Shown here: one piece after another, positions 1-53,870 of the stretch
How the letters are laid out: the number at the start of each line of letters is the position of its first letter
Position numbering within the stretch: position 1 is the first letter of the stretch
DNA from: Peptococcaceae bacterium
Lineage (GTDB): Bacteria > Bacillota > Desulfotomaculia > Desulfotomaculales > Pelotomaculaceae
Assembly (NCBI GenBank): GCA_012518875.1
Contig: JAAYRI010000122.1
Location: forward strand, 1 to 53,870
Length of the DNA stretch: 53,870 nucleotides
Direction: 5' to 3'
Notes under the pieces: generated by a model
What the model was told of the DNA's origin: nothing
The model's database searches: none
Seen by the model: the letters and a program-made list of their open reading frames with translations, nothing else
Translations under genes and position numbers: made by a program

Positions 1-56
1 ATCACGTCACCTCGTTTGATGGTCTTTTCAACTAACAAACTACAGGAAAGACGTGA

Positions 57-97
57 TTATGGGAAGAGTTTTTTTAAATTCTTCCCATATTTTTTTT
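57..97 (+). terminator. Rho-independent terminator of an off-window gene
   Basis: A perfect stem (ATGGGAAG at 59-66 with CTTCCCAT at 81-88, extended by one pair) closes a T/A-rich loop and is followed by a run of T residues from 90 to 97. It should stop transcripts entering from the left edge. Bases 1-8 and 50-57 are also complementary (ATCACGTC with GACGTGAT), so the upstream RNA could form a second hairpin. Confidence 0.7.
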
Positions 98-211
98 CAT
101 TTTGCCTACGATAATTTTACTCTAAGATTAGTTTCATTTCCCCCATCTATTTGAGGCCAATCTTGTATTCCTACAACCAGGTAGGGGGCTGGTAAAGGCT
201 AATATGTGGGC

Positions 212-257
212 GTCTGACACTAAATATGTAATGGGTGATGCACATTTGGTGTCAGGC
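212..257. repeat. Long imperfect inverted repeat
   Basis: Bases 212-228 and 241-257 form a 17-bp stem with two wobble pairs and one mismatch around a 12-base loop. The right arm contains GGTGTCAGGC. No T run follows, so it is not a classical terminator. It sits about 90 bases before the glucan phosphorylase start and could be a leader structure or the remnant of a REP-like element. The rest of 98-347 shows nothing recognisable. Confidence 0.5.
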
Positions 258-347
258 CCGGCTATAATTTAAATGAGTGTTATTATCTTTTAGAGGATTT
301 AATAGCAATGAAGTAGAAGTTTCCCAAAAAATCCAGGAGGCTAGTAT

Positions 348-2891
348 ATGTTTCCTTATCGTATTGTATCTGTGACACCTTGTTTACCTGAAGCCATCTG
401 CCAACTCAGGGAGATCGCCTATGATTTCTGGTTCAGCTGGAATCCAGCTGGCATAGAATTTTTTAGATCCATTAATGAGGAGCTTTGGCGGGAGGTTGGG
501 CATAACCCCGTCAAGTTCCTTATGTGCGTCCAAAAGGAGGATTTGGATCGGGCTGCACAAGATGAAGATGGTTATCTTGTCTTGTACAGAAGGGTAATGG
601 ATCTATATGAACGTTACATGAACAGGGAGACCTGGTTTACAGAGAAATACCCCGACTATAGTGGTCATATCATCGCCTATTTTTCCGCAGAGTTCGGTCT
701 GCACGAATCACATCCCATTTATTCTGGGGGGCTCGGCCTTCTAGCAGGGGATCACTGCAAGTCAGCTAGTGACCTGGGTTTGCCATTTGTAGGTGTTGGT
801 CTACTGTACAAGCAAGGATATTTTCATCAAAGAATAAACAGTGAGGGAATGCAGGAAGCGGAATACCCACATCTTAACTTCTATGAACTACCAATAGCAC
901 CTGTTAACAAACCGGACGGCAGCCAGCTTAATGTTACAGTGGAATTGCAGGGAAGGACTGTGTTTATTCAGGTCTGGAGAATGAAGGTAGGTAGGGTTAC
1001 AGTTTATCTCCTTGATACCGACACCTCTAAAAACCTGTCACAGGATCGCAATCTAACGGGGCAATTATATGGTGGGGACCGGGAGTATCGTCTTTCTCAG
1101 GAAATAGTCCTGGGAATTGGGGGGGTACGGGCGTTGCGGGCGATGGGGATCGACCCTGGCGTCTGGCACATTAATGAAGGGCATGCTGCATTTTTAATTG
1201 TTGAACGAATCAGGGAACTAATGGGTTCCATGGTTTCCTTTGACACCGCCAGGGAGGTTGTACGAGCCTCCACCATTTTTACTACCCATACACCTGTTCC
1301 TGCCGGCCATGATCTTTTTACTGAGGAATTAATTGCAAAACATCTTGCACATATGATCAATGAGATGGGTATTGATCTTAAAACACTTAAGAATTTAGCC
1401 TGGGATACGGAACGGGACGGCTTCAACATGACCCTACTGGCGCTTCGCCATGCCTGTTTTGCTAATGGTGTAAGTCGCCTGCATGGGGAAGTGACAAGAG
1501 ATATGTTTTTATCTGAATACAGTAGTTTACACCCAGATGAAATACCGATTGCCTCGATCACCAATGGGGTTCACGTTGGGACCTGGTTAGCTCAGGAAAT
1601 AAAGGACCTTTTTGCCCGTTATCTGGGTAAAAGATGGTTTGAACAGCTTAAGGAACGGGAAATATGGGATAAGATCGATCTAATTCCTGACCGGGAACTT
1701 TGGCGGGTGCACCGGCTGCTTAAGGAAAAAATGATTTTTTTGGCGCGGGTTAACCTTAAACAGCAGCGCAGGCGTAATCGTGAACCAGTAAAAAACATAT
1801 CAGAGGTAGACAACTATCTTGACCCCGATATCCTAACTATTGGTTTTGCCCGGCGTTTTGCTACATACAAAAGGGCAACCCTTCTTTTCCGCACCCCAGA
1901 AAGGTTGGAATATCTCCTTAATAATAAGGAACGGCCGGTGCGGTTTGTGTTTGCCGGCAAGGCCCATCCAGCAGACAAACAGGGGCAGGAATTAATAAAA
2001 GAGATATATGGATTTTCACAAAAGCCTGGATTTAGAGGTAAACTTGTCTTGCTGGAAAACTATGATATTCACCTTGCTCGCCATTTGGTACAGGGGGTGG
2101 ATGTATGGCTCAATACGCCACGTCGCCCAATGGAGGCTAGTGGCACCAGTGGTATGAAGGCGTCACTGAATGGGTTAATCAATGTTAGTACCCTGGATGG
2201 TTGGTGGCCTGAAGCATATCATGGAAGCAATGGTTTTGTTATTGGTACTGAACAAGCTTATTTAAATGAGGACACCCAGGACCGGGATGATTGCTATTCC
2301 CTCTACAGTTTGCTGGAGGAAAAGGTTATCCCCATGTACTACCGCAAGGAAAATGGATACTCACCGGAATGGGTACGCATGATGAAGGAAACAATAAAAA
2401 CTATTGCTCCAATTTTTAATACCAGCCGGATGGTTGCTGAATACACGGATCGCTTTTATATACCAGCAATAGATAGAGGAAAGAAATTTGCGGCAAATGA
2501 AAATTATTTAGCCAATCACACTAGCAACTTTAAAAAACTAATAATTGATTACTGGGATCAAGTATCTTTTGTTTCAGTGGAATCAACCGGTGGGACAAAA
2601 ATGCATGTGGATGAGGAAATCAAAATATCTGCTGTGGTTAACCTGGGTCTTATCTATACCAGGAGCGTTGTTGTGGAGATTGTATATGGGGAGGCGGTGG
2701 AAGGAGAACTAAAAAACATAGTAATTGTGCCGATGGCTTTGGAAGGAGAAATAAGCGATAATGTCTATCGTTATCAAGGTAGTCTTACCCTGCCCCAGGG
2801 TTCCTATGGATATACACTGCGCATCAGACCGGACAGTAGGGATTTTCCCCTGGCAGAGCTTCCTTTGGTTACCTGGGCCCCCGTCTTTTAA
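348..2891 (+). CDS. glgP: Alpha-glucan (glycogen/maltodextrin) phosphorylase
   Basis: Releases glucose-1-phosphate from the non-reducing ends of alpha-1,4-glucans in the cytoplasm using pyridoxal phosphate. The 847-residue protein has the layout of the short archaeal/thermophile-type phosphorylases (TIGR02094 family): an N-terminal DUF3417-like region (about 1-110), then the glycosyltransferase-35 core. The PLP region near residue 600 reads EASGTSGMKASLNG, with the lysine as expected PLP ligand, followed by TLDGWWPEA. The glycogen-store motif YSGGLGLLAGDH lies near residue 125. GGAGG stands 10 bases before the ATG. It appears monocistronic. Family assignment is secure; the preferred substrate (glycogen or short maltodextrins) cannot be read from sequence. 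Confidence 0.95.
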   Translation: MFPYRIVSVTPCLPEAICQLREIAYDFWFSWNPAGIEFFRSINEELWREVGHNPVKFLMCVQKEDLDRAAQDEDGYLVLYRRVMDLYERYMNRETWFTEKYPDYSGHIIAYFSAEFGLHESHPIYSGGLGLLAGDHCKSASDLGLPFVGVGLLYKQGYFHQRINSEGMQEAEYPHLNFYELPIAPVNKPDGSQLNVTVELQGRTVFIQVWRMKVGRVTVYLLDTDTSKNLSQDRNLTGQLYGGDREYRLSQEIVLGIGGVRALRAMGIDPGVWHINEGHAAFLIVERIRELMGSMVSFDTAREVVRASTIFTTHTPVPAGHDLFTEELIAKHLAHMINEMGIDLKTLKNLAWDTERDGFNMTLLALRHACFANGVSRLHGEVTRDMFLSEYSSLHPDEIPIASITNGVHVGTWLAQEIKDLFARYLGKRWFEQLKEREIWDKIDLIPDRELWRVHRLLKEKMIFLARVNLKQQRRRNREPVKNISEVDNYLDPDILTIGFARRFATYKRATLLFRTPERLEYLLNNKERPVRFVFAGKAHPADKQGQELIKEIYGFSQKPGFRGKLVLLENYDIHLARHLVQGVDVWLNTPRRPMEASGTSGMKASLNGLINVSTLDGWWPEAYHGSNGFVIGTEQAYLNEDTQDRDDCYSLYSLLEEKVIPMYYRKENGYSPEWVRMMKETIKTIAPIFNTSRMVAEYTDRFYIPAIDRGKKFAANENYLANHTSNFKKLIIDYWDQVSFVSVESTGGTKMHVDEEIKISAVVNLGLIYTRSVVVEIVYGEAVEGELKNIVIVPMALEGEISDNVYRYQGSLTLPQGSYGYTLRIRPDSRDFPLAELPLVTWAPVF

Positions 2892-3052
2892 AAATGTTAT
2901 GAGTAAAGCAAAGATAGGGATGATATAATTATAGGCTGGCTTTCAGTCCCCAAGGGAATTAGTACCATCCCTATCAAAAGGGAAAGGTGTATTAAAATAA
3001 AGGCGGGCTAAAGATTCATTCAAGGCGTGTTTAGTAGAAAGGGGCTGAGGTA

Positions 3053-3328
3053 ATGTCTGCTAAAAAGAAGCAGGTGCTTTTCAGCAGTGAAGAGTCTCGT
3101 AGTATTGCGGAAATTGGTGATTTTCTGATTCAGGCGGGACAAAACTTGAAAAACAAAGGTTTCTTTAATTTGATCCAGGGGGATAGGAAGATTGGGATCC
3201 GCCCTTCTGAGGCGACAAAACTTGAATTAAGGTATGAGGTCAAGAATGAAGCAAGGTACAGCTTTGAAATTGAAATCGAATGGCGCCCTGGTAGTGGCAA
3301 TGCTGCGGATAAGGTAGGTATTAGCTAA
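3053..3328 (+). CDS. Amphi-Trp domain-containing small protein
   Basis: A 91-residue soluble protein matching the amphi-Trp domain pattern: a helical N-terminal half (SRSIAEIGDFLIQAGQNL) followed by beta strands that end in the hallmark alternating acidic/hydrophobic strand and tryptophan (FEIEIEWRPG). Proteins with this domain are widespread in anaerobes and archaea and have no established biochemical role. The start is an ATG preceded by GGGGCTGAGGTA. It has no obvious operon partner: the next gene is convergent. Confidence 0.75.
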   Translation: MSAKKKQVLFSSEESRSIAEIGDFLIQAGQNLKNKGFFNLIQGDRKIGIRPSEATKLELRYEVKNEARYSFEIEIEWRPGSGNAADKVGIS

Positions 3329-3376
3329 GATTGTTATCTGCTGGACAAAGGGATTTATACTGAACCAGGTATAAAA

Positions 3377-3823
3377 TTAGGTTTGGAGGAGTTGGCACAG
3401 GCTGACCCTAAAATTATGGTCATCCTTCTCCTTTCTTTTCCTGGGTCCCCTGGTTCTGCCCCCGCCTCTTCGGAAACGAGCTTTTATTTCCCTTTCTTCC
3501 AGGAGGAAAGGGATGGTGTCTTCGTGGAAGACCCTTCCAGCCGGGGATAGTGCTTTAGCCCCCTTCCCCAGCACCATAGCTGCTAGGCCCCAATCCTGGG
3601 TAACTACAATGTCCCCTGGCTCAGTAAGGTTTACTACTTCCATGTCTGCTTCCTGGGGTGCATTTCCTACCACCACGTGTCTAGCGGTGTCAATTCGGTG
3701 ATTAAAGCTGGCCACCGTCACCAGAGCTATCGAAAGCTCCAGCGACGCTTTCTGGCAAATTTTCAACACATTTTTTGGGGTTGCATCTGCATCAACAATG
3801 ATTTTCAATCTACACCATCCCAC
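3377..3823 (-). CDS. YaiI/YqxD family protein (UPF0178, DUF188)
   Basis: Matches the UPF0178 family throughout: N-terminal KIIVDADATP, then GDIVVTQDWGLAAMVLGKGA, and a basic C-terminal region (RFRRGGGRTRGPRKRKEKDD). The fold resembles PIN/NYN nucleases with conserved acidic residues, and the biochemical role is not established. Two starts are possible: GTG at 3823, with AGGA about 10 bases upstream, or TTG at 3808, which gives the usual family start KIIVDADA. The gene is single and convergent with the amphi-Trp gene. Confidence 0.88.
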   Translation of the reverse strand: MGWCRLKIIVDADATPKNVLKICQKASLELSIALVTVASFNHRIDTARHVVVGNAPQEADMEVVNLTEPGDIVVTQDWGLAAMVLGKGAKALSPAGRVFHEDTIPFLLEEREIKARFRRGGGRTRGPRKRKEKDDHNFRVSLCQLLQT

Positions 3824-4012
3824 GTTTTGATTTCCTATGTAAAATTTCCCCGCCTAATCTGTGCAACGAATTTATTATCTATAGCCTTGATTATAATATA
3901 TGTGACATTAATAATTAACCGACACAACCTACAGCCAGGGGTTTTGTTATGAATTATGGATTCGCCTCTGAAATTTTGGTGGCAGATAACAGCAATTTAA
4001 AGGCTTTGTCCC

Positions 4013-4747
4013 CTAGTGTACCCACTTGTTTTTTATGTTTTTTAAACTAAAGCCAAATAGTGCGAGTCCGTATCCTACAAGTAGGGAAAAGCTCAACAAA
4101 GGTTGAATGAAGCCGCTTGAATTTATGGAGGTTTTTAGGATGTCGGCACCATATGTAAGGGGCAGGGCATAGGAAAGCGGTTTTAGGAATACCGGCAAGG
4201 TCTGCACGGGGATGAAAAGCCCGCATAGGAAGACCATAGGAAAACGAAAAAAATTGGAAAAGGTTTGGGCCTCAAACACCTCACTTACAGATACAGCGAT
4301 AAACAGCCCTAAAAAGGTTGAGGTAACAGCTATAAGAAATACGCCTCCCATAGTGGTAACCCAATTAACACCGGATAAATCAGTCATAAAGGCGGCAAAG
4401 ACAGCCGGCACAAAGGCATTGATTACCCCGAAAACAATAGCCCCTGTTGTTTTAGCTAACATAAGGGTATTAAGGCTTATTGGTGCCATTAATAGCCTTT
4501 CGAAAGAGCGGCTTCTTCTTTCAAAGGTGATAGTCACAGCGAGCATAGAGGTGGTGCCAAATAAGATAGACATGGCCATAACACCAGGGAGGATTTCACG
4601 GATGTCGATCGGGTTTTGAGTTTTTAAAAAAAACATCAGTGTCCAGGCAAAGGGAAAAATGATGCCCCAGCTAATATTAGGCGGTTTTAAATAGTAGTTT
4701 TTCATGTCTTTTAACAAAATGCTCCAGAATGCAATCCATGTTTTCAT
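4013..4747 (-). CDS. ABC-2 type transporter permease
   Basis: A 244-residue integral membrane protein with about six hydrophobic segments, an FPFAWTLMFFL motif near the N-terminus and the ABC-2 layout (ITFERRSRSFERLLMAPI loop between segments 2 and 3, AQTFSNFFRFPMVFLCGLFIPV later). It would form the export channel with the ATPase encoded just upstream. Its ATG overlaps the ATPase stop codon (ATGA), so translation is probably coupled. GGAGGGGAG lies upstream of the ATG. The exported substrate (drug, lipid or sodium) cannot be told. Confidence 0.9.
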   Translation of the reverse strand: MKTWIAFWSILLKDMKNYYLKPPNISWGIIFPFAWTLMFFLKTQNPIDIREILPGVMAMSILFGTTSMLAVTITFERRSRSFERLLMAPISLNTLMLAKTTGAIVFGVINAFVPAVFAAFMTDLSGVNWVTTMGGVFLIAVTSTFLGLFIAVSVSEVFEAQTFSNFFRFPMVFLCGLFIPVQTLPVFLKPLSYALPLTYGADILKTSINSSGFIQPLLSFSLLVGYGLALFGFSLKNIKNKWVH

Positions 4748-5712
4748 TTTTTTCTCCCCTCCCTGTCCTTTTTCATATGCTCGGCTTCTATACCCGTTAT
4801 TTTAACAAATACCTCTTCCAGAGAAGGGCGGATTATTTTTGCTTCATAGAGCGTCAGGTTGTTTTCTTCGAATAATTTTATGTAAGGTGATAGACTAATT
4901 AGTTGTGGGGTATTAACCCTTAATACAGTGTCACTGAGGACTTCAACATTAAAAATAGCCGGGCTCTTTTCTCTTAAGGCCTGCTGAAGCCTGCCGGCGC
5001 CTCCTGCTAAAGTAAACTGAACGATGCTTTCCTGTTGGGCCTCCTGGATAAGTTCACTAACCGTGCCGATTTTAATAATTTCACCCTTCACAATAAAAGC
5101 TACCCTATGGCATAGATTTTCTGCTTCCTCGATGTAGTGAGTGGTTAAGAAAACTGTGGTACCATTTTTGTTTAGTTTTTTTATCAACTGACGTATTCGC
5201 CTCGCACTGGCTACATCAATACCGGTAGTGGGTTCATCCAGGAAAAGTATTTTTGGTTCATGGATAATGCCGGCGGCGATGGTGAGCTTTCTTTTCATCC
5301 CTTTGGAATAGGATTTAAAAGGCTTATTGCCGGCACCGGTAAGATCAAATTCTTCCAAGAGCTGCCTGGCTTTTCCCTCACGCATGGTTTTTTCCATACC
5401 ATAAAGTGAGGCGCAAAAACAGAGGTTGCCAAAACCATCCAGCTCTTCATAGAGGTTGCTTTCATCAGGCACAATTCCTATAATTTGTTGTGCCTTTTTT
5501 AATTCATGGGGATAATCAAATTCCAACAGCTTAATTGAACCAGAGGTGATTTTAGCCAGGCCGGTAAGCATATTTATGGTAGTCGTTTTGCCAGATCCGT
5601 TAGGTCCAAGAAATCCAAAAAGTTCTCCTTCTAAAATATTAAAACTAATATTGTTTACAGCGGTAAAATTGTTATATTTTTTTGTCAGATGGCTCACTTC
5701 CAAAATATGCAA
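4744..5712 (-). CDS. ABC transporter ATP-binding protein (ABC-2 exporter)
   Basis: Complete ATPase with Walker A GPNGSGKTT, signature YSKGMKRKLTIAAG (the SKGM variant common in ABC-2 exporters), Walker B ILFLDEPTTGID and H-loop TTHYIEEAE. The last ~90 residues form a DUF4162-like accessory domain ending in a charged tail. A GTG at 5718 would leave only two bases after the GGAGG, so the TTG at 5712, eight bases from it, is the better start. It overlaps the permease by four bases. This is a DrrA/NatA-like exporter of unknown substrate. Confidence 0.9.
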   Translation of the reverse strand: MHILEVSHLTKKYNNFTAVNNISFNILEGELFGFLGPNGSGKTTTINMLTGLAKITSGSIKLLEFDYPHELKKAQQIIGIVPDESNLYEELDGFGNLCFCASLYGMEKTMREGKARQLLEEFDLTGAGNKPFKSYSKGMKRKLTIAAGIIHEPKILFLDEPTTGIDVASARRIRQLIKKLNKNGTTVFLTTHYIEEAENLCHRVAFIVKGEIIKIGTVSELIQEAQQESIVQFTLAGGAGRLQQALREKSPAIFNVEVLSDTVLRVNTPQLISLSPYIKLFEENNLTLYEAKIIRPSLEEVFVKITGIEAEHMKKDREGRKK

Positions 5713-5797
5713 TTTCACAACCTCCCGAACTAAATACTGGATGTGGCCTTGTTTTATGGTATGGGGACAAGGCCTATTTAGGGATCAAATCAAGGGG

Positions 5798-7009
5798 CTA
5801 AGGATTGGCCAAACCGCTATTTTGTTGCAGCGCTATGTTTTTTAAAAAACTGGGTAAATATTTATGGTCTATAATTTCTACATCCACATTTGCCCTTTCG
5901 ATGAGAATAGCCGGCCCTTTACCCTCAAGGGATTCCCTGGTGTAGATGATGTCCACTCCTTTTTGAATTAACAACTGGCTCAGGTGTATACCTTTGGCCT
6001 TTTCATCCGTAGAATATGGGTTTGGAAGAATATCATGTTCAAAGGCCTGATGACTGTTTTTTTTAAGTTTAACCAGTGCTATATAAGGTGCACTGCCAAA
6101 ATGATCGGATATTCTTCCATCCGGGGTCGAAAGGGGTATGGCTGCCAAAATATATTCCTTGATATCAGGTTCGTAGTGAATTTGCACCTTTTCAGCGTGG
6201 GGAACTGCCTTCCTTACAGAGGCAGCAATCTGTTCACTTGCCTCGTGGGCTTCTTTTAGGCCTTTAAGGTTCAAGGTAATAACAAGATTGATAAAAATTA
6301 CACTACCTGAATTACGGGCAATAATTGATCTAATGCCCTTGACCCGGGGATCCGCCTCAACTACATTGCGGATGATGTCCAGGGTGGTAGTTTCTACAGA
6401 AGCATCCAGCAGGCTTTTCATGGCATCTAAAAGTATCCGCCAGCCGGCTCGGGCGATAAAAATCACAACAATAATGGCTGCGACACGATCAAGATTGCTA
6501 TACCCCAGCCAGGCCCCCAGCAAACCTAACAAGACCACTATAATTGATGCCAGGTCTGAATAAAGGTGTCTGGAGTCGGCCTTGAGCCCCGGTGAGTTTA
6601 GTTCCTCACCTTTTCTAGATTCATAATTAGAAAAAAGATAGATTATTATAGCAATCAGTGTTAACCCGGCAAAGGCCAGGGGTAGATTTTTTAATTTCAC
6701 AGCGCTGCTACAAAAAAAGCTCTCCTTTGCAATTTCGTACCCGCCAAAAAATATAAAGCCGGCAGAAATCAAGGCAACGAAATTTTCTACCTTGTAAAGC
6801 CCAAAAGGAAAAGCCTTTCCTTTGAGATGGGAAATGCGGATACCTATAAATGTTGCAAAGCTTGCTACCAAATCAGAAGCGCTGTGGATTGTCTCTGCTA
6901 TGAGCGCGGTGCTGCCTGATAGAAAGGCAAGAAATCCCTTTCCCAACATGATTGTTAGGTTTAATAGGATAGAATATAAGGCTACCCGGGCACTTTTCGG
7001 GCTACCCAT
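5798..7009 (-). CDS. Cation diffusion facilitator fused to a NifX-like metal-cluster-binding domain
   Basis: Residues 1-210 are a CDF transporter with six membrane segments. The two metal-site motifs are HSASD in segment 2 and HLYSD in segment 5, the His-Asp/His-Asp set usual for zinc exporters. Residues 210-290 form the cytoplasmic CDF domain. Residues 293-395 are an added dinitrogenase iron-molybdenum-cofactor (NifX/NafY) type domain, recognisable by ISDHFGSAPYIALV and the Rossmann-like LIQKGVDIIY. Ordinary CDF proteins are about 300 residues, so this is a real fusion of about 100 residues. GGAG lies upstream of the ATG. An 18-bp palindrome stands 40 bases upstream. The metal is inferred as Zn, Fe or Mn. 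Confidence 0.88.
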   Translation of the reverse strand: MGSPKSARVALYSILLNLTIMLGKGFLAFLSGSTALIAETIHSASDLVASFATFIGIRISHLKGKAFPFGLYKVENFVALISAGFIFFGGYEIAKESFFCSSAVKLKNLPLAFAGLTLIAIIIYLFSNYESRKGEELNSPGLKADSRHLYSDLASIIVVLLGLLGAWLGYSNLDRVAAIIVVIFIARAGWRILLDAMKSLLDASVETTTLDIIRNVVEADPRVKGIRSIIARNSGSVIFINLVITLNLKGLKEAHEASEQIAASVRKAVPHAEKVQIHYEPDIKEYILAAIPLSTPDGRISDHFGSAPYIALVKLKKNSHQAFEHDILPNPYSTDEKAKGIHLSQLLIQKGVDIIYTRESLEGKGPAILIERANVDVEIIDHKYLPSFLKNIALQQNSGLANP

Positions 7010-7048
7010 AACTTGCTCCTTTCAAATATAGAATTTATATATGTTTTA

Positions 7049-7066
7049 TACAATACCGTTATTGTA
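7049..7066. promoter_or_regulatory. Palindromic operator candidate upstream of the CDF gene
   Basis: TACAATA-CCGT-TATTGTA is a perfect 7-base inverted repeat located 40 bases upstream of the CDF start codon. On the minus strand the sequence continues into TTGTATAAAACATATATAAA, which offers -10-like hexamers. The position suggests repressor binding over the promoter, plausibly by a metal sensor. The regulator is not identifiable here. Confidence 0.45.
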
Positions 7067-7096
7067 AAAGGCGTGGCATTAGTAGCCACGCCTTTT
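7066..7096 (-). terminator. Terminator of the NifX/MinD/Mrp operon
   Basis: A perfect 12-bp stem (AAAAGGCGTGGC at 7066-7077 with GCCACGCCTTTT at 7085-7096) closes a 7-base loop. It lies between the DUF134 gene and the CDF gene, both on the minus strand, and separates the two transcription units. The remaining 7097-7303 shows no gene or other clear signal. Confidence 0.8.
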
Positions 7097-7303
7097 AGGG
7101 AGAAGATTTGGACATGTTAACGATGCCCCTATCAGTGATTGTCGCAACTAATTTCTATTTTTGCAAGGAATATTTCCTCACCTTTTACATCAATTATTAA
7201 AGGTGGAAGACAATAAATCATGGAGCCGTTGATTTCGAAACACGGGACTGGTTTATTAATAATTATAGTGTTGCGATTTTATGCAGGTAACTTTATAAAT
7301 ATT

Positions 7304-7708
7304 TTAAGACTCGATCCTTTGCCATTCGCTTCCGTAACAAAGCGGGCACAAGGTCCTTCTACGGCAGATAGTTCCCTTCCACTGGTGGCCACAGATGACG
7401 CATTTTAGTTTATGCTGGGCTAATTTGAAATTGCCACCTTCTACCCTCAGGGATTCACCGTTGACAAGGGCACGCGCTATCTTTTGCCGTGCAGAGGACA
7501 GCACCCGATGAAAGGTTGGGCGTGAAATGTTCATTCTTACAGCGCATGCGCCATGTTCATTTCCAACCAAATCCTTCAGGCGGACAGCTTCGAGCTCCTC
7601 TACAGAGAGTACTACCTCAGTAAGCTCCGATATGGGGACGCCCGCCGGCTTGAAGTAGGTATATCCTGGAAGTTGCTCGACTCTTCTGCATTTTCTTGGT
7701 CTAGGCAT
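7304..7708 (-). CDS. DUF134 (UPF0251) family DNA-binding protein with C-terminal zinc ribbon
   Basis: Starts with the family signature MPRPRKCRRV, then contains a sigma-70 region-4-like helix-turn-helix (LSVEELEAVRLKDLVG...ISRPTFHRVLSSARQKIA). The C-terminal 35 residues carry CVICGHQWKGTICRRRTLC and CPLCYG, an added zinc-binding ribbon. The ATG at 7708 is chosen because AAGGAGGG precedes it by a few bases and it gives the conserved N-terminus. It is the last gene of the operon, 79 bases after Mrp. DUF134 proteins commonly accompany NifX/Mrp genes in anaerobes; it is a candidate autoregulator of this operon, which is inference. Confidence 0.88.
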   Translation of the reverse strand: MPRPRKCRRVEQLPGYTYFKPAGVPISELTEVVLSVEELEAVRLKDLVGNEHGACAVRMNISRPTFHRVLSSARQKIARALVNGESLRVEGGNFKLAQHKLKCVICGHQWKGTICRRRTLCPLCYGSEWQRIES

Positions 7709-7786
7709 GGCAACCCTCCTTATCAGTGGCTCGAACATATTTCAGAAACATAATAACTGTTTAGTTGCACGGGTTCAGTAAATTAA

Positions 7787-8704
7787 TCACAGGGGTCTCT
7801 CTTTATGCAATTCCACCAATTGTTGAGGTATGAAATCTGTAAAAAGGCTGCTTCCATAATCCTCCACCCGCCCCCGATCACAGAGGGACGACAGCCTGGG
7901 ATCAATAGGTAGGCTTCCCAGGAATGGTATACCAAATCGTTGTGACATCTCCTTGGTGTGTCCAGGCCCAAAAACCTGGAATATCTCCCCACATTTGGGA
8001 CATACGGCGGCGCTCATATTTTCTACCAGGCCGAGAATCGGTATATTCATAAGTTTGGCCATTTTTATTGTTTTATTTACGATCATTGTCGCGAGTTCCT
8101 GGGGCGACGTTACTATAATGAGACCATCCAGGGGCAAAGACTGCATTACCGTTAGAGGTACATCCCCTGTACCTGGAGGTAAGTCGACAAAAAGATAATC
8201 AAGGTCGTTCCATACCACATCGGTCCAGAATTGGCCAACCATTTTACCCAGCAAGGGGCCACGCCAAATAATAGGGTCATCTTCCTGAGACATAAGCAGG
8301 TTTACTGACATGACTTTTATTCCACTAGAGCTTTCCAGCGGTATCAGCCCAAATGCAACCTGCTCAGGAATACCCTTTACACCGAACATTTTCGGCAGGC
8401 TGGGTCCAGTGATATCCGCATCCAGTACACCAACCTCAAAACCTTTTTTTCTAAATCCACAAGCCAACAGAGAGGTTACGGTGGATTTGCCGACACCGCC
8501 CTTCCCGCTCATAATTGCGATCACATTTTTTACATCACTGAATTCATTTAAGGCTAGTTTTTCAGGTGGATGTTTTTCCTCGTTATTGCTTGCTGTTTGT
8601 TGATTTTCCTCACATGAGCCATTCGTACAGCTGTCGCAGGTGTTGTTTTGCCCAGCAGCACAAGAGCTGTTAGAACAATCATTGCAATTAGAACCTTTTT
8701 CCAT
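7787..8704 (-). CDS. Mrp/NBP35 family Fe-S cluster carrier ATPase
   Basis: A 305-residue P-loop NTPase with deviant Walker A SGKGGVGKS, switch motif DLPPGTGD and the bridging-cluster motif CPKCGEIF near residue 235. Members bind and transfer [4Fe-4S] clusters as dimers. The first ~30 residues form an extra Cys-rich tail (CNDCSNSSC, CDSCTNGSC) that could hold a further metal site. AAAGGAG stands eight bases before the ATG. It sits between a NifX-like gene and DUF134 in a metal-cluster operon, so a role in assembling or delivering a metal cluster is likely. The target is unknown. Confidence 0.93.
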   Translation of the reverse strand: MEKGSNCNDCSNSSCAAGQNNTCDSCTNGSCEENQQTASNNEEKHPPEKLALNEFSDVKNVIAIMSGKGGVGKSTVTSLLACGFRKKGFEVGVLDADITGPSLPKMFGVKGIPEQVAFGLIPLESSSGIKVMSVNLLMSQEDDPIIWRGPLLGKMVGQFWTDVVWNDLDYLFVDLPPGTGDVPLTVMQSLPLDGLIIVTSPQELATMIVNKTIKMAKLMNIPILGLVENMSAAVCPKCGEIFQVFGPGHTKEMSQRFGIPFLGSLPIDPRLSSLCDRGRVEDYGSSLFTDFIPQQLVELHKERPL

Positions 8705-8734
8705 GTGGGTATCTCCTTTTAATGCTGCCTAACC

Positions 8735-9079
8735 CTAGTGATCGCAGGGATTTGCTCCTGTTTGCAGTGCACCTGACAAATAGGTTTTTACAATGTCTTC
8801 CGGACTGCCGTCAGCTGGGTTAGCACCGGTAATAACCTTAATTCCTTTTTGTAGGAAAAGCTGCTGCGCACGTCCACCCATGCCGCCTGCTATTACTAGG
8901 TTGACCCCTTTTTCAGACAAAAGTCTTGGTAACAATCCCGGCTCGTGGGGTGGAGAAGTAAGAATATCCTTTTTTAAAATGCTTTTAGTATCGGGATCAA
9001 CGTCAAAAAACATAAAATTTTCGCAATGGCCAAAATGGGTGCACAACTGGTTTTTAGCAACTGGAATAGCAATTTTCAT
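8735..9079 (-). CDS. NifX/NifB-type dinitrogenase iron-molybdenum cofactor-binding protein
   Basis: A 114-residue single-domain protein of the MTH1175/NifX family: MKIAIPVAKNQLCTHFGHCENF, then the conserved glycine-rich VIAGGMGGRAQ. Unlike the paralogue at 11.9 kb it has a CTHFGHC pair and a C-terminal cysteine, which could ligate metal. Its ATG follows directly on the stop codon of the MinD-ferredoxin gene, so translation is probably coupled. No nitrogenase genes are nearby, so the domain probably handles another Fe or Mo cluster. Confidence 0.9.
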   Translation of the reverse strand: MKIAIPVAKNQLCTHFGHCENFMFFDVDPDTKSILKKDILTSPPHEPGLLPRLLSEKGVNLVIAGGMGGRAQQLFLQKGIKVITGANPADGSPEDIVKTYLSGALQTGANPCDH

Positions 9080-9982
9080 TTAATTATGACTTCCTTTCTG
9101 CAATAAATTTATTTCATGAATAAGTGTGTTCCACACATTTTTTAAATCGGTTGCAACAGGTGCATCAGTGAATTCTACAAGTGGAAGTTTTTTTATTTGT
9201 GCTTCTGTTACCGCCCGGTCATAACGAATCCGGCCTACTACCTTTATTCCGGCGTTAAGGGCCAAATTTTCAATTTTGTCGCTCATTGCGGGATTGATAT
9301 CATGCTTATTCAGGCAAAGAAAGGCAGGTATTTTAAAATAATTAACCAGCTCCATCACCCGCGCCAAGTCATGTTCACCCGATAATGTTGGTTCGGTCAC
9401 GATTAGTACATAGTCTGTCCCAGTAACGGAGGCAATAACAGGACAACCAATTCCTGGGGGCCCATCGACTATGACATAGGATAAGTTTTTATTTTCAGCA
9501 ATTTTTTTGGCCTGATCACGCACCAGAGCTACCAGTTTGCCCGAGTTTTCTTCTGCTATACCTAGTTTAGCATGAACCATGGGCCCGTAGCGGGTTTCAG
9601 AGATATACCATTGGCCATTAATTGCTGGTTCGAAGGCAATCGCTTTTTCCGGGCAAAAATAACTGCATACACCGCATCCTTCACAGGATATGGGATCTAT
9701 TGCATAGGCGGGTTTTTTATTTTCGTTTTTTATTACCGCACCAAAACGGCATAATTCATAGCATTTTCCACAACTGTTGCATTTGGCAGGTATAATTTCA
9801 GCCAGTTTTCCGCCTGAAAAGTCGTGGGATTCCTTGACCTGGGGATCAAGTACAAGGTGGAGGTCGGCGGCGTCTACATCACAATCAGCTACTGCTGGTT
9901 TTGGTGCCAGGGAAGTTAGGGAAGCTACCAGGCTGGTTTTACCTGTACCGCCTTTGCCGCTAATTACTGTTATCTCTATCAC
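9080..9982 (-). CDS. MinD-superfamily P-loop ATPase with inserted 2x[4Fe-4S] ferredoxin domain (second copy)
   Basis: Deviant Walker A SGKGGTGKT at the N-terminus, a ferredoxin insert at about residues 65-110 (CNSCGKCYELCRFGAV and CEGCGVCSYFCPEKAI), then the MinD core with DGPPGIGCPV. The start is GTG at 9982, seven bases after GGAGG, overlapping the previous stop by four bases. It is paralogous to the gene upstream; the two probably form a heterodimer. The biochemical function is not established: coupling ATP hydrolysis to cluster transfer or electron transfer is inferred. Confidence 0.92.
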   Translation of the reverse strand: MIEITVISGKGGTGKTSLVASLTSLAPKPAVADCDVDAADLHLVLDPQVKESHDFSGGKLAEIIPAKCNSCGKCYELCRFGAVIKNENKKPAYAIDPISCEGCGVCSYFCPEKAIAFEPAINGQWYISETRYGPMVHAKLGIAEENSGKLVALVRDQAKKIAENKNLSYVIVDGPPGIGCPVIASVTGTDYVLIVTEPTLSGEHDLARVMELVNYFKIPAFLCLNKHDINPAMSDKIENLALNAGIKVVGRIRYDRAVTEAQIKKLPLVEFTDAPVATDLKNVWNTLIHEINLLQKGSHN

Positions 9983-10842
9983 CGTCCCGCCTCCTTTATT
10001 ATAGTATCTATCAGTTCTTTGAACAATTCCCTATAGCCTTCCACCCCTGAATAGGGTAACTCACCCTTGGAATAAGCTTCCGCTACCCGACGGTCATCTG
10101 GAATTTCTGCCAATATTTTGATGTTGTTATCCCGGCAAAAATCACGGGCTAGTGTGTGTTCCGGGACAGATCTGTTTATTACCACTGCATGAGGAATACC
10201 TAGTTCCTTTACCATGTCAACGGCGATTTCCAGGTCATTAACCCCAAAGGGAGTTGGTTCCGTAACCAGGAGGATGTAATCTACTCCTTTGATAGCGGCT
10301 ACTACTGGGCAAGATGTACCGGGGGATGCATCCACAATGTTTAAATCCTCCCCCTGGGCAGTTTCCCGCACTGCCTCAATAAGCGGTGGGCTGTGTATTT
10401 CACCAACGTCTAGTTTGCCATGATAGAATTTGAGGTTATTGCCACAATCCCCAGTCTCAACCACACCGAAGTTTCTGCTATGCTCTGTAATAGCTTCAGC
10501 AGGGCAGACAAGGCTGCAACCACCACAACCATGGCACATTTTATCGAATGTTAAAACATTTTTGTTGATGCAAACAATGGCGCTAAACTGGCAAATTTCC
10601 CCGCATAGGCCGCAGGCAGTGCATTTGTCCTGATCCACAATTGGAACAGGTATACCCACCATGTGGCGATAACTGATATTGGGTTTCAGAAAAAGATGTC
10701 CGTTGGGTTCTTCAACGTCACAGTCCATATAAGCTGTTTTGTGTCCGGTGTCTGCAGCTGCAAGGGCAAGGCTGGCAGAAACTGTGGTTTTTCCTGTGCC
10801 ACCTTTGCCGCTGGCAACAGCTATGGTAAGTTTTTGTTTCAT
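9979..10842 (-). CDS. MinD-superfamily P-loop ATPase with inserted 2x[4Fe-4S] ferredoxin domain (first copy)
   Basis: A 287-residue protein with ASGKGGTGKT, a ferredoxin insert at about residues 64-110 (CTACGLCGEICQFSAI and CHGCGGCSLVCPAEAI) and the MinD switch DASPGTSCPV. GGGGGG precedes the ATG. It lies 33 bases after the DUF5320 gene and overlaps the second copy by four bases. Adjacent pairs of these ATPases with NifX, DUF5320 and DUF134 genes are a known arrangement in strict anaerobes, but their reaction is not established. Confidence 0.92.
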   Translation of the reverse strand: MKQKLTIAVASGKGGTGKTTVSASLALAAADTGHKTAYMDCDVEEPNGHLFLKPNISYRHMVGIPVPIVDQDKCTACGLCGEICQFSAIVCINKNVLTFDKMCHGCGGCSLVCPAEAITEHSRNFGVVETGDCGNNLKFYHGKLDVGEIHSPPLIEAVRETAQGEDLNIVDASPGTSCPVVAAIKGVDYILLVTEPTPFGVNDLEIAVDMVKELGIPHAVVINRSVPEHTLARDFCRDNNIKILAEIPDDRRVAEAYSKGELPYSGVEGYRELFKELIDTIIKEAGR

Positions 10843-10875
10843 AATTTCCCCCCTAGCAGGGCAGTTCTAGTTCTA

Positions 10876-11208
10876 CTAATCTTTAATTTCTAATTCCTTG
10901 ATTCGTTTTCTTAGCTGTTCAAGTGTGTTTTCCAGGTATTCAGCCTGTTCCCTAAGAAATGTTAGTTCTTGTTCACCGCCCAGTGGGGGTGCATAAACGG
11001 GTGCGTTTAGTGAAGCATAGGGACCCCACCCGGGCCAGTGGCGTGGTAAGGCGTTTTGCTGTCTGTACCACCCACCCTGGGCGCCGACCCTCCGGCAGAA
11101 TCCCTGGTTAAACCCGGAACAGGGGCCTATGGGGCTCATGCAGTAACCACGGCCCCGACCCGTCATGGGCCCGGCACCCTGTGGTCCTGTGCCATTGAAG
11201 CGTGTCAT
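10876..11208 (-). CDS. DUF5320 family protein
   Basis: A 110-residue protein. The N-terminal half matches DUF5320: GTGPQGAGPMTGRGRGYC followed by CSGFNQGFCRR, rich in Gly, Arg, Pro and aromatic residues with three cysteines. The last ~35 residues are a predicted coiled coil (EQELTFLREQAEYLENTLEQ). The ATG at 11208 is preferred over the open frame upstream because GAGGAGG sits eight bases before it. The family is always small and found beside MinD-ferredoxin and NifX genes. Function unknown. Confidence 0.85.
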   Translation of the reverse strand: MTRFNGTGPQGAGPMTGRGRGYCMSPIGPCSGFNQGFCRRVGAQGGWYRQQNALPRHWPGWGPYASLNAPVYAPPLGGEQELTFLREQAEYLENTLEQLRKRIKELEIKD

Positions 11209-11272
11209 AAGGGATTCCTCCTCGAACATTGGTTTAAATGTTTAACATTGCAAAATAATATCAGTTTGTATG

Positions 11273-11518
11273 TTATCTTCCGGTGCCTTGGCCTCTGCCG
11301 CCGCCTTGGCCTCTGCCGCCGCCTTGGCCTCTGCCGCCGCCTTGGCCTCTGCCGCCACCTTGACCTCTGCCGCCACCTTGACCTCTGCCGCCGCCTTGAC
11401 CTCTGCCGGCACCTTGACCCCTGCCGCCGCCTTGTCCCTGGCCGTCGCCACATGGGCCAATGCCTCTTCCCGTTTTAGGGCCTTTGCCTGCCGGCCCGGT
11501 ACCGTCTCCTCTAGGCAT
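11273..11518 (-). CDS. Gly/Arg/Gln-rich protein with hexapeptide repeats (DUF5320-like N-terminus)
   Basis: Starts MPRGDGTGPAGKGPKTGRG, the same motif that opens the neighbouring DUF5320 protein, followed by one cysteine and then about eight copies of GGGRGQ to the C-terminus, 81 residues in all. The repeat resembles RGG boxes, is strongly basic and probably disordered. AGGAGG stands upstream of the ATG at 11518, which rejects longer reading frames. The DNA repeat keeps other frames open on both strands, but only this frame has the operon position, ribosome binding site and family motif. Function unknown. Confidence 0.75.
   Translation of the reverse strand: MPRGDGTGPAGKGPKTGRGIGPCGDGQGQGGGRGQGAGRGQGGGRGQGGGRGQGGGRGQGGGRGQGGGRGQGGGRGQGTGR
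11286..11429. repeat. Tandem array of eight 18-bp units
   Basis: Unit CCTTGGCCTCTGCCGCCG with one to three substitutions per copy, eight full units in register and a degenerate ninth. The first three units are identical, which suggests recent expansion by slippage. Each unit encodes one hexapeptide (GGGRGQ or close variant) of the minus-strand gene, so copy-number change keeps the frame. Confidence 0.95.
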
Positions 11519-11553
11519 CTTTATTCCTCCTTTCATAATATAGTTTGTTCTGC

Positions 11554-11916
11554 TTAAGCCCAATGGCCTTCAACATTTGCTCCACCAGCTTGTTTTAATT
11601 TGCCGTTTTTAAATCTTTCCAGAACCTCTGTTACAGTACCATCAACAGCACTGTAGACCTTGATCCCTGCACTGCTTAAGGTTTTAAAAGCCTTGGGGCC
11701 ACAATTCCCGGTGATCACTGCCTCTACATTGTGTCTGCTGATGTTCTCAGCTGTTTGAATCCCTGCTCCCTGACTGATGTTTAAATTGTGTTCATTACTA
11801 ATTACCTGGTGCTTGTTTGTCTCAGTATCAATTACTATAAACCATTTTGCTCGGCCAAATCTAGCATCAATCTTGCTTTCCAGGTCTTGTCCAACAGAAG
11901 TAATAGCGACCTTCAT
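11554..11916 (-). CDS. NifX/NifB-type iron-molybdenum cofactor-binding protein (operon-first copy)
   Basis: A 120-residue NifX-family domain: KVAITSVGQDLESKIDARFGRAKWFIVID, then the conserved VEAVITGNCGPKAFKTL with a single central cysteine. AGGAGG lies eight bases before the ATG. It is the first gene of the operon that ends at 7304, about 50 bases downstream of a clear sigma-A type promoter. It differs from the second NifX-like protein (8735-9079) in cysteine content, so the two probably do different jobs. Substrate cluster unknown. Confidence 0.92.
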   Translation of the reverse strand: MKVAITSVGQDLESKIDARFGRAKWFIVIDTETNKHQVISNEHNLNISQGAGIQTAENISRHNVEAVITGNCGPKAFKTLSSAGIKVYSAVDGTVTEVLERFKNGKLKQAGGANVEGHWA

Positions 11917-11942
11917 AATGTTGACCTCCTAATTTACGAATT

Positions 11943-11995
11943 GTTATGACCACTGGTTCATAACTATTGTATTCCCTATTATGAACTAATGTCAA
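11943..11995 (-). promoter_or_regulatory. Promoter with overlapping inverted-repeat operators for the NifX/MinD/Mrp operon
   Basis: On the minus strand TTGACA (11990-11995) and TACAAT (11966-11971) are separated by 18 bases, a near-consensus sigma-A promoter. Three TTATGA/TTCATAA-type half-sites surround it: TTATGAA at 11980-11986 inside the spacer, and the near-palindrome GTTATGACC...GGTTCATAAC at 11943-11964 directly downstream of the -10. The layout is that of a repressor operator. The remaining 11996-12130 holds the divergent upstream region of the next gene. Confidence 0.65.
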
Positions 11996-12130
11996 CAACA
12001 TTATGCCGGCATCAAATAAAAAATTTATTGCCTGCATGAAAGAGATTGTCTATAATAATTTTGAACGATATTTCACTAGAAGATGTCCTAAAACACATTT
12101 GGGGACAGTTAAAAAAAATGGAGGTTAGGT

Positions 12131-12568
12131 ATGGGGGAATTGAATAGGGATTCTGTGCAGGAGAATCAGAGAATAAAGGAAGAATGGGTGTCAGCTCTTA
12201 TTGAGCTAAATAGACAGCTGAAGCAATGGACAGTGGCACAAATAAAGGAATGGGAAAAGGATCCAAAACAAACTGTGGTTCCTTGTGTTATTGAAACAAC
12301 TGCCGAAAGGCAGGAAGAATACCTAGGTAGGTATTTTGTCCCAATGCTGGTGATTACCTCTGAAGAATGTGAGGTAGTTGTCAGACCCATTGGCAGGTTT
12401 GCGATAGGTGCTATTGGGCAGGTATGTATGACAAACAACAGGCAGTCGTCTAATTTTTTGTACTCGAGAAAAAAAGGTTGGTTAGTCATGGAAAACAGAA
12501 GACCGTTAACTAGAGAAATATTTCTCGACCTGCTGAAACAGATGTGCTGTTCCAAAGATAATGTATAG
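12131..12568 (+). CDS. Hypothetical protein
   Basis: A 145-residue soluble protein that I do not recognise. The first ~50 residues are charged and helical (RIKEEWVSALIELNRQLKQW). A mixed alpha/beta part follows with CEVVVRPIGRFAIGAIG and a C-terminal helix ending LLKQMCCSKDNV. No membrane segment. The ATG is preceded by TGGAGG. It is 27 bases upstream of the DUF1847 gene on the same strand and probably co-transcribed with it. Confidence 0.65.
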   Translation: MGELNRDSVQENQRIKEEWVSALIELNRQLKQWTVAQIKEWEKDPKQTVVPCVIETTAERQEEYLGRYFVPMLVITSEECEVVVRPIGRFAIGAIGQVCMTNNRQSSNFLYSRKKGWLVMENRRPLTREIFLDLLKQMCCSKDNV

Positions 12569-12595
12569 GTGCATAGTAAGGGGGAGGTAAATAAA

Positions 12596-13219
12596 ATGTT
12601 GAACTGTGCTAAATGTGGTGCGCATCCATGTTATAAAGGAAATTTAGAAAAATTACCCGCCAACTGCCCAATGAGGTTATATAAGGAAATATATGATGAG
12701 GCGGCAGATATTTATCGTCAATCTGCTGGCAGTCTGGCTTGCAATTCAGCGCGGGTGGAGGCAGGTGGTTATGGGGTCTGGCCACGGATTAGAGAAATTA
12801 TGGAGTTTTCCCACCTCGCCGGCTTCAAAAAGCTTGGTCTGGCTTTCTGTGTGGGCCTGCGCAAGGAAGCCCTGGAAGTGAACAGGATCCTGGAAAGCAA
12901 TAGTTTTATGGTGGCATCAGTAATGTGTAAAACTGGCTCCAGGCCCAAGGAAGAACTGGGGTTGCGTGATGATGAAAAGGTGCGCCCGGGCCAGTTTGAG
13001 GCAATGTGTAACCCTGTGGTTCAGGCGCTGCTTTTAAACAAAGAACAGACCGATTTGAATGTCCTACTCGGCCTGTGTGTGGGTCATGATACCATATTCA
13101 TTAAACATTCGGAGGCCCCGATTACAGTATTGGCGGTAAAGGATAGAGCCACGGGGCACAATCCATTGGCGGCAGTTTATGCCACCCATTATTTTCAGTC
13201 CAGGGTAAACCTGAAATAG
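12596..13219 (+). CDS. DUF1847 family metal-binding-like protein
   Basis: N-terminal Cys motif MLNCAKCGAHPCYKGNLEKLPANCP is characteristic of DUF1847. The rest (RIREIMEFSHLAGFKKLGLAFC, then GLCVGHDTIFIKHSEAPIT) is conserved with several cysteines and histidines suited to metal binding. The start is the ATG at 12596, eight bases after GGGGGAGG; the longer frame from 12569 has no ribosome site. Found in many anaerobes, function unknown. It is followed by a convergent NifU-like gene. Confidence 0.85.
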   Translation: MLNCAKCGAHPCYKGNLEKLPANCPMRLYKEIYDEAADIYRQSAGSLACNSARVEAGGYGVWPRIREIMEFSHLAGFKKLGLAFCVGLRKEALEVNRILESNSFMVASVMCKTGSRPKEELGLRDDEKVRPGQFEAMCNPVVQALLLNKEQTDLNVLLGLCVGHDTIFIKHSEAPITVLAVKDRATGHNPLAAVYATHYFQSRVNLK

Positions 13220-13237
13220 TTCCCCGCTGGTTGGGCA

Positions 13238-13684
13238 CTACTTATTATTATTTATATAATCTCTCTTCCAGGGGAACTTTGCTAGCTGAATATAGTCTTT
13301 AATGGCTGCATCAAGGGTCTCTGCTGCCAACTCTGCACAGTGTACATGATCCTCAGGCAGTCCACCGAGAGCCTCCAGGATCGTATTTGGATCAATTTTC
13401 ATTGCTTCTTCAATTGTACGGTCTTTGGCTAGTACTGTGGTAATGCTGCCGCAGGCAATGGATGCACCACAACCGTCAGTCCAAAAAGAAGCCAGGGCTA
13501 TCCGATTATCCTTAACCTTGAGCCATATTGCCAGTGTATCGCCGCATATGCCGGTAGCCTGGGCAAAACCATCACATTTTGGAATGTTACCTACATTATG
13601 TGGGTTTCTGGCATGGTTAATTACTGTTTCACTATATTCGCCCTGCATTTGTGTTATAAATTCTTTTTCAACATGTTCCTCCAT
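13238..13684 (-). CDS. NifU/IscU-like Fe-S scaffold protein
   Basis: A 148-residue NifU N-terminal-domain protein with the three scaffold cysteine positions in GICGDTL, DGCGASIACGS and HVHCAELAAETL, and the opening YSETVINHARNPHNVG. An aspartate follows the first cysteine (CGD), as usual in these scaffolds. The ATG at 13684 gives the family N-terminus; the open frame upstream to 13765 is hydrophobic and lacks a ribosome site. It is a paralogue of the next gene upstream. No IscS or NifS gene is visible beside it. Confidence 0.88.
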   Translation of the reverse strand: MEEHVEKEFITQMQGEYSETVINHARNPHNVGNIPKCDGFAQATGICGDTLAIWLKVKDNRIALASFWTDGCGASIACGSITTVLAKDRTIEEAMKIDPNTILEALGGLPEDHVHCAELAAETLDAAIKDYIQLAKFPWKRDYINNNK

Positions 13685-13806
13685 AACTGTCCATTCCCCC
13701 TTCAAGGTCTGTAAAAACAAAAGATTTATAAAACAATAATACAACCAGTTGTAGGTATGTGTCAAAAGAATTTAAAAGATTGTTTCACAACATCGCCTTT
13801 TGATAA

Positions 13807-13843
13807 AAATGGGCCGGTTGAACTGTTTAAACCAGCCCATTTC
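13807..13843. terminator. Bidirectional-looking terminator between the two NifU-like genes
   Basis: AAATGGGC-C-GGTT pairs with AACC-A-GCCCATTT (12 pairs plus one mismatch) around GAACTGTTTA. On the minus strand the stem is followed by TTTTTATC, and on the plus strand by a run of eight T residues. It overlaps the end of the upstream NifU-like gene, so the two scaffold genes are probably separate transcripts. Confidence 0.75.
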
Positions 13844-14279
13844 TTTTTTTTCTGATTTTTGCCAGCTCCTGGTAGTCCTCAATAGCCATATGGAGTGTTT
13901 CTGCAGCCCATTCAGCACAATGTATGTGTGCCTTCGGTAGACCGTCTAGTGCCTCCAAGATGGCGTCTTTGTCGATGTTTTTTACTTCCTGTACAGGCAG
14001 GCCTGTAGCAAGGGTAGTGGCAACACTACCACAGGCCAGGGTAGGTACGCAGCCGTCAGTCCAAAAGGTTGTCCTGGTAACAGTATCGTTTCGAATACTA
14101 ACCCACATGCTCAAGGTATCGCCACATTCGGCTGACATGCTCTGGGCAAAACCATCGCTTTTGGGCAGGCTGCCCATGTTTCGGGGGTTCTTGGCATGAT
14201 CAATCACGGTTTCACTGTATTTCCAGTGCATATTATCCAGGACTTCTTTTTCAGCATGATGCCTGTCATGTTCATTCAT
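13827..14279 (-). CDS. NifU/IscU-like Fe-S scaffold protein (second copy)
   Basis: A 150-residue paralogue of the gene at 13238-13684, with ECGDTLSMW, DGCVPTLACGS and HIHCAEWAAETL carrying the scaffold cysteines and YSETVIDHAKNPRNMG at the N-terminus. The ~20-residue N-terminal extension is rich in His, Asp and Glu (MNEHDRHHAEKE). GGGGAAG lies upstream of the ATG. The pair shows about 55-60% identity by eye, so an older duplication with diverged function is likely. A terminator follows its stop codon. Confidence 0.88.
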   Translation of the reverse strand: MNEHDRHHAEKEVLDNMHWKYSETVIDHAKNPRNMGSLPKSDGFAQSMSAECGDTLSMWVSIRNDTVTRTTFWTDGCVPTLACGSVATTLATGLPVQEVKNIDKDAILEALDGLPKAHIHCAEWAAETLHMAIEDYQELAKIRKKRNGLV

Positions 14280-14621
14280 TAAATGTTCTTCCCCTTTCTT
14301 TGTGTGAACATCCTATAATATTTTGTATTTTTGTCCTTTACCCAAAGCAATACCTGCAAATTGCCAAAAAAAATTACTATGCGGGGGTTTTTTGATATAA
14401 TAACCTTAAAATACTGGAAGCCGACCCTGCCATATGTAATATTATAAGGCTTTTGGTTGTTTTTTTTAACCATCAGTATTTAACATTACTGGTAGAGGTA
14501 AGAGGGTAATGGCTTTCCTTGTTGAAAGGTATACATAAATCATATTAGAAAAATTTATTAACACTGCAACATTTTAGCACAGTATGGATTGCTGGATGAT
14601 GAAGAGGGTAGGTGAAGATAT

Positions 14622-15599
14622 TTGCCGGCCAACCTTACACCCCAGTATTACGCGGCAGAAGAGTCCTTTAAAAAGGCTGTTTCAATTGAGGAAAAGATTA
14701 CAGCGTTGGAGGAAATGCTGGCCGTCATTCCCAAGCACAAGGGAACCGAAAAAATAAGAGCAGATCTGAGAAGAAGACTGTCAAGGCTAAGGCGGGATAG
14801 GACAAAAAAACCCAAAACCAGTCATGTGGATCCATTTAGCATTGAACGGCAGGGGGCGGGGCAGGCGGTACTGTTTGGTTTCCCCAACACAGGCAAATCC
14901 TCCTTTCTTGCCGCTTTGACCAGAGCCCAGCCTAAAATAGCTGACTACCCGTTTACCACTACAGTTCCCCTGGCTGGAATGATGCCCTATGAAGATGTTT
15001 TTGTTCAGCTGGTCGACACCCCCCCGATAACAGAGGATATTGTACCACCGGGGCTAATTGGGACCTTGCGTAATGCTGATATTCTGTTGATATTTGTAGA
15101 TGTTGCCAGTGATGAATGCCTGGAACAACTAGAATTTTGTCTAAACTACCTTAAGGATAAAAAGATCGTAAGGGAAGATTTGATGCCCGAGGTACATGGA
15201 GTGTCCCCAAACAAAGTTTTAGTGCTGGCGTCCAAGATAGACCAAAAGGGTAGTAAAGATAACATGCAGATAATTAGGGAACTTACCCCAACGGGTATAG
15301 CCATACATCCATTTTCCACCAGAACAGGAGAGGGTTTAGAGGTTCTAAGGGAGAAAATTTTTCAGATGCTTAATGTTATTAGGGTCTACACAAAAATACC
15401 AGGTAAGGATCCGGATGTAAAAAAACCATTTATTATGGATCATGGCAGTACAATCATGGAACTGGCCCAGACCATTCATAGGGATTTGCCCAGGTTAATG
15501 AAAAATGCCAGGGTCTGGGGTTCTGCAAGGTATGACGGCCAATCAGTGGCGCGTGATTACATTATGGCCGATGGGGATATAGTTGAGATTAGCCAGTAA
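14622..15599 (+). CDS. TGS-domain GTPase of the Obg/DRG-like group
   Basis: A 325-residue GTPase. Residues 1-65 form a helical basic N-terminus, the P-loop is GFPNTGKSS (86-94), G3 is DTPP near 132, G4 is ASKID near 207, and a C-terminal TGS domain (about 255-325) ends [12 protein letters not shown]. The architecture resembles archaeal/eukaryotic DRG and bacterial YchF-like proteins, which associate with ribosomes. The start must be the TTG at 14622: no ATG or GTG upstream is in frame, and AGGTGA lies eight bases before it. It is single and followed by a terminator. Confidence 0.85.
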
Positions 15600-15610
15600 G
15601 GTAAATCAGG

Positions 15611-15635
15611 GGGGCCAGTCAGAGGCCTCTTTTTT
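15611..15635 (+). terminator. Terminator after the TGS GTPase
   Basis: GGGGCC (15611-15616) pairs with GGCCTC (15624-15629) and is followed by a T run, 12 bases after the stop codon. Confidence 0.7.
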
Positions 15636-15948
15636 GTCTTTGGGAGATCAACCAGGTGTGTTAGACAAATGCTACCGGGGTGGTGTTGTTTAACCCATAA
15701 TAGCACTATCATTTTTTTATGGGTTATAATATCATGTAAAATTGGAAGTCAATTGGGGAAAGTATAAAAGCTGGATATGGTGGTTAGCATAGGCAACAGA
15801 AGGACCAACGGGTAGATTTGCCGGTTGGACCGGGGCTGGTGATAGTGGTAAACATTATTTTTGAAGAATAAAAGAAGGATTTTTCCGCCATTAGAAGAAT
15901 CTTCATCTGATGTGTGTTTTTAAACTTTTTTTGGTAAAGGAGATAACC
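15636..15948. other. Non-coding gap upstream of the glycosyltransferase
   Basis: No gene seen. It holds an inverted repeat AACCCATAA / TTATGGGTT at about 15690-15726 and a short hairpin CCAAC...GTTGG near 15808-15827. Neither matches a riboswitch that I recognise. Confidence 0.4.
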
Positions 15949-17178
15949 ATGGAGGTAATTTACTACGGGGCCCAGTTTTTCATTTCAGTATATTACTTTT
16001 ATTTTTTTGTGATTTCTTTATTCGGGTTTTTTCGTAGATACAGTGATGACATTTTGCCACCTGCTTCCCGTTTTGCTATTGTTGTTGCAGCCTATAATGA
16101 GGAAAAGGTTATTGGTGCGTTAATCAGAAACCTGCAAGACCTGGATTATCCAAAAGAGTTGTATGATGTTTATGTTGTGGCTGATAATTGCACAGATAAT
16201 ACTGCCGCCATTGCGGCAGAATATGGTGCTACTGTTATGGAACGTTTTAACCAGGTAGATAAAGGGAAGGGGTACGCTCTTGAATATGCATTTAATAACA
16301 TCTTTGAGCGGGGTATTCCCTATGATGCAGTCTGTGTTTTTGACGCGGACAATCTTGTGGCGGGTAATTTTCTATCAATTATGAATGGACATTTACTAAA
16401 GGGTGAAAAAATCATTCAGGGTTTCCTGGACACAAAAAACGCCCATGATACCTGGATTACAAAATCCATCTATATCAGCTATATATTGACCAACCGTTTC
16501 TGGCAGCTCTCCAAATATAATTTAGGCTTTACCTGTGCACTGGGAGGTACCGGCATGTGCCTTTCAGTAGAAATGCTTAAAAGATACGGTTGGGGTATGA
16601 CTTCCCTTACTGAGGACCTGGAATTTCAGACCAAAGCGCTTTTAAATAATATCAAGGTTTGTTGGGCCCATGATGCTAAGGTATATGATGAAAAGCCCTT
16701 GAGTTTGATGCAATCTTGGCGTCAGCGCAGACGGTGGATGCAGGGCCATACCAACGTGGCAGGAAGATATGTCGGCAAATTGTTCCTGGAAGCTATTCGC
16801 ACCAAAAATTTTGCCATGATTGATGGCGCGATGTATTTGATCCAGCCCTTTTTCCTAATGTTCACAGGTTTGTGTTTAATAGGCAACTTTTTTATGTATG
16901 ATCAGGTTTACGATAAGCCTATGATTGCTGTGATCAGCTTTTTCTCGCAGTTTATATATTTTGGTATCGGCCTGACACTAGAAAAGGTGAGCCTAAAGGC
17001 TTACTGGTGGTTACTTTTCTACCCCATATTCGCCTTGACCTGGCTGCCGGTGGCATTTATTGGGTTCGCAATGCGTAAAAACAAGGTTTGGGCACACACC
17101 CTACACATCCGCAACATTAAACATGAAAATCTGCACCTTTACATACCGGGGAAAATTGATGATAGGCGGGCTAGCTGA
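15949..17178 (+). CDS. Membrane glycosyltransferase, family 2 (processive type)
   Basis: A 409-residue GT2 enzyme. One N-terminal membrane segment is followed by the GT-A domain (FAIVVAAYNEEKVIGALI, first Asp at VVADNCTDN, DxD at VFDADN), the catalytic TEDLEF motif and QRRRWMQGH (QxxRW). Three membrane segments follow to the C-terminus. TED plus QxxRW is the signature of processive synthases such as hyaluronan, cellulose and N-acetylglucosamine polymer synthases. The product here is unknown. The ATG at 15949 follows AAGGAG by eight bases, rejecting the frame extending upstream. No other polysaccharide genes are adjacent. Confidence 0.88.
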   Translation: MEVIYYGAQFFISVYYFYFFVISLFGFFRRYSDDILPPASRFAIVVAAYNEEKVIGALIRNLQDLDYPKELYDVYVVADNCTDNTAAIAAEYGATVMERFNQVDKGKGYALEYAFNNIFERGIPYDAVCVFDADNLVAGNFLSIMNGHLLKGEKIIQGFLDTKNAHDTWITKSIYISYILTNRFWQLSKYNLGFTCALGGTGMCLSVEMLKRYGWGMTSLTEDLEFQTKALLNNIKVCWAHDAKVYDEKPLSLMQSWRQRRRWMQGHTNVAGRYVGKLFLEAIRTKNFAMIDGAMYLIQPFFLMFTGLCLIGNFFMYDQVYDKPMIAVISFFSQFIYFGIGLTLEKVSLKAYWWLLFYPIFALTWLPVAFIGFAMRKNKVWAHTLHIRNIKHENLHLYIPGKIDDRRAS

Positions 17179-17227
17179 AGCAGTTTGCAGAGTTTTAAAA
17201 AGAGACAGGCAGTGCGGCAATTTATCC

Positions 17228-17256
17228 TTGACATGTTATGTTGACGTCTGTATCAT
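17228..17256 (+). promoter_or_regulatory. Sigma-A promoter of the T-box/paaK transcript
   Basis: TTGACA (17228-17233) and TATCAT (17251-17256) are separated by 17 bases, placing a start site a few bases before the T-box structure. Confidence 0.7.
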
Positions 17257-17269
17257 AGGTATTAATTGA

Positions 17270-17558
17270 TATAACCTTAGAAACTATGAAGTGGAAAAGT
17301 AGTTGGGAAACAGCTCTGCAGGGAGAAAGTGTCGTGATTGAAAATGCTTTCATTGCATGACCCAATGAAGTTCTCCACCGAGTTTCCGGGCTGAAACCAG
17401 ATTTGGTAAGTAGGCCCGGCCGGAAGCTTCTACCGTTAAAGGGAAGGGGGTATAAGGAATCATTCCCGTACCCTGCTGTGAGTGGACTTCTTTATGAAGT
17501 CAAATAGGGTGGTACCGCGAAACCAGCTTTTCGCCCCTTAGGGGCGAAAAGCTTTTTT
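17270..17558 (+). promoter_or_regulatory. T-box leader, complete sensor plus first antiterminator/terminator
   Basis: Stem I begins near 17275 (AGTA at 17298-17301; apical helix GGAGAA/TTCTCC). The conserved stem II/F-box part has GTAGG...CGG...CCGTTA (17409-17437). Stem III is GACTTC/GAAGTC and the T-box is AGGGTGGTACCGCG (17506-17519). The terminator is a 13-bp stem (17525-17537 with 17541-17553) plus T run. Uncharged tRNA pairing at the specifier and T-box would stabilise the antiterminator. By position the specifier lies in CTGAAACCAG (17391-17400) and would read CCA (Pro) or ACC (Thr), but I cannot fix the register. Confidence 0.88.
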
Positions 17559-17588
17559 GTTTTACCGGCCCAGTGCAGATAAGGGGAT

Positions 17589-17681
17589 TTCTTGACCTTT
17601 TAAGAAGGGTTATTTTATTAACCAAACGGGGTGGTACCGCGGATAGCCACAGCTTTCGTCCCCACGAGGGCTGTGGTTTTA
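17589..17681 (+). promoter_or_regulatory. Second T-box antiterminator/terminator module without its own specifier stem
   Basis: A second stem III (TTCTT/AAGAA at 17589-17607), a second T-box GGGGTGGTACCGCGG (17628-17642) and a second terminator (CCACAGC at 17647-17653 with GCTGTGG at 17670-17676, followed by T residues). Only about 30 bases separate it from the first terminator, far too few for another stem I, so one sensor appears to serve two decision modules. Confidence 0.8.
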
Positions 17682-17842
17682 TTTGTGCTTTTTCTAAATG
17701 AACTATCAGTGTGGTTGGCCCCTTTGGCAACACGTAGGACATGGTCATCTAGGCCAGGTTGAAAAAGGCAGGGGTGAGATCATTCTTGTGAATAAAATGT
17801 GGCCATTGCTGATCGCGTCCTGGTAATGGAGAGGGGTAGTAA

Positions 17843-17893
17843 ATGGTAAGCGGTGGATGTCCACTGGAAATGATTGGGGATATAAGGATTTAA
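17843..17893 (+). CDS. Possible 16-codon leader peptide upstream of paaK
   Basis: ATG at 17843 follows GGAGAGGGG with suitable spacing and opens a 16-codon frame (MVSGGCPLEMIGDIRI). A hairpin (CTGCCTGG with CCAGGTGG, about 17897-17935) followed by TTTTT lies between it and paaK. It may be a translated leader or chance. The rest of 17682-17962 shows nothing else. Confidence 0.25.
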   Translation: MVSGGCPLEMIGDIRI

Positions 17894-17962
17894 CGGCCTG
17901 CCTGGGTCGCATGAGGGCTGTGCAGCCAGGTGGCGGTTTTTAAAACAGGAGGGTGAGGTAAA

Positions 17963-19300
17963 TTGATTCAGTCATCAGTAAAAAAAATACAGACATCATA
18001 TTATGATCCCGAGCATGAGACCATGTCCAGGGAACGACTGGCACATCTGCAGTTGCAACGGTTGCAGACAACTGTGAAAAGGGTTTACAAGTCTGTCCCA
18101 TTTTACAGGGATGCATTTAAAAGCAGGGGGCTTGAGCCAGGGGATATTAAAACCCTGGATGATATTAAAAAGCTACCGTTCACATACAAACAGGACCTGC
18201 GGGATAATTATCCCTACGGGCTTTTTGCCGTGCCTCTGGAGAAGATTGTTAGGCTGCATGCTTCTTCAGGAACCACTGGAAAACCTTCCGTAGTAGGTTA
18301 CACTAAAAATGATATTGCAAACTGGGCGGACCTGGTAGCCCGTTGTCTGGCTATGGCCGGGGGTAGCAAAGAAGATGTGATCCAAATTGCATATGGCTAT
18401 GGCCTTTTTACCGGAGGGCTGGGGCTTCACTATGGAGTTGAGCGTTTGGGTGCCTCTGTGGTGCCTGCATCCGGCGGTAATACTGATCGCCAGCTCATGT
18501 TAATGCAAGATTTCGGTACCTCTATTCTTGCCTGCACCCCGTCTTATGCGCTTTTCCTGGCAGAAGAAGGGATTGCGGCAGGGATAGACTTTAAAAAGCT
18601 ACCGATTAGGGCGGGTATTTTTGGTGCCGAGCCCTGGACTGATAACATGAAAAAACAAATTGAATCGAAAATGGACATTACTGCCCTGGATATTTATGGC
18701 CTCAGCGAGGTTATGGGGCCGGGGGTGGCAATGGAGTGCATGGAAAAAGAAGGTTCCCATATAGCCGAGGACCATTTTATCGCCGAGGTCATTAATCCGG
18801 ATACCGGCGATGTCCTTCCCTATGGTGAACAGGGTGAACTGGTTTTAACCACCATCACAAAGGAGGGGATACCGCTACTTCGTTACCGCACAAGGGATAT
18901 TTCTACCCTGCACCCGGAAATATGTGCCTGTGGCCGAACCCATATGAGAATGAAGCGGGTGGCCGGTCGCACTGATGACATGCTAATCATCAGGGGTGTC
19001 AACGTCTTCCCGTCCCAGGTGGAAAGTGTCTTGCTTGAATTTGGTGAGACAGAGCCGCATTATTTGTTAGTGGTTGATCGAAAAGGTGATCTAGATGCTC
19101 TTGAGATATGGGTAGAATTATCAGAAAAAATGTTTTCCGATAAAGTAAAACATCTGGAAACACTAGAAGGAAGAATCCGCCACAGGATCCTTAGTGTGCT
19201 CAATATCAATGTCAAGATTAGGTTTGTGGAACCGAGAACTATCCCTAGGAGCGAAGGTAAAGCAAAGCGGGTAATGGACAGGCGGGATCTGCAGGGTTAA
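17963..19300 (+). CDS. paaK: Phenylacetate-CoA ligase
   Basis: A 445-residue AMP-forming ligase of the PaaK family, which makes phenylacetyl-CoA from phenylacetate, ATP and CoA. Visible motifs: adenylate P-loop ASSGTTGKP near residue 97, FGAEPW, DIYGLSE near 245 and RYRTRDIS before the C-terminal domain. The start is TTG at 17963 after GGAGGG; no ATG is available. In anaerobic Firmicutes PaaK often works on arylacetates from aromatic amino acid fermentation, which would fit amino-acid control by the T-box just upstream, but no indolepyruvate oxidoreductase is in the window. It is followed by a terminator, so monocistronic. Confidence 0.92.
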
Positions 19301-19397
19301 AGGAAACAAGGAGCAGTAACATTATCTTTGCCATTTTTGACAAACCAATATGCCAATAAAAACATACCAGAAGGTGTGTTGACTTTCCGGTAATTGC

Positions 19398-19426
19398 AGG
19401 TGTGGCTTCATATGCCACACCTTTTA
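19398..19426 (+). terminator. Terminator after paaK
   Basis: AGGTGTGGC (19398-19406) pairs with GCCACACCT (19414-19422) and is followed by T residues, about 100 bases after the paaK stop. Confidence 0.8.
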
Positions 19427-19527
19427 TTATGTTGACCTTTTACATACTGTCGTTTCAATCTATAGATAAAATGACGTAAACATAAAAATTATGTTTTAGT
19501 TTAGGGAGCTCAAAAGGTTCTTACAGA

Positions 19528-19556
19528 TTGTGTTATGTATAAATGTGGTTTATAAT
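19528..19556 (+). promoter_or_regulatory. Promoter candidate for the small membrane protein at 19.7 kb
   Basis: TTGTGT (19528-19533), 17 bases, then a consensus TATAAT (19551-19556). The rest of the 19301-19692 gap is AT-rich and carries no gene. Confidence 0.5.
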
Positions 19557-19692
19557 TTGTGGAGAAGGTAAATAGCATTTTATAGCTATTTTGGGTAATG
19601 AAAAGGGCAAAAGGTTAAAATCATATATGCTGGTTTTATAAATGGTGCAATAATTTTAGTCAAAGGGGAATAATGCTAAAAAAGGGGAATGT

Positions 19693-20004
19693 TTGGTGAA
19701 AAACCCTCGGACTCTTTTAATTTTATTTGCCGTTGCTTTTTTGGCCATTCAGGTGATAGGCTTTATTAGTGGTATATCAAAACATGAAGAAAGAATGGCA
19801 AAGCTGGAAAAGCAGCTGGTCTTGTTTGAAACCAAGGGTACCTACGCAGACTTGAAGTCTGATCCCGCAGTAAAGCTAAAGGAAGAGAAATCAAGGTTCA
19901 AGGCTGAAACAATGGGCTTTACAGTAAGGGTTTTAATTATTTCCGGGGCCAGTGCCTTTGTTTACGCCTTGATGAAGAATGATCGAAAAAAAAAGGGCAG
20001 ATAA
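19693..20004 (+). CDS. Small membrane protein, unknown function
   Basis: About 103 residues with a hydrophobic segment at 7-27 (LLILFAVAFLAIQVIGFI), a charged helical stretch with coiled-coil character at 30-72 and a second hydrophobic segment at 76-93, ending in a basic tail. It starts at TTG 19693 or GTG 19696, with GGGGAA upstream. I do not recognise the family. It is convergent with the coiled-coil/dynamin cluster. Confidence 0.6.
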   Translation: MVKNPRTLLILFAVAFLAIQVIGFISGISKHEERMAKLEKQLVLFETKGTYADLKSDPAVKLKEEKSRFKAETMGFTVRVLIISGASAFVYALMKNDRKKKGR

Positions 20005-20063
20005 AAAACGGCACAGGGCCGTTTTAAGCTGTTAATAACTTTTTGGGCAGCTTTCTATTTTTA

Positions 20064-20324
20064 TTACATTTTAAAATAGAACAATATAATAGATAGGAGG
20101 GTGGCACAGCCAGCCAGAAAAAATACAAAAAACAAGATTAATCGATCTGATTTTCTGTGTTTTATGAGCTCAGTAGTTAATGTAAACAGTCTCTGATTAA
20201 TTTGTTGTATTTCCATGTTTAGTGTGTCTATTTTTTCTGTAGACGGTTCCAACATATTTTTATGTATTGTTGATGCCAGAGAACTGATTAGTTCAGATTG
20301 TTTGCCCAGCTTTTTAGAATCCAT
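20064..20324 (-). CDS. Tail-anchored coiled-coil small protein
   Basis: An 86-residue protein: a helical N-terminal region with coiled-coil periodicity (KIDTLNMEIQQINQRLFTL) and one C-terminal membrane segment (LILFFVFFLAGCATLLSIIL). The ATG at 20324 has GGAGGG seven bases upstream. It overlaps the end of the preceding gene, suggesting coupled translation. As last gene of the dynamin cluster it is the only member with a membrane anchor, so it may recruit the GTPase to membrane. That is inference. Confidence 0.65.
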   Translation of the reverse strand: MDSKKLGKQSELISSLASTIHKNMLEPSTEKIDTLNMEIQQINQRLFTLTTELIKHRKSDRLILFFVFFLAGCATLLSIILFYFKM

Positions 20325-20613
20325 CTTGATTCCCTCCACCGGCCTTGTCTAGGGCATCCCTAACAGCAGTAAGTATTACCATGGGCAAATTTTGCACCGC
20401 CTCAGCTATTTTTTCAAGCTCCTTTAGCATTTTATCCTGTTGCGATTGATTGTTTTTCCTTAATTCAGCCAGGCAGCGGGCTATTTCAGCATTTTCGTTC
20501 ATTACGGGCTGGATCATTTTTGCTTTCAGCCCCACAAGAATATCACCAATCATGTTTTGCATTAACTCATCCCCAGACTTTTCAGTTATAACCTCTTTCC
20601 CCATGTGTCCCAT
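20314..20613 (-). CDS. Hypothetical helical protein in the dynamin cluster
   Basis: A 99-residue, mostly helical, soluble protein with a central heptad-like region (CLAELRKNNQSQQDKMLKEL) and an amphipathic stretch (VQNLPMVILTAVRDALDKAG). The ATG at 20613 is preferred to GTG at 20622 because AGGTAGG is correctly spaced only from the ATG. It overlaps the next gene by 11 bases. No family recognised. Confidence 0.6.
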   Translation of the reverse strand: MGHMGKEVITEKSGDELMQNMIGDILVGLKAKMIQPVMNENAEIARCLAELRKNNQSQQDKMLKELEKIAEAVQNLPMVILTAVRDALDKAGGGNQDGF

Positions 20614-20634
20614 CCCTAACACCTACCTTTTAAA

Positions 20635-20829
20635 TTAAAATTTATCGACAGCATCCTTAAACAGCACTAAAAATTTTCTGGTTTCTCTCCGGCAATGTTC
20701 TTCCAGGATGCTGCGGGTGCCATGTGCAAAATCAGTCAACAAGGTTTTATTGATCTCACTGCCCGTCCATATGCTAACCTCGCGTATAATCCTCCTTAAA
20801 CGTTCGTCTAAATGCCTTGCGTTTTCCAC
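20635..20829 (-). CDS. Hypothetical small protein overlapping the dynamin gene end
   Basis: A 64-residue charged helical frame. GTG at 20829 is ten bases after GGAGG; a TTG at 20835 is also possible. It overlaps the last ~55 bases of the dynamin-like gene in another frame. Either it is a real, translationally coupled gene or the true C-terminus of the dynamin protein displaced by a frameshift. The ribosome site favours a separate gene. Confidence 0.45.
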   Translation of the reverse strand: MENARHLDERLRRIIREVSIWTGSEINKTLLTDFAHGTRSILEEHCRRETRKFLVLFKDAVDKF

Positions 20830-23170
20830 CCACAACTAACCTCCCAGTAACGTAAATTGACTTTTGCAGTTTTTTAACCTGTCGCCTATATTCTCTCAGA
20901 CCCTGCTGAGCAATGAGCAGCCCTTTTCTCTCATTGAAACCTATCCGATTGGATTGGAACATGTGGTTTATTTTTTGCGATGCTTCTTCGAGGATGTGAA
21001 AGATATCCTTAAGCCTATTGAGGTAAAATTGCCTGCCGGGATTTTTTAGAAGCACCTCTTCCAGGTTTTTTAGCAGACTTCTAATGCCATTTTCAGTACC
21101 TGTCAGCCCTTTTAGACAGGAGATCATGAATATTTTTGGCCTTGTTTCTTTTCCCATCGCCCCATGGTTTAATTTCTTTAAATAACCCTTGACGTAACTA
21201 TAAACATTTACCCTTTGCTGTGGAGTAAGGGTGTCAGCAAAACTGATCACATAAAAAATGTTTTCATCTTTTTTTATGGTCTTATTTTTTCTAGTGCCGG
21301 CTGACCAAAATAAACAATCAAATTTGTTTCTTTCCAGGCCACTCAAGATGTGCTTGCCATTTAGAAAGACCAGGCAAACATCACTGTTTTTTATATTCTC
21401 GGCTATATTTTGCTGGTGATATTTTTGAAGCCAGTCCAATCCAGGTGTATCAACAAACACTACATGTTCCAGGATCTGTGAGGGGCATTGGATTGTTACC
21501 CCACTGACCTGAAGTGGGCAGCCTGCTGCCAGGGTGTCCCAGAAGTGCTGCAAGCTTAACGTTTCTGAGATGTCGAATTCCCTTTCACCAGGATTCTGGA
21601 ATGTTAGCCGTATTTTCTGAGGAATCTTACCGCCCCGCAGCCTTTTAATGGGTATACCTTTATAGACTGAGGGCTGAGCTGTGTGGGCAGTCCTGGCGAA
21701 GGCGCCTGCGGAAAATAGCTCCCTGGTTTCATTTAGCAATAGGGCTATCTTCTTCCTGCCGACTATTTTGAAGTTTCCACCTATAAACGCCTCTAGAAGT
21801 GCTATGTCTGAACCATCTCCTGTTATCAAGCGTTCAAATACCTCCAGAGCAGCTTTGTTTAAAACTGCTTTACTTCCAATCTGTTCATAAACCTGTAGGG
21901 TTGTTTGCAGGGGTATATGTACCTTCGCCGTTTTAGTATTTCCATGGGATATCCTTGTCACAACCGGCGTTGTCGGCCCATCTGCTGTTGGTAGGAGATT
22001 GTCTTTTAGCAGGGCGTTAATAAAAGTTGATTTGCCGGTTGAAAAATTACCTGTCACTGTTACTACAAAATGTTTGGATACTATTAATTTTGAAAGTCTG
22101 ACAAGCTTTGCCTGGTCAATGTGTGTTTTAACTGTGGGATCCTGTTGGAGCTGTTTAATTATGTTTAGTAGAACCAGCTTGTTATCCCTAATTGTGCGCC
22201 GCCGAGGACCGTAAATTGTGCCCCCAGCTTTTTTTTCTTTTGCGATCAGGTTCGCCAAATCCATTAATGCCAGCCTGCGATCCAGTTCCTTAGCAACAGA
22301 GGGTGCTGTGTGGATGATATGTCCTGCTTCAAGAATTGTCCGTGTGGCCCGCAGGACATCCCAAAATTCTGCTAGGAAAAGCGCTTCATCTTTTATTGAG
22401 GCGACCTTTTTAAGTTTACGAGGGATACCGGCATCAATTTTCCTCAGTACATGGAGGGCCCGGTCAAAGTGGCTTTTTGCCAATTGCACCTCAAGATAAA
22501 TACGAAAGGTTTCAATGTTTTCTTCTACCAGGGTGTTGATGGTGTAAATCCTAATGGGCCGCAAAAATATTTCCCTTAGTGTTGTACGGGTTGTTTCCAA
22601 TGAGGTACCATCGCTTGTGCCCTGGTTACAGTTCAACCAAAATGAAATATCATTAGAATTTTTTGTTTTCCAGACAGAGGCCAGGCTGTATAAGAATTGC
22701 CTGCTCTCCCCATCAATGCCCCTTTGGTGGAATAGATAAATTATCTTATCCGCTTCCCTGCCAGCCAGTTTGATGATGTTCGAAGGTTCTATATTAGGGG
22801 AGTCTATACCAGGGCTATCCAGAAGTCTGCATTTTTTTAAAATTGGGGCAGGTACCTTTATACTAACTTTGCTATCTGATACATCATTCCTAGCGAGGAA
22901 AGAGTGCAATTCCTCCGGTTGGTAAAACACCCTATCTTGATGCCGTTTGGATACCGTTGCTTTAAAGGAGTTCCCGTAGTCAAAATATATAGGTTGAGTG
23001 GTCGTGGGTATAATCCCTACCGGGCTTAGCTGCAAGCCAAGAAGGCCGTTTAGAAGTGTCGACTTACCCGCATTAAAGGGGCCCAGGATAGCCAGCAAAG
23101 GTTTGGTAGCCTGTCCGGTTAACCTCTTAAGGGTGTCGGAATCCTTGAGAAATTGGGACAAATTGCACAA
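20774..23170 (-). CDS. Two-headed bacterial dynamin-like GTPase
   Basis: A 798-residue protein with two complete dynamin-type GTPase heads. Head 1: P-loop GPFNAGKST (30-38), switch PTTTQP (55-60), G3 DSPGID (118-123). Head 2: GNFSTGKST (374-382), switch PTTPVVT near 400, G3 DTPGLDW (574-580), FADT G4-like near 645. Helical segments follow each head. No membrane segment or hydrophobic paddle is seen, unlike Bacillus DynA. The start is TTG at 23170 after GGGGGGAT. It heads a minus-strand cluster with three small helical proteins, the last membrane-anchored. Membrane remodelling, fission or phage defence are possible roles. Confidence 0.85.
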   Translation of the reverse strand: MCNLSQFLKDSDTLKRLTGQATKPLLAILGPFNAGKSTLLNGLLGLQLSPVGIIPTTTQPIYFDYGNSFKATVSKRHQDRVFYQPEELHSFLARNDVSDSKVSIKVPAPILKKCRLLDSPGIDSPNIEPSNIIKLAGREADKIIYLFHQRGIDGESRQFLYSLASVWKTKNSNDISFWLNCNQGTSDGTSLETTRTTLREIFLRPIRIYTINTLVEENIETFRIYLEVQLAKSHFDRALHVLRKIDAGIPRKLKKVASIKDEALFLAEFWDVLRATRTILEAGHIIHTAPSVAKELDRRLALMDLANLIAKEKKAGGTIYGPRRRTIRDNKLVLLNIIKQLQQDPTVKTHIDQAKLVRLSKLIVSKHFVVTVTGNFSTGKSTFINALLKDNLLPTADGPTTPVVTRISHGNTKTAKVHIPLQTTLQVYEQIGSKAVLNKAALEVFERLITGDGSDIALLEAFIGGNFKIVGRKKIALLLNETRELFSAGAFARTAHTAQPSVYKGIPIKRLRGGKIPQKIRLTFQNPGEREFDISETLSLQHFWDTLAAGCPLQVSGVTIQCPSQILEHVVFVDTPGLDWLQKYHQQNIAENIKNSDVCLVFLNGKHILSGLERNKFDCLFWSAGTRKNKTIKKDENIFYVISFADTLTPQQRVNVYSYVKGYLKKLNHGAMGKETRPKIFMISCLKGLTGTENGIRSLLKNLEEVLLKNPGRQFYLNRLKDIFHILEEASQKINHMFQSNRIGFNERKGLLIAQQGLREYRRQVKKLQKSIYVTGRLVVGGKRKAFRRTFKEDYTRG

Positions 23171-23353
23171 GCGAATATCCCCCCCATAGCGTGGTAAATA
23201 CTTCCTGTTGTTTATATATTAATACGAACCCTCTTTTATGACTTGATATTAACCAAGGGGATTAGATAAAATCGTTATAAGGTTAGACTGTGGCAAGACA
23301 GAAGGTTGTAATTGCTGTGGGGGGGATTGTGCATGGTTTTGAAAGGAAAATAC

Positions 23354-24184
23354 ATGTCAACAGCCAGGGTGAGTGAAATCCTGGGGATAACTCCATTTTC
23401 CGTCCGCAGATTGATCCGGGAGGGCCTCCTCGAAGTGAAGAAAACAAAGGAATATAAGGCAGGTAGTGAACTATATTTTGATAGTAGCGCAGTGAAGGAA
23501 TTATTGCCAAGAATGCCGGCACTAAGGAGAAAATGGTACTTTGAAGAGAACAGGCGTATGGGTGGGAAAAAGGCTGCCTTTAAAAGAGCCATCGATGTGA
23601 AAAAAACATCGAGGCATTCTAACCTAAAAAAGAAGTTTCTTAATTCCCTGGAATTCTATCCGGAAAAGGTGGCCTTGTTGTTGCGGGCTTCATTTTTCCT
23701 CTATCATTTAAACCATTATGCAAAAACTGGGGAAGAATACCTTTATGACCTAAAAGGAGAGGTGTTAAAAAGATTCACAGATGATTTTACTGCGGAACAA
23801 GGATTGAACATTATCTTTATTGAGGGTGCTCAAAAGGTTATTCTGTGTGATGGGTGCAGGGATAGGGCTCGAAATATGGGAATAAGTTATCTAAGGTATA
23901 AAAACAATCATGCTGGCTGCTCCCGGTGCCAAAGGGAAGAAAACTATTATAGCTTGTTTGAATTTAGGGTGGAGTACGGTGAGCATAAATTCTGTTTTCA
24001 TACCCCCTATAAGACAGCTAAAAAATGGTTTGGAAATATTGCCGAATTACCCCACAAAATGCGGGAGAAAAGGGGGGATGAAGCCTTTCTCTTTGGGCGA
24101 CCAATTTCAGAGGGTGAAGCCAGGGCAGTTACCCTGAAGGAAGTGACCAGGGAGCTGGAATCATTTTTGGGAGCCTATTATTAA
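23354..24184 (+). CDS. MerR-like HTH protein with Cys4 zinc motif, unknown family
   Basis: N-terminal helix-turn-helix of the MerR/excisionase type (STARVSEILGITPFSVRRLI), a basic helical middle, and two CxxC pairs (CDGC near residue 173, CSRC near 200) probably forming a zinc site. The C-terminal part is mixed alpha/beta. The ATG at 23354 (AAAGGA, six bases upstream) gives 276 residues; an in-frame ATG at 23333 behind GGGGGGA is a second choice. It is divergent from the dynamin gene, so it may control that cluster. Its stop overlaps that of the convergent helicase by four bases. The full-length family is not recognised. Confidence 0.65.
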   Translation: MSTARVSEILGITPFSVRRLIREGLLEVKKTKEYKAGSELYFDSSAVKELLPRMPALRRKWYFEENRRMGGKKAAFKRAIDVKKTSRHSNLKKKFLNSLEFYPEKVALLLRASFFLYHLNHYAKTGEEYLYDLKGEVLKRFTDDFTAEQGLNIIFIEGAQKVILCDGCRDRARNMGISYLRYKNNHAGCSRCQREENYYSLFEFRVEYGEHKFCFHTPYKTAKKWFGNIAELPHKMREKRGDEAFLFGRPISEGEARAVTLKEVTRELESFLGAYY

Positions 24185-27100
24185 AAGTTTAGGGCCACCT
24201 CGTCACGATCCAGGCGGCTTCTGACAGCCTGCAACCTTTCAACAAGCCTGGGATTACCGGTTGCTGCCCGTTCAATTTGACGAAGCAGGTCTATTTCTCT
24301 TCTAAAAAGAGAAAAGATATCACCAGGCTGAAGTGAAGACATTGCCAGAAGTTCATTAAAGCCGGCACCATTATACCAGGCATAGGCTAGCGGGCCGGGC
24401 AGGCCGGACCAGATGCAGAACTTCTCCGGGACACCCATTTTCAGCAAATTGTGCCTTATTAAGGAGGTTTTGCGCAGTGCGGGCAGGTTTAGTTTTGCCA
24501 CATGTGTATTTCTACCGGGGATATATTCTATGCCAGCCATGATAGCGGCAACCTCCGCCAGATCTGTGTCTTCTAATAAACCGGAAAAAGCTAGCTCTGT
24601 AACCAATATTTCCTGCACATGCAGTTCAAGTGCAAATTTACCTCGTGGGTAAAATTCACGTTCTTTCATATAGCCAAGTTTCTCCAGCAGGTTGCGAACC
24701 TCTCTGTACTCATTAAAAATCGAGTTAGTGTTTTGGGAAACCACTCTGTATTCTTCCTTTAGAAGGCGTAAACAGGCCTGTGATTGCTTTAATTTTTCGA
24801 TTGTGGAACGGCATTTTTCTATGTCAGAGCATTTTTTTGCGGCAAAGGACGATAGTTTTTTCTTTAGAAGAACTTTTTCTTTGTTTTTGCTTTTCCAGCG
24901 CAATCGCTTTAATTTCCTGCGGGCATTTTCCCGCTCCAGGGGGCAGGCAAGGGTCTGACAATCCGGGCAAACTGATAGCGCCGAAATTCTTTTCAGGACC
25001 ATTTTTATTTCTAGATCTAAACTGCTCTTTCTTTTTTTAAGCTGGTGCATCTTGAAATTCCCATTTAAAAAATGTTTTATTTCATCATCGGTTTTATAAC
25101 ACATCAGGCTTAATACTGTATTAGGCGAAATAGTAAGCCTACCGGTTACGGGTTCTACCTTTTTTTCCTGGAAAAAACCTGTTTGTTCGGGAAAACGGCT
25201 GTCTATACGGATAAAAACATGTCCCGCTCGATCGAACCCCCGACGACCTGCACGACCAGCTATTTGAAAGAATTCTCTATTTTGAAGGATACGAAAGTCA
25301 CGGCCGTCCCATTTTCTGGTGGAGTCGAAAATAGCACTAGCGGCTGGAAAGTTTACACCTGCGGCAAAGGTTTCCGTACAGAAAACCACCCATAGCATCC
25401 GATTGGAGTAAAGTTGTTCGATAAGGTATTTTACTGGGGGTAAAAGTCCAGCATGGTGATAACCAATACCCTGGTATAGCAACCGCCGCAGTTTCCGCCA
25501 CCCTGGGCCACTAAAGGTGCCGGGGTGTTCAGCTTCGGCTTCACTGATGTGTTTTCCCACCAGCTGTTTTTCTTTTTTATCAAGGAAATCCCAGTTGTTT
25601 CCCAACTCCTGTGCCAGGATCTCTGTTCGCCCTCGGCTGAAAACAAAAAAAAGGGCTGGGAGTTTATCCTGTATTAGCTCTGTTATTTTGCTACCGGATA
25701 ATTCAGGGGAACCTGTGACCTTGTTATCACCATTCTTGTATTTTCCGCTACGTAATGTCTTAGAGTGCTCTGATAGGATCCTAATTTTCTTGCGTGCTTC
25801 TTTCTGTGAAATAATACGTCCGCAGGGTGACAGCCAGCGGATTACCAACGGCACTGTTCTCCTTTTCTCAAGTATGACCACAACATTTCCACCGCGGATA
25901 GAGCTGATCCAGTCGGCCATTTCATCAACATTGGGTACTGTTGCCGACAGCCCCAGAATTTTAACATGGGGAGGGGCAAATAATATGCTTTCCTCCCAGG
26001 TAGTGCCGCGTTCCTCGTCGTCAAGGTAATGGATTTCATCAAATACTACATAGGAGGTTTTTTTTAGTTGTTCCGGTTCACTAAGACACCAGTTCCTGAA
26101 TATTTCAGTGGTCATAACCAACATTGGCGCTCCCGGATTAATGCTGATGTCACCTGTTACCAGGCCCACTAAATCATCCCCGAACAATCTCTTGAAGTCC
26201 CGGTATTTTTGGTTTGATAAAGCCTTTAAAGGTGAGGTGTAGATCATCCCTAGCCCTTGTGCCATCACGTCCTTGGCCAGCATTTCCGCTACCAGGGTTT
26301 TACCATTTCCCGTGGGGGCAGAGACGAGAACGGAGAGACCTTCACGCAGGGCTTCAGCCGCTTCAATCTGGAAATCATCAAGGGTTAATTTTGTGACCGG
26401 CGGCATGGTCCTTTCGCTTCGGGGGGCCCTTTTTTTAGCCTGTTCGGCCCTGTTGGTAGTGACACCAGTTGGGAGCACACTAGCGGTTGCCTCTAGCTTT
26501 TTATGTTTTTTTATAATGTTATTTACCCTACCTTTGTTTCTTTTTAGGTCTTCAATATCAGACCGCCAAAATCTTTTTCTTTCGTCAAGCATGAAATAAT
26601 TCAGCTTTCTCGCCTGGGCTAGATGTTCTAGTGTTTCAGGGTTAAAACCAAGTAGATTGGTTGCTTTTTTTTCAACCAGGGAGTTTTCCTTTAGAAAGGT
26701 AGGTGCGCTGGCAACATGTGGCGGGGCAAAATAGCGGCCGGAGATATCCCCTAGCTGTTCAACAAGGATCTCACCCGGGAATTCCCGACGTAGACAATAA
26801 TATGTTTTTCCTTCAAAAACCACCTCAACCGCCAGGCTGTCCACTATATACATAAATGCATTTTTATCCACGTCCAACTCTCCGGGCACAAAGAAAGGTT
26901 TGGTCAGGCTGCCTAGTGTCTCTCGGGCTAATGTTAACCTTTTACGTTTTTCTGCAGCCTTCCTGCCTTCCTCGGAGTCAATGGTGGTTATCAGGCCCCG
27001 GGGTAATCTAACCAGGGGGCTTTGGTCTATTTCCGTGGTAAGTAGGGTTGTTATTTCCCTATGATCACTAAAAAGTCGCAACAGGTGAGCGCGGCGCCTC

Positions 27101-27648
27101 GGTCTCTCATTTATGTAACGAAAAAAAACTTCCCAGGCGCCTTTGCTGTTGGGAACCGTATAACGCCCATCCGGTAACCGACATAGGCTTCGCCAAATAG
27201 GATACTCTATGTCTAATATGCCGGTTGATGCATTTATTTCCTCACGGCTGCGTGGGATACCGTCTTCCAATAGTGCAACAACGATGTTTTGTTGTTCAGT
27301 GAGATGCTTATCATTGGATTTCTGTCCCTTGTTATGTTTTTTCCTTATCATCTTCAATGCTTCAGGAAGGATACGGAGCATTTTTTTTCTGTCAGTGTGC
27401 CAGATTTCTTTTCCATTTGCAGGGGTTGCAGATTTCTTTGCTAGCAACCACACAGGCCTGGTTTTCAACCGCCCAATTGAAACCCTTTCTTCCTCAATAA
27501 GAGATGCAAGTGCACCCACCAGGGAGTCATAGTCACAGTTACATTGTAAATAGGCCACCTCCAGTGGCACTGATCCACAGCTATCCAAAATGGACAAAAG
27601 ACATTTCTTAGCCTGTTGTGTATGCGGTTTTACCAATATTACAAACAC
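24181..27648 (-). CDS. Ski2/Mtr4-type superfamily 2 helicase
   Basis: A 1155-residue helicase. The N-terminal ~430 residues are unusual and lack recognised domains. The helicase core follows: SAPTGNGKT near 440, DEIH near 536 (DExH), SAT near 567, and QIAGRAGRRG (motif VI) near 800. The C-terminal 350 residues carry a Cys cluster (CPDCQTLACPLE), a coiled-coil arm and an alpha-helical part resembling the Ski2/Mtr4 C-terminal region. In eukaryotes these feed RNA to the exosome; bacterial members are thought to act on RNA, with little direct evidence. Start GTG at 27648 has a poor ribosome site. Confidence 0.88.
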   Translation of the reverse strand: MFVILVKPHTQQAKKCLLSILDSCGSVPLEVAYLQCNCDYDSLVGALASLIEEERVSIGRLKTRPVWLLAKKSATPANGKEIWHTDRKKMLRILPEALKMIRKKHNKGQKSNDKHLTEQQNIVVALLEDGIPRSREEINASTGILDIEYPIWRSLCRLPDGRYTVPNSKGAWEVFFRYINERPRRRAHLLRLFSDHREITTLLTTEIDQSPLVRLPRGLITTIDSEEGRKAAEKRKRLTLARETLGSLTKPFFVPGELDVDKNAFMYIVDSLAVEVVFEGKTYYCLRREFPGEILVEQLGDISGRYFAPPHVASAPTFLKENSLVEKKATNLLGFNPETLEHLAQARKLNYFMLDERKRFWRSDIEDLKRNKGRVNNIIKKHKKLEATASVLPTGVTTNRAEQAKKRAPRSERTMPPVTKLTLDDFQIEAAEALREGLSVLVSAPTGNGKTLVAEMLAKDVMAQGLGMIYTSPLKALSNQKYRDFKRLFGDDLVGLVTGDISINPGAPMLVMTTEIFRNWCLSEPEQLKKTSYVVFDEIHYLDDEERGTTWEESILFAPPHVKILGLSATVPNVDEMADWISSIRGGNVVVILEKRRTVPLVIRWLSPCGRIISQKEARKKIRILSEHSKTLRSGKYKNGDNKVTGSPELSGSKITELIQDKLPALFFVFSRGRTEILAQELGNNWDFLDKKEKQLVGKHISEAEAEHPGTFSGPGWRKLRRLLYQGIGYHHAGLLPPVKYLIEQLYSNRMLWVVFCTETFAAGVNFPAASAIFDSTRKWDGRDFRILQNREFFQIAGRAGRRGFDRAGHVFIRIDSRFPEQTGFFQEKKVEPVTGRLTISPNTVLSLMCYKTDDEIKHFLNGNFKMHQLKKRKSSLDLEIKMVLKRISALSVCPDCQTLACPLERENARRKLKRLRWKSKNKEKVLLKKKLSSFAAKKCSDIEKCRSTIEKLKQSQACLRLLKEEYRVVSQNTNSIFNEYREVRNLLEKLGYMKEREFYPRGKFALELHVQEILVTELAFSGLLEDTDLAEVAAIMAGIEYIPGRNTHVAKLNLPALRKTSLIRHNLLKMGVPEKFCIWSGLPGPLAYAWYNGAGFNELLAMSSLQPGDIFSLFRREIDLLRQIERAATGNPRLVERLQAVRSRLDRDEVALNF

Positions 27649-27984
27649 CCCTAGTAGAATTAGATAGTTACTAGTAGTCTAGCATATCCTGTCCAAAAAT
27701 AACAATAAAAAACAGATGGCCAAATGATGGCCACCCAATCAATTAGGGCCTATCATTATAACCAGCTATGGCCAACTAATGAAAAATACCGAACCCAATG
27801 ATGGGAAGGGATAAAAACACAAATGCTATTCAGGCAGCCTTAAATAGATTATGTTTTTATGGTATGTTAATTAGTGATTAGCAACATAATTTAAAATAAC
27901 GGCCAAAATTAATATAGCACCTATATGTTTTGTATAAGGATTTTAAAAGAAACAAAATATAATTTGTACTTGAGGAGCTTTGTT
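27649..27984. other. Non-coding gap between divergent helicase and flavoprotein genes
   Basis: AT-rich. TGGCCA occurs in three places (TGGCCAAATGATGGCCA at 27718-27734 and again near 27769). No gene or clear terminator seen. It presumably holds both divergent promoters. Confidence 0.35.
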
Positions 27985-29235
27985 ATGGGAAGGGATTCAG
28001 GTGTCAAGGTTGCAGTTATCGGTGGTGGTGCTGCAGGAATTATGGCGGCTATTGCCGCCTCATACCAAGGTGCAAAGGTTACAATCCTAGAAAAAAACCC
28101 TCGGGTGGGTAGAAAAATATTGGCCACAGGTAATGGCAGGTGTAATCTAACCAATGTTAACCTGTGCACGGCCAATTATCATGGGGGGAACCCTGCTTTT
28201 ACCCATTACGCATTAGAAAGATTTAGTGTTAAAAAGACTATCAATTTTTTTGAGCGGCTGGGCGTGGCCCATAAAATTGAAGAGGGTGGCAAGGTCTTTC
28301 CTTTTTCCAATCAGGCTTCCAGTGTTCTGGATGTTTTAAGGTACGAGCTTGATCGGGTTGGGGTAAAGGTTTTATGTGGGTCCACTGTGAGCAATATTAA
28401 AACAAGAAAAGGCAGTTTTTTAATTGAATTTCAGGATGGGGAGGAGTTGAACGCAGACCGGGTTGTACTTGCATCCGGGGGCAAGGCGGCACCCAACCTC
28501 GGCTCTAACGGAGGGGGGTATGCTCTTGCCAAAAACCTTGGCCATAGTATTGTCGAACCATTTCCAGCCCTGGTTCAGCTCAAATTGGCAGCAGCATTTT
28601 TTAAACAGGTCAAGGGAATCAAATTTGATGGGGATGCTGAAATAATTGTAGAAAATAAGGTTGTTGGCCAGGCTTCAGGGGAAATACTGTTTACTGAATA
28701 CGGTGCATCGGGTCCTCCAGTGCTCGCCCTAAGCCGAAAAGCCGGGGAATGCCTGCAGAAAGGCAAAGCAGCCTGGCTTAAGATGGTGCTGATTAACACC
28801 TGCAGCAGGGACAAACTAGAGCGCTACCTGATAAAACGTTTCAGTGATAACCCCGAAAAAGAATTGGCGTTCAGTTTTGTGGGTTTTATTAATAAAAGGC
28901 TGGCTCCTGTAATGTTGCGCGAGGCGGGGATTTCGGATATTAGAAAACCAGCGGGACATGTCAGCCCGGCTGAACGGGACAGGATCCTCCACCTCTTGCA
29001 GGACTGGCGTTTCCCAATCAAGGGGACTACTTCCTGGCCGGCAGCGCAAGTTACCGCCGGGGGTATAAACGTAAAAGAAATCCATCAGCATACTATGGAA
29101 TCAAAAATTTTGCCCAGGTTGTATTTCGCCGGTGAGGTAATTGATGTTGATGGTGACTGTGGGGGGTATAATCTTCAGTGGGCCTGGTCCTCTGGTTTTG
29201 TGGCTGGATGGAGTGCTGCCCAGATTGGGGGGTAA
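27985..29235 (+). CDS. BaiN/HI0933-family flavoprotein (NAD(P)/FAD-dependent oxidoreductase)
   Basis: A 416-residue flavoprotein: FAD Rossmann motif AVIGGGAAGIMAA, then GRKILATGNGRCNLTN, and the C-terminal signature GYNLQWAWSSGFVAG, all diagnostic of the HI0933/YhiN/BaiN family. Clostridial BaiN was reported to reduce bile-acid intermediates; most homologues have no known substrate. ATG at 27985 has GAGGAG upstream; the frame open from 27925 adds an unconserved hydrophobic tail. Single gene, convergent with the phosphatase. Confidence 0.92.
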   Translation: MGRDSGVKVAVIGGGAAGIMAAIAASYQGAKVTILEKNPRVGRKILATGNGRCNLTNVNLCTANYHGGNPAFTHYALERFSVKKTINFFERLGVAHKIEEGGKVFPFSNQASSVLDVLRYELDRVGVKVLCGSTVSNIKTRKGSFLIEFQDGEELNADRVVLASGGKAAPNLGSNGGGYALAKNLGHSIVEPFPALVQLKLAAAFFKQVKGIKFDGDAEIIVENKVVGQASGEILFTEYGASGPPVLALSRKAGECLQKGKAAWLKMVLINTCSRDKLERYLIKRFSDNPEKELAFSFVGFINKRLAPVMLREAGISDIRKPAGHVSPAERDRILHLLQDWRFPIKGTTSWPAAQVTAGGINVKEIHQHTMESKILPRLYFAGEVIDVDGDCGGYNLQWAWSSGFVAGWSAAQIGG

Positions 29236-29327
29236 CAAGTTGGGAGACATGTCTCTGTTTGGGCAGGTTGCCGGCAACGGGATGTGTCCCCCATTTTCTG
29301 TAGGTAGCCTAAACAAAAAGGAGTTGA

Positions 29328-30476
29328 CTAATAATATTTTACTGTGATTTTTTTGCCTAGACGGTCCAGGATGTCAGCTATATCCCTAACGGTCTGATGC
29401 TTTAAGGCAAAGGGGACAGGAAAGTCCGGGTCATGCACAACAGGGTTTATAGCAAGACCGACAATGAAATGAATTTCATCAGCCATCAGCAGTGCCCTGG
29501 CTAAACGGCCTGAACCATCCTTAATGTTTTCCAGGTTCTTATGATCCCCCATCAGGTGTTGCAGGGTGTGATAGAGCGTGATTGCCCCTTCAGTGACCAG
29601 ATCTATCCCCAGGATCTGCCCGGTGGGGGGGATTTTATCTGATACCATATCCATGAGGTTTACCTGGACCTCCCTCTTCATTACCCGCCCCGCCAGTTGA
29701 CTGGTTGTGCCGCCGCAGATAACCCTGACTCCCTCCGCGGTAGTGAGGCTTTTTACAGCTTCAACATCGTCGGCGGGGTTCCGCGGAGGGCCGATAAGCG
29801 CAGTTAATTTTCTTACCTTTCTTAACCTGACAACTATAACACTGGCATCATCACCCGCTTCTCCACAGTAAAATTTATTACACATGCCTGTTACTTTTTC
29901 CGCCCACTCATCAGTGCTGTATCCCCCCGCAGCCAGGGTGCGCAAATAGTTGCCTACATATTCCGCGCCCCAGCCTAAATTCCAAAAACCGCCAAGGCCG
30001 GCATGAAGAACACCATCACTTAAAAGAACCAGCCAATGGCCAATTCCCATTTCAAAACGAGACTCTTTGATTATTTTATCGCCAACCTGGCGTTGTATTC
30101 TTTTAAGATAAAGTAATGATTCGTCATATCCCCAGTAGGCGGAGGGGTTGTCAAATTCAACTAGATAGGCATGCCCATCCTCAAATATTTGCAGAATTGA
30201 AAAAGTGCTGTAGGCTATATTCCTCAACCGGCAAACAGGCAGCGTTTCGATCATGGTTTCAATGACATCATCTATCTGCCCACCCATTTTTAGCATTGTG
30301 GCGGCGGTTTTGGCGGTGATCCTAGAAAGTATGTTTGCCTTTACCCCGCTCCCTAGACCATCAGCCAACACAATAATGGAAGAGTTGGGCGCATGGACAA
30401 CCTCTATAGAATCCCCACAGAGTTCCTCACCCTTTTTATTTAGCTGGGAATATCCAATATCCATTTGAAACAGCAT
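29328..30476 (-). CDS. SpoIIE-type PP2C phosphatase of a hydrogenase-sensor operon
   Basis: A 382-residue protein phosphatase. Residues 1-220 are a PPM/SpoIIE domain with metal-site motifs CGDS near 17, LADGLGSG near 36, LLSDGV near 150 and GDDASVIV near 208. The last ~160 residues are an extra domain (ICGGTTSQLAGRVM, then INPVVHDPD) peculiar to this phosphatase type. GAGG precedes the ATG, 18 bases after the hydrogenase-like gene. It should dephosphorylate a serine/threonine of a regulator in response to the H-cluster protein; the target is not visible here. Confidence 0.85.
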   Translation of the reverse strand: MLFQMDIGYSQLNKKGEELCGDSIEVVHAPNSSIIVLADGLGSGVKANILSRITAKTAATMLKMGGQIDDVIETMIETLPVCRLRNIAYSTFSILQIFEDGHAYLVEFDNPSAYWGYDESLLYLKRIQRQVGDKIIKESRFEMGIGHWLVLLSDGVLHAGLGGFWNLGWGAEYVGNYLRTLAAGGYSTDEWAEKVTGMCNKFYCGEAGDDASVIVVRLRKVRKLTALIGPPRNPADDVEAVKSLTTAEGVRVICGGTTSQLAGRVMKREVQVNLMDMVSDKIPPTGQILGIDLVTEGAITLYHTLQHLMGDHKNLENIKDGSGRLARALLMADEIHFIVGLAINPVVHDPDFPVPFALKHQTVRDIADILDRLGKKITVKYY

Positions 30477-30494
30477 CTCAACCTCGTCCTTTCC

Positions 30495-32213
30495 CTATTC
30501 CTGCATCAGTTTTATTAATTGGTTAAGAAGAATTTTGGTCTCGGCGGTGGTTTCTCCCAGCAAGCCTGCTATTTCCTGGGAAACAGTCATTAGCTTTTTA
30601 ATTACCTCACGGGCCCGATCAATAGTCTGTGTTTTTACACGTAATAGCTCCTCTTGCTGATTTACCTCCTTGGTAATGTCAGCAAATATACCTACCACCA
30701 TATTTTCTAAAGGAAAAACAATCTGGCGGGCGATAGTTCTGTTTCGTAGGATACAAAAATCTGACATAATTGCTTTCTTTTCCTTCAGAACAAGCTGAAA
30801 ATCACCCGGATCAATAAACTGTTCAAGCTGTTGGCCAACTATCTGTCTGCTTTGAGGATCGAACATTTTCAGCGCAGCCGGGTTGATTTCAGTTACAATT
30901 AGATCCTCATTAGCTATGATCACCGCGTTGGGCATGGCAGCAAGGACCTGGTTTGATATAGACTCGGCCCTTTTTCTCATATAGGGGATACACATTTGAG
31001 GTTCGGCGTGTCCTCTGTATACGGCCACAGCTTTTTCCCTGCAAGAACGAAAACCACAGGCACCGCAATTTAATTCATCTTGTGGAGTATACTTGCCGGT
31101 TTGCGCCAGGATGTTCTTTATTTGTTCTTCGCTGGGGACAGGTAGCTCTATTTTTCTATTTGAAAATTCTCGAATCAAATCTGTGGAAGGCAATGAAGGT
31201 CTTTTTTGGGCATCTGGTTTATGACTTAGTTTATTATGGGCATAAAAATAGAGCAGTTTTTGTTTTTTTGCATAAATGTTGTCTTTAGTAACCCCACAGG
31301 GTCCACCCAGACAGCCGCCGTTACAGGCCAGCATTTCTATAAAACCCGGCATTTGATTTTCCTTAAACCCGTGCAGATCTTCAAATAAGTTGATGCAGTT
31401 TTCTAGTCCCGTTACTGTTTGGACTCCATCATCCATGATATCCGTACTAAGGGATGTTGCCAGGAGCTGGCCTCCTTCAGTGGGGAAAAGGTTAGCTTTG
31501 TCCGGTATGTAACCATCAAATGTTGTGTTTTCAAGGTTTTCAAAATCAATTGCCTCATCTATAAGCCAATCCCATAACTCCCTAAACCCAAGGGCATAAT
31601 CAACAGAGCCTTTCACCTTATCGGAAATGATTTCGCCCTTTTTTGCAATGCAGGGTCCGATGAATACTACCACAGAGCCAGGAAACTGTTTCTTCAGCAG
31701 CCTACCGTGAGCAATGATAGGGGAAACCAGGGGCGACAGGTAAGGAAGAAAATGTGTGTAGTGCTGCTCGACAAGGTTAACCACCGCGGGGCAGGCGCTA
31801 GATATAACAGGCACCTGTTTATCAACATGGTTGTGTTCGATAGAAATCAGGTCTGCCCCCACCGAAGTCAGCCCGACATAGGCAAAACCTAGCTTTTTGA
31901 GTATACCTGGCAGTGCTAGGGGCCGAGATAGTGGGAGGTGGACTGGGAAAGAGGGTGCCACACTGGCAACTACCCTAATATCCTTGTTTGCCAGGATATC
32001 TTTTATTTCCTCTAGATCGTTTCTGACCACCTTTGCCTTTTGCGGGCAGACAACAGTACATTGTCCGCATTGCACACAAACCTCCTCTATAATCCTGGCG
32101 TGGGTTTGAATGTTGTCGGGGCTGGTGTTGATACAGATGGCCTTTAGTGGACATGAACGAACACATTTGTAGCAGTCGCGGCATTTGGCGTCATTTGTTT
32201 TGATTAAAGGCAT
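30495..32213 (-). CDS. Sensory [FeFe]-hydrogenase-like protein with PAS domain (HydS / group C type)
   Basis: A 572-residue protein. In order: two [4Fe-4S] motifs (CRDCYKCVRSC near 11-21; CVQCGQCTVVC near 46-56); an H-cluster domain with the four ligand cysteines conserved (SACP Cys141, GPCIAKKGE Cys188, ACNGGC Cys297 and Cys301); a [4Fe-4S] FES domain (CGACGFRSC plus a later Cys, 383-408); then a PAS domain (about 420-530) and a C-terminal coiled coil. Group C hydrogenases are regarded as H2 or redox sensors rather than bulk catalysts. Start ATG 32213 after GGAGGGGGA; it overlaps the ferredoxin gene by 23 bases. Confidence 0.9.
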   Translation of the reverse strand: MPLIKTNDAKCRDCYKCVRSCPLKAICINTSPDNIQTHARIIEEVCVQCGQCTVVCPQKAKVVRNDLEEIKDILANKDIRVVASVAPSFPVHLPLSRPLALPGILKKLGFAYVGLTSVGADLISIEHNHVDKQVPVISSACPAVVNLVEQHYTHFLPYLSPLVSPIIAHGRLLKKQFPGSVVVFIGPCIAKKGEIISDKVKGSVDYALGFRELWDWLIDEAIDFENLENTTFDGYIPDKANLFPTEGGQLLATSLSTDIMDDGVQTVTGLENCINLFEDLHGFKENQMPGFIEMLACNGGCLGGPCGVTKDNIYAKKQKLLYFYAHNKLSHKPDAQKRPSLPSTDLIREFSNRKIELPVPSEEQIKNILAQTGKYTPQDELNCGACGFRSCREKAVAVYRGHAEPQMCIPYMRKRAESISNQVLAAMPNAVIIANEDLIVTEINPAALKMFDPQSRQIVGQQLEQFIDPGDFQLVLKEKKAIMSDFCILRNRTIARQIVFPLENMVVGIFADITKEVNQQEELLRVKTQTIDRAREVIKKLMTVSQEIAGLLGETTAETKILLNQLIKLMQE

Positions 32214-32469
32214 TTGTATCCCCCTCCACAGCCTGTATAATTTCTTGCTCAAATAACTCCCTGATATCTTCAGGGGTTACTCCGGTAAAAAGCCTTTCCC
32301 CGACCATAACGGTTACCCCACCGGTACATTTATTGTGACAAAAACATCCTTTTAGTAGGATTTTGTCCTCTAGTTGGAGTTCAGCAATCAAACCTTTTAC
32401 CTCAGCAATGATTTTTTTTGAACCACGTAGAAAACAGGAGCTTCCAACGCAAACCTGTATAGTAAGCAA
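32191..32469 (-). CDS. Thioredoxin-like [2Fe-2S] ferredoxin
   Basis: A 92-residue protein of the NuoE/HymA C-terminal (thioredoxin-like ferredoxin) type with CVGSSC near 7-12 and CFCHNKC near 42-48 as [2Fe-2S] ligands and GVTPEDIRELFEQ near the C-terminus. The start is TTG at 32469, seven bases after AAGGAGGG; TTG at 32475 would touch the ribosome site. First gene of the three-gene operon, probably passing electrons to or from the sensor protein. Confidence 0.88.
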   Translation of the reverse strand: MLTIQVCVGSSCFLRGSKKIIAEVKGLIAELQLEDKILLKGCFCHNKCTGGVTVMVGERLFTGVTPEDIRELFEQEIIQAVEGDTNAFNQNK

Positions 32470-32740
32470 AAACAACCCTCCTTAATAAGCCCTCGGCTAA
32501 ACCCCAATTAAAGTATAACATTTGTATTGTCTGAAGGTAATGGGCCTTTGAGGTATAGTCCTGTTCCTAGATATTATAAAATACCAAGGCCATAATACAA
32601 GTCCTTTTCCGAAAACAACTGTTTTGAGGGGCAGGGATTATTTCACCCTGTAGGTTATGCTGGTGTCATAATGAATAGCCTGACATTTTTTTAGGGATGC
32701 CGCCAAAATTTATTTGTAAACCAATTTAAAGGAGGGAAAA

Positions 32741-32827
32741 TTGTTTAACTTACAGAATTTAATAGGGTCGAAGTTGCAAGACGGTCCTATTGTATCTATG
32801 CAGGGAGGAGCCCTATGTATTTGCTGA
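32741..32827 (+). CDS. Possible 28-codon leader ORF overlapping the amidase start
   Basis: TTG at 32741 directly follows GGAGGGAAAA and opens a 28-codon frame that ends with TGA at 32825-32827, overlapping the first codons of the amidase. The strong ribosome site and overlapping stop suggest translational coupling. The peptide (starting [14 protein letters not shown]) has no known motif. Bases 32476-32740 otherwise show nothing clear. Confidence 0.4.
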
Positions 32828-33744
32828 ACAAACCACTTATAACCAATCTTTGGTCAAAGGTAGTTGATGGAGAAAACGAAAAACAGCTAACAAGGGTCAC
32901 TGTGGAGTCTACAGGGCCCTATAAATACATGCTAAAAGAGGTTAGTGGCGGGTTTTTGCTTGAATGCTTCGGAGTGGAGATAAACATGCCCGAAGGCAGG
33001 CTGGAGGTTAATGATGGTCTCCTGCAGGACATCTCTATAGAGCAGGCGGGAAATGATGCGGCCAGAGTAGAATTATTCCTGGATCACCCGGCTGAGTGTG
33101 TGCATGTCCTGTATAATGATTTTCCTTGCCGGCTGGTGCTAAACCTGAATCGTGCTTTTATTAACAGCCTGTTGTCCGCGAAAAAAATAGTAGTTGACCC
33201 CGGCCATGGGGGCAAAGACTTCGGTGGCAGGGGGCAGGTGAGCCTGCTGGAGAAAGATGTTGTTATACCCATTGCTAATAACTTGGAAAGGAATTTGAAA
33301 AAGGCTGGGGCGGAGGTGCTATTAACCAGAAGGACCGATAAGGATGTCCCATTAGATGAAAGGGCGGCCCTGGCAACTAGTGCCAATGCTGATGCCTTTA
33401 TTAGTATACATACAAATGCCAGTGCAGACAGAAGTGAGGTTGGGGCCGCAACTCTCTACTCACCTCATGATAATGGCAGCAAAGAGCTGGCTATGTATAT
33501 CCAAAAGGAAGTCATTAAAAAATTGCGGGTCAAGGATAGGGGGAGCACCGTCCAACAAGTCCTGGGTTGCCTGGGCAAAGAAATACCGGCAGTGGAAGTG
33601 GAGGTTGTTACAATCACCAATATCGTGGAAGAAGTGTTTTTGCGCGGGCTAACCATCCAGGAGAGGGCGGCGGAAGGCATTACAAACGGTTTGATAAAAT
33701 ATTTTGCCTGTGGTGGGCCAAGTGCAAAAGGTGATAAAAAATGA
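32815..33744 (+). CDS. N-acetylmuramoyl-L-alanine amidase (Amidase_3)
   Basis: A 309-residue zinc amidase that cleaves the glycan-peptide bond of peptidoglycan. Residues 20-110 look like an AMIN-type beta domain. The catalytic domain has VVDPGHGG (first His), LLEKDV (Glu ligand), SIHTNA (second His) and the catalytic Glu in PAVEVEVV, so all key residues are present. No signal peptide is evident, which is unusual for a cell-wall enzyme and may mean release in the mother cell or the presence of a non-classical export route. ATG follows GGAGGAG. It overlaps the next gene by four bases. Confidence 0.88.
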
Positions 33745-34427
33745 TTGCAGGAAGGATATCCATAAGGACCCATATCATCACGGAAAAGGACGATATAGTC
33801 AATGTGGTGGAAAGATACACCAGCAAGGTCGCCTTGCCGGGGGATATTGTGGCCATTGCTGAGAGTGTTGTTGCTATCAGCCAGGGTCGGGCAATTCTAC
33901 CGGATGACGTTAAGCCAGGTATACTGGCTAAAATACTTTGCCATTTTCCCGGTAAGGAGGGGAGCCTTGCGGCACCCCCTTCTATCCAGGTAGCAATAGA
34001 GGAGGTTGGCACTGCACGATTTCTTCTAGGTGTGGCAGCCGCAGGCCTGGGTCGTCTGGTTGGCCGGCGGGGAGATTTTTTTCGAGTGGCCGGAAGAGAA
34101 TTGGCGCTAATAGATGATTTTGCCGGGACAATGTGGCCTTTTGATCGGCATATTGTACTAGGACCAAGGAATACCCAGGAGGTTGTGGACAGGATTAAAA
34201 AGGTAACCGGGGTTGAGGCTATTATTACAGATATTAACGATATTGGGAAGGTAGATATCCTGGCCGCTACCGATGGGGTTGACGTGGATGAGGTGGCTAA
34301 CTATTTAAAAGATAACCCACACGGCAATGATGATCAGCAAACACCAATCGTGGTGTTGGTGTCATCAGAAAACATGAAGAAAAATAAATGCTGTAGGGCA
34401 GCATGGTTAGGAGAGCAATCTAAATAA
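33741..34427 (+). CDS. F420-0:glutamyl ligase-like protein (CofE superfamily)
   Basis: A 228-residue protein matching the F420_ligase fold: N-terminal [44 protein letters not shown], ending in [15 protein letters not shown]. Archaeal CofE adds glutamates to coenzyme F420; in Firmicutes this variant occurs without F420 biosynthesis genes, and its substrate is unknown. Its overlap with a cell-wall amidase and direct abutment to an amino-acid decarboxylase hint at a gamma-glutamyl or cell-wall peptide substrate, which is speculation. Confidence 0.78.
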
Positions 34428-35879
34428 ATGATTTTGGATCAGAATAAAACACCCCTGTTTGATGCCGTAAAATATCATGTGCAAAGAAATGCTATCCCGT
34501 TGCAGATACCTGGCCATAAACACGGATATGGCCTGAAAGAATACAAAGAATTCGTTGGCGAAAATGTTCTCAAAATGGATTTGAATGAGACCAGAGGTAT
34601 AGATGTGATTTGGGATCCCATTAGGGTCATGGCAGAGGCGGAAAAACTGTTGTCCACCGCACTGGGAGCCAACCATGCTTATTTTTTAATTAATGGGACA
34701 ACAGCAGGGGTGCAGGCCATGATTATGAGCTCCTGTACACAAGATGAAAGGATTATTGTGCCGAGAAATGCCCATAAGTCAATTTTTAACGGGCTTATCC
34801 TAAGCGGGGCCAACCCAATATACGTCCAGCCGGAAATTGATAACTACCTGGGTATCGTCACTAGTATCACGCCTGCGGGCCTGCAGGAAACCATCAGCAG
34901 GTGCCAGGATGCTAAGGCGGTGATGGCCATCAACCCATCCTATTATGGGATAGCTCCAAAGCTGGAAAGCATTGTGGAAACCGCACATAGCAGCGGCATA
35001 CCTGTATTGGTGGATGAGGCCCATGGCAGCCACATGTGTTTTCATCCCCATCTGCCAATTTCGGCTATGAAGGCAGGGGCGGATATGAGCGCCGCCAGTT
35101 TGCACAAAACCGGCGGTTCTATGACCCAGAGCTCTGCACTTCTTGTTGGTAGTAGCAAAATTAACCCAAATTATATTAAACAGGTGCTTAACCTGACCTA
35201 TACATCTAGCCCGTCATATGTCTTACTATGTTCCCTTGATGTGGCCAGAAAACAGTTGGCTACTAATGGCAGGCAAATGCTGGATCATGTTTTGGAACTG
35301 GTCAGTAAGGCCAGGAGGGAAATAAACAGGATTGAGGGGTTCTTTGCTCCCGATAAAAATTATTTTGAAAAGGATGGCAAGCTTAGCTTTGATGAAACAA
35401 AACTGCTGGTAAGTGTGCAAGGGCTTGGCCTCACGGGGTATGAGGTGGAAGAAATTTTAGCCAAGGACTACAATATATTAATCGAATTGGCTGACATGTA
35501 CAATATTCTGGCCATTATCAGTTTGGGGGAAAAGGAAGAATTTTTGCAATCTTTCGTGGCTGCTTTACAGGACATTGCAACCCAGTGCAAAGGGAAAAAA
35601 ATAAATAAAATAAAGCCGGCCCATTTCAGTCCTGAAGTAGTAATGTCGCCTAGGGAGGCATTTTTCAGTAAAAAGAGATCCGTACCCCTGGAACAGTGCC
35701 CGGGGAAAATTGCCGGGGAAATGGTCATGGTGTATCCCCCCGGGATTCCCCTGGTCAGTATGGGGGAAGTTATAACAGCGGATATTATTGACTATGTACG
35801 GATGCTCAAGGCAGAAAGATGCACAATTCAAGGAACTATTGATCCAATTGTGGATAATATTATGGTCTTGGACAGGTAG
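34428..35879 (+). CDS. Orn/Lys/Arg decarboxylase family PLP enzyme
   Basis: A 483-residue fold-type I PLP enzyme: N-terminal IPGHKHGYG, then TTAGVQAMI, LVDEAHGSHMCFHP and the PLP-lysine motif ASLHKTGGS. The C-terminal domain ends with PGIPLVSMGE. This is the short Bacillus SpeA/YaaO-type, without the flavodoxin-like N-terminal wing domain of the enteric enzymes. The ATG follows the previous stop directly (TAAATG). The reaction is decarboxylation of arginine, lysine or ornithine to a polyamine precursor; substrate not resolvable. Confidence 0.9.
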   Translation: MILDQNKTPLFDAVKYHVQRNAIPLQIPGHKHGYGLKEYKEFVGENVLKMDLNETRGIDVIWDPIRVMAEAEKLLSTALGANHAYFLINGTTAGVQAMIMSSCTQDERIIVPRNAHKSIFNGLILSGANPIYVQPEIDNYLGIVTSITPAGLQETISRCQDAKAVMAINPSYYGIAPKLESIVETAHSSGIPVLVDEAHGSHMCFHPHLPISAMKAGADMSAASLHKTGGSMTQSSALLVGSSKINPNYIKQVLNLTYTSSPSYVLLCSLDVARKQLATNGRQMLDHVLELVSKARREINRIEGFFAPDKNYFEKDGKLSFDETKLLVSVQGLGLTGYEVEEILAKDYNILIELADMYNILAIISLGEKEEFLQSFVAALQDIATQCKGKKINKIKPAHFSPEVVMSPREAFFSKKRSVPLEQCPGKIAGEMVMVYPPGIPLVSMGEVITADIIDYVRMLKAERCTIQGTIDPIVDNIMVLDR

Positions 35880-35975
35880 TAGTGTATGAATAGTAGTAAG
35901 GAGTGACAATAATCATAGTAGACATGAATGAAGAAATATGGGAACTGGGGGTCTATATGGGGGTTGGTAAAAAGC

Positions 35976-36752
35976 ATGTTTAGGGTTGCAAGCTTTAATA
36001 TAAATTCAATCCGGGTCCGTTTGCCGTTGGTACTGGAGTGGCTGGATAAACAGCAGGTTGATGTGTTGTGTCTGCAGGAAACAAAGGTGGAGAACAAGGA
36101 TTTCCCGCTAACAGGTTTTACCAGCAGGGGTTACAATGCAGTATTTAGCGGGCGTAAGTCATATAATGGAGTTGCTATTATTAGTCCACACAAACTAGAA
36201 AGAGTGCACATAGGAATTGGTAACTGGGCAGAGCCTAATGAGGCTCGTTTAATTGAGGCCACAATAAAGGGAATCCCTGTGATAAATACATATATACCCC
36301 AGGGGTTTAAACCAGCTAGTGACAAATTTGCCTATAAACTCAGGTGGATTAGGGCCATGAGGGATTATTTTGCCAGCCGCTTTTCCCCTGATGATTGTGT
36401 AATTTGGATGGGGGATTTTAATGTAGCACCGGAACCGATAGATGTTCATAACCCAAAAAGATTGTATGGACGGGTAGGGTTTCATCCGGAAGAGCATGAG
36501 GCCCTTCAGCATGTTAAGGAGTGGGGTTTTGTTGATGTGTTTCGGCTCCATGTAAAGGAGGGAGGCCATTATACCTTTTGGGACTACCGGGGGCCAAAAC
36601 TCTTTGAAAGAAACATTGGCTGGCGGGTGGATCATATCTGGGCTACAAATCCAATGGCCGCCAGGTCGCAAAGGGCCTGGATAGACACCGAACCAAGGGG
36701 AGGGACAAAACCTTCCGATCATACCTTTATTGTGGCTGAGTTTGCCCTGTGA
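35976..36752 (+). CDS. xth: Exodeoxyribonuclease III
   Basis: A 258-residue AP endonuclease/3'-5' exonuclease of base-excision repair. All motifs are visible: SFNINSIR, LCLQETK, NTYIPQG, MGDFNVAPEPIDV, GWRVDHIWAT and the catalytic KPSDHTFI. The ATG at 35976 gives the conserved family N-terminus; the frame upstream to 35928 adds unconserved residues. About 100 bases after the decarboxylase. A small palindrome (CCCTGT/ACAGGG) overlaps the stop codon. Confidence 0.95.
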   Translation: MFRVASFNINSIRVRLPLVLEWLDKQQVDVLCLQETKVENKDFPLTGFTSRGYNAVFSGRKSYNGVAIISPHKLERVHIGIGNWAEPNEARLIEATIKGIPVINTYIPQGFKPASDKFAYKLRWIRAMRDYFASRFSPDDCVIWMGDFNVAPEPIDVHNPKRLYGRVGFHPEEHEALQHVKEWGFVDVFRLHVKEGGHYTFWDYRGPKLFERNIGWRVDHIWATNPMAARSQRAWIDTEPRGGTKPSDHTFIVAEFAL

Positions 36753-36912
36753 ATTACAGGGTAAACCTTGACTGGAACCCGTAGCGAAAATTATCCCTAC
36801 CCCCACTGGCAGTACATTTAATAATACCTTAACATTTTAATAAGAATTTCATAATAAGCCTCGGGTACAATAAATGAAAATCAGGTATAATTAACCCCCT
36901 ACACCTCTTTTT

Positions 36913-36938
36913 CCCGTCTTTTTTAAGGCGGGCTTTTG
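36913..36938 (+). terminator. Terminator downstream of xth
   Basis: CCCGTC (36913-36918) pairs with GGCGGG (36927-36932, one wobble) and is followed by CTTTTG. The T run suits plus-strand transcripts. Confidence 0.6.
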
Positions 36939-36966
36939 TTTGTAAAAATAGCAGGTTCAAATATAT

Positions 36967-38430
36967 CTAGGAGGCCATGTTGCGCAACTCTTTTTTTAAT
37001 ATTTTCCCAGTAGAATTTTTCGGCAGGGACTCGATTTCCACTATTTCCCTGGGTATTTTAAAGGGGGCCAGATTTTTTTTGAGGAAAGCCATTAGATCCT
37101 TTTTATCCAGGAGCATGCCATCGTGAAGCGCTACATAGGCGCGTATTGACTCTCCCCTGCTTCGATCAGGAACGCCAATTGCAGCCGCTTCCCGTATGGC
37201 TGGATATTGATATAAAATTTCTTCTATTTCCCTTGGATAAACATTAAGTCCGCTAACAATGATCATATCTTTCTTGCGATCGACGATAAAAACGTAGCCG
37301 TCCTGATCCATATAGGCTAAATCATCAGTGTGTAGCCAACCATTCACAATTGCCGCAGCTGTTTCCGATGGCAAATTATAATAACCAGTCATTACATTTG
37401 GCCCTTGCACCAATAGTTCACCGATTTTCCCACAGGTGCATTCCCTACCGTGACTATCAACGATCCTAATCCTAACATCCTGCAGGGGAAGACCGATCGA
37501 GCCCGGCTTTGTCAGGCTCGGCGGGTTGAAACACACAGCGGGAGAAGCCTCGGAAAGGCCATATCCTTCTACTATATGTTTTTTTGTCTTGTCATAAAAT
37601 TTTTCCAGGATCTCCAGGGGTAAAGAGGCACCACCACTGGCAAAAAGGCGTACCCCAGCCAGGTCCTCCGGTTTGGCTAATGATATATAGAAGTTGTACA
37701 TTGCTGGAACACCCATTACAACAGTAACACCTTTGTTGCGGATGGTAGCGATAACATCCCTGGGCGAGAAGGTGTCAACTATTGTAATTGTAGCCCCGTT
37801 ATGAAATGCAGTTCCAACACAGCAGGTCCAGCCAAAGCTATGGAACATTGGGAGGACGCAAAGGGTGTTATCGTCAAATCTTGCCTCTGTTGCCTTTGAA
37901 AAGCCTGCCGCATTACTAGTCAGGTTTTTGTGGGAAAGCAATGCCCCTTTAGGCTGTCCGGTTGTGCCGGATGTATACAGGATTACACAGGGGTCTGAAT
38001 CTTTGATATTAATAGCCGGTGGTTTCGGGTAGTCGTTTGTGTTGATTTCTTTTTCTAGGTCGGCTATTAAAACCTGATTGGGCAACGGGCTGTTTGCAAA
38101 CTGCTCGGAAAGATCCATTTCCTGATCTGTTATTATGTACCTAACATGTGCATCCTTGAGGATAAATGCTGTTTCCCTGGGTGTAAACATTGTGTTTAGG
38201 GGAACAACTACCCCACCCAGGCTGACAATAGCCATGTAACTAAAAACAAATGCAGCTGAGTTTTTGGCATTAAGGGCTATATGATCATGACACCGTATTC
38301 CCAGGGTATATAGGTAGTTACGGTACTGGGAGACCTTTTCTCTCATTTGGGCATAACTGTATACAGTATCTTTTTCGTAGATGGCGATCTTTTCCCCCAC
38401 TCCCGTAAGGGTTAACTCGTGTACTAACAA
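36967..38430 (-). CDS. Acyl-CoA synthetase (long-chain-fatty-acid-CoA ligase type)
   Basis: A 487-residue AMP-forming acyl-CoA ligase with the adenylate motif LYTSGTTGQPKG, the EGYGLSEASP motif near residue 285, the TDDLAY hinge region and the C-terminal catalytic lysine in KNSTGKILKKEL. The start is TTG at 38430, seven bases after GGAGGG; the TTG at 38445 overlaps the ribosome site. Chain-length preference cannot be read. It stands alone, divergent from parB. Confidence 0.9.
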   Translation of the reverse strand: MLVHELTLTGVGEKIAIYEKDTVYSYAQMREKVSQYRNYLYTLGIRCHDHIALNAKNSAAFVFSYMAIVSLGGVVVPLNTMFTPRETAFILKDAHVRYIITDQEMDLSEQFANSPLPNQVLIADLEKEINTNDYPKPPAINIKDSDPCVILYTSGTTGQPKGALLSHKNLTSNAAGFSKATEARFDDNTLCVLPMFHSFGWTCCVGTAFHNGATITIVDTFSPRDVIATIRNKGVTVVMGVPAMYNFYISLAKPEDLAGVRLFASGGASLPLEILEKFYDKTKKHIVEGYGLSEASPAVCFNPPSLTKPGSIGLPLQDVRIRIVDSHGRECTCGKIGELLVQGPNVMTGYYNLPSETAAAIVNGWLHTDDLAYMDQDGYVFIVDRKKDMIIVSGLNVYPREIEEILYQYPAIREAAAIGVPDRSRGESIRAYVALHDGMLLDKKDLMAFLKKNLAPFKIPREIVEIESLPKNSTGKILKKELRNMAS

Positions 38431-38879
38431 ACAATTTCCCTCCAATGTTAATAGATTAGAAAATTCCCTCGCTATTTATTTGACATCCCTTGTTAAGATC
38501 CTTCATCCAATCCTGTATTAATATACCATAGGGCATTAATAATTGCTAAATAACCCTAACCCAAGCAAATAAGGGTTAATGAATTTTTGTTGTGGCCAAA
38601 AAAATGGAGGTGTTAAGGTTGCTTCTTTTTTTGAAAATTCCCCCCTGTAACACCAAGGAAAAATGAACGATGACCCCGATGCTAAATAAAACCAGGTACC
38701 CCAGCCAGTATTTAGGTTTCAAACCTATGTTCTATTAATTGGGTTAAACAGTCTGTGTTGTTTTTTTTGTGTCTTTTTTGCGGGCTTAACAGGAAAACAG
38801 CTGGCATTTGTTGAAGTATAAAAACAAATTCTAAAGAGGAGGGGTACATTTATACATTGTAATCAGGGGGGATGTAATT
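38431..38879. other. Divergent intergenic region between acyl-CoA synthetase and parB
   Basis: No gene. It holds an inverted repeat AACCCT...AGGGTT at about 38551-38577 and a 7-bp stem GGTGTTA (38609-38615) / TAACACC (38648-38654) enclosing 32 bases, possibly a structured leader. No parS (TGTTnCACGTGAAACA-like) site was found here. Confidence 0.4.
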
Positions 38880-39626
38880 TTGTATATGGACATTCCTATA
38901 GGAAAAATAACTGCTGGTGAAAATGTTAGGAAGGGTTATAGTAAACAAGCGATAAAGGGTCTTGCCCGATCAATTAGCAATGTGGGCATGTTACAGCCTG
39001 TAATTGTAAAGAAAAATGTTGATGCAACCTTTACTTTGCTAGTCGGACATAGACGGTTTGAGGCGGCAAGGCTGGCAGGGGTAAAAGTGATTCGCGCTAT
39101 TATTGTTGACGAAAGCGAGTCCAAGTTAATGTTGCAATTGATCGAAAACCTGCAGAGGGAAGATCTTAATCCCATAGAAGAAGCCATGGCATACAAAAAA
39201 ATTCTTAAAGAACAAGGTCTGACTATAGAAGAATTGGCAACTAAGATAGGTAAGCCCCAGCCGAGTATTGCCAACACCCTCAGGTTGCTCGAATTGCCGT
39301 GGGAGGTCCAGGAAATGTTGGGTAGGGGTGATATAAAGCAAGGGCATGGGAAATTGTTGTTACAGATAGCAGATCCTGAAAAACAGCGGCGGTGGGCTGA
39401 AAGGGCCTTTCAGGAATGTATGTCGGTAGGCGCCTTAAGGGACGCCATATCACGGGGAACAAGGATGGACTCCACATCCAAACAAAGGGAATATAATCAC
39501 CTGCTTAGCAGGTTAAGGGAAATACGCAAAAATACAGCAAACAGCAACCTATTAATAAATATATCACCCGAAGAGAAGCTTAATATAAAAAAGGAAATTA
39601 GGGAGCTAATCAGATTTCTAGGTTAG
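38880..39626 (+). CDS. ParB/Spo0J-family protein without partner ParA
   Basis: A 248-residue ParB-like protein. The N-terminal CTPase-fold domain includes LLVGHRRFEAARLAG (GHRR in place of the usual GERR) and ENLQREDLNPIEEA; a helix-turn-helix follows (ELATKIGKPQPSIANTL), then a helical C-terminus. TTG at 38880, six bases after GGGGGGAT, or ATG at 38886. Chromosomal spo0J normally sits beside soj near the origin; here no parA, gidB or rnpA is near, so this is an orphan, perhaps Noc-like or a regulator. Confidence 0.85.
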   Translation: MYMDIPIGKITAGENVRKGYSKQAIKGLARSISNVGMLQPVIVKKNVDATFTLLVGHRRFEAARLAGVKVIRAIIVDESESKLMLQLIENLQREDLNPIEEAMAYKKILKEQGLTIEELATKIGKPQPSIANTLRLLELPWEVQEMLGRGDIKQGHGKLLLQIADPEKQRRWAERAFQECMSVGALRDAISRGTRMDSTSKQREYNHLLSRLREIRKNTANSNLLINISPEEKLNIKKEIRELIRFLG

Positions 39627-39787
39627 CAGATGTTGGGATCTAGGTAAATACGAAAGCATTTTGCCCGCGGGTTTCATATGTAAAAAATGAAAACCGGGGC
39701 ATTTCCATTTTAATGGGCAATTGCTCCTCTTGAATTGCCAATGGTGTGTGCGCCTGTGCGATTCAACCCTTTTATTGATAACCTCAG

Positions 39788-39850
39788 CTAATGAGTGTAA
39801 TCGGCAATAAATATTTCACTTTGTTTTTTTTGGGTTGTAAGATAATAATC
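39788..39850 (+). promoter_or_regulatory. Regulon element copy D (upstream of the metallo-hydrolase)
   Basis: CTAATGAGTG begins the conserved 23-base upstream block, then ATATTTCACTTTG (39811-39823). TTCACT (39815-39820) and TAAGAT (39838-39843) are spaced 17. The core ends about 100 bases before the CTG start. The preceding 39627-39787 carries only a GGCAATT/AATTGCC inverted repeat. Confidence 0.7.
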
Positions 39851-39947
39851 AACATTGACAACAGCATTGTGGGGAAAGACATAGCTATCCAGATCCAGGT
39901 TCTTATGGCGGTATTTTTAGATAAACCCAATAGGGAGGGCGCTAAAA

Positions 39948-40928
39948 CTGGTTCAAGAAATCCTGCCGGGTATTTACAAGATTGAGGTTATTCTACCCAG
40001 GAGCCCACTTGGGGCTACAAATTCCTACCTGATTAAAGGGCGGGAACGAAATTTATTGATTGACACTGGATGGAACCGAGAAGAGAGCAGAAAGGCGCTG
40101 TTTGATGGGCTTGCTGCCCTCGATGTGGTTTTTGAAAAAACGGATATTCTACTTACACATCTACATGCAGATCACAGTGGGCTTGCTGGGGAGGTAGCCA
40201 CTGAAAAGTCAAAGGTATATTGTGGAAGAATAGATTCTGAAATAGTAAACGCTATGGCAGGTGCGACTAACTATTGGAAGGAAATTGGAGCAGTGTTCGG
40301 TATGCACGGTTTTCCGGCAAAAGATCTGCACACCGCTATGCATAATCACCCTGGTAGAAGGTTTAGTGCACGAAAGGAACAGACCTTCACCATCTTGGGT
40401 GGGGAAGATGTTGTTGAGGTTGGTGACTATAGGTTTACCTGTATAGAAACCCCAGGCCATACACCCGGACATATATGTCTTTATGAGCCCGATAATAAGG
40501 TTTTGATTTCAGGAGATCATATTCTTGATGATATCACCCCAAACATAACCTTTGAGAAGAATATTGAGAACCCGCTTGGGCATTACCTGCAAAGTCTAGA
40601 TAAGATTAATCGTTTAGAAATAGAGCTTGTGCTCACTGGCCACCAGAGCCTTATTCATGATATCAGCAAAAGAATTGGTGAGCTAAAAGAGCACCATCAC
40701 GCCAGGCTCGAAGAGGTTTTAGTAATCTTGGGGAATGGTCGGATGAATGCATATAATGTTGCTGCCAAGATGACCTGGGATATCATCCCATCATCCTGGG
40801 ATTTGTTTCCCCTTGCTCAAAAAATGTTTGCTGTTGGTGAGGCAGCCACACATCTTGAATATCTGCAGTATTCTGGGGTTGTCAAAAGGATTGAAATCGA
40901 TGGGCAGATTTATTTTGAAATCAATTAG
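39948..40928 (+). CDS. Metallo-beta-lactamase-fold hydrolase, CTG start
   Basis: A 326-residue MBL-fold protein with the dinuclear-metal motif THLHADHSG, ETPGHTPGHICLYE, SGDHILDD and a C-terminal winged-helix-like tail (HHHARLEEVLVILG). The first in-frame TTG is at 40056, but the frame runs on upstream with clear family sequence (LPGIYKIEVILPRSPLGATN, SYLIKGRE) to CTG at 39948, seven bases after AGGGAGGG. No ATG, GTG or TTG lies between the in-frame stop and this CTG. Such proteins hydrolyse thioesters, lactones or esters; a CoA-thioesterase or ring-opening role in the neighbouring acid pathway fits. Preceded by regulon element D. Confidence 0.85.
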   Translation: MVQEILPGIYKIEVILPRSPLGATNSYLIKGRERNLLIDTGWNREESRKALFDGLAALDVVFEKTDILLTHLHADHSGLAGEVATEKSKVYCGRIDSEIVNAMAGATNYWKEIGAVFGMHGFPAKDLHTAMHNHPGRRFSARKEQTFTILGGEDVVEVGDYRFTCIETPGHTPGHICLYEPDNKVLISGDHILDDITPNITFEKNIENPLGHYLQSLDKINRLEIELVLTGHQSLIHDISKRIGELKEHHHARLEEVLVILGNGRMNAYNVAAKMTWDIIPSSWDLFPLAQKMFAVGEAATHLEYLQYSGVVKRIEIDGQIYFEIN

Positions 40929-41078
40929 AAATGCTGCAACCTACTAAGTCAGGAAGTGTGCAGGTTAGCATAATAATTTTGGTATTACCGGGAGCTACAG
41001 AGGCTTTATTGTAACAACAGCTTACTATTGGGTTGCCCCGGATAAAAGGGAGTACCAAAAGTCGGGGGGCGAGGAATA

Positions 41079-41273
41079 GTGCTTAATACATTTAAATCTG
41101 GACAAATAAACGATAGCCCAAGGGTTGTGTATGTTTATGATGAAAAATTTGGCGGCTGGATCAATGTAACAAAATTTCTGGATAACCTGAAGTATGCCAT
41201 AAAAACGCTTGAGAATAAAAACAAGGAGAGAAAGGATTTTAATTTGATCCGTCTTTATTATTCATCTTGTTAA
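41079..41273 (+). CDS. Hypothetical small protein
   Basis: A 64-residue frame opened by GTG at 41079, four bases after GAGG. It contains VVYVYDEKFGGWINVTKFLDN and a lysine-rich helical part. No family recognised. A terminator follows about 85 bases after its stop. It could be the last gene of the hydrolase transcript. Confidence 0.45.
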   Translation: MLNTFKSGQINDSPRVVYVYDEKFGGWINVTKFLDNLKYAIKTLENKNKERKDFNLIRLYYSSC

Positions 41274-41357
41274 ATAGGCCTGGGTGTTTGATTTTTCTTA
41301 GCAAGGTGTAGATGTTCACATAAATTTATTCAAACAGTGGAGCATCGGAATCTGTTT

Positions 41358-41388
41358 AAAGTTGGAGCATTTGGGATCCAACTTTTTT
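41358..41388 (+). terminator. Terminator after the hydrolase unit
   Basis: AAAGTTGGA (41358-41366) pairs with TCCAACTTT (41377-41385) and ends in a T run. Confidence 0.8.
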
Positions 41389-41445
41389 GTGTTCTAGTGT
41401 CACTTGTGTTTTAGACACAATGGTAACCGTATTTATTAGTAAAAC

Positions 41446-41508
41446 CTATTAATTCGATTGAGAACGCATATTTCACTTTGCTCACGTTGTGAATGATAAT
41501 GAAAATAG
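41446..41508 (+). promoter_or_regulatory. Regulon element copy A (upstream of the CoA ligase)
   Basis: CTATTAATTCGATTGAGAAC, one base shorter than the other copies in the upstream block, followed by GCATATTTCACTTTG (41466-41480) and a TGATAA/TAATGA segment in the -10 position. About 250 bases of leader follow; near 41528-41547 the leader has TTTCTGTATCTTGCAGA, which resembles AATTCTGCACGTTGCAGA downstream of copy B. Confidence 0.65.
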
Positions 41509-41755
41509 GATAAATTTATGAATCGCAATTTCTGTATCTTGCAGACAACTATGGTGGTGGTGGATTAGGATAACTGGGTACAGCCAATTACATATGCGTT
41601 GACACGGGTATAGCAGTGACAAACACCATGTATTGTTGAAATGCTCTATTCTACTACTAAGCAAGCCAGAGGATGGTGCTCTAAAAACACCAGTTGTGCT
41701 TGGTATAACTCCTGGCAAAATAGTCTGGTAAGAGAAAGAGAGATGTTATTTTATT

Positions 41756-43171
41756 ATGTTTATGAACGGTATTCAGCAACATGCTGCTGTTGGTTACAAG
41801 TATTGGTCTCCTGCAGAAACCATGCCGCATAAAGAGATGAAGAAGCTTCAGTTGGCTAGGTTACGTGAGCAAATAAACTATCTTTGGGAAAAGAGCCCAT
41901 TTTATCGCCAAAAATGGGAAGAAAGCAATTTTTGCCCGGCATTATTGAGAACGCTTGATGATATCAATCGTATACCGATTCTTCATAAGGAAGAAATAAG
42001 ATTAAGTCAAGAGCAGGATCCTCCCTATGGAATGATGAGTGTCCCAGGCAGGGGGCCATTCATTCGCATCGGTATGACCTCAGGGACCACTGGTGAACCA
42101 GTGATTATACCATTTACAGAGGAAGACTACTTTGGGGTTTACTGCGCTGGTGCGGCCCGCGCTGTGTGGGCTGCGGGAATTAGAAAGGAAGACGTTGTGC
42201 ACGCTGCTTTCGGTTTCACTCCTTTTCTTGGGTTGGCCGCTGCCTATGACTGTTGTGAGCATTTGATAGGTTCCCTGGTTATACCGGGCGGTATTTGGAG
42301 CAGTCTAATGCGGCTAACAATGATTAGAAAATTGGGTATAACGGTATTAATGGGTACGCCTACTTATCTTTTGCACCTGGCTAAGGTTGCCGAGGAGAAC
42401 GGTATTGATGCCCGGACCCTGGGGATAAAAACAATTCTTACTGCTGGTGAACCTGGCAAGATGTCTATCCCGAACACCGGCGTGCGTTTGGAGGAAGCTT
42501 GGGGAGCAAGAATATTTGATTATTGCGGTACTCAAGAAACCCATTATTTGGCCTGGCTGTGTGACGAAAATGTGGGGCATATAAATGAAGATCTTGCATA
42601 TTGCGAGGTGTTGGACCCGGAAACAGACGAACCGGTTCCCCCAGGTGAATCAGGGAAGCTGGTGGTTACTGACCTAATAAGCAAGACCCATCCCTGTATT
42701 AGGTTTGAAACAGGTGACCTGGTCAAGGGCATAGAAGCGGGCGCAACCTGTGCTTGTGGCCGGACCCTAAGCGTCATGAAAGGATTTATGGGCAGGGTAG
42801 GGGACATAATTAAGATACGCGGGGTGTGTGTGTCAGTTGCGGGGATAGAAAACGTGATCAGGGGAATATCGGAATGTTCTGACAGTTACGAGTATATTGC
42901 ATCTAAGACAGAAGGCGGAATGGATAAAATAACCGTGCGGGTGGAGCCAAAGTATGATGTGGATTCTGGACAATGGGATGATTTGCGCAAGAAAATTGCA
43001 CAAAAACTACAACTATCATTTATGGTAAATATGGATGTTGAACTGTTGGCCCCGGGCACACTTCCAGTTTATGAGTTGAAAGCAAAGCGTTTCCGTGATA
43101 ACAGGCCCCCAATAACAGATACAGGAGAGGTATCAACAAAGGCGGCCGAAAAAGCCACGGCCAGGGTATGA
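41756..43171 (+). CDS. PaaK-family aryl/acyl-CoA ligase
   Basis: A 471-residue AMP-forming ligase related to phenylacetate-CoA ligase: MTSGTTGEP adenylate loop near residue 104, the DYCGTQE motif in the position where PaaK has DIYGLSE, FETGDL near 318, and GFMGRVGDIIKIRGV before the small C-terminal domain. It is clearly diverged from the paaK at 18 kb, so another carboxylic acid substrate is likely. Start ATG 41756 or 41762, both with weak AGAGAG ribosome sites. Preceded by element A; a hairpin separates it from the CoA transferase. Confidence 0.88.
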   Translation: MFMNGIQQHAAVGYKYWSPAETMPHKEMKKLQLARLREQINYLWEKSPFYRQKWEESNFCPALLRTLDDINRIPILHKEEIRLSQEQDPPYGMMSVPGRGPFIRIGMTSGTTGEPVIIPFTEEDYFGVYCAGAARAVWAAGIRKEDVVHAAFGFTPFLGLAAAYDCCEHLIGSLVIPGGIWSSLMRLTMIRKLGITVLMGTPTYLLHLAKVAEENGIDARTLGIKTILTAGEPGKMSIPNTGVRLEEAWGARIFDYCGTQETHYLAWLCDENVGHINEDLAYCEVLDPETDEPVPPGESGKLVVTDLISKTHPCIRFETGDLVKGIEAGATCACGRTLSVMKGFMGRVGDIIKIRGVCVSVAGIENVIRGISECSDSYEYIASKTEGGMDKITVRVEPKYDVDSGQWDDLRKKIAQKLQLSFMVNMDVELLAPGTLPVYELKAKRFRDNRPPITDTGEVSTKAAEKATARV

Positions 43172-43180
43172 AAAACAAAG

Positions 43181-43209
43181 GGCCGTTATCCCTATTGATA
43201 ACGGCCTTT
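43181..43209 (+). terminator. Hairpin/terminator between CoA ligase and CoA transferase
   Basis: Perfect 10-bp stem GGCCGTTATC (43181-43190) with GATAACGGCC (43197-43206), then TTTA. The short T run may give only partial termination, letting some transcripts continue into the CoA transferase 36 bases later, which has no visible promoter of its own. Confidence 0.65.
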
Positions 43210-43245
43210 ACTCAATTATCTCAATATAGGGCTGAATGAATAGTT

Positions 43246-44583
43246 ATGAATTATGCAGAAATGTATAAACAAAAACTCGTTGCACCTTCTGAGGCAGTCA
43301 AGGCAGTAAAGTCGGGAGATTGGGTCGAATATGGTTCTTTTTCCGGGTGTGTAGTGGCCTTGGACAAAGCCCTGGCCGCAAGAAAGGATGAGCTCAGGGA
43401 TGTAAAAATACGTTGCACCACACGTGTTGCCGGTACACCTGAAGTGGTGAAGGCTGATCCTTCCGGTCTTCATTTTTTATATAATAACTGGCATTTTAGT
43501 GCCTCTGACCGCAAGCTGGGTGATCAGGGACTTTGTTTTTATATCCCCCTGGTCTACAGTGAACTGCCTGAATACTACCGTAATTATATTGATGTTGATG
43601 TGGTAATGATCCCGGTTGCTCCTATGGATAGACACGGTTGCTTTAATTTTGGCCCCCAGGTTTCGCACACTATGGCCATGTGTGAGGCAGGGAAAACAGT
43701 CATACTAGAGGTCAACCCCAATATGCCATGTTGTCTGGGCTGGGAAAATGGGATCCACATCTCCCAGGTTGATTATATTGTTGAGGCTGACTATCCGATT
43801 CCCGAAATAGTTCCAGCCAGGCCAAATGATACTGATAGAAGGATCGCCTCCTTAATTATTGAACAGCTGTCGGATGGTTGCTGTCTGCAGCTGGGTATTG
43901 GCGGCATGCCCAATGCAGTGGGGGAAATGATTGCAGGTTCCGATTTAAAGGACCTGGGAATTCACACCGAGATGTTTGTGGACTCTATGGTGGATATGGT
44001 CGAAAATGGTCGGGTAACCGGGGCAAAGAAAAGCATAGACAGGCATAAAATAATTGCTACTATAGCCCTGGGAACCCTGAAGGTCTATGAATTCATCCAC
44101 GATAACCCTATGTGTATGTTTGTGCCTGTAAATTATACTAACGACCCCTACATAATTGGTCAGCTAGATAATTTTATATCCATTAATAGTTGCATAGATG
44201 TAGACCTTTATGGTCAGATAAACTCTGAGTCATCCGGTGCCCGGCAAATTAGTGGTACCGGGGGCTCTATTTGTTTTGCTGAAGGCTCCTTTAGATCCAA
44301 AGGGGGAAAGGGTTTTATATGCATGGCTTCAACCTTTAGCAGTGCCGGCAGGGTTTTTTCCCGAATCCGGCCGGTACTGAAACCAGGTTCAGTGGTTTCT
44401 ATTCACCGTGGCCTGGCTCCCAGTATAGTTACTGAGTATGGAATTGCCTCCCTGAAGGGCAAAACCCTTTGGCAAAGAGCAGAGGCGCTGGTTTCTATTG
44501 CCCACCCGGATTTTCGTGAGGAGTTGATTAAAAGCGCCGGGGAGATGGGTATTTGGCGCAAAAGTAATAAACGTGCATTTTAA
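43246..44583 (+). CDS. Acetyl-CoA hydrolase/transferase family CoA transferase (butyryl- or 4-hydroxybutyrate:acetate type)
   Basis: A 445-residue class I CoA transferase of the Cat1/AbfT/BUT type. It shows [12 protein letters not shown], then [12 protein letters not shown] with the expected catalytic glutamate, and [15 protein letters not shown]. It swaps CoA between an acyl-CoA and a free acid (often acetate), saving ATP. ATG at 43246 has only a weak upstream ribosome site. Follows the CoA ligase on the same strand. Together they offer two ways of activating an organic acid. Confidence 0.9.
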
Positions 44584-44645
44584 GTCTATTTTTTTACAGA
44601 TAACCGTTGCCGGTGTTGTTAAGGATGCAATATTTATAGGCATTG

Positions 44646-44708
44646 CTAATGAATGTCATCGTAAACGCATATTTCTCTTTGCTTGTTAACGGGTGGTAAT
44701 ATTAAACC
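44646..44708 (+). promoter_or_regulatory. Regulon element copy B (upstream of the second CoA transferase)
   Basis: CTAATGAATGTCATCG opens the upstream block, followed by GCATATTTCTCTTTG (44667-44681). TTCTCT (44673-44678) and TAATAT (44697-44702) are spaced 18, then AAACC. It matches copy C most closely, including TATAGGCAT just upstream. A 200-base leader follows with AATTCTGCACGTTGCAGA. Confidence 0.7.
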
Positions 44709-44908
44709 TGAATAAGGGATGTGGAATTCTGCACGTTGCAGAAGTTGATATATTCTTAATACATATTGGAAAAGAGGTGAGGCTTTTTATAAAGGCGTAG
44801 AGATAGCCTTGGAGTTATCTTGTTTTTGTAGTGGTATTGGGATTCATTGCAGATTTTTTAGTAGGGAGATTAGGATTCAAGATTAGGAACTTGAAGGGAG
44901 AAGAGACG

Positions 44909-46483
44909 ATGTCCAAAAAGTCCAAAATTATTACCCCGGAGCAGGTTGGCCCATTGGTGAAGGATGGTTCAACTATAGCATGGACCACCGCAGGCCTGTG
45001 CGGCTTTCCTGAAGAGCTGGCAATAGCGATTGAAAAGAGTTTTTTGGAAACCGGGCATCCCCGGGATCTTTTTAACACCCACAGCTGTGGTTGTGGTGAC
45101 TGGAAAACCAGAGGAATGAGCCACGTGGGTCATGAGGGCATGGTTAGAAAGCACATTGCTGGACACATTGGTGAGGCTCCTATGTTAGGGGCACTGGTTC
45201 TAAGCAATAAATGTGAATGCCACCTATTCCCACAGGGTGTTTTGACGCATTTATACCGGCAAATCGCCGGCGGAAAACCAGGTGTGCTTACGAAGGTAGG
45301 ATTGGGTACCTATGTTGACCCCCGTCGGCAGGGTGGTAAAATTAATGATATCACCAAGGATGATATGGTTGAATTAGTCAACTTCCAGGGAGAGGAATAC
45401 CTGTATTATAAGCCCTTCCAAATTGATGTTGCTATGATCCGCGGTACAACCTGCGATGAGGAAGGCAATATGACTATGGATGAGGAGCCACTGTTCCTAG
45501 AAGCGCTCCATATAGCAATGGCAGCAAAGAGAAGCGGTGGTATTGTATTTGCCCAGGTTAAATATATAGCCCAGGCCAGGACACTTAACCCCAAAACCGT
45601 TAAGGTTCCTGCCGCCCTGGTGGACTACATTGTAGTTGCTAAACCAGAAAACCACCTGCAGACCAGGGTTACATTAAATGAGCCTGCATTTGATGGGCGT
45701 ATTAGAAAGCCTCTTTCCGAGGTTACACCTATTCCTCTTGACGAGCGCAAGATTATTGGACGTAGGGCAGCTATGGAATTGAGAAAAGGCGCTATTGTCA
45801 ACATGGGCATCGGTATGCCGGATACAGTTTCCAATACTGCAGCAGATGAAAATGTAGCTGACTTGATGTCGCTCACCATCGAGTTAGGTGCCTTTGGCGG
45901 TATCCCGGCACAAGGCATGGACTTCCCGGCAGCGATTAACGCTGACTGCATTGTTGATCACCCGAGCATGTTTGACTTTTATGATGGTGGCGGGCTAGAT
46001 ATATGCTTCCTGGGGGCAGCCCAAATTGACGAAGAAGGTAATACCAACGTCAGCAAGTTTGGACCGAAGGTAGTAGGCCCGGGCGGTTATGTTAATATAT
46101 CCTCATCTTCTAAAAAGGTTGTGTACTGTGGCACAATGACCGCCAGCGGTGCAGAGTATGAGGTATCTGACGGCAAACTCAAGATTTTGAAGGAAGGCAA
46201 AATCAAGAAGTTTGTTAAGGAGTGTGAACACGTCACCTTCAGTGGTAAATACTCTGCCGAAAGAGGCCAGGAAGTAGTCTATGTTACCGAACGTGCCGTA
46301 TTTGTGCTGAAGGACGGCCAAGTGGTGTTGACTGAAATTGCACCAGGGGTAGATCTAGAAAAAGATGTTCTTTCTCAAATGGAATTCAAGCCTGTGATTT
46401 CCCCTGACTTGAAAGAAATGCCGAAAGAAATATTCCAACCCAAGTGGGGTAAGCTCAGGGAGATGTTGGTGAATGGCGACTAA
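44909..46483 (+). CDS. Acyl-CoA:acetate/3-ketoacid CoA transferase (propionate CoA-transferase type)
   Basis: A 524-residue fused alpha-beta class I CoA transferase. The catalytic glutamate lies in SLTIELGAFGGIP, and GIGMPDTVSN and GPGGYVNISSS are family landmarks. Homologues include propionate CoA-transferase and YdiF. The ATG at 44909 has GGGAGAAGAG upstream; the open frame from 44831 lies in the leader. It belongs to a family unrelated at subgroup level to the transferase at 43.2 kb, so substrates probably differ. Preceded by element B. Confidence 0.92.
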   Translation: MSKKSKIITPEQVGPLVKDGSTIAWTTAGLCGFPEELAIAIEKSFLETGHPRDLFNTHSCGCGDWKTRGMSHVGHEGMVRKHIAGHIGEAPMLGALVLSNKCECHLFPQGVLTHLYRQIAGGKPGVLTKVGLGTYVDPRRQGGKINDITKDDMVELVNFQGEEYLYYKPFQIDVAMIRGTTCDEEGNMTMDEEPLFLEALHIAMAAKRSGGIVFAQVKYIAQARTLNPKTVKVPAALVDYIVVAKPENHLQTRVTLNEPAFDGRIRKPLSEVTPIPLDERKIIGRRAAMELRKGAIVNMGIGMPDTVSNTAADENVADLMSLTIELGAFGGIPAQGMDFPAAINADCIVDHPSMFDFYDGGGLDICFLGAAQIDEEGNTNVSKFGPKVVGPGGYVNISSSSKKVVYCGTMTASGAEYEVSDGKLKILKEGKIKKFVKECEHVTFSGKYSAERGQEVVYVTERAVFVLKDGQVVLTEIAPGVDLEKDVLSQMEFKPVISPDLKEMPKEIFQPKWGKLREMLVNGD

Positions 46484-46532
46484 GGCCAATACTGCATTAC
46501 CAGCATTGTGCCTTAGGCTCCGGCCGGCTTTA

Positions 46533-46577
46533 GGTGTGTGAAAGGTGGGGGCGCGTGAGCGCCCCATGCTACACACC
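46533..46577 (+). other. Two-tier GC-rich hairpin before the transporter gene
   Basis: Outer stem GGTGTGT (46533-46539) / ACACACC (46571-46577), inner perfect stem GGGGCGC (46548-46554) / GCGCCCC (46559-46565) with a GTGA tetraloop. No T run follows. It may set an RNA processing or stability boundary between transferase and transporter. Confidence 0.6.
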
Positions 46578-46683
46578 GTTAGTAGGCAAATACCTGGCGA
46601 TATGAGTAGGATTTATTTTAAGATTTTTAAAGGTAGTTTCGAGTCTGCTAATTTTCCAAAACCTGAGAGGAGGAAAATACTTC

Positions 46684-48117
46684 ATGACGACAGAAAGCGG
46701 TATAAAGTTTAAGGTTACAGACGCAATCTTTCTGGTAATGCTCATTCTGGCCCTCTATGTTGGGATAGCAAAGCCTTGGGTGCCGGATTTGCCGCCAGAA
46801 GGTCATTTGGTGTTACTTGCTTTAATTGTGACTATCGGAATGTGGATATTCGCACCGCTGAATATCCCCAGATCTGTTGCAGGGTTTTTTTTCCTGTTGT
46901 TTACATTGGCGATTAAGGTCCCTGCCCCTAACGTTTTTTCCGGGTTTACCAGTGGTGCTCTGTGGACCCTAATTCCAGCACTGTTCTTCGGATTTGTACT
47001 GATCAAAACTGGACTGGGTAAGAGAATTGGATTTCTAGTGATGAAAATGTTCAACCCTTCCTACCCGATGCTAATTGTAGCCTTTGTCATCATTGGGTTG
47101 GCCCTTTCAGCTCTCACTCCTTCAATTACAGTGCGTTGTGTGATCATTGTGCCCATTGCTGTAAGTGTTATCGAGGCCTGCCAACTGGAGCTAAAATCAA
47201 AAGGTAGTGCCTTGTTACTGCTAACCGCTTGGGCTATGGCTGTTATACCTGGAACAGGTTGGCTTACCGGATCGCTGCACGGCCCAATTATTTTGGGTAT
47301 GATGGAAGCTATTCCTGATTTGAAAGGGATGCTTACTTTCAGTTCTTACCTGCAGGTCATGCTACTACCTGCCCTGGTGTTAACCTTGATCCTGATTATC
47401 GGTGGTTATTTTGCTCTAAAACCGAGCGAACCGATAACCTTGAAAAAAGAGTATTTTCAAGAAGCTTATACGGAACTAGGTGCGTGGAACAAGGATCAAA
47501 TTGTTAGTGCGATAGTTCTTACAGTCTGCTTCCTTATGTTTTTCACCAACAAAATGCATGGTATACCAGATGGGGCTACAGTGCTGGCCGGACTGTTTTT
47601 GCTCACAGCTTTCGGCGTTGTCAAAGGGCCGGAAATCAGCACAGGTATTAGCTGGGATTTAATCATGTTTATTGGTGTGGCCATGAGTATTGGCGGCGTT
47701 TTTGGTGTAACTGGTGTGAACAAATGGTTGGTAGGTGTTTTAGTGCCTCTAATCGCGCCGTTGACATCAAGCCCCTGGATGTTGTGCTACTCCATCATAA
47801 TACTGTTCTTCATTTTGAGGTTCTTTGACGTGGCAGTATTTATACCCACCATGACTATCCTTATACCGATACTGCCTGAAATAGCGAACAATTTTGGCGT
47901 TAACCCCCTGGTTTGGGTACCCCTCTTCATAATGGCGGCAAACTGCTTCTTCCTAACCTATACAAACATGTTTGCTTTGGTAGCAGAGTCCATTGCCGAA
48001 GAGAGATCCTGGACTAGTGGACAAAGTGCTACGTATGGTATGGTCTATGGTGTGGCCGTGCTGATTACACTGGCTATATCAATTCCATACTGGACTTCAA
48101 TTGGCATGTTCCATTAG
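46684..48117 (+). CDS. DASS/SLC13-type anion symporter
   Basis: A 477-residue membrane protein with about 12 hydrophobic segments in the two-repeat layout of the divalent-anion:Na+ symporters. Where classic members carry Ser-Asn-Thr in both hairpin loops, this protein has LTPSITVRC in the first and TYTNM in the second, so the substrate and cation site has changed. Likely imports the organic acid used by the surrounding enzymes. ATG follows GAGGAGG. Probably co-transcribed with the CoA transferase 200 bases upstream, or from an undetected promoter. Confidence 0.85.
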   Translation: MTTESGIKFKVTDAIFLVMLILALYVGIAKPWVPDLPPEGHLVLLALIVTIGMWIFAPLNIPRSVAGFFFLLFTLAIKVPAPNVFSGFTSGALWTLIPALFFGFVLIKTGLGKRIGFLVMKMFNPSYPMLIVAFVIIGLALSALTPSITVRCVIIVPIAVSVIEACQLELKSKGSALLLLTAWAMAVIPGTGWLTGSLHGPIILGMMEAIPDLKGMLTFSSYLQVMLLPALVLTLILIIGGYFALKPSEPITLKKEYFQEAYTELGAWNKDQIVSAIVLTVCFLMFFTNKMHGIPDGATVLAGLFLLTAFGVVKGPEISTGISWDLIMFIGVAMSIGGVFGVTGVNKWLVGVLVPLIAPLTSSPWMLCYSIIILFFILRFFDVAVFIPTMTILIPILPEIANNFGVNPLVWVPLFIMAANCFFLTYTNMFALVAESIAEERSWTSGQSATYGMVYGVAVLITLAISIPYWTSIGMFH

Positions 48118-48160
48118 AGGACAACTAGTTAATCAATTGTGATACCTAATGAATGAAAAA

Positions 48161-48198
48161 ACTGCTGTTGTACAAAATTGTGCAACAGCAGTTTTTTT
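48161..48198. terminator. Bidirectional terminator between transporter and LysR gene
   Basis: ACTGCTGTTGTAC (48161-48173) pairs with GTGCAACAGCAGT (48179-48191), with A residues before and seven T residues after, so it works in both directions for the two convergent genes. Confidence 0.9.
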
Positions 48199-48217
48199 GT
48201 GGTTTCAGATAATGAAA

Positions 48218-49180
48218 TTATCTACTATAGATTAGCCTTATGTCTCGTGATGTGAGAGAGGCCCTGGCAACGTGTTTCCTGGCTGCCTCCCTGGATTTTT
48301 GTGTTTTTACCCATTGATTAGTAAACTTTAAAAACATCTTCAGCGTCGGTGGCGGATCTGAGGTATTACGCGTGGCCAATGAAATTCTCCTTGGTATGGT
48401 GGGGGTGATTTCTATAATCCTCATACTGGGGTCTTTTTCTGCAGCCGCTACCTTGGAGGAAAGTACGGTAATGCCAATCTCCTCGCGTACAAAGCTGAGC
48501 ATTGTTTTAACAATTGAACATTTGATTACAATGTTTGGAGTAAAGCCCGCTATCTCACAGGCTCTACAAAAATCATGATGATGGCCTGATGTGCGGGGTG
48601 TCATAATCAGTTTTTCGTTCCTTAGTTCATTTATATTTATTGTTTCTTTATTAGCCAGAGGATGCCGGCTGCTTGTCACAAGCACCATCCTGTCGGACAA
48701 AAGGGGGTAAAATTTTAAATTATTGTCATTTTTGCTCATCTGTGTCATAGCTACGTCAATCTTTGCAGATTGGAGCATTGATAAAAGATCTTCACATTGT
48801 TCTTCAACAATGCGCATCTTAATACCTGGGTAGTTGTCCTGAAATGATTTTAACAGATTGGGTACATTATAACTGCCAATAACAGGAATGGTGCCAAAAG
48901 CAAGTTCGCCTTTGACCATAGACACATAATCCTGTATGCTGCGTCTTGCCTCCTTTACCTCCGACATGATCCGCTGGGCATGTTTAATAAACTCTGCCCC
49001 GGCTGGTGTCAGATGAACTGACCGGGTGGTTCTAACAAACAAATTGGTGCCTAGTTCGTTTTCCAGCTTACTAATTTGCTGGGAAAGCGAGGATTGAGAT
49101 ATCTTTATTTCCTCTGCTGCTCGTGTGAAGTTATGGAATTTTGCCACAGCTAGCACGTATTCCAGCTGATGCATTTCCAA
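48218..49180 (-). CDS. LysR-family transcriptional regulator
   Basis: About 320 residues. N-terminal winged helix EYVLAVAKFHNFTRAAEEI plus SQSSLSQQISKLENELG, then a LysR effector domain (FGTIPVIGSYNVPN onward), and a ~25-residue basic tail. Start TTG 49180 (seven bases after GGAGGGG) or ATG 49174. Located between the transporter and the Mo-hydroxylase operon, facing away from the latter, so it is the natural candidate for controlling the four-copy element, but no binding site can be proven from sequence. Confidence 0.92.
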   Translation of the reverse strand: MEMHQLEYVLAVAKFHNFTRAAEEIKISQSSLSQQISKLENELGTNLFVRTTRSVHLTPAGAEFIKHAQRIMSEVKEARRSIQDYVSMVKGELAFGTIPVIGSYNVPNLLKSFQDNYPGIKMRIVEEQCEDLLSMLQSAKIDVAMTQMSKNDNNLKFYPLLSDRMVLVTSSRHPLANKETININELRNEKLIMTPRTSGHHHDFCRACEIAGFTPNIVIKCSIVKTMLSFVREEIGITVLSSKVAAAEKDPSMRIIEITPTIPRRISLATRNTSDPPPTLKMFLKFTNQWVKTQKSREAARKHVARASLTSRDIRLIYSR

Positions 49181-49807
49181 TGCATACCCCTCCTCTATTT
49201 GCTCAATTCCCAAAATAAAAAAACATAACTGTACTATTTAAAGGTTAGCATTCTAAAAAATGTTTAACACCGTTCATAAGGCTTTATTAACTGGGCCCCT
49301 ATTAACCTTTTAGGCAGTAAGGGGCTAATCAATTTGCATTTTAGTCAGAAAATTTTGTCGTTTTATAGTTTTTGTCTATGTAATTATATATGCAGGACAA
49401 TAATTAGTAAATGTATTTAAGCTCGCAGGCTTAGCCAATGTCGCTACAATTGTGTTGTTCTGCCATTCATAAAATGAACGCAATAGATGGCATTTCTAAT
49501 TTTATCACCAATGCTCGATCGCCATAAATACATCTTTCCTATTACATCTATCGTTATAATATATAAGTCGTGATTAAAAATGCGATGGGTTTAATTGGCT
49601 GTTTCACTGAGTTTCCTTTTGTTGGCAGCTTATTAAAGGTTCTAATATCTCCTGGGGTCTAGATTAACCTAAATAAGGTTTGTATTGGTTGCTGGGGAAG
49701 GGTTTGCATGTATTTTCATGTTTTAGCCCAATGTTCATAAATAGCCGAATGCTTCAGGCTTCTTCACATTAAAAAATACAGTCGTACCGTTGAATTTATA
49801 GGCATAA

Positions 49808-49870
49808 CTAATAAATTCAATCGCGAAAGCATATTTCACTTTGTTCTTTGCTCGGTGATAAGATAAAACC
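49808..49870 (+). promoter_or_regulatory. Regulon element copy C (upstream of the Mo-hydroxylase operon)
   Basis: CTAATAAATTCAATCGCG, then AAAGCATATTTCACTTTG (49826-49843). TTCACT (49835-49840) and TAAGAT (49859-49864) are spaced 18, followed by AAACC. About 230 bases of leader follow before the first gene. The remaining 49181-49807 and 49871-50099 carry no recognisable gene. Confidence 0.7.
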
Positions 49871-50099
49871 GGTAAAGAAATCGTATAGCATTGGTATGTC
49901 CTGGTCATTAGGTTCTGAATTTTCAAGTTGTTTTAAGGTATTGAGAGCAGTTTAGGAGTTAGTCATTGTCGAGGATCTGTATAGTTAGAAACAGGAAGCT
50001 TCAAATTTAAAGAGGATGGTGATGTCAAGAAGTTAAGAAGAAGAGACGGGGTTTGTTTGGTGTGCAGAAGATTATTACCAAAAAAGAGGAGGAGAAAAC

Positions 50100-50969
50100 G
50101 TGTATCTACCAGATTTCGAGTATTATGCACCGGAAAGCGTCGCGGAGGCATGCCAGCTGTTATCACAATTTGGGGAAAAGGCTAAGGTGCTTGCTGGCGG
50201 AACAGACTTGGTAGTCAAGATGAAAAATGAATTGCTTGCTCCGGAAGTGGTTGTTTCAGTTAAAAATCTGGAGCAGCTGAAAAAGGTTGAGTATGTCGCA
50301 GGCAAAGGCGTTAGAGTAGGCGCGTTATGTACACACAATGACCTGGTTAAGTCAGATGTATTAAAGGACAAGTTTGCTTCCGTAGCAAATGCTGCCAAGC
50401 AAATGGCCAACAACCAGGTGCGCAACAGGGGCACAATTGCCGGCAATATAGTAAGTGCTGTTCCATCAGCTGACTTGCCGCCGATTTTAATTGCTCTCAA
50501 CGCAACTGCAAAGCTGGTTGGCGCTAAGGGTGAACGGACCCTGGCTATGGAAGACGTGTTTACTGGCCCTGGCAAGACTGTTCTGGCAAATGACGAGGTG
50601 CTTACAGAAATATTCATCCCTGAACAAAAAATGACGGGTAGTAACTACATTAAGTTTGGTCTGCGTAAATCAGGCGCATTAGCTGTGGTTGGTGTGGCAG
50701 TTGCTGTTCAGGTGGAAAACGGTGTTATAAAAGATGCGAGAGTGGCATTGGGTGCTGTTGCAGCTACCCCGGTAAGGGCAAAGAAAACTGAAGAATTCCT
50801 AAAAGGTAAAAAGGTAACAGATGATGTGTTAGCCGAAGCTGGCGTGCTTGCTTCCGGTGAATGCAAGCCTATATCTGATATTAGGGCATCTGCTGAATAC
50901 CGCACAGACCTGGTGCGTATATTCACGAAGCGTGCACTGCGCAAGGCTGTTGACGAGGGACACGTATAG
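50100..50969 (+). CDS. Molybdenum hydroxylase, FAD-binding subunit
   Basis: A 289-residue FAD subunit of the xanthine dehydrogenase/CO dehydrogenase family. FAD motifs are AGGTDLVVKMKNE near residue 32 and RNRGTIAGNIVSAVPSADLP near 107; a C-terminal CO_deh_flav_C domain follows. There is no cysteine-rich insertion, so it lacks the extra [4Fe-4S] cluster of 4-hydroxybenzoyl-CoA reductase beta subunits. Start GTG 50100 after GAGGAGGAG. First gene of a three-gene operon. Confidence 0.93.
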   Translation: MYLPDFEYYAPESVAEACQLLSQFGEKAKVLAGGTDLVVKMKNELLAPEVVVSVKNLEQLKKVEYVAGKGVRVGALCTHNDLVKSDVLKDKFASVANAAKQMANNQVRNRGTIAGNIVSAVPSADLPPILIALNATAKLVGAKGERTLAMEDVFTGPGKTVLANDEVLTEIFIPEQKMTGSNYIKFGLRKSGALAVVGVAVAVQVENGVIKDARVALGAVAATPVRAKKTEEFLKGKKVTDDVLAEAGVLASGECKPISDIRASAEYRTDLVRIFTKRALRKAVDEGHV

Positions 50970-50989
50970 AAAAGAAAGGAGAGGTGAAA

Positions 50990-51487
50990 ATGTCTAGCTT
51001 TGTTGTAGATAAAAAAGGTGTCAAACGCTATGCGGTAACCATGGACGTTAATGGTATGGAATATACAAAAGTAATTAAAGCAAACACACTGCTGGTAAAT
51101 TTCTTGCGGGAAGATCTCGATTTAACCGGTACTAAAAGAGGTTGCGAGCTCGGAGACTGTGGTTGCTGCACAGTGATGCTGGATGGCAAGCCGGTTAACT
51201 CCTGCCTGGTGTTGGCTATGGATTGTGACGGCCATGAGATTACTACTGCTGAAGGTATTCAAGACGGAGAAGACCTGGATATTGTGCAGGAAAAATTCAT
51301 CGAACATGCAGCATTCCAGTGTGGTTTTTGTACATCTGGCATGATCGTGTCATCCAGAGCGCTGCTAAATGAGAACCCTAACCCCACAGACCACGAGGTA
51401 CGTGAAGCTATAGCAGGTAACCTGTGTCGCTGCACAGGTTATGTGAACATTGTTGCGGCCGTACTAGATGCGGCTAAAGAACTCTAA
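50990..51487 (+). CDS. Molybdenum hydroxylase, 2x[2Fe-2S] subunit
   Basis: A 165-residue iron-sulfur subunit. The plant-type cluster has RGCELGDCGCCTVMLDGKPV plus a later Cys, and the C-terminal cluster has CGFCTSGMI and LCRCTGY. It carries electrons between the Mo site and FAD. ATG at 50990, eight bases after AGGAG, is preferred to GTG at 50984. The N-terminus is ~15 residues longer than typical CoxS/HcrC proteins. The stop overlaps the open frame of the Mo subunit. Confidence 0.95.
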   Translation: MSSFVVDKKGVKRYAVTMDVNGMEYTKVIKANTLLVNFLREDLDLTGTKRGCELGDCGCCTVMLDGKPVNSCLVLAMDCDGHEITTAEGIQDGEDLDIVQEKFIEHAAFQCGFCTSGMIVSSRALLNENPNPTDHEVREAIAGNLCRCTGYVNIVAAVLDAAKEL

Positions 51488-51509
51488 GGAAAGGAAGAGG
51501 GTGAGCGTA

Positions 51510-53855
51510 GTGAAAGAAAATTATTCATATGTAGGACACAGCGTTGACAGGAATGACTCATATGGAAAAACAACTGGACACGCGCAATATGTGGCTGACT
51601 TAAAATTCCCAGGAATGCTCTATGGTAAGCTGATCCGCAGCACAATAGCTCACGGATACATTAAGAGTATAGATACCTCTGAAGCAGAAAAGCTCGACGG
51701 CGTAGTGGCAGTTATCACGGCAAAAGATGTTCCATCCATGAAATATGGGTTGAGCCCTGCTCGCTTCGACGAAAATATTTTCTGTATTGACAAAGTAAGG
51801 TTTCATGGTGATAAAATTGGTGCTGTATGTGCGGTAGACGAGGAAACCTGCTACAAGGCACTGAAACTAATCAAGGTAGAATATGAAGAACTAGAGCCGG
51901 TTCTCACCTGGCAGGATGCTGTAAAAGAAGGGGCACCGCAAATCTTTGACGAGTACCCCGGCAACGTTAACACTGAAATTCACCACCATTTTGGTGATGT
52001 GGACGAAGCAATGAAAGACGCATATTATGTGCGCACTGACAAGTTCCAGGGCCAGCGTGCTTATCACGCCTTCATCGAAAACCATTGTGCTGTAGCATAT
52101 TGGGAAGCAGACAAGGCATTTTTGTATACCACCACACAATCAGTGCACTATGACCAGTATCACATAGCCAGGGTTCTGGGCATGAAAATGGGTAACCTGA
52201 CTGTGCGTGCGGTTAATGTTGGCGCCGGGTTTGGTGGTAAGTTAGACACCTGTGGTACAGAGTTTGCCTCGATAATTCTGTCCAAGCTCACTGGGAGACC
52301 AGTTAAGGTTTGGTTTGACCATTATGAGACCTTCCTGAATGGCCACGGCCGTCACCCCATGACTATGACCCTGACCACTGGTGTGGACAAAAAAGGTAAG
52401 ATAGTGGCGCACAAATTTGATTGTGTTCTAGAGGGCGGTGCTTATACCGGACTAGGTATTGCATCCTCTTACTATGCCGGTTCTCTACTGGGCATATTGT
52501 ACCCCATTGAGAACTACAAGTTTGACTGCAAGCGTATAGTTACAACCCTACCTCCCTGTGGGGCGCAAAGGGGTCACGGACAACCGCAGCCAAGATTTGC
52601 TTTCGAAAGCCACATTGACCTTGTCGGAGAAGCAATTGGTGTAGATCCGATTGACATGCGTCTGATTAACGCCCGTAAGGGTAATAGTATTACCACAGCC
52701 GGTTATGAGGTTAAATCCTATAACCTGCTTGCCGCCAACAGAATGGCTCGTGACGCTTCCGGTTGGACCGAGAAGAGAGGTAAAATGGGCCCCGGTAGAG
52801 GAATTGGTGTAGGTAACGGTGGATTTGTAACTGGTGCAGGCTTCTGCCAGTACCGGACTGACTATCCACACTCTGTCGGCATGGTGAAGGTATTTGACGA
52901 TGGTACCAGAGCTTATGTGTATTCCAACGCAATTGACATCGGTCAGGGCAGTAGCACAGTGCTGATGCAGATGGCAGCAGAAGCAATGGGATATCCCTAT
53001 GAGCAGTGCCAAATGGTAACAGGGGATACCGACCTTTCCACTCTGGACTTTGGCGCCTATGCCAGCAGACAGACATTGATGGCTGGTTGGGCTGTTACGA
53101 GAGCAGGTGCAGAGGTCAAGAAAAAAATTCTTGCTAAAGCTTGTGAAATGCTGAAAGCATCCGGACGGGTCAAAGAAGGTTTTGGTTACCTGGATGGCCC
53201 ACTGACCACTGAGGATCTAGAATGCAAAGACGGTATTGTGTATATTAAACAGGAACCGGCTGTTAAACTAACATTTGAAGAAGTAGCACGTAAGTACTTT
53301 GTTGACCACGGTGCACTTGTAGGCCGCGGCTGGTACCACCCCGGCAAACTGGGTGGCAACCACAAGGGTGCAGCAGTTGGTACATCCCCGGCATACAGTA
53401 GCGCAACTCAGGTAGCAGAGGTTAAGGTTGACATGGAAACTGGCGAAATTGAATGTGTGGATACCTGGGACGTGCACGACAGCGGCACAATCATTAACCC
53501 GAAACTGTTCCACGGCCAGGTTCACGGTGCCTTCTACATGGGTATCGGCGAGACTATTTGGGAAGAAGTTAAATTTGACCCGAAAACAGGTGCTCTGTTG
53601 AACGGTAACTTTGCAGAGTATCGTCTGCCGACAGCTCTTGATATGCCGCCTGTTGAGTCTTTAACATTGGATGAGAGCTATGAGCCTAACGGACCTTATG
53701 GATGTAAAGAGGTTGGGGAAGGTGCAACGACACCGACTATGGGCGCAGTTGCCAACGCCATTTATGATGCCATAGGAGTTAGCATGACCGAACTGCCGAT
53801 TACCTATGAAAAGGTATGGCGTGCATTGAAAGAAAAGAAGGAAAACGGGAAATAA
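51510..53855 (+). CDS. Molybdenum hydroxylase, molybdopterin-binding catalytic subunit
   Basis: About 781 residues, complete. Visible: N-terminal Ald_Xan_dh domain (GKTTGHAQYVADL), Mo-cofactor motif GAGFGGKLD, the loop PCGAQRGHGQPQPRFAFE in the place of GAFRGFG of xanthine dehydrogenase, GQGSSTVLMQ, and the catalytic glutamate region CKEVGEGATTP. Start GTG 51510 (nine bases after GAGG) or GTG 51501. Substrate not determined: an aryl-CoA, heteroaromatic acid or purine are possible. The AQRGHG loop and neighbouring CoA enzymes favour an aromatic acyl-CoA-like substrate. Confidence 0.93.
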   Translation: MKENYSYVGHSVDRNDSYGKTTGHAQYVADLKFPGMLYGKLIRSTIAHGYIKSIDTSEAEKLDGVVAVITAKDVPSMKYGLSPARFDENIFCIDKVRFHGDKIGAVCAVDEETCYKALKLIKVEYEELEPVLTWQDAVKEGAPQIFDEYPGNVNTEIHHHFGDVDEAMKDAYYVRTDKFQGQRAYHAFIENHCAVAYWEADKAFLYTTTQSVHYDQYHIARVLGMKMGNLTVRAVNVGAGFGGKLDTCGTEFASIILSKLTGRPVKVWFDHYETFLNGHGRHPMTMTLTTGVDKKGKIVAHKFDCVLEGGAYTGLGIASSYYAGSLLGILYPIENYKFDCKRIVTTLPPCGAQRGHGQPQPRFAFESHIDLVGEAIGVDPIDMRLINARKGNSITTAGYEVKSYNLLAANRMARDASGWTEKRGKMGPGRGIGVGNGGFVTGAGFCQYRTDYPHSVGMVKVFDDGTRAYVYSNAIDIGQGSSTVLMQMAAEAMGYPYEQCQMVTGDTDLSTLDFGAYASRQTLMAGWAVTRAGAEVKKKILAKACEMLKASGRVKEGFGYLDGPLTTEDLECKDGIVYIKQEPAVKLTFEEVARKYFVDHGALVGRGWYHPGKLGGNHKGAAVGTSPAYSSATQVAEVKVDMETGEIECVDTWDVHDSGTIINPKLFHGQVHGAFYMGIGETIWEEVKFDPKTGALLNGNFAEYRLPTALDMPPVESLTLDESYEPNGPYGCKEVGEGATTPTMGAVANAIYDAIGVSMTELPITYEKVWRALKEKKENGK

Positions 53856-53870
53856 AGCGGGATCCAAAAA

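What the first reader, a model, noticed from the sequence alone, without database searches (positions are those of the whole stretch)
17270..17681. One T-box sensor with two successive antiterminator/terminator modules
A full stem I-III T-box is followed within about 30 bases of its terminator by a second stem III, a second T-box sequence (GGGGTGGTACCGCGG) and a second terminator, without a second stem I. Passing both would require two decisions, which should sharpen repression. Tandem or partial T-boxes are known, but a sensor-less second module ahead of a phenylacetate-CoA ligase is unusual.
Basis: partly seen in the sequence, partly recalled or inferred. Interest (0 to 1): 0.65.

Follow-up and report, generated by a model that had tools for sequence, protein, structure and literature searches.

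The report
Phenylalanine T-box with duplicated switch
An RNA switch in front of a phenylacetate-activating gene has one sensor for uncharged phenylalanine tRNA followed by two stop/go hairpin modules in a row; it is real and conserved in relatives, but it belongs to an already described and fairly widespread class of 'partially tandem' T-boxes whose exact working is still untested.

Summary
Window 17277-17541 is a full T-box (Rfam RF00230, 118.7 bits). A second stem III, T-box sequence, antiterminator and terminator follow at 17608-17684, with no second stem I or II; Rfam matches only the 3' part of the model there. Two T-box motifs this close are not expected by chance (0 in 100 shuffles). 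The same leader occurs in 14 genomes of the family; 13 keep the second module, and its GGGGUGGUACCGCGGA core is invariant. The exception, a 3.03 Mb genome that looks like Pelotomaculum thermopropionicum, has the first module only. In most relatives the leader precedes a livKHMGF-paaK operon. In the window genome the transporter genes are deleted and a decayed livF piece lies between leader and paaK. The genome has a second such leader at aroF-pheA, so this is a phenylalanine regulon. A scan of ~85,000 species genomes found at least 64 structurally valid cases. The class was described in 2008 (recalled abstract, paper not held), and a 2020 review calls partially tandem T-boxes' mode of action unknown. 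Verdict: new member of a known kind. The two-step, sharper-repression reading is plausible but untested.

The parts
17228..17256 (+). sigma-70/A-type promoter: TTGACA, 17 nt, TATCAT
   Evidence: 11 of 12 matches; a TTGAC..TATCAT-like pair is visible at the same place in several orthologous leaders
17277..17541 (+). full T-box leader (stem I, II, IIA, III, antiterminator 1)
   Evidence: Rfam RF00230, 118.7 bits, model 1-219
17283..17383 (+). stem I, the only sensor for the anticodon
   Evidence: Rfam alignment; conserved in 14 leaders
17371..17373 (+). specifier UUC (Phe), in invariant UGAAGUUCUCC
   Evidence: position in the Rfam alignment; invariant in 14 leaders; same motif in the aroF-pheA leader. 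The base 3' of it is U, not the usual purine
17485..17501 (+). stem III of module 1
17506..17538 (+). antiterminator 1: A1, bulge UGGUACC (17510-17516), A2
17525..17563 (+). terminator 1 and T-run
   Evidence: 13 pairs; -23.1 kcal/mol
17564..17607 (+). linker; in relatives it carries a copy of the pre-stem III element (..CCCGUACC..), which has drifted here
17608..17623 (+). stem III of module 2 (GGUUA/UAACC)
   Evidence: 98.5% of cells paired in 13 leaders
17628..17663 (+). antiterminator 2: A1 GGGG/CCCC, bulge UGGUACC (17632-17638), A2
   Evidence: all pairs kept in 13 leaders; columns GGGGUGGUACCGCGGA invariant
17645..17684 (+). terminator 2 and T-rich tail
   Evidence: 15 pairs; -23.0 kcal/mol; compensatory A-U/G-C change
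17698..17945 (+). decayed 3' end of livF (pseudogene remnant)
   Evidence: blastn to the intact livF region of G020: 69.6% over 286 nt, E 1.4e-22; tblastn to LivF E 7e-8 with stops
17963..19300 (+). paaK, phenylacetate-CoA ligase family (start TTG)
   Evidence: TIGR02155 601 bits, curated cut-off 646

Best explanation
This is a partially tandem T-box riboswitch for phenylalanine. One sensor (stem I with specifier UUC, plus stem II) is followed by two complete switch modules, each with its own stem III, antiterminator and terminator. With charged tRNA-Phe both terminators form and transcription stops at the first, or at the second if polymerase leaks past. With uncharged tRNA-Phe held by stem I, its NCCA end pairs with the UGGU bulge of antiterminator 1; polymerase then makes module 2, where the same test is repeated before the gene is reached. 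Both tests must be passed, so basal leak is the product of two leaks. The output was ancestrally an amino-acid or aryl-acid ABC importer plus PaaK. In this lineage the importer is deleted and the leader now drives paaK alone. Shown: anatomy, conservation, ancestral operon, deletion, matching tRNA-Phe discriminator in relatives. Inferred: that module 2 is read by tRNA at all, that the same stem I-bound tRNA serves it, and the effect on repression.
For: Full T-box plus a partial one lacking stem I. Orthologous leader in 14 genomes, module 2 in 13. Module 2 core invariant, including the UGGUACC bulge, which has no role in the terminator hairpin and so is best explained by reading the tRNA acceptor end. 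In both modules the terminator is more stable than the canonical antiterminator in every genome (module 1 mean -15.9 against -8.5 kcal/mol, module 2 -25.7 against -11.7), so the default is off unless a ligand helps. tRNA-Phe(GAA) in five relatives ends GCACCA, i.e. discriminator A73, which matches UGGU in both modules. The genome has a second partially tandem Phe T-box at aroF-pheA, 294 identities in 393 aligned positions with this leader. Same architecture in 64 loci of the census.
Against: No experiment. Covariation is weak (one two-sided change), so structural support rests mostly on conservation among related genomes. In the window genus antiterminator 2 is weak (-7.1 against -14.9 kcal/mol in most relatives) while terminator 2 stays strong, so module 2 could be drifting towards a plain terminator. 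Module 2 is dispensable: the G010 leader survives without it. tRNA-Phe itself was not found in the incomplete window genome.
Confidence: 0.75

Rival explanations
1. Module 2 is a plain back-up terminator that no longer reads tRNA; it only lowers basal leak by a constant factor.
For: Terminator 2 is very stable (-23 to -30 kcal/mol); antiterminator 2 is weak in the window genus.
Against: Stem III-2, the UGGUACC bulge and both antiterminator arms are invariant or always paired in 13 genomes of several genera; a plain terminator would not preserve an unpaired bulge.
Confidence: 0.12
2. Module 2 is read by a second uncharged tRNA that binds through its NCCA end and stem III alone, without codon recognition.
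For: Module 2 carries its own stem III and a complete antiterminator; nothing tethers it to stem I except the linker.
Against: NCCA pairing alone is weak and not specific for Phe; T-box recognition is known to need the stem I contact (established knowledge).
Confidence: 0.1
3. A degenerate full tandem T-box in which a second stem I was lost; module 2 is a fossil.
For: Full tandem T-boxes are known; the linker between the modules is variable.
Against: No trace of a stem I in any of 13 leaders; the linker is short in all of them; the core shows no decay.
Confidence: 0.05

Closest known systems
T-boxes with duplicated terminator-antiterminator elements (Vitreschak et al. 2008, RNA 14:717; abstract recalled, paper not held in the library), called 'partially tandem T-boxes' in PMC7583486
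   Same: One sensor followed by two antiterminator/terminator modules. Same plan in this genome's aroF-pheA leader and in 64 census loci.
   Different: Only the downstream genes (livKHMGF-paaK, reduced here to paaK) and the lineage. Whether this very locus was in the 2008 list could not be checked.
Full tandem T-boxes (e.g. thrS in Bacillota, PMC12452182; Enterococcus histidine transporter operon, PMC9413887)
   Same: Two termination decisions in series; a sharper response has been proposed for double T-boxes (PMC9413887).
   Different: Each unit there is described as having its own sensor; here module 2 has none.
Tandem riboswitches with multiple expression platforms (PMC9481103)
   Same: Two expression platforms in series, pseudo-cooperative output.
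   Different: There each platform has its own aptamer; here one aptamer serves two platforms.

Membership tests
T-box riboswitch (RF00230) | Match to the family covariance model above the curated score | tested here: met
   17277-17541, 118.7 bits against 93, model 1-219
T-box riboswitch (RF00230) | Stem I with specifier codon for the regulated amino acid | tested here: met
   UUC in invariant UGAAGUUCUCC; same in the aroF-pheA leader
T-box riboswitch (RF00230) | UGGN bulge complementary to the discriminator base of the cognate tRNA | tested here: met
   UGGU in both modules; tRNA-Phe of five relatives has A73; tRNA-Phe not found in the window's own incomplete genome
T-box riboswitch (RF00230) | Mutually exclusive antiterminator and terminator | tested here: met
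   Both modules, all leaders
T-box riboswitch (RF00230) | Read-through induced by uncharged tRNA | not testable with these tools
   needs in vitro transcription
Partially tandem T-box (duplicated terminator-antiterminator) | Second antiterminator/terminator module, no second stem I | tested here: met
   partial Rfam hit only, model 124-219; T-box motifs 122 nt apart
Partially tandem T-box (duplicated terminator-antiterminator) | Second module conserved as a working switch | tested here: met
   13 of 14 leaders; core invariant; antiterminator and terminator pairs kept
Full tandem T-box | Second complete stem I | tested here: not met
   No stem I hit between terminators or before paaK; that stretch is linker and livF remnant

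The most novel reading that the evidence does not exclude
One tRNA-Phe, held by a single stem I, hands its acceptor end from antiterminator 1 to antiterminator 2 as polymerase moves on, so that one sensor serves two expression platforms in series and works as a time-delayed double check of charging (a form of kinetic proofreading).
Probability: 0.4. Interest if true: 0.55.

Novelty: new member of a known kind. Interest (0 to 1): 0.33.

Why it matters
[quoted passage not shown] This locus offers a natural comparison: orthologous Phe leaders with two modules (13 genomes) and with one (G010), all with the same kind of sensor, so the value of the second module can be measured directly. It also ties paaK and a LIV-type importer to phenylalanine supply rather than only to degradation, because the same sensor type controls aroF-pheA.

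Tried and rejected
(1) Third module or other riboswitch in 17697-17962: no Rfam family at gathering score; the best weak hits were the tail of the T-box and a 13.7-bit chance match. The folding (z -2.3) and the terminator-like hairpin near 17900-17940 are explained by decayed livF coding sequence. (2) A leader peptide starting at 17699 (42 codons, four Trp, seen by eye): the stretch is livF remnant, dropped. (3) UGGUAAC as a mark of first modules: among the loci fetched, 11 of 18 T-box-like UGGNAAC sites are first modules of tandems and one more has a degenerate second box, but 6 are single T-boxes, so it is a tendency only. (4) Internal duplication of module 1 as the source of module 2: the pre-stem III parts are more alike than shuffles in most relatives but not clearly in the window genome itself; likely but old. 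(5) The census pattern also hit GC-rich coding repeats (Streptomyces and others); these were removed by the structural filter. (6) The 2008 RNA paper and the 2009 MMBR review were not held; Wels et al. 2008 (PMC2494555) does not use the word tandem. (7) No held paper on aryl-acid reductive carboxylation met the search terms.

Full report
Observation. The window holds a complete T-box leader at 17277-17541 (RF00230, 118.7 bits) and, downstream, a partial one that matches only the 3' part of the family model (model 124-219, 155-216). The partial one has a stem III (17608-17623), a T-box sequence with UGGUACC bulge (17632-17638), an antiterminator (17628-17663) and a terminator with T-rich tail (17645-17684). 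A strong promoter match, TTGACA-17-TATCAT, lies at 17228-17256. Two T-box motifs at this spacing occur once in the window and never in 100 shuffles. No stem I lies between the terminators or before the gene.

Relatives. PaaK orthologues at 75% identity or more were found in 14 genomes of the family including the window's own. An orthologous T-box leader lies upstream of paaK in 13 of them, and in G019 it lies at the end of another contig. One relative contig (G024:C51, 10,141 bases) is the record titled Pelotomaculum sp. UBA3103, so the family is that of Pelotomaculum. G010 is one 3,025,375-base contig, which from memory is the size of P. thermopropionicum SI. Thirteen of 14 leaders carry module 2; G010 has module 1 only and then paaK directly.

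Conservation. In the 13 second modules the sixteen columns GGGGUGGUACCGCGGA are invariant, all nine antiterminator pairs are kept, and the terminator is fully paired with one compensatory change, A-U to G-C. The bulge UGGUACC is not part of the terminator hairpin, so its invariance points to tRNA reading. The bulge of module 1 is less constant: UGGUAAC in seven leaders. The canonical antiterminator is always less stable than the terminator, as expected of a switch that is off by default. In the window's genus antiterminator 2 is weaker than in the other genera (about -7 against -12 to -15 kcal/mol), which biases module 2 further towards termination.

Specificity. The specifier position in the Rfam alignment reads UUC (17371-17373), inside UGAAGUUCUCC, which is invariant in 14 leaders. 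tRNA-Phe(GAA) genes of five relatives end in GCACCA, giving discriminator A73, complementary to the U of UGGU in both modules. tRNA-Phe was not found in the window's own genome, which is 80% complete. The base after the specifier is U rather than the usual purine, a small deviation.

Target. In G024, G011 and G012 the leader stands before a full operon of a LIV-type importer followed by paaK; in G020, G001-G004 and G013 the distances and the livF sequence before paaK fit the same order. In G000, G018 and G022 the importer genes are gone, and the 250 nt between leader and paaK in the window is decayed livF (blastn 69.6% over 286 nt, E 1.4e-22; tblastn with stops). G010 lacks both the importer genes and module 2 at this place. 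So the pairing 'sensor-less module ahead of paaK' is the result of a deletion, not of a design for paaK. The genome has a second partially tandem Phe T-box in front of aroF and pheA (genes named from their translated sequence by eye), clearly a paralogue of this leader (294 identities in 393 aligned positions). Phe T-boxes thus control synthesis (aroF-pheA) and import or salvage. Turning PaaK on during Phe shortage suggests, by inference, that PaaK works here in the direction of Phe supply (phenylacetate to phenylacetyl-CoA to phenylpyruvate by an indolepyruvate-type oxidoreductase); another paaK of this genome sits next to genes that read as iorA and iorB (read by eye). PaaK scores 601 bits to TIGR02155, just under the curated cut-off of 646, so the exact substrate is not certain.

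How common. Sixty-four of these pass a filter requiring two antiterminators and two terminators. They include Lactobacillaceae, Leuconostoc, Enterococcus and Tetragenococcus (proteins that read as amino-acid ABC permeases), Syntrophomonadaceae (sequences that read as aroF and trpE), Gracilibacter, Veillonellales and Peptococcaceae. The presence of a stem I before the first module was not checked for each of them.

Prior knowledge. Vitreschak et al. 2008 described, in the abstract as I recall it, a new structural class of T-boxes with duplicated terminator-antiterminator elements; the paper is not held. [quoted passage not shown] PMC9413887 notes double T-boxes and the proposal of a sharper response, citing the 2008 paper. 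The finding is therefore a new, well-supported member of a known kind.

Mechanism. Best-supported: a serial double check with one sensor. Shown are anatomy, conservation, default-off energetics and the matching discriminator; inferred are tRNA reading by module 2, use of the same tRNA, and lower leak. Rivals are a plain back-up terminator, a second non-specific tRNA, and a fossil of a full tandem; conservation of the bulge argues against the first and third.

A by-product of more interest than the finding itself: in the leuS T-box leader of this family, the place of stem III is taken by a complete tRNA-Ala(GGC) gene, including CCA, in eight genomes of several genera. It is listed under things noticed in passing.

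Noticed in passing
L002 1554-1628(-) = G000:C207 about 14326-14400; also L286, L287, L288, L290, L291, L202, L203: In the leuS T-box leader (specifier CUC) an intact tRNA-Ala(GGC) gene with CCA end sits between stem II/IIA and the antiterminator, where stem III should be. Found in G000, G018, G019, G020, G010, G011, G024 and G023; in G002, G004, G012, G013 and G014 the same place holds other sequence with no tRNA gene detected, in some perhaps a degenerate tRNA. A tRNA gene used as, or hidden in, a T-box domain would be worth its own study (one literature search found nothing on it).
   Followed up: partly
G000:C207 11259-11654(-), locus L010: Second partially tandem Phe T-box in the same genome, in front of aroF-pheA; first module UGGUAAC, second UGGUACC.
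   Followed up: partly
module 1 of leaders in G020, G012, G013, G001, G002, G003, G004; likely aroF-pheA leaders in G000, G018, G022, G011, G010: The first module's T-box bulge often reads UGGUAAC instead of UGGUACC, while the second module keeps UGGUACC; it also occurs in some single T-boxes. Its effect on tRNA reading is unknown.
   Followed up: partly
window 17698-17945: Decayed livF; G022 shows a differently deleted livF at the same place, so decay went on separately in the two lineages.
   Followed up: yes
window 41756-46483: A diverged paaK-like gene (TIGR02155 223 bits) followed by two genes that look like CoA transferases.
   Followed up: no
L030 (G014:C70): A single T-box stands directly before another paaK (56% identical), with UUC at a likely specifier place: a second link between Phe T-box and paaK.
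   Followed up: no
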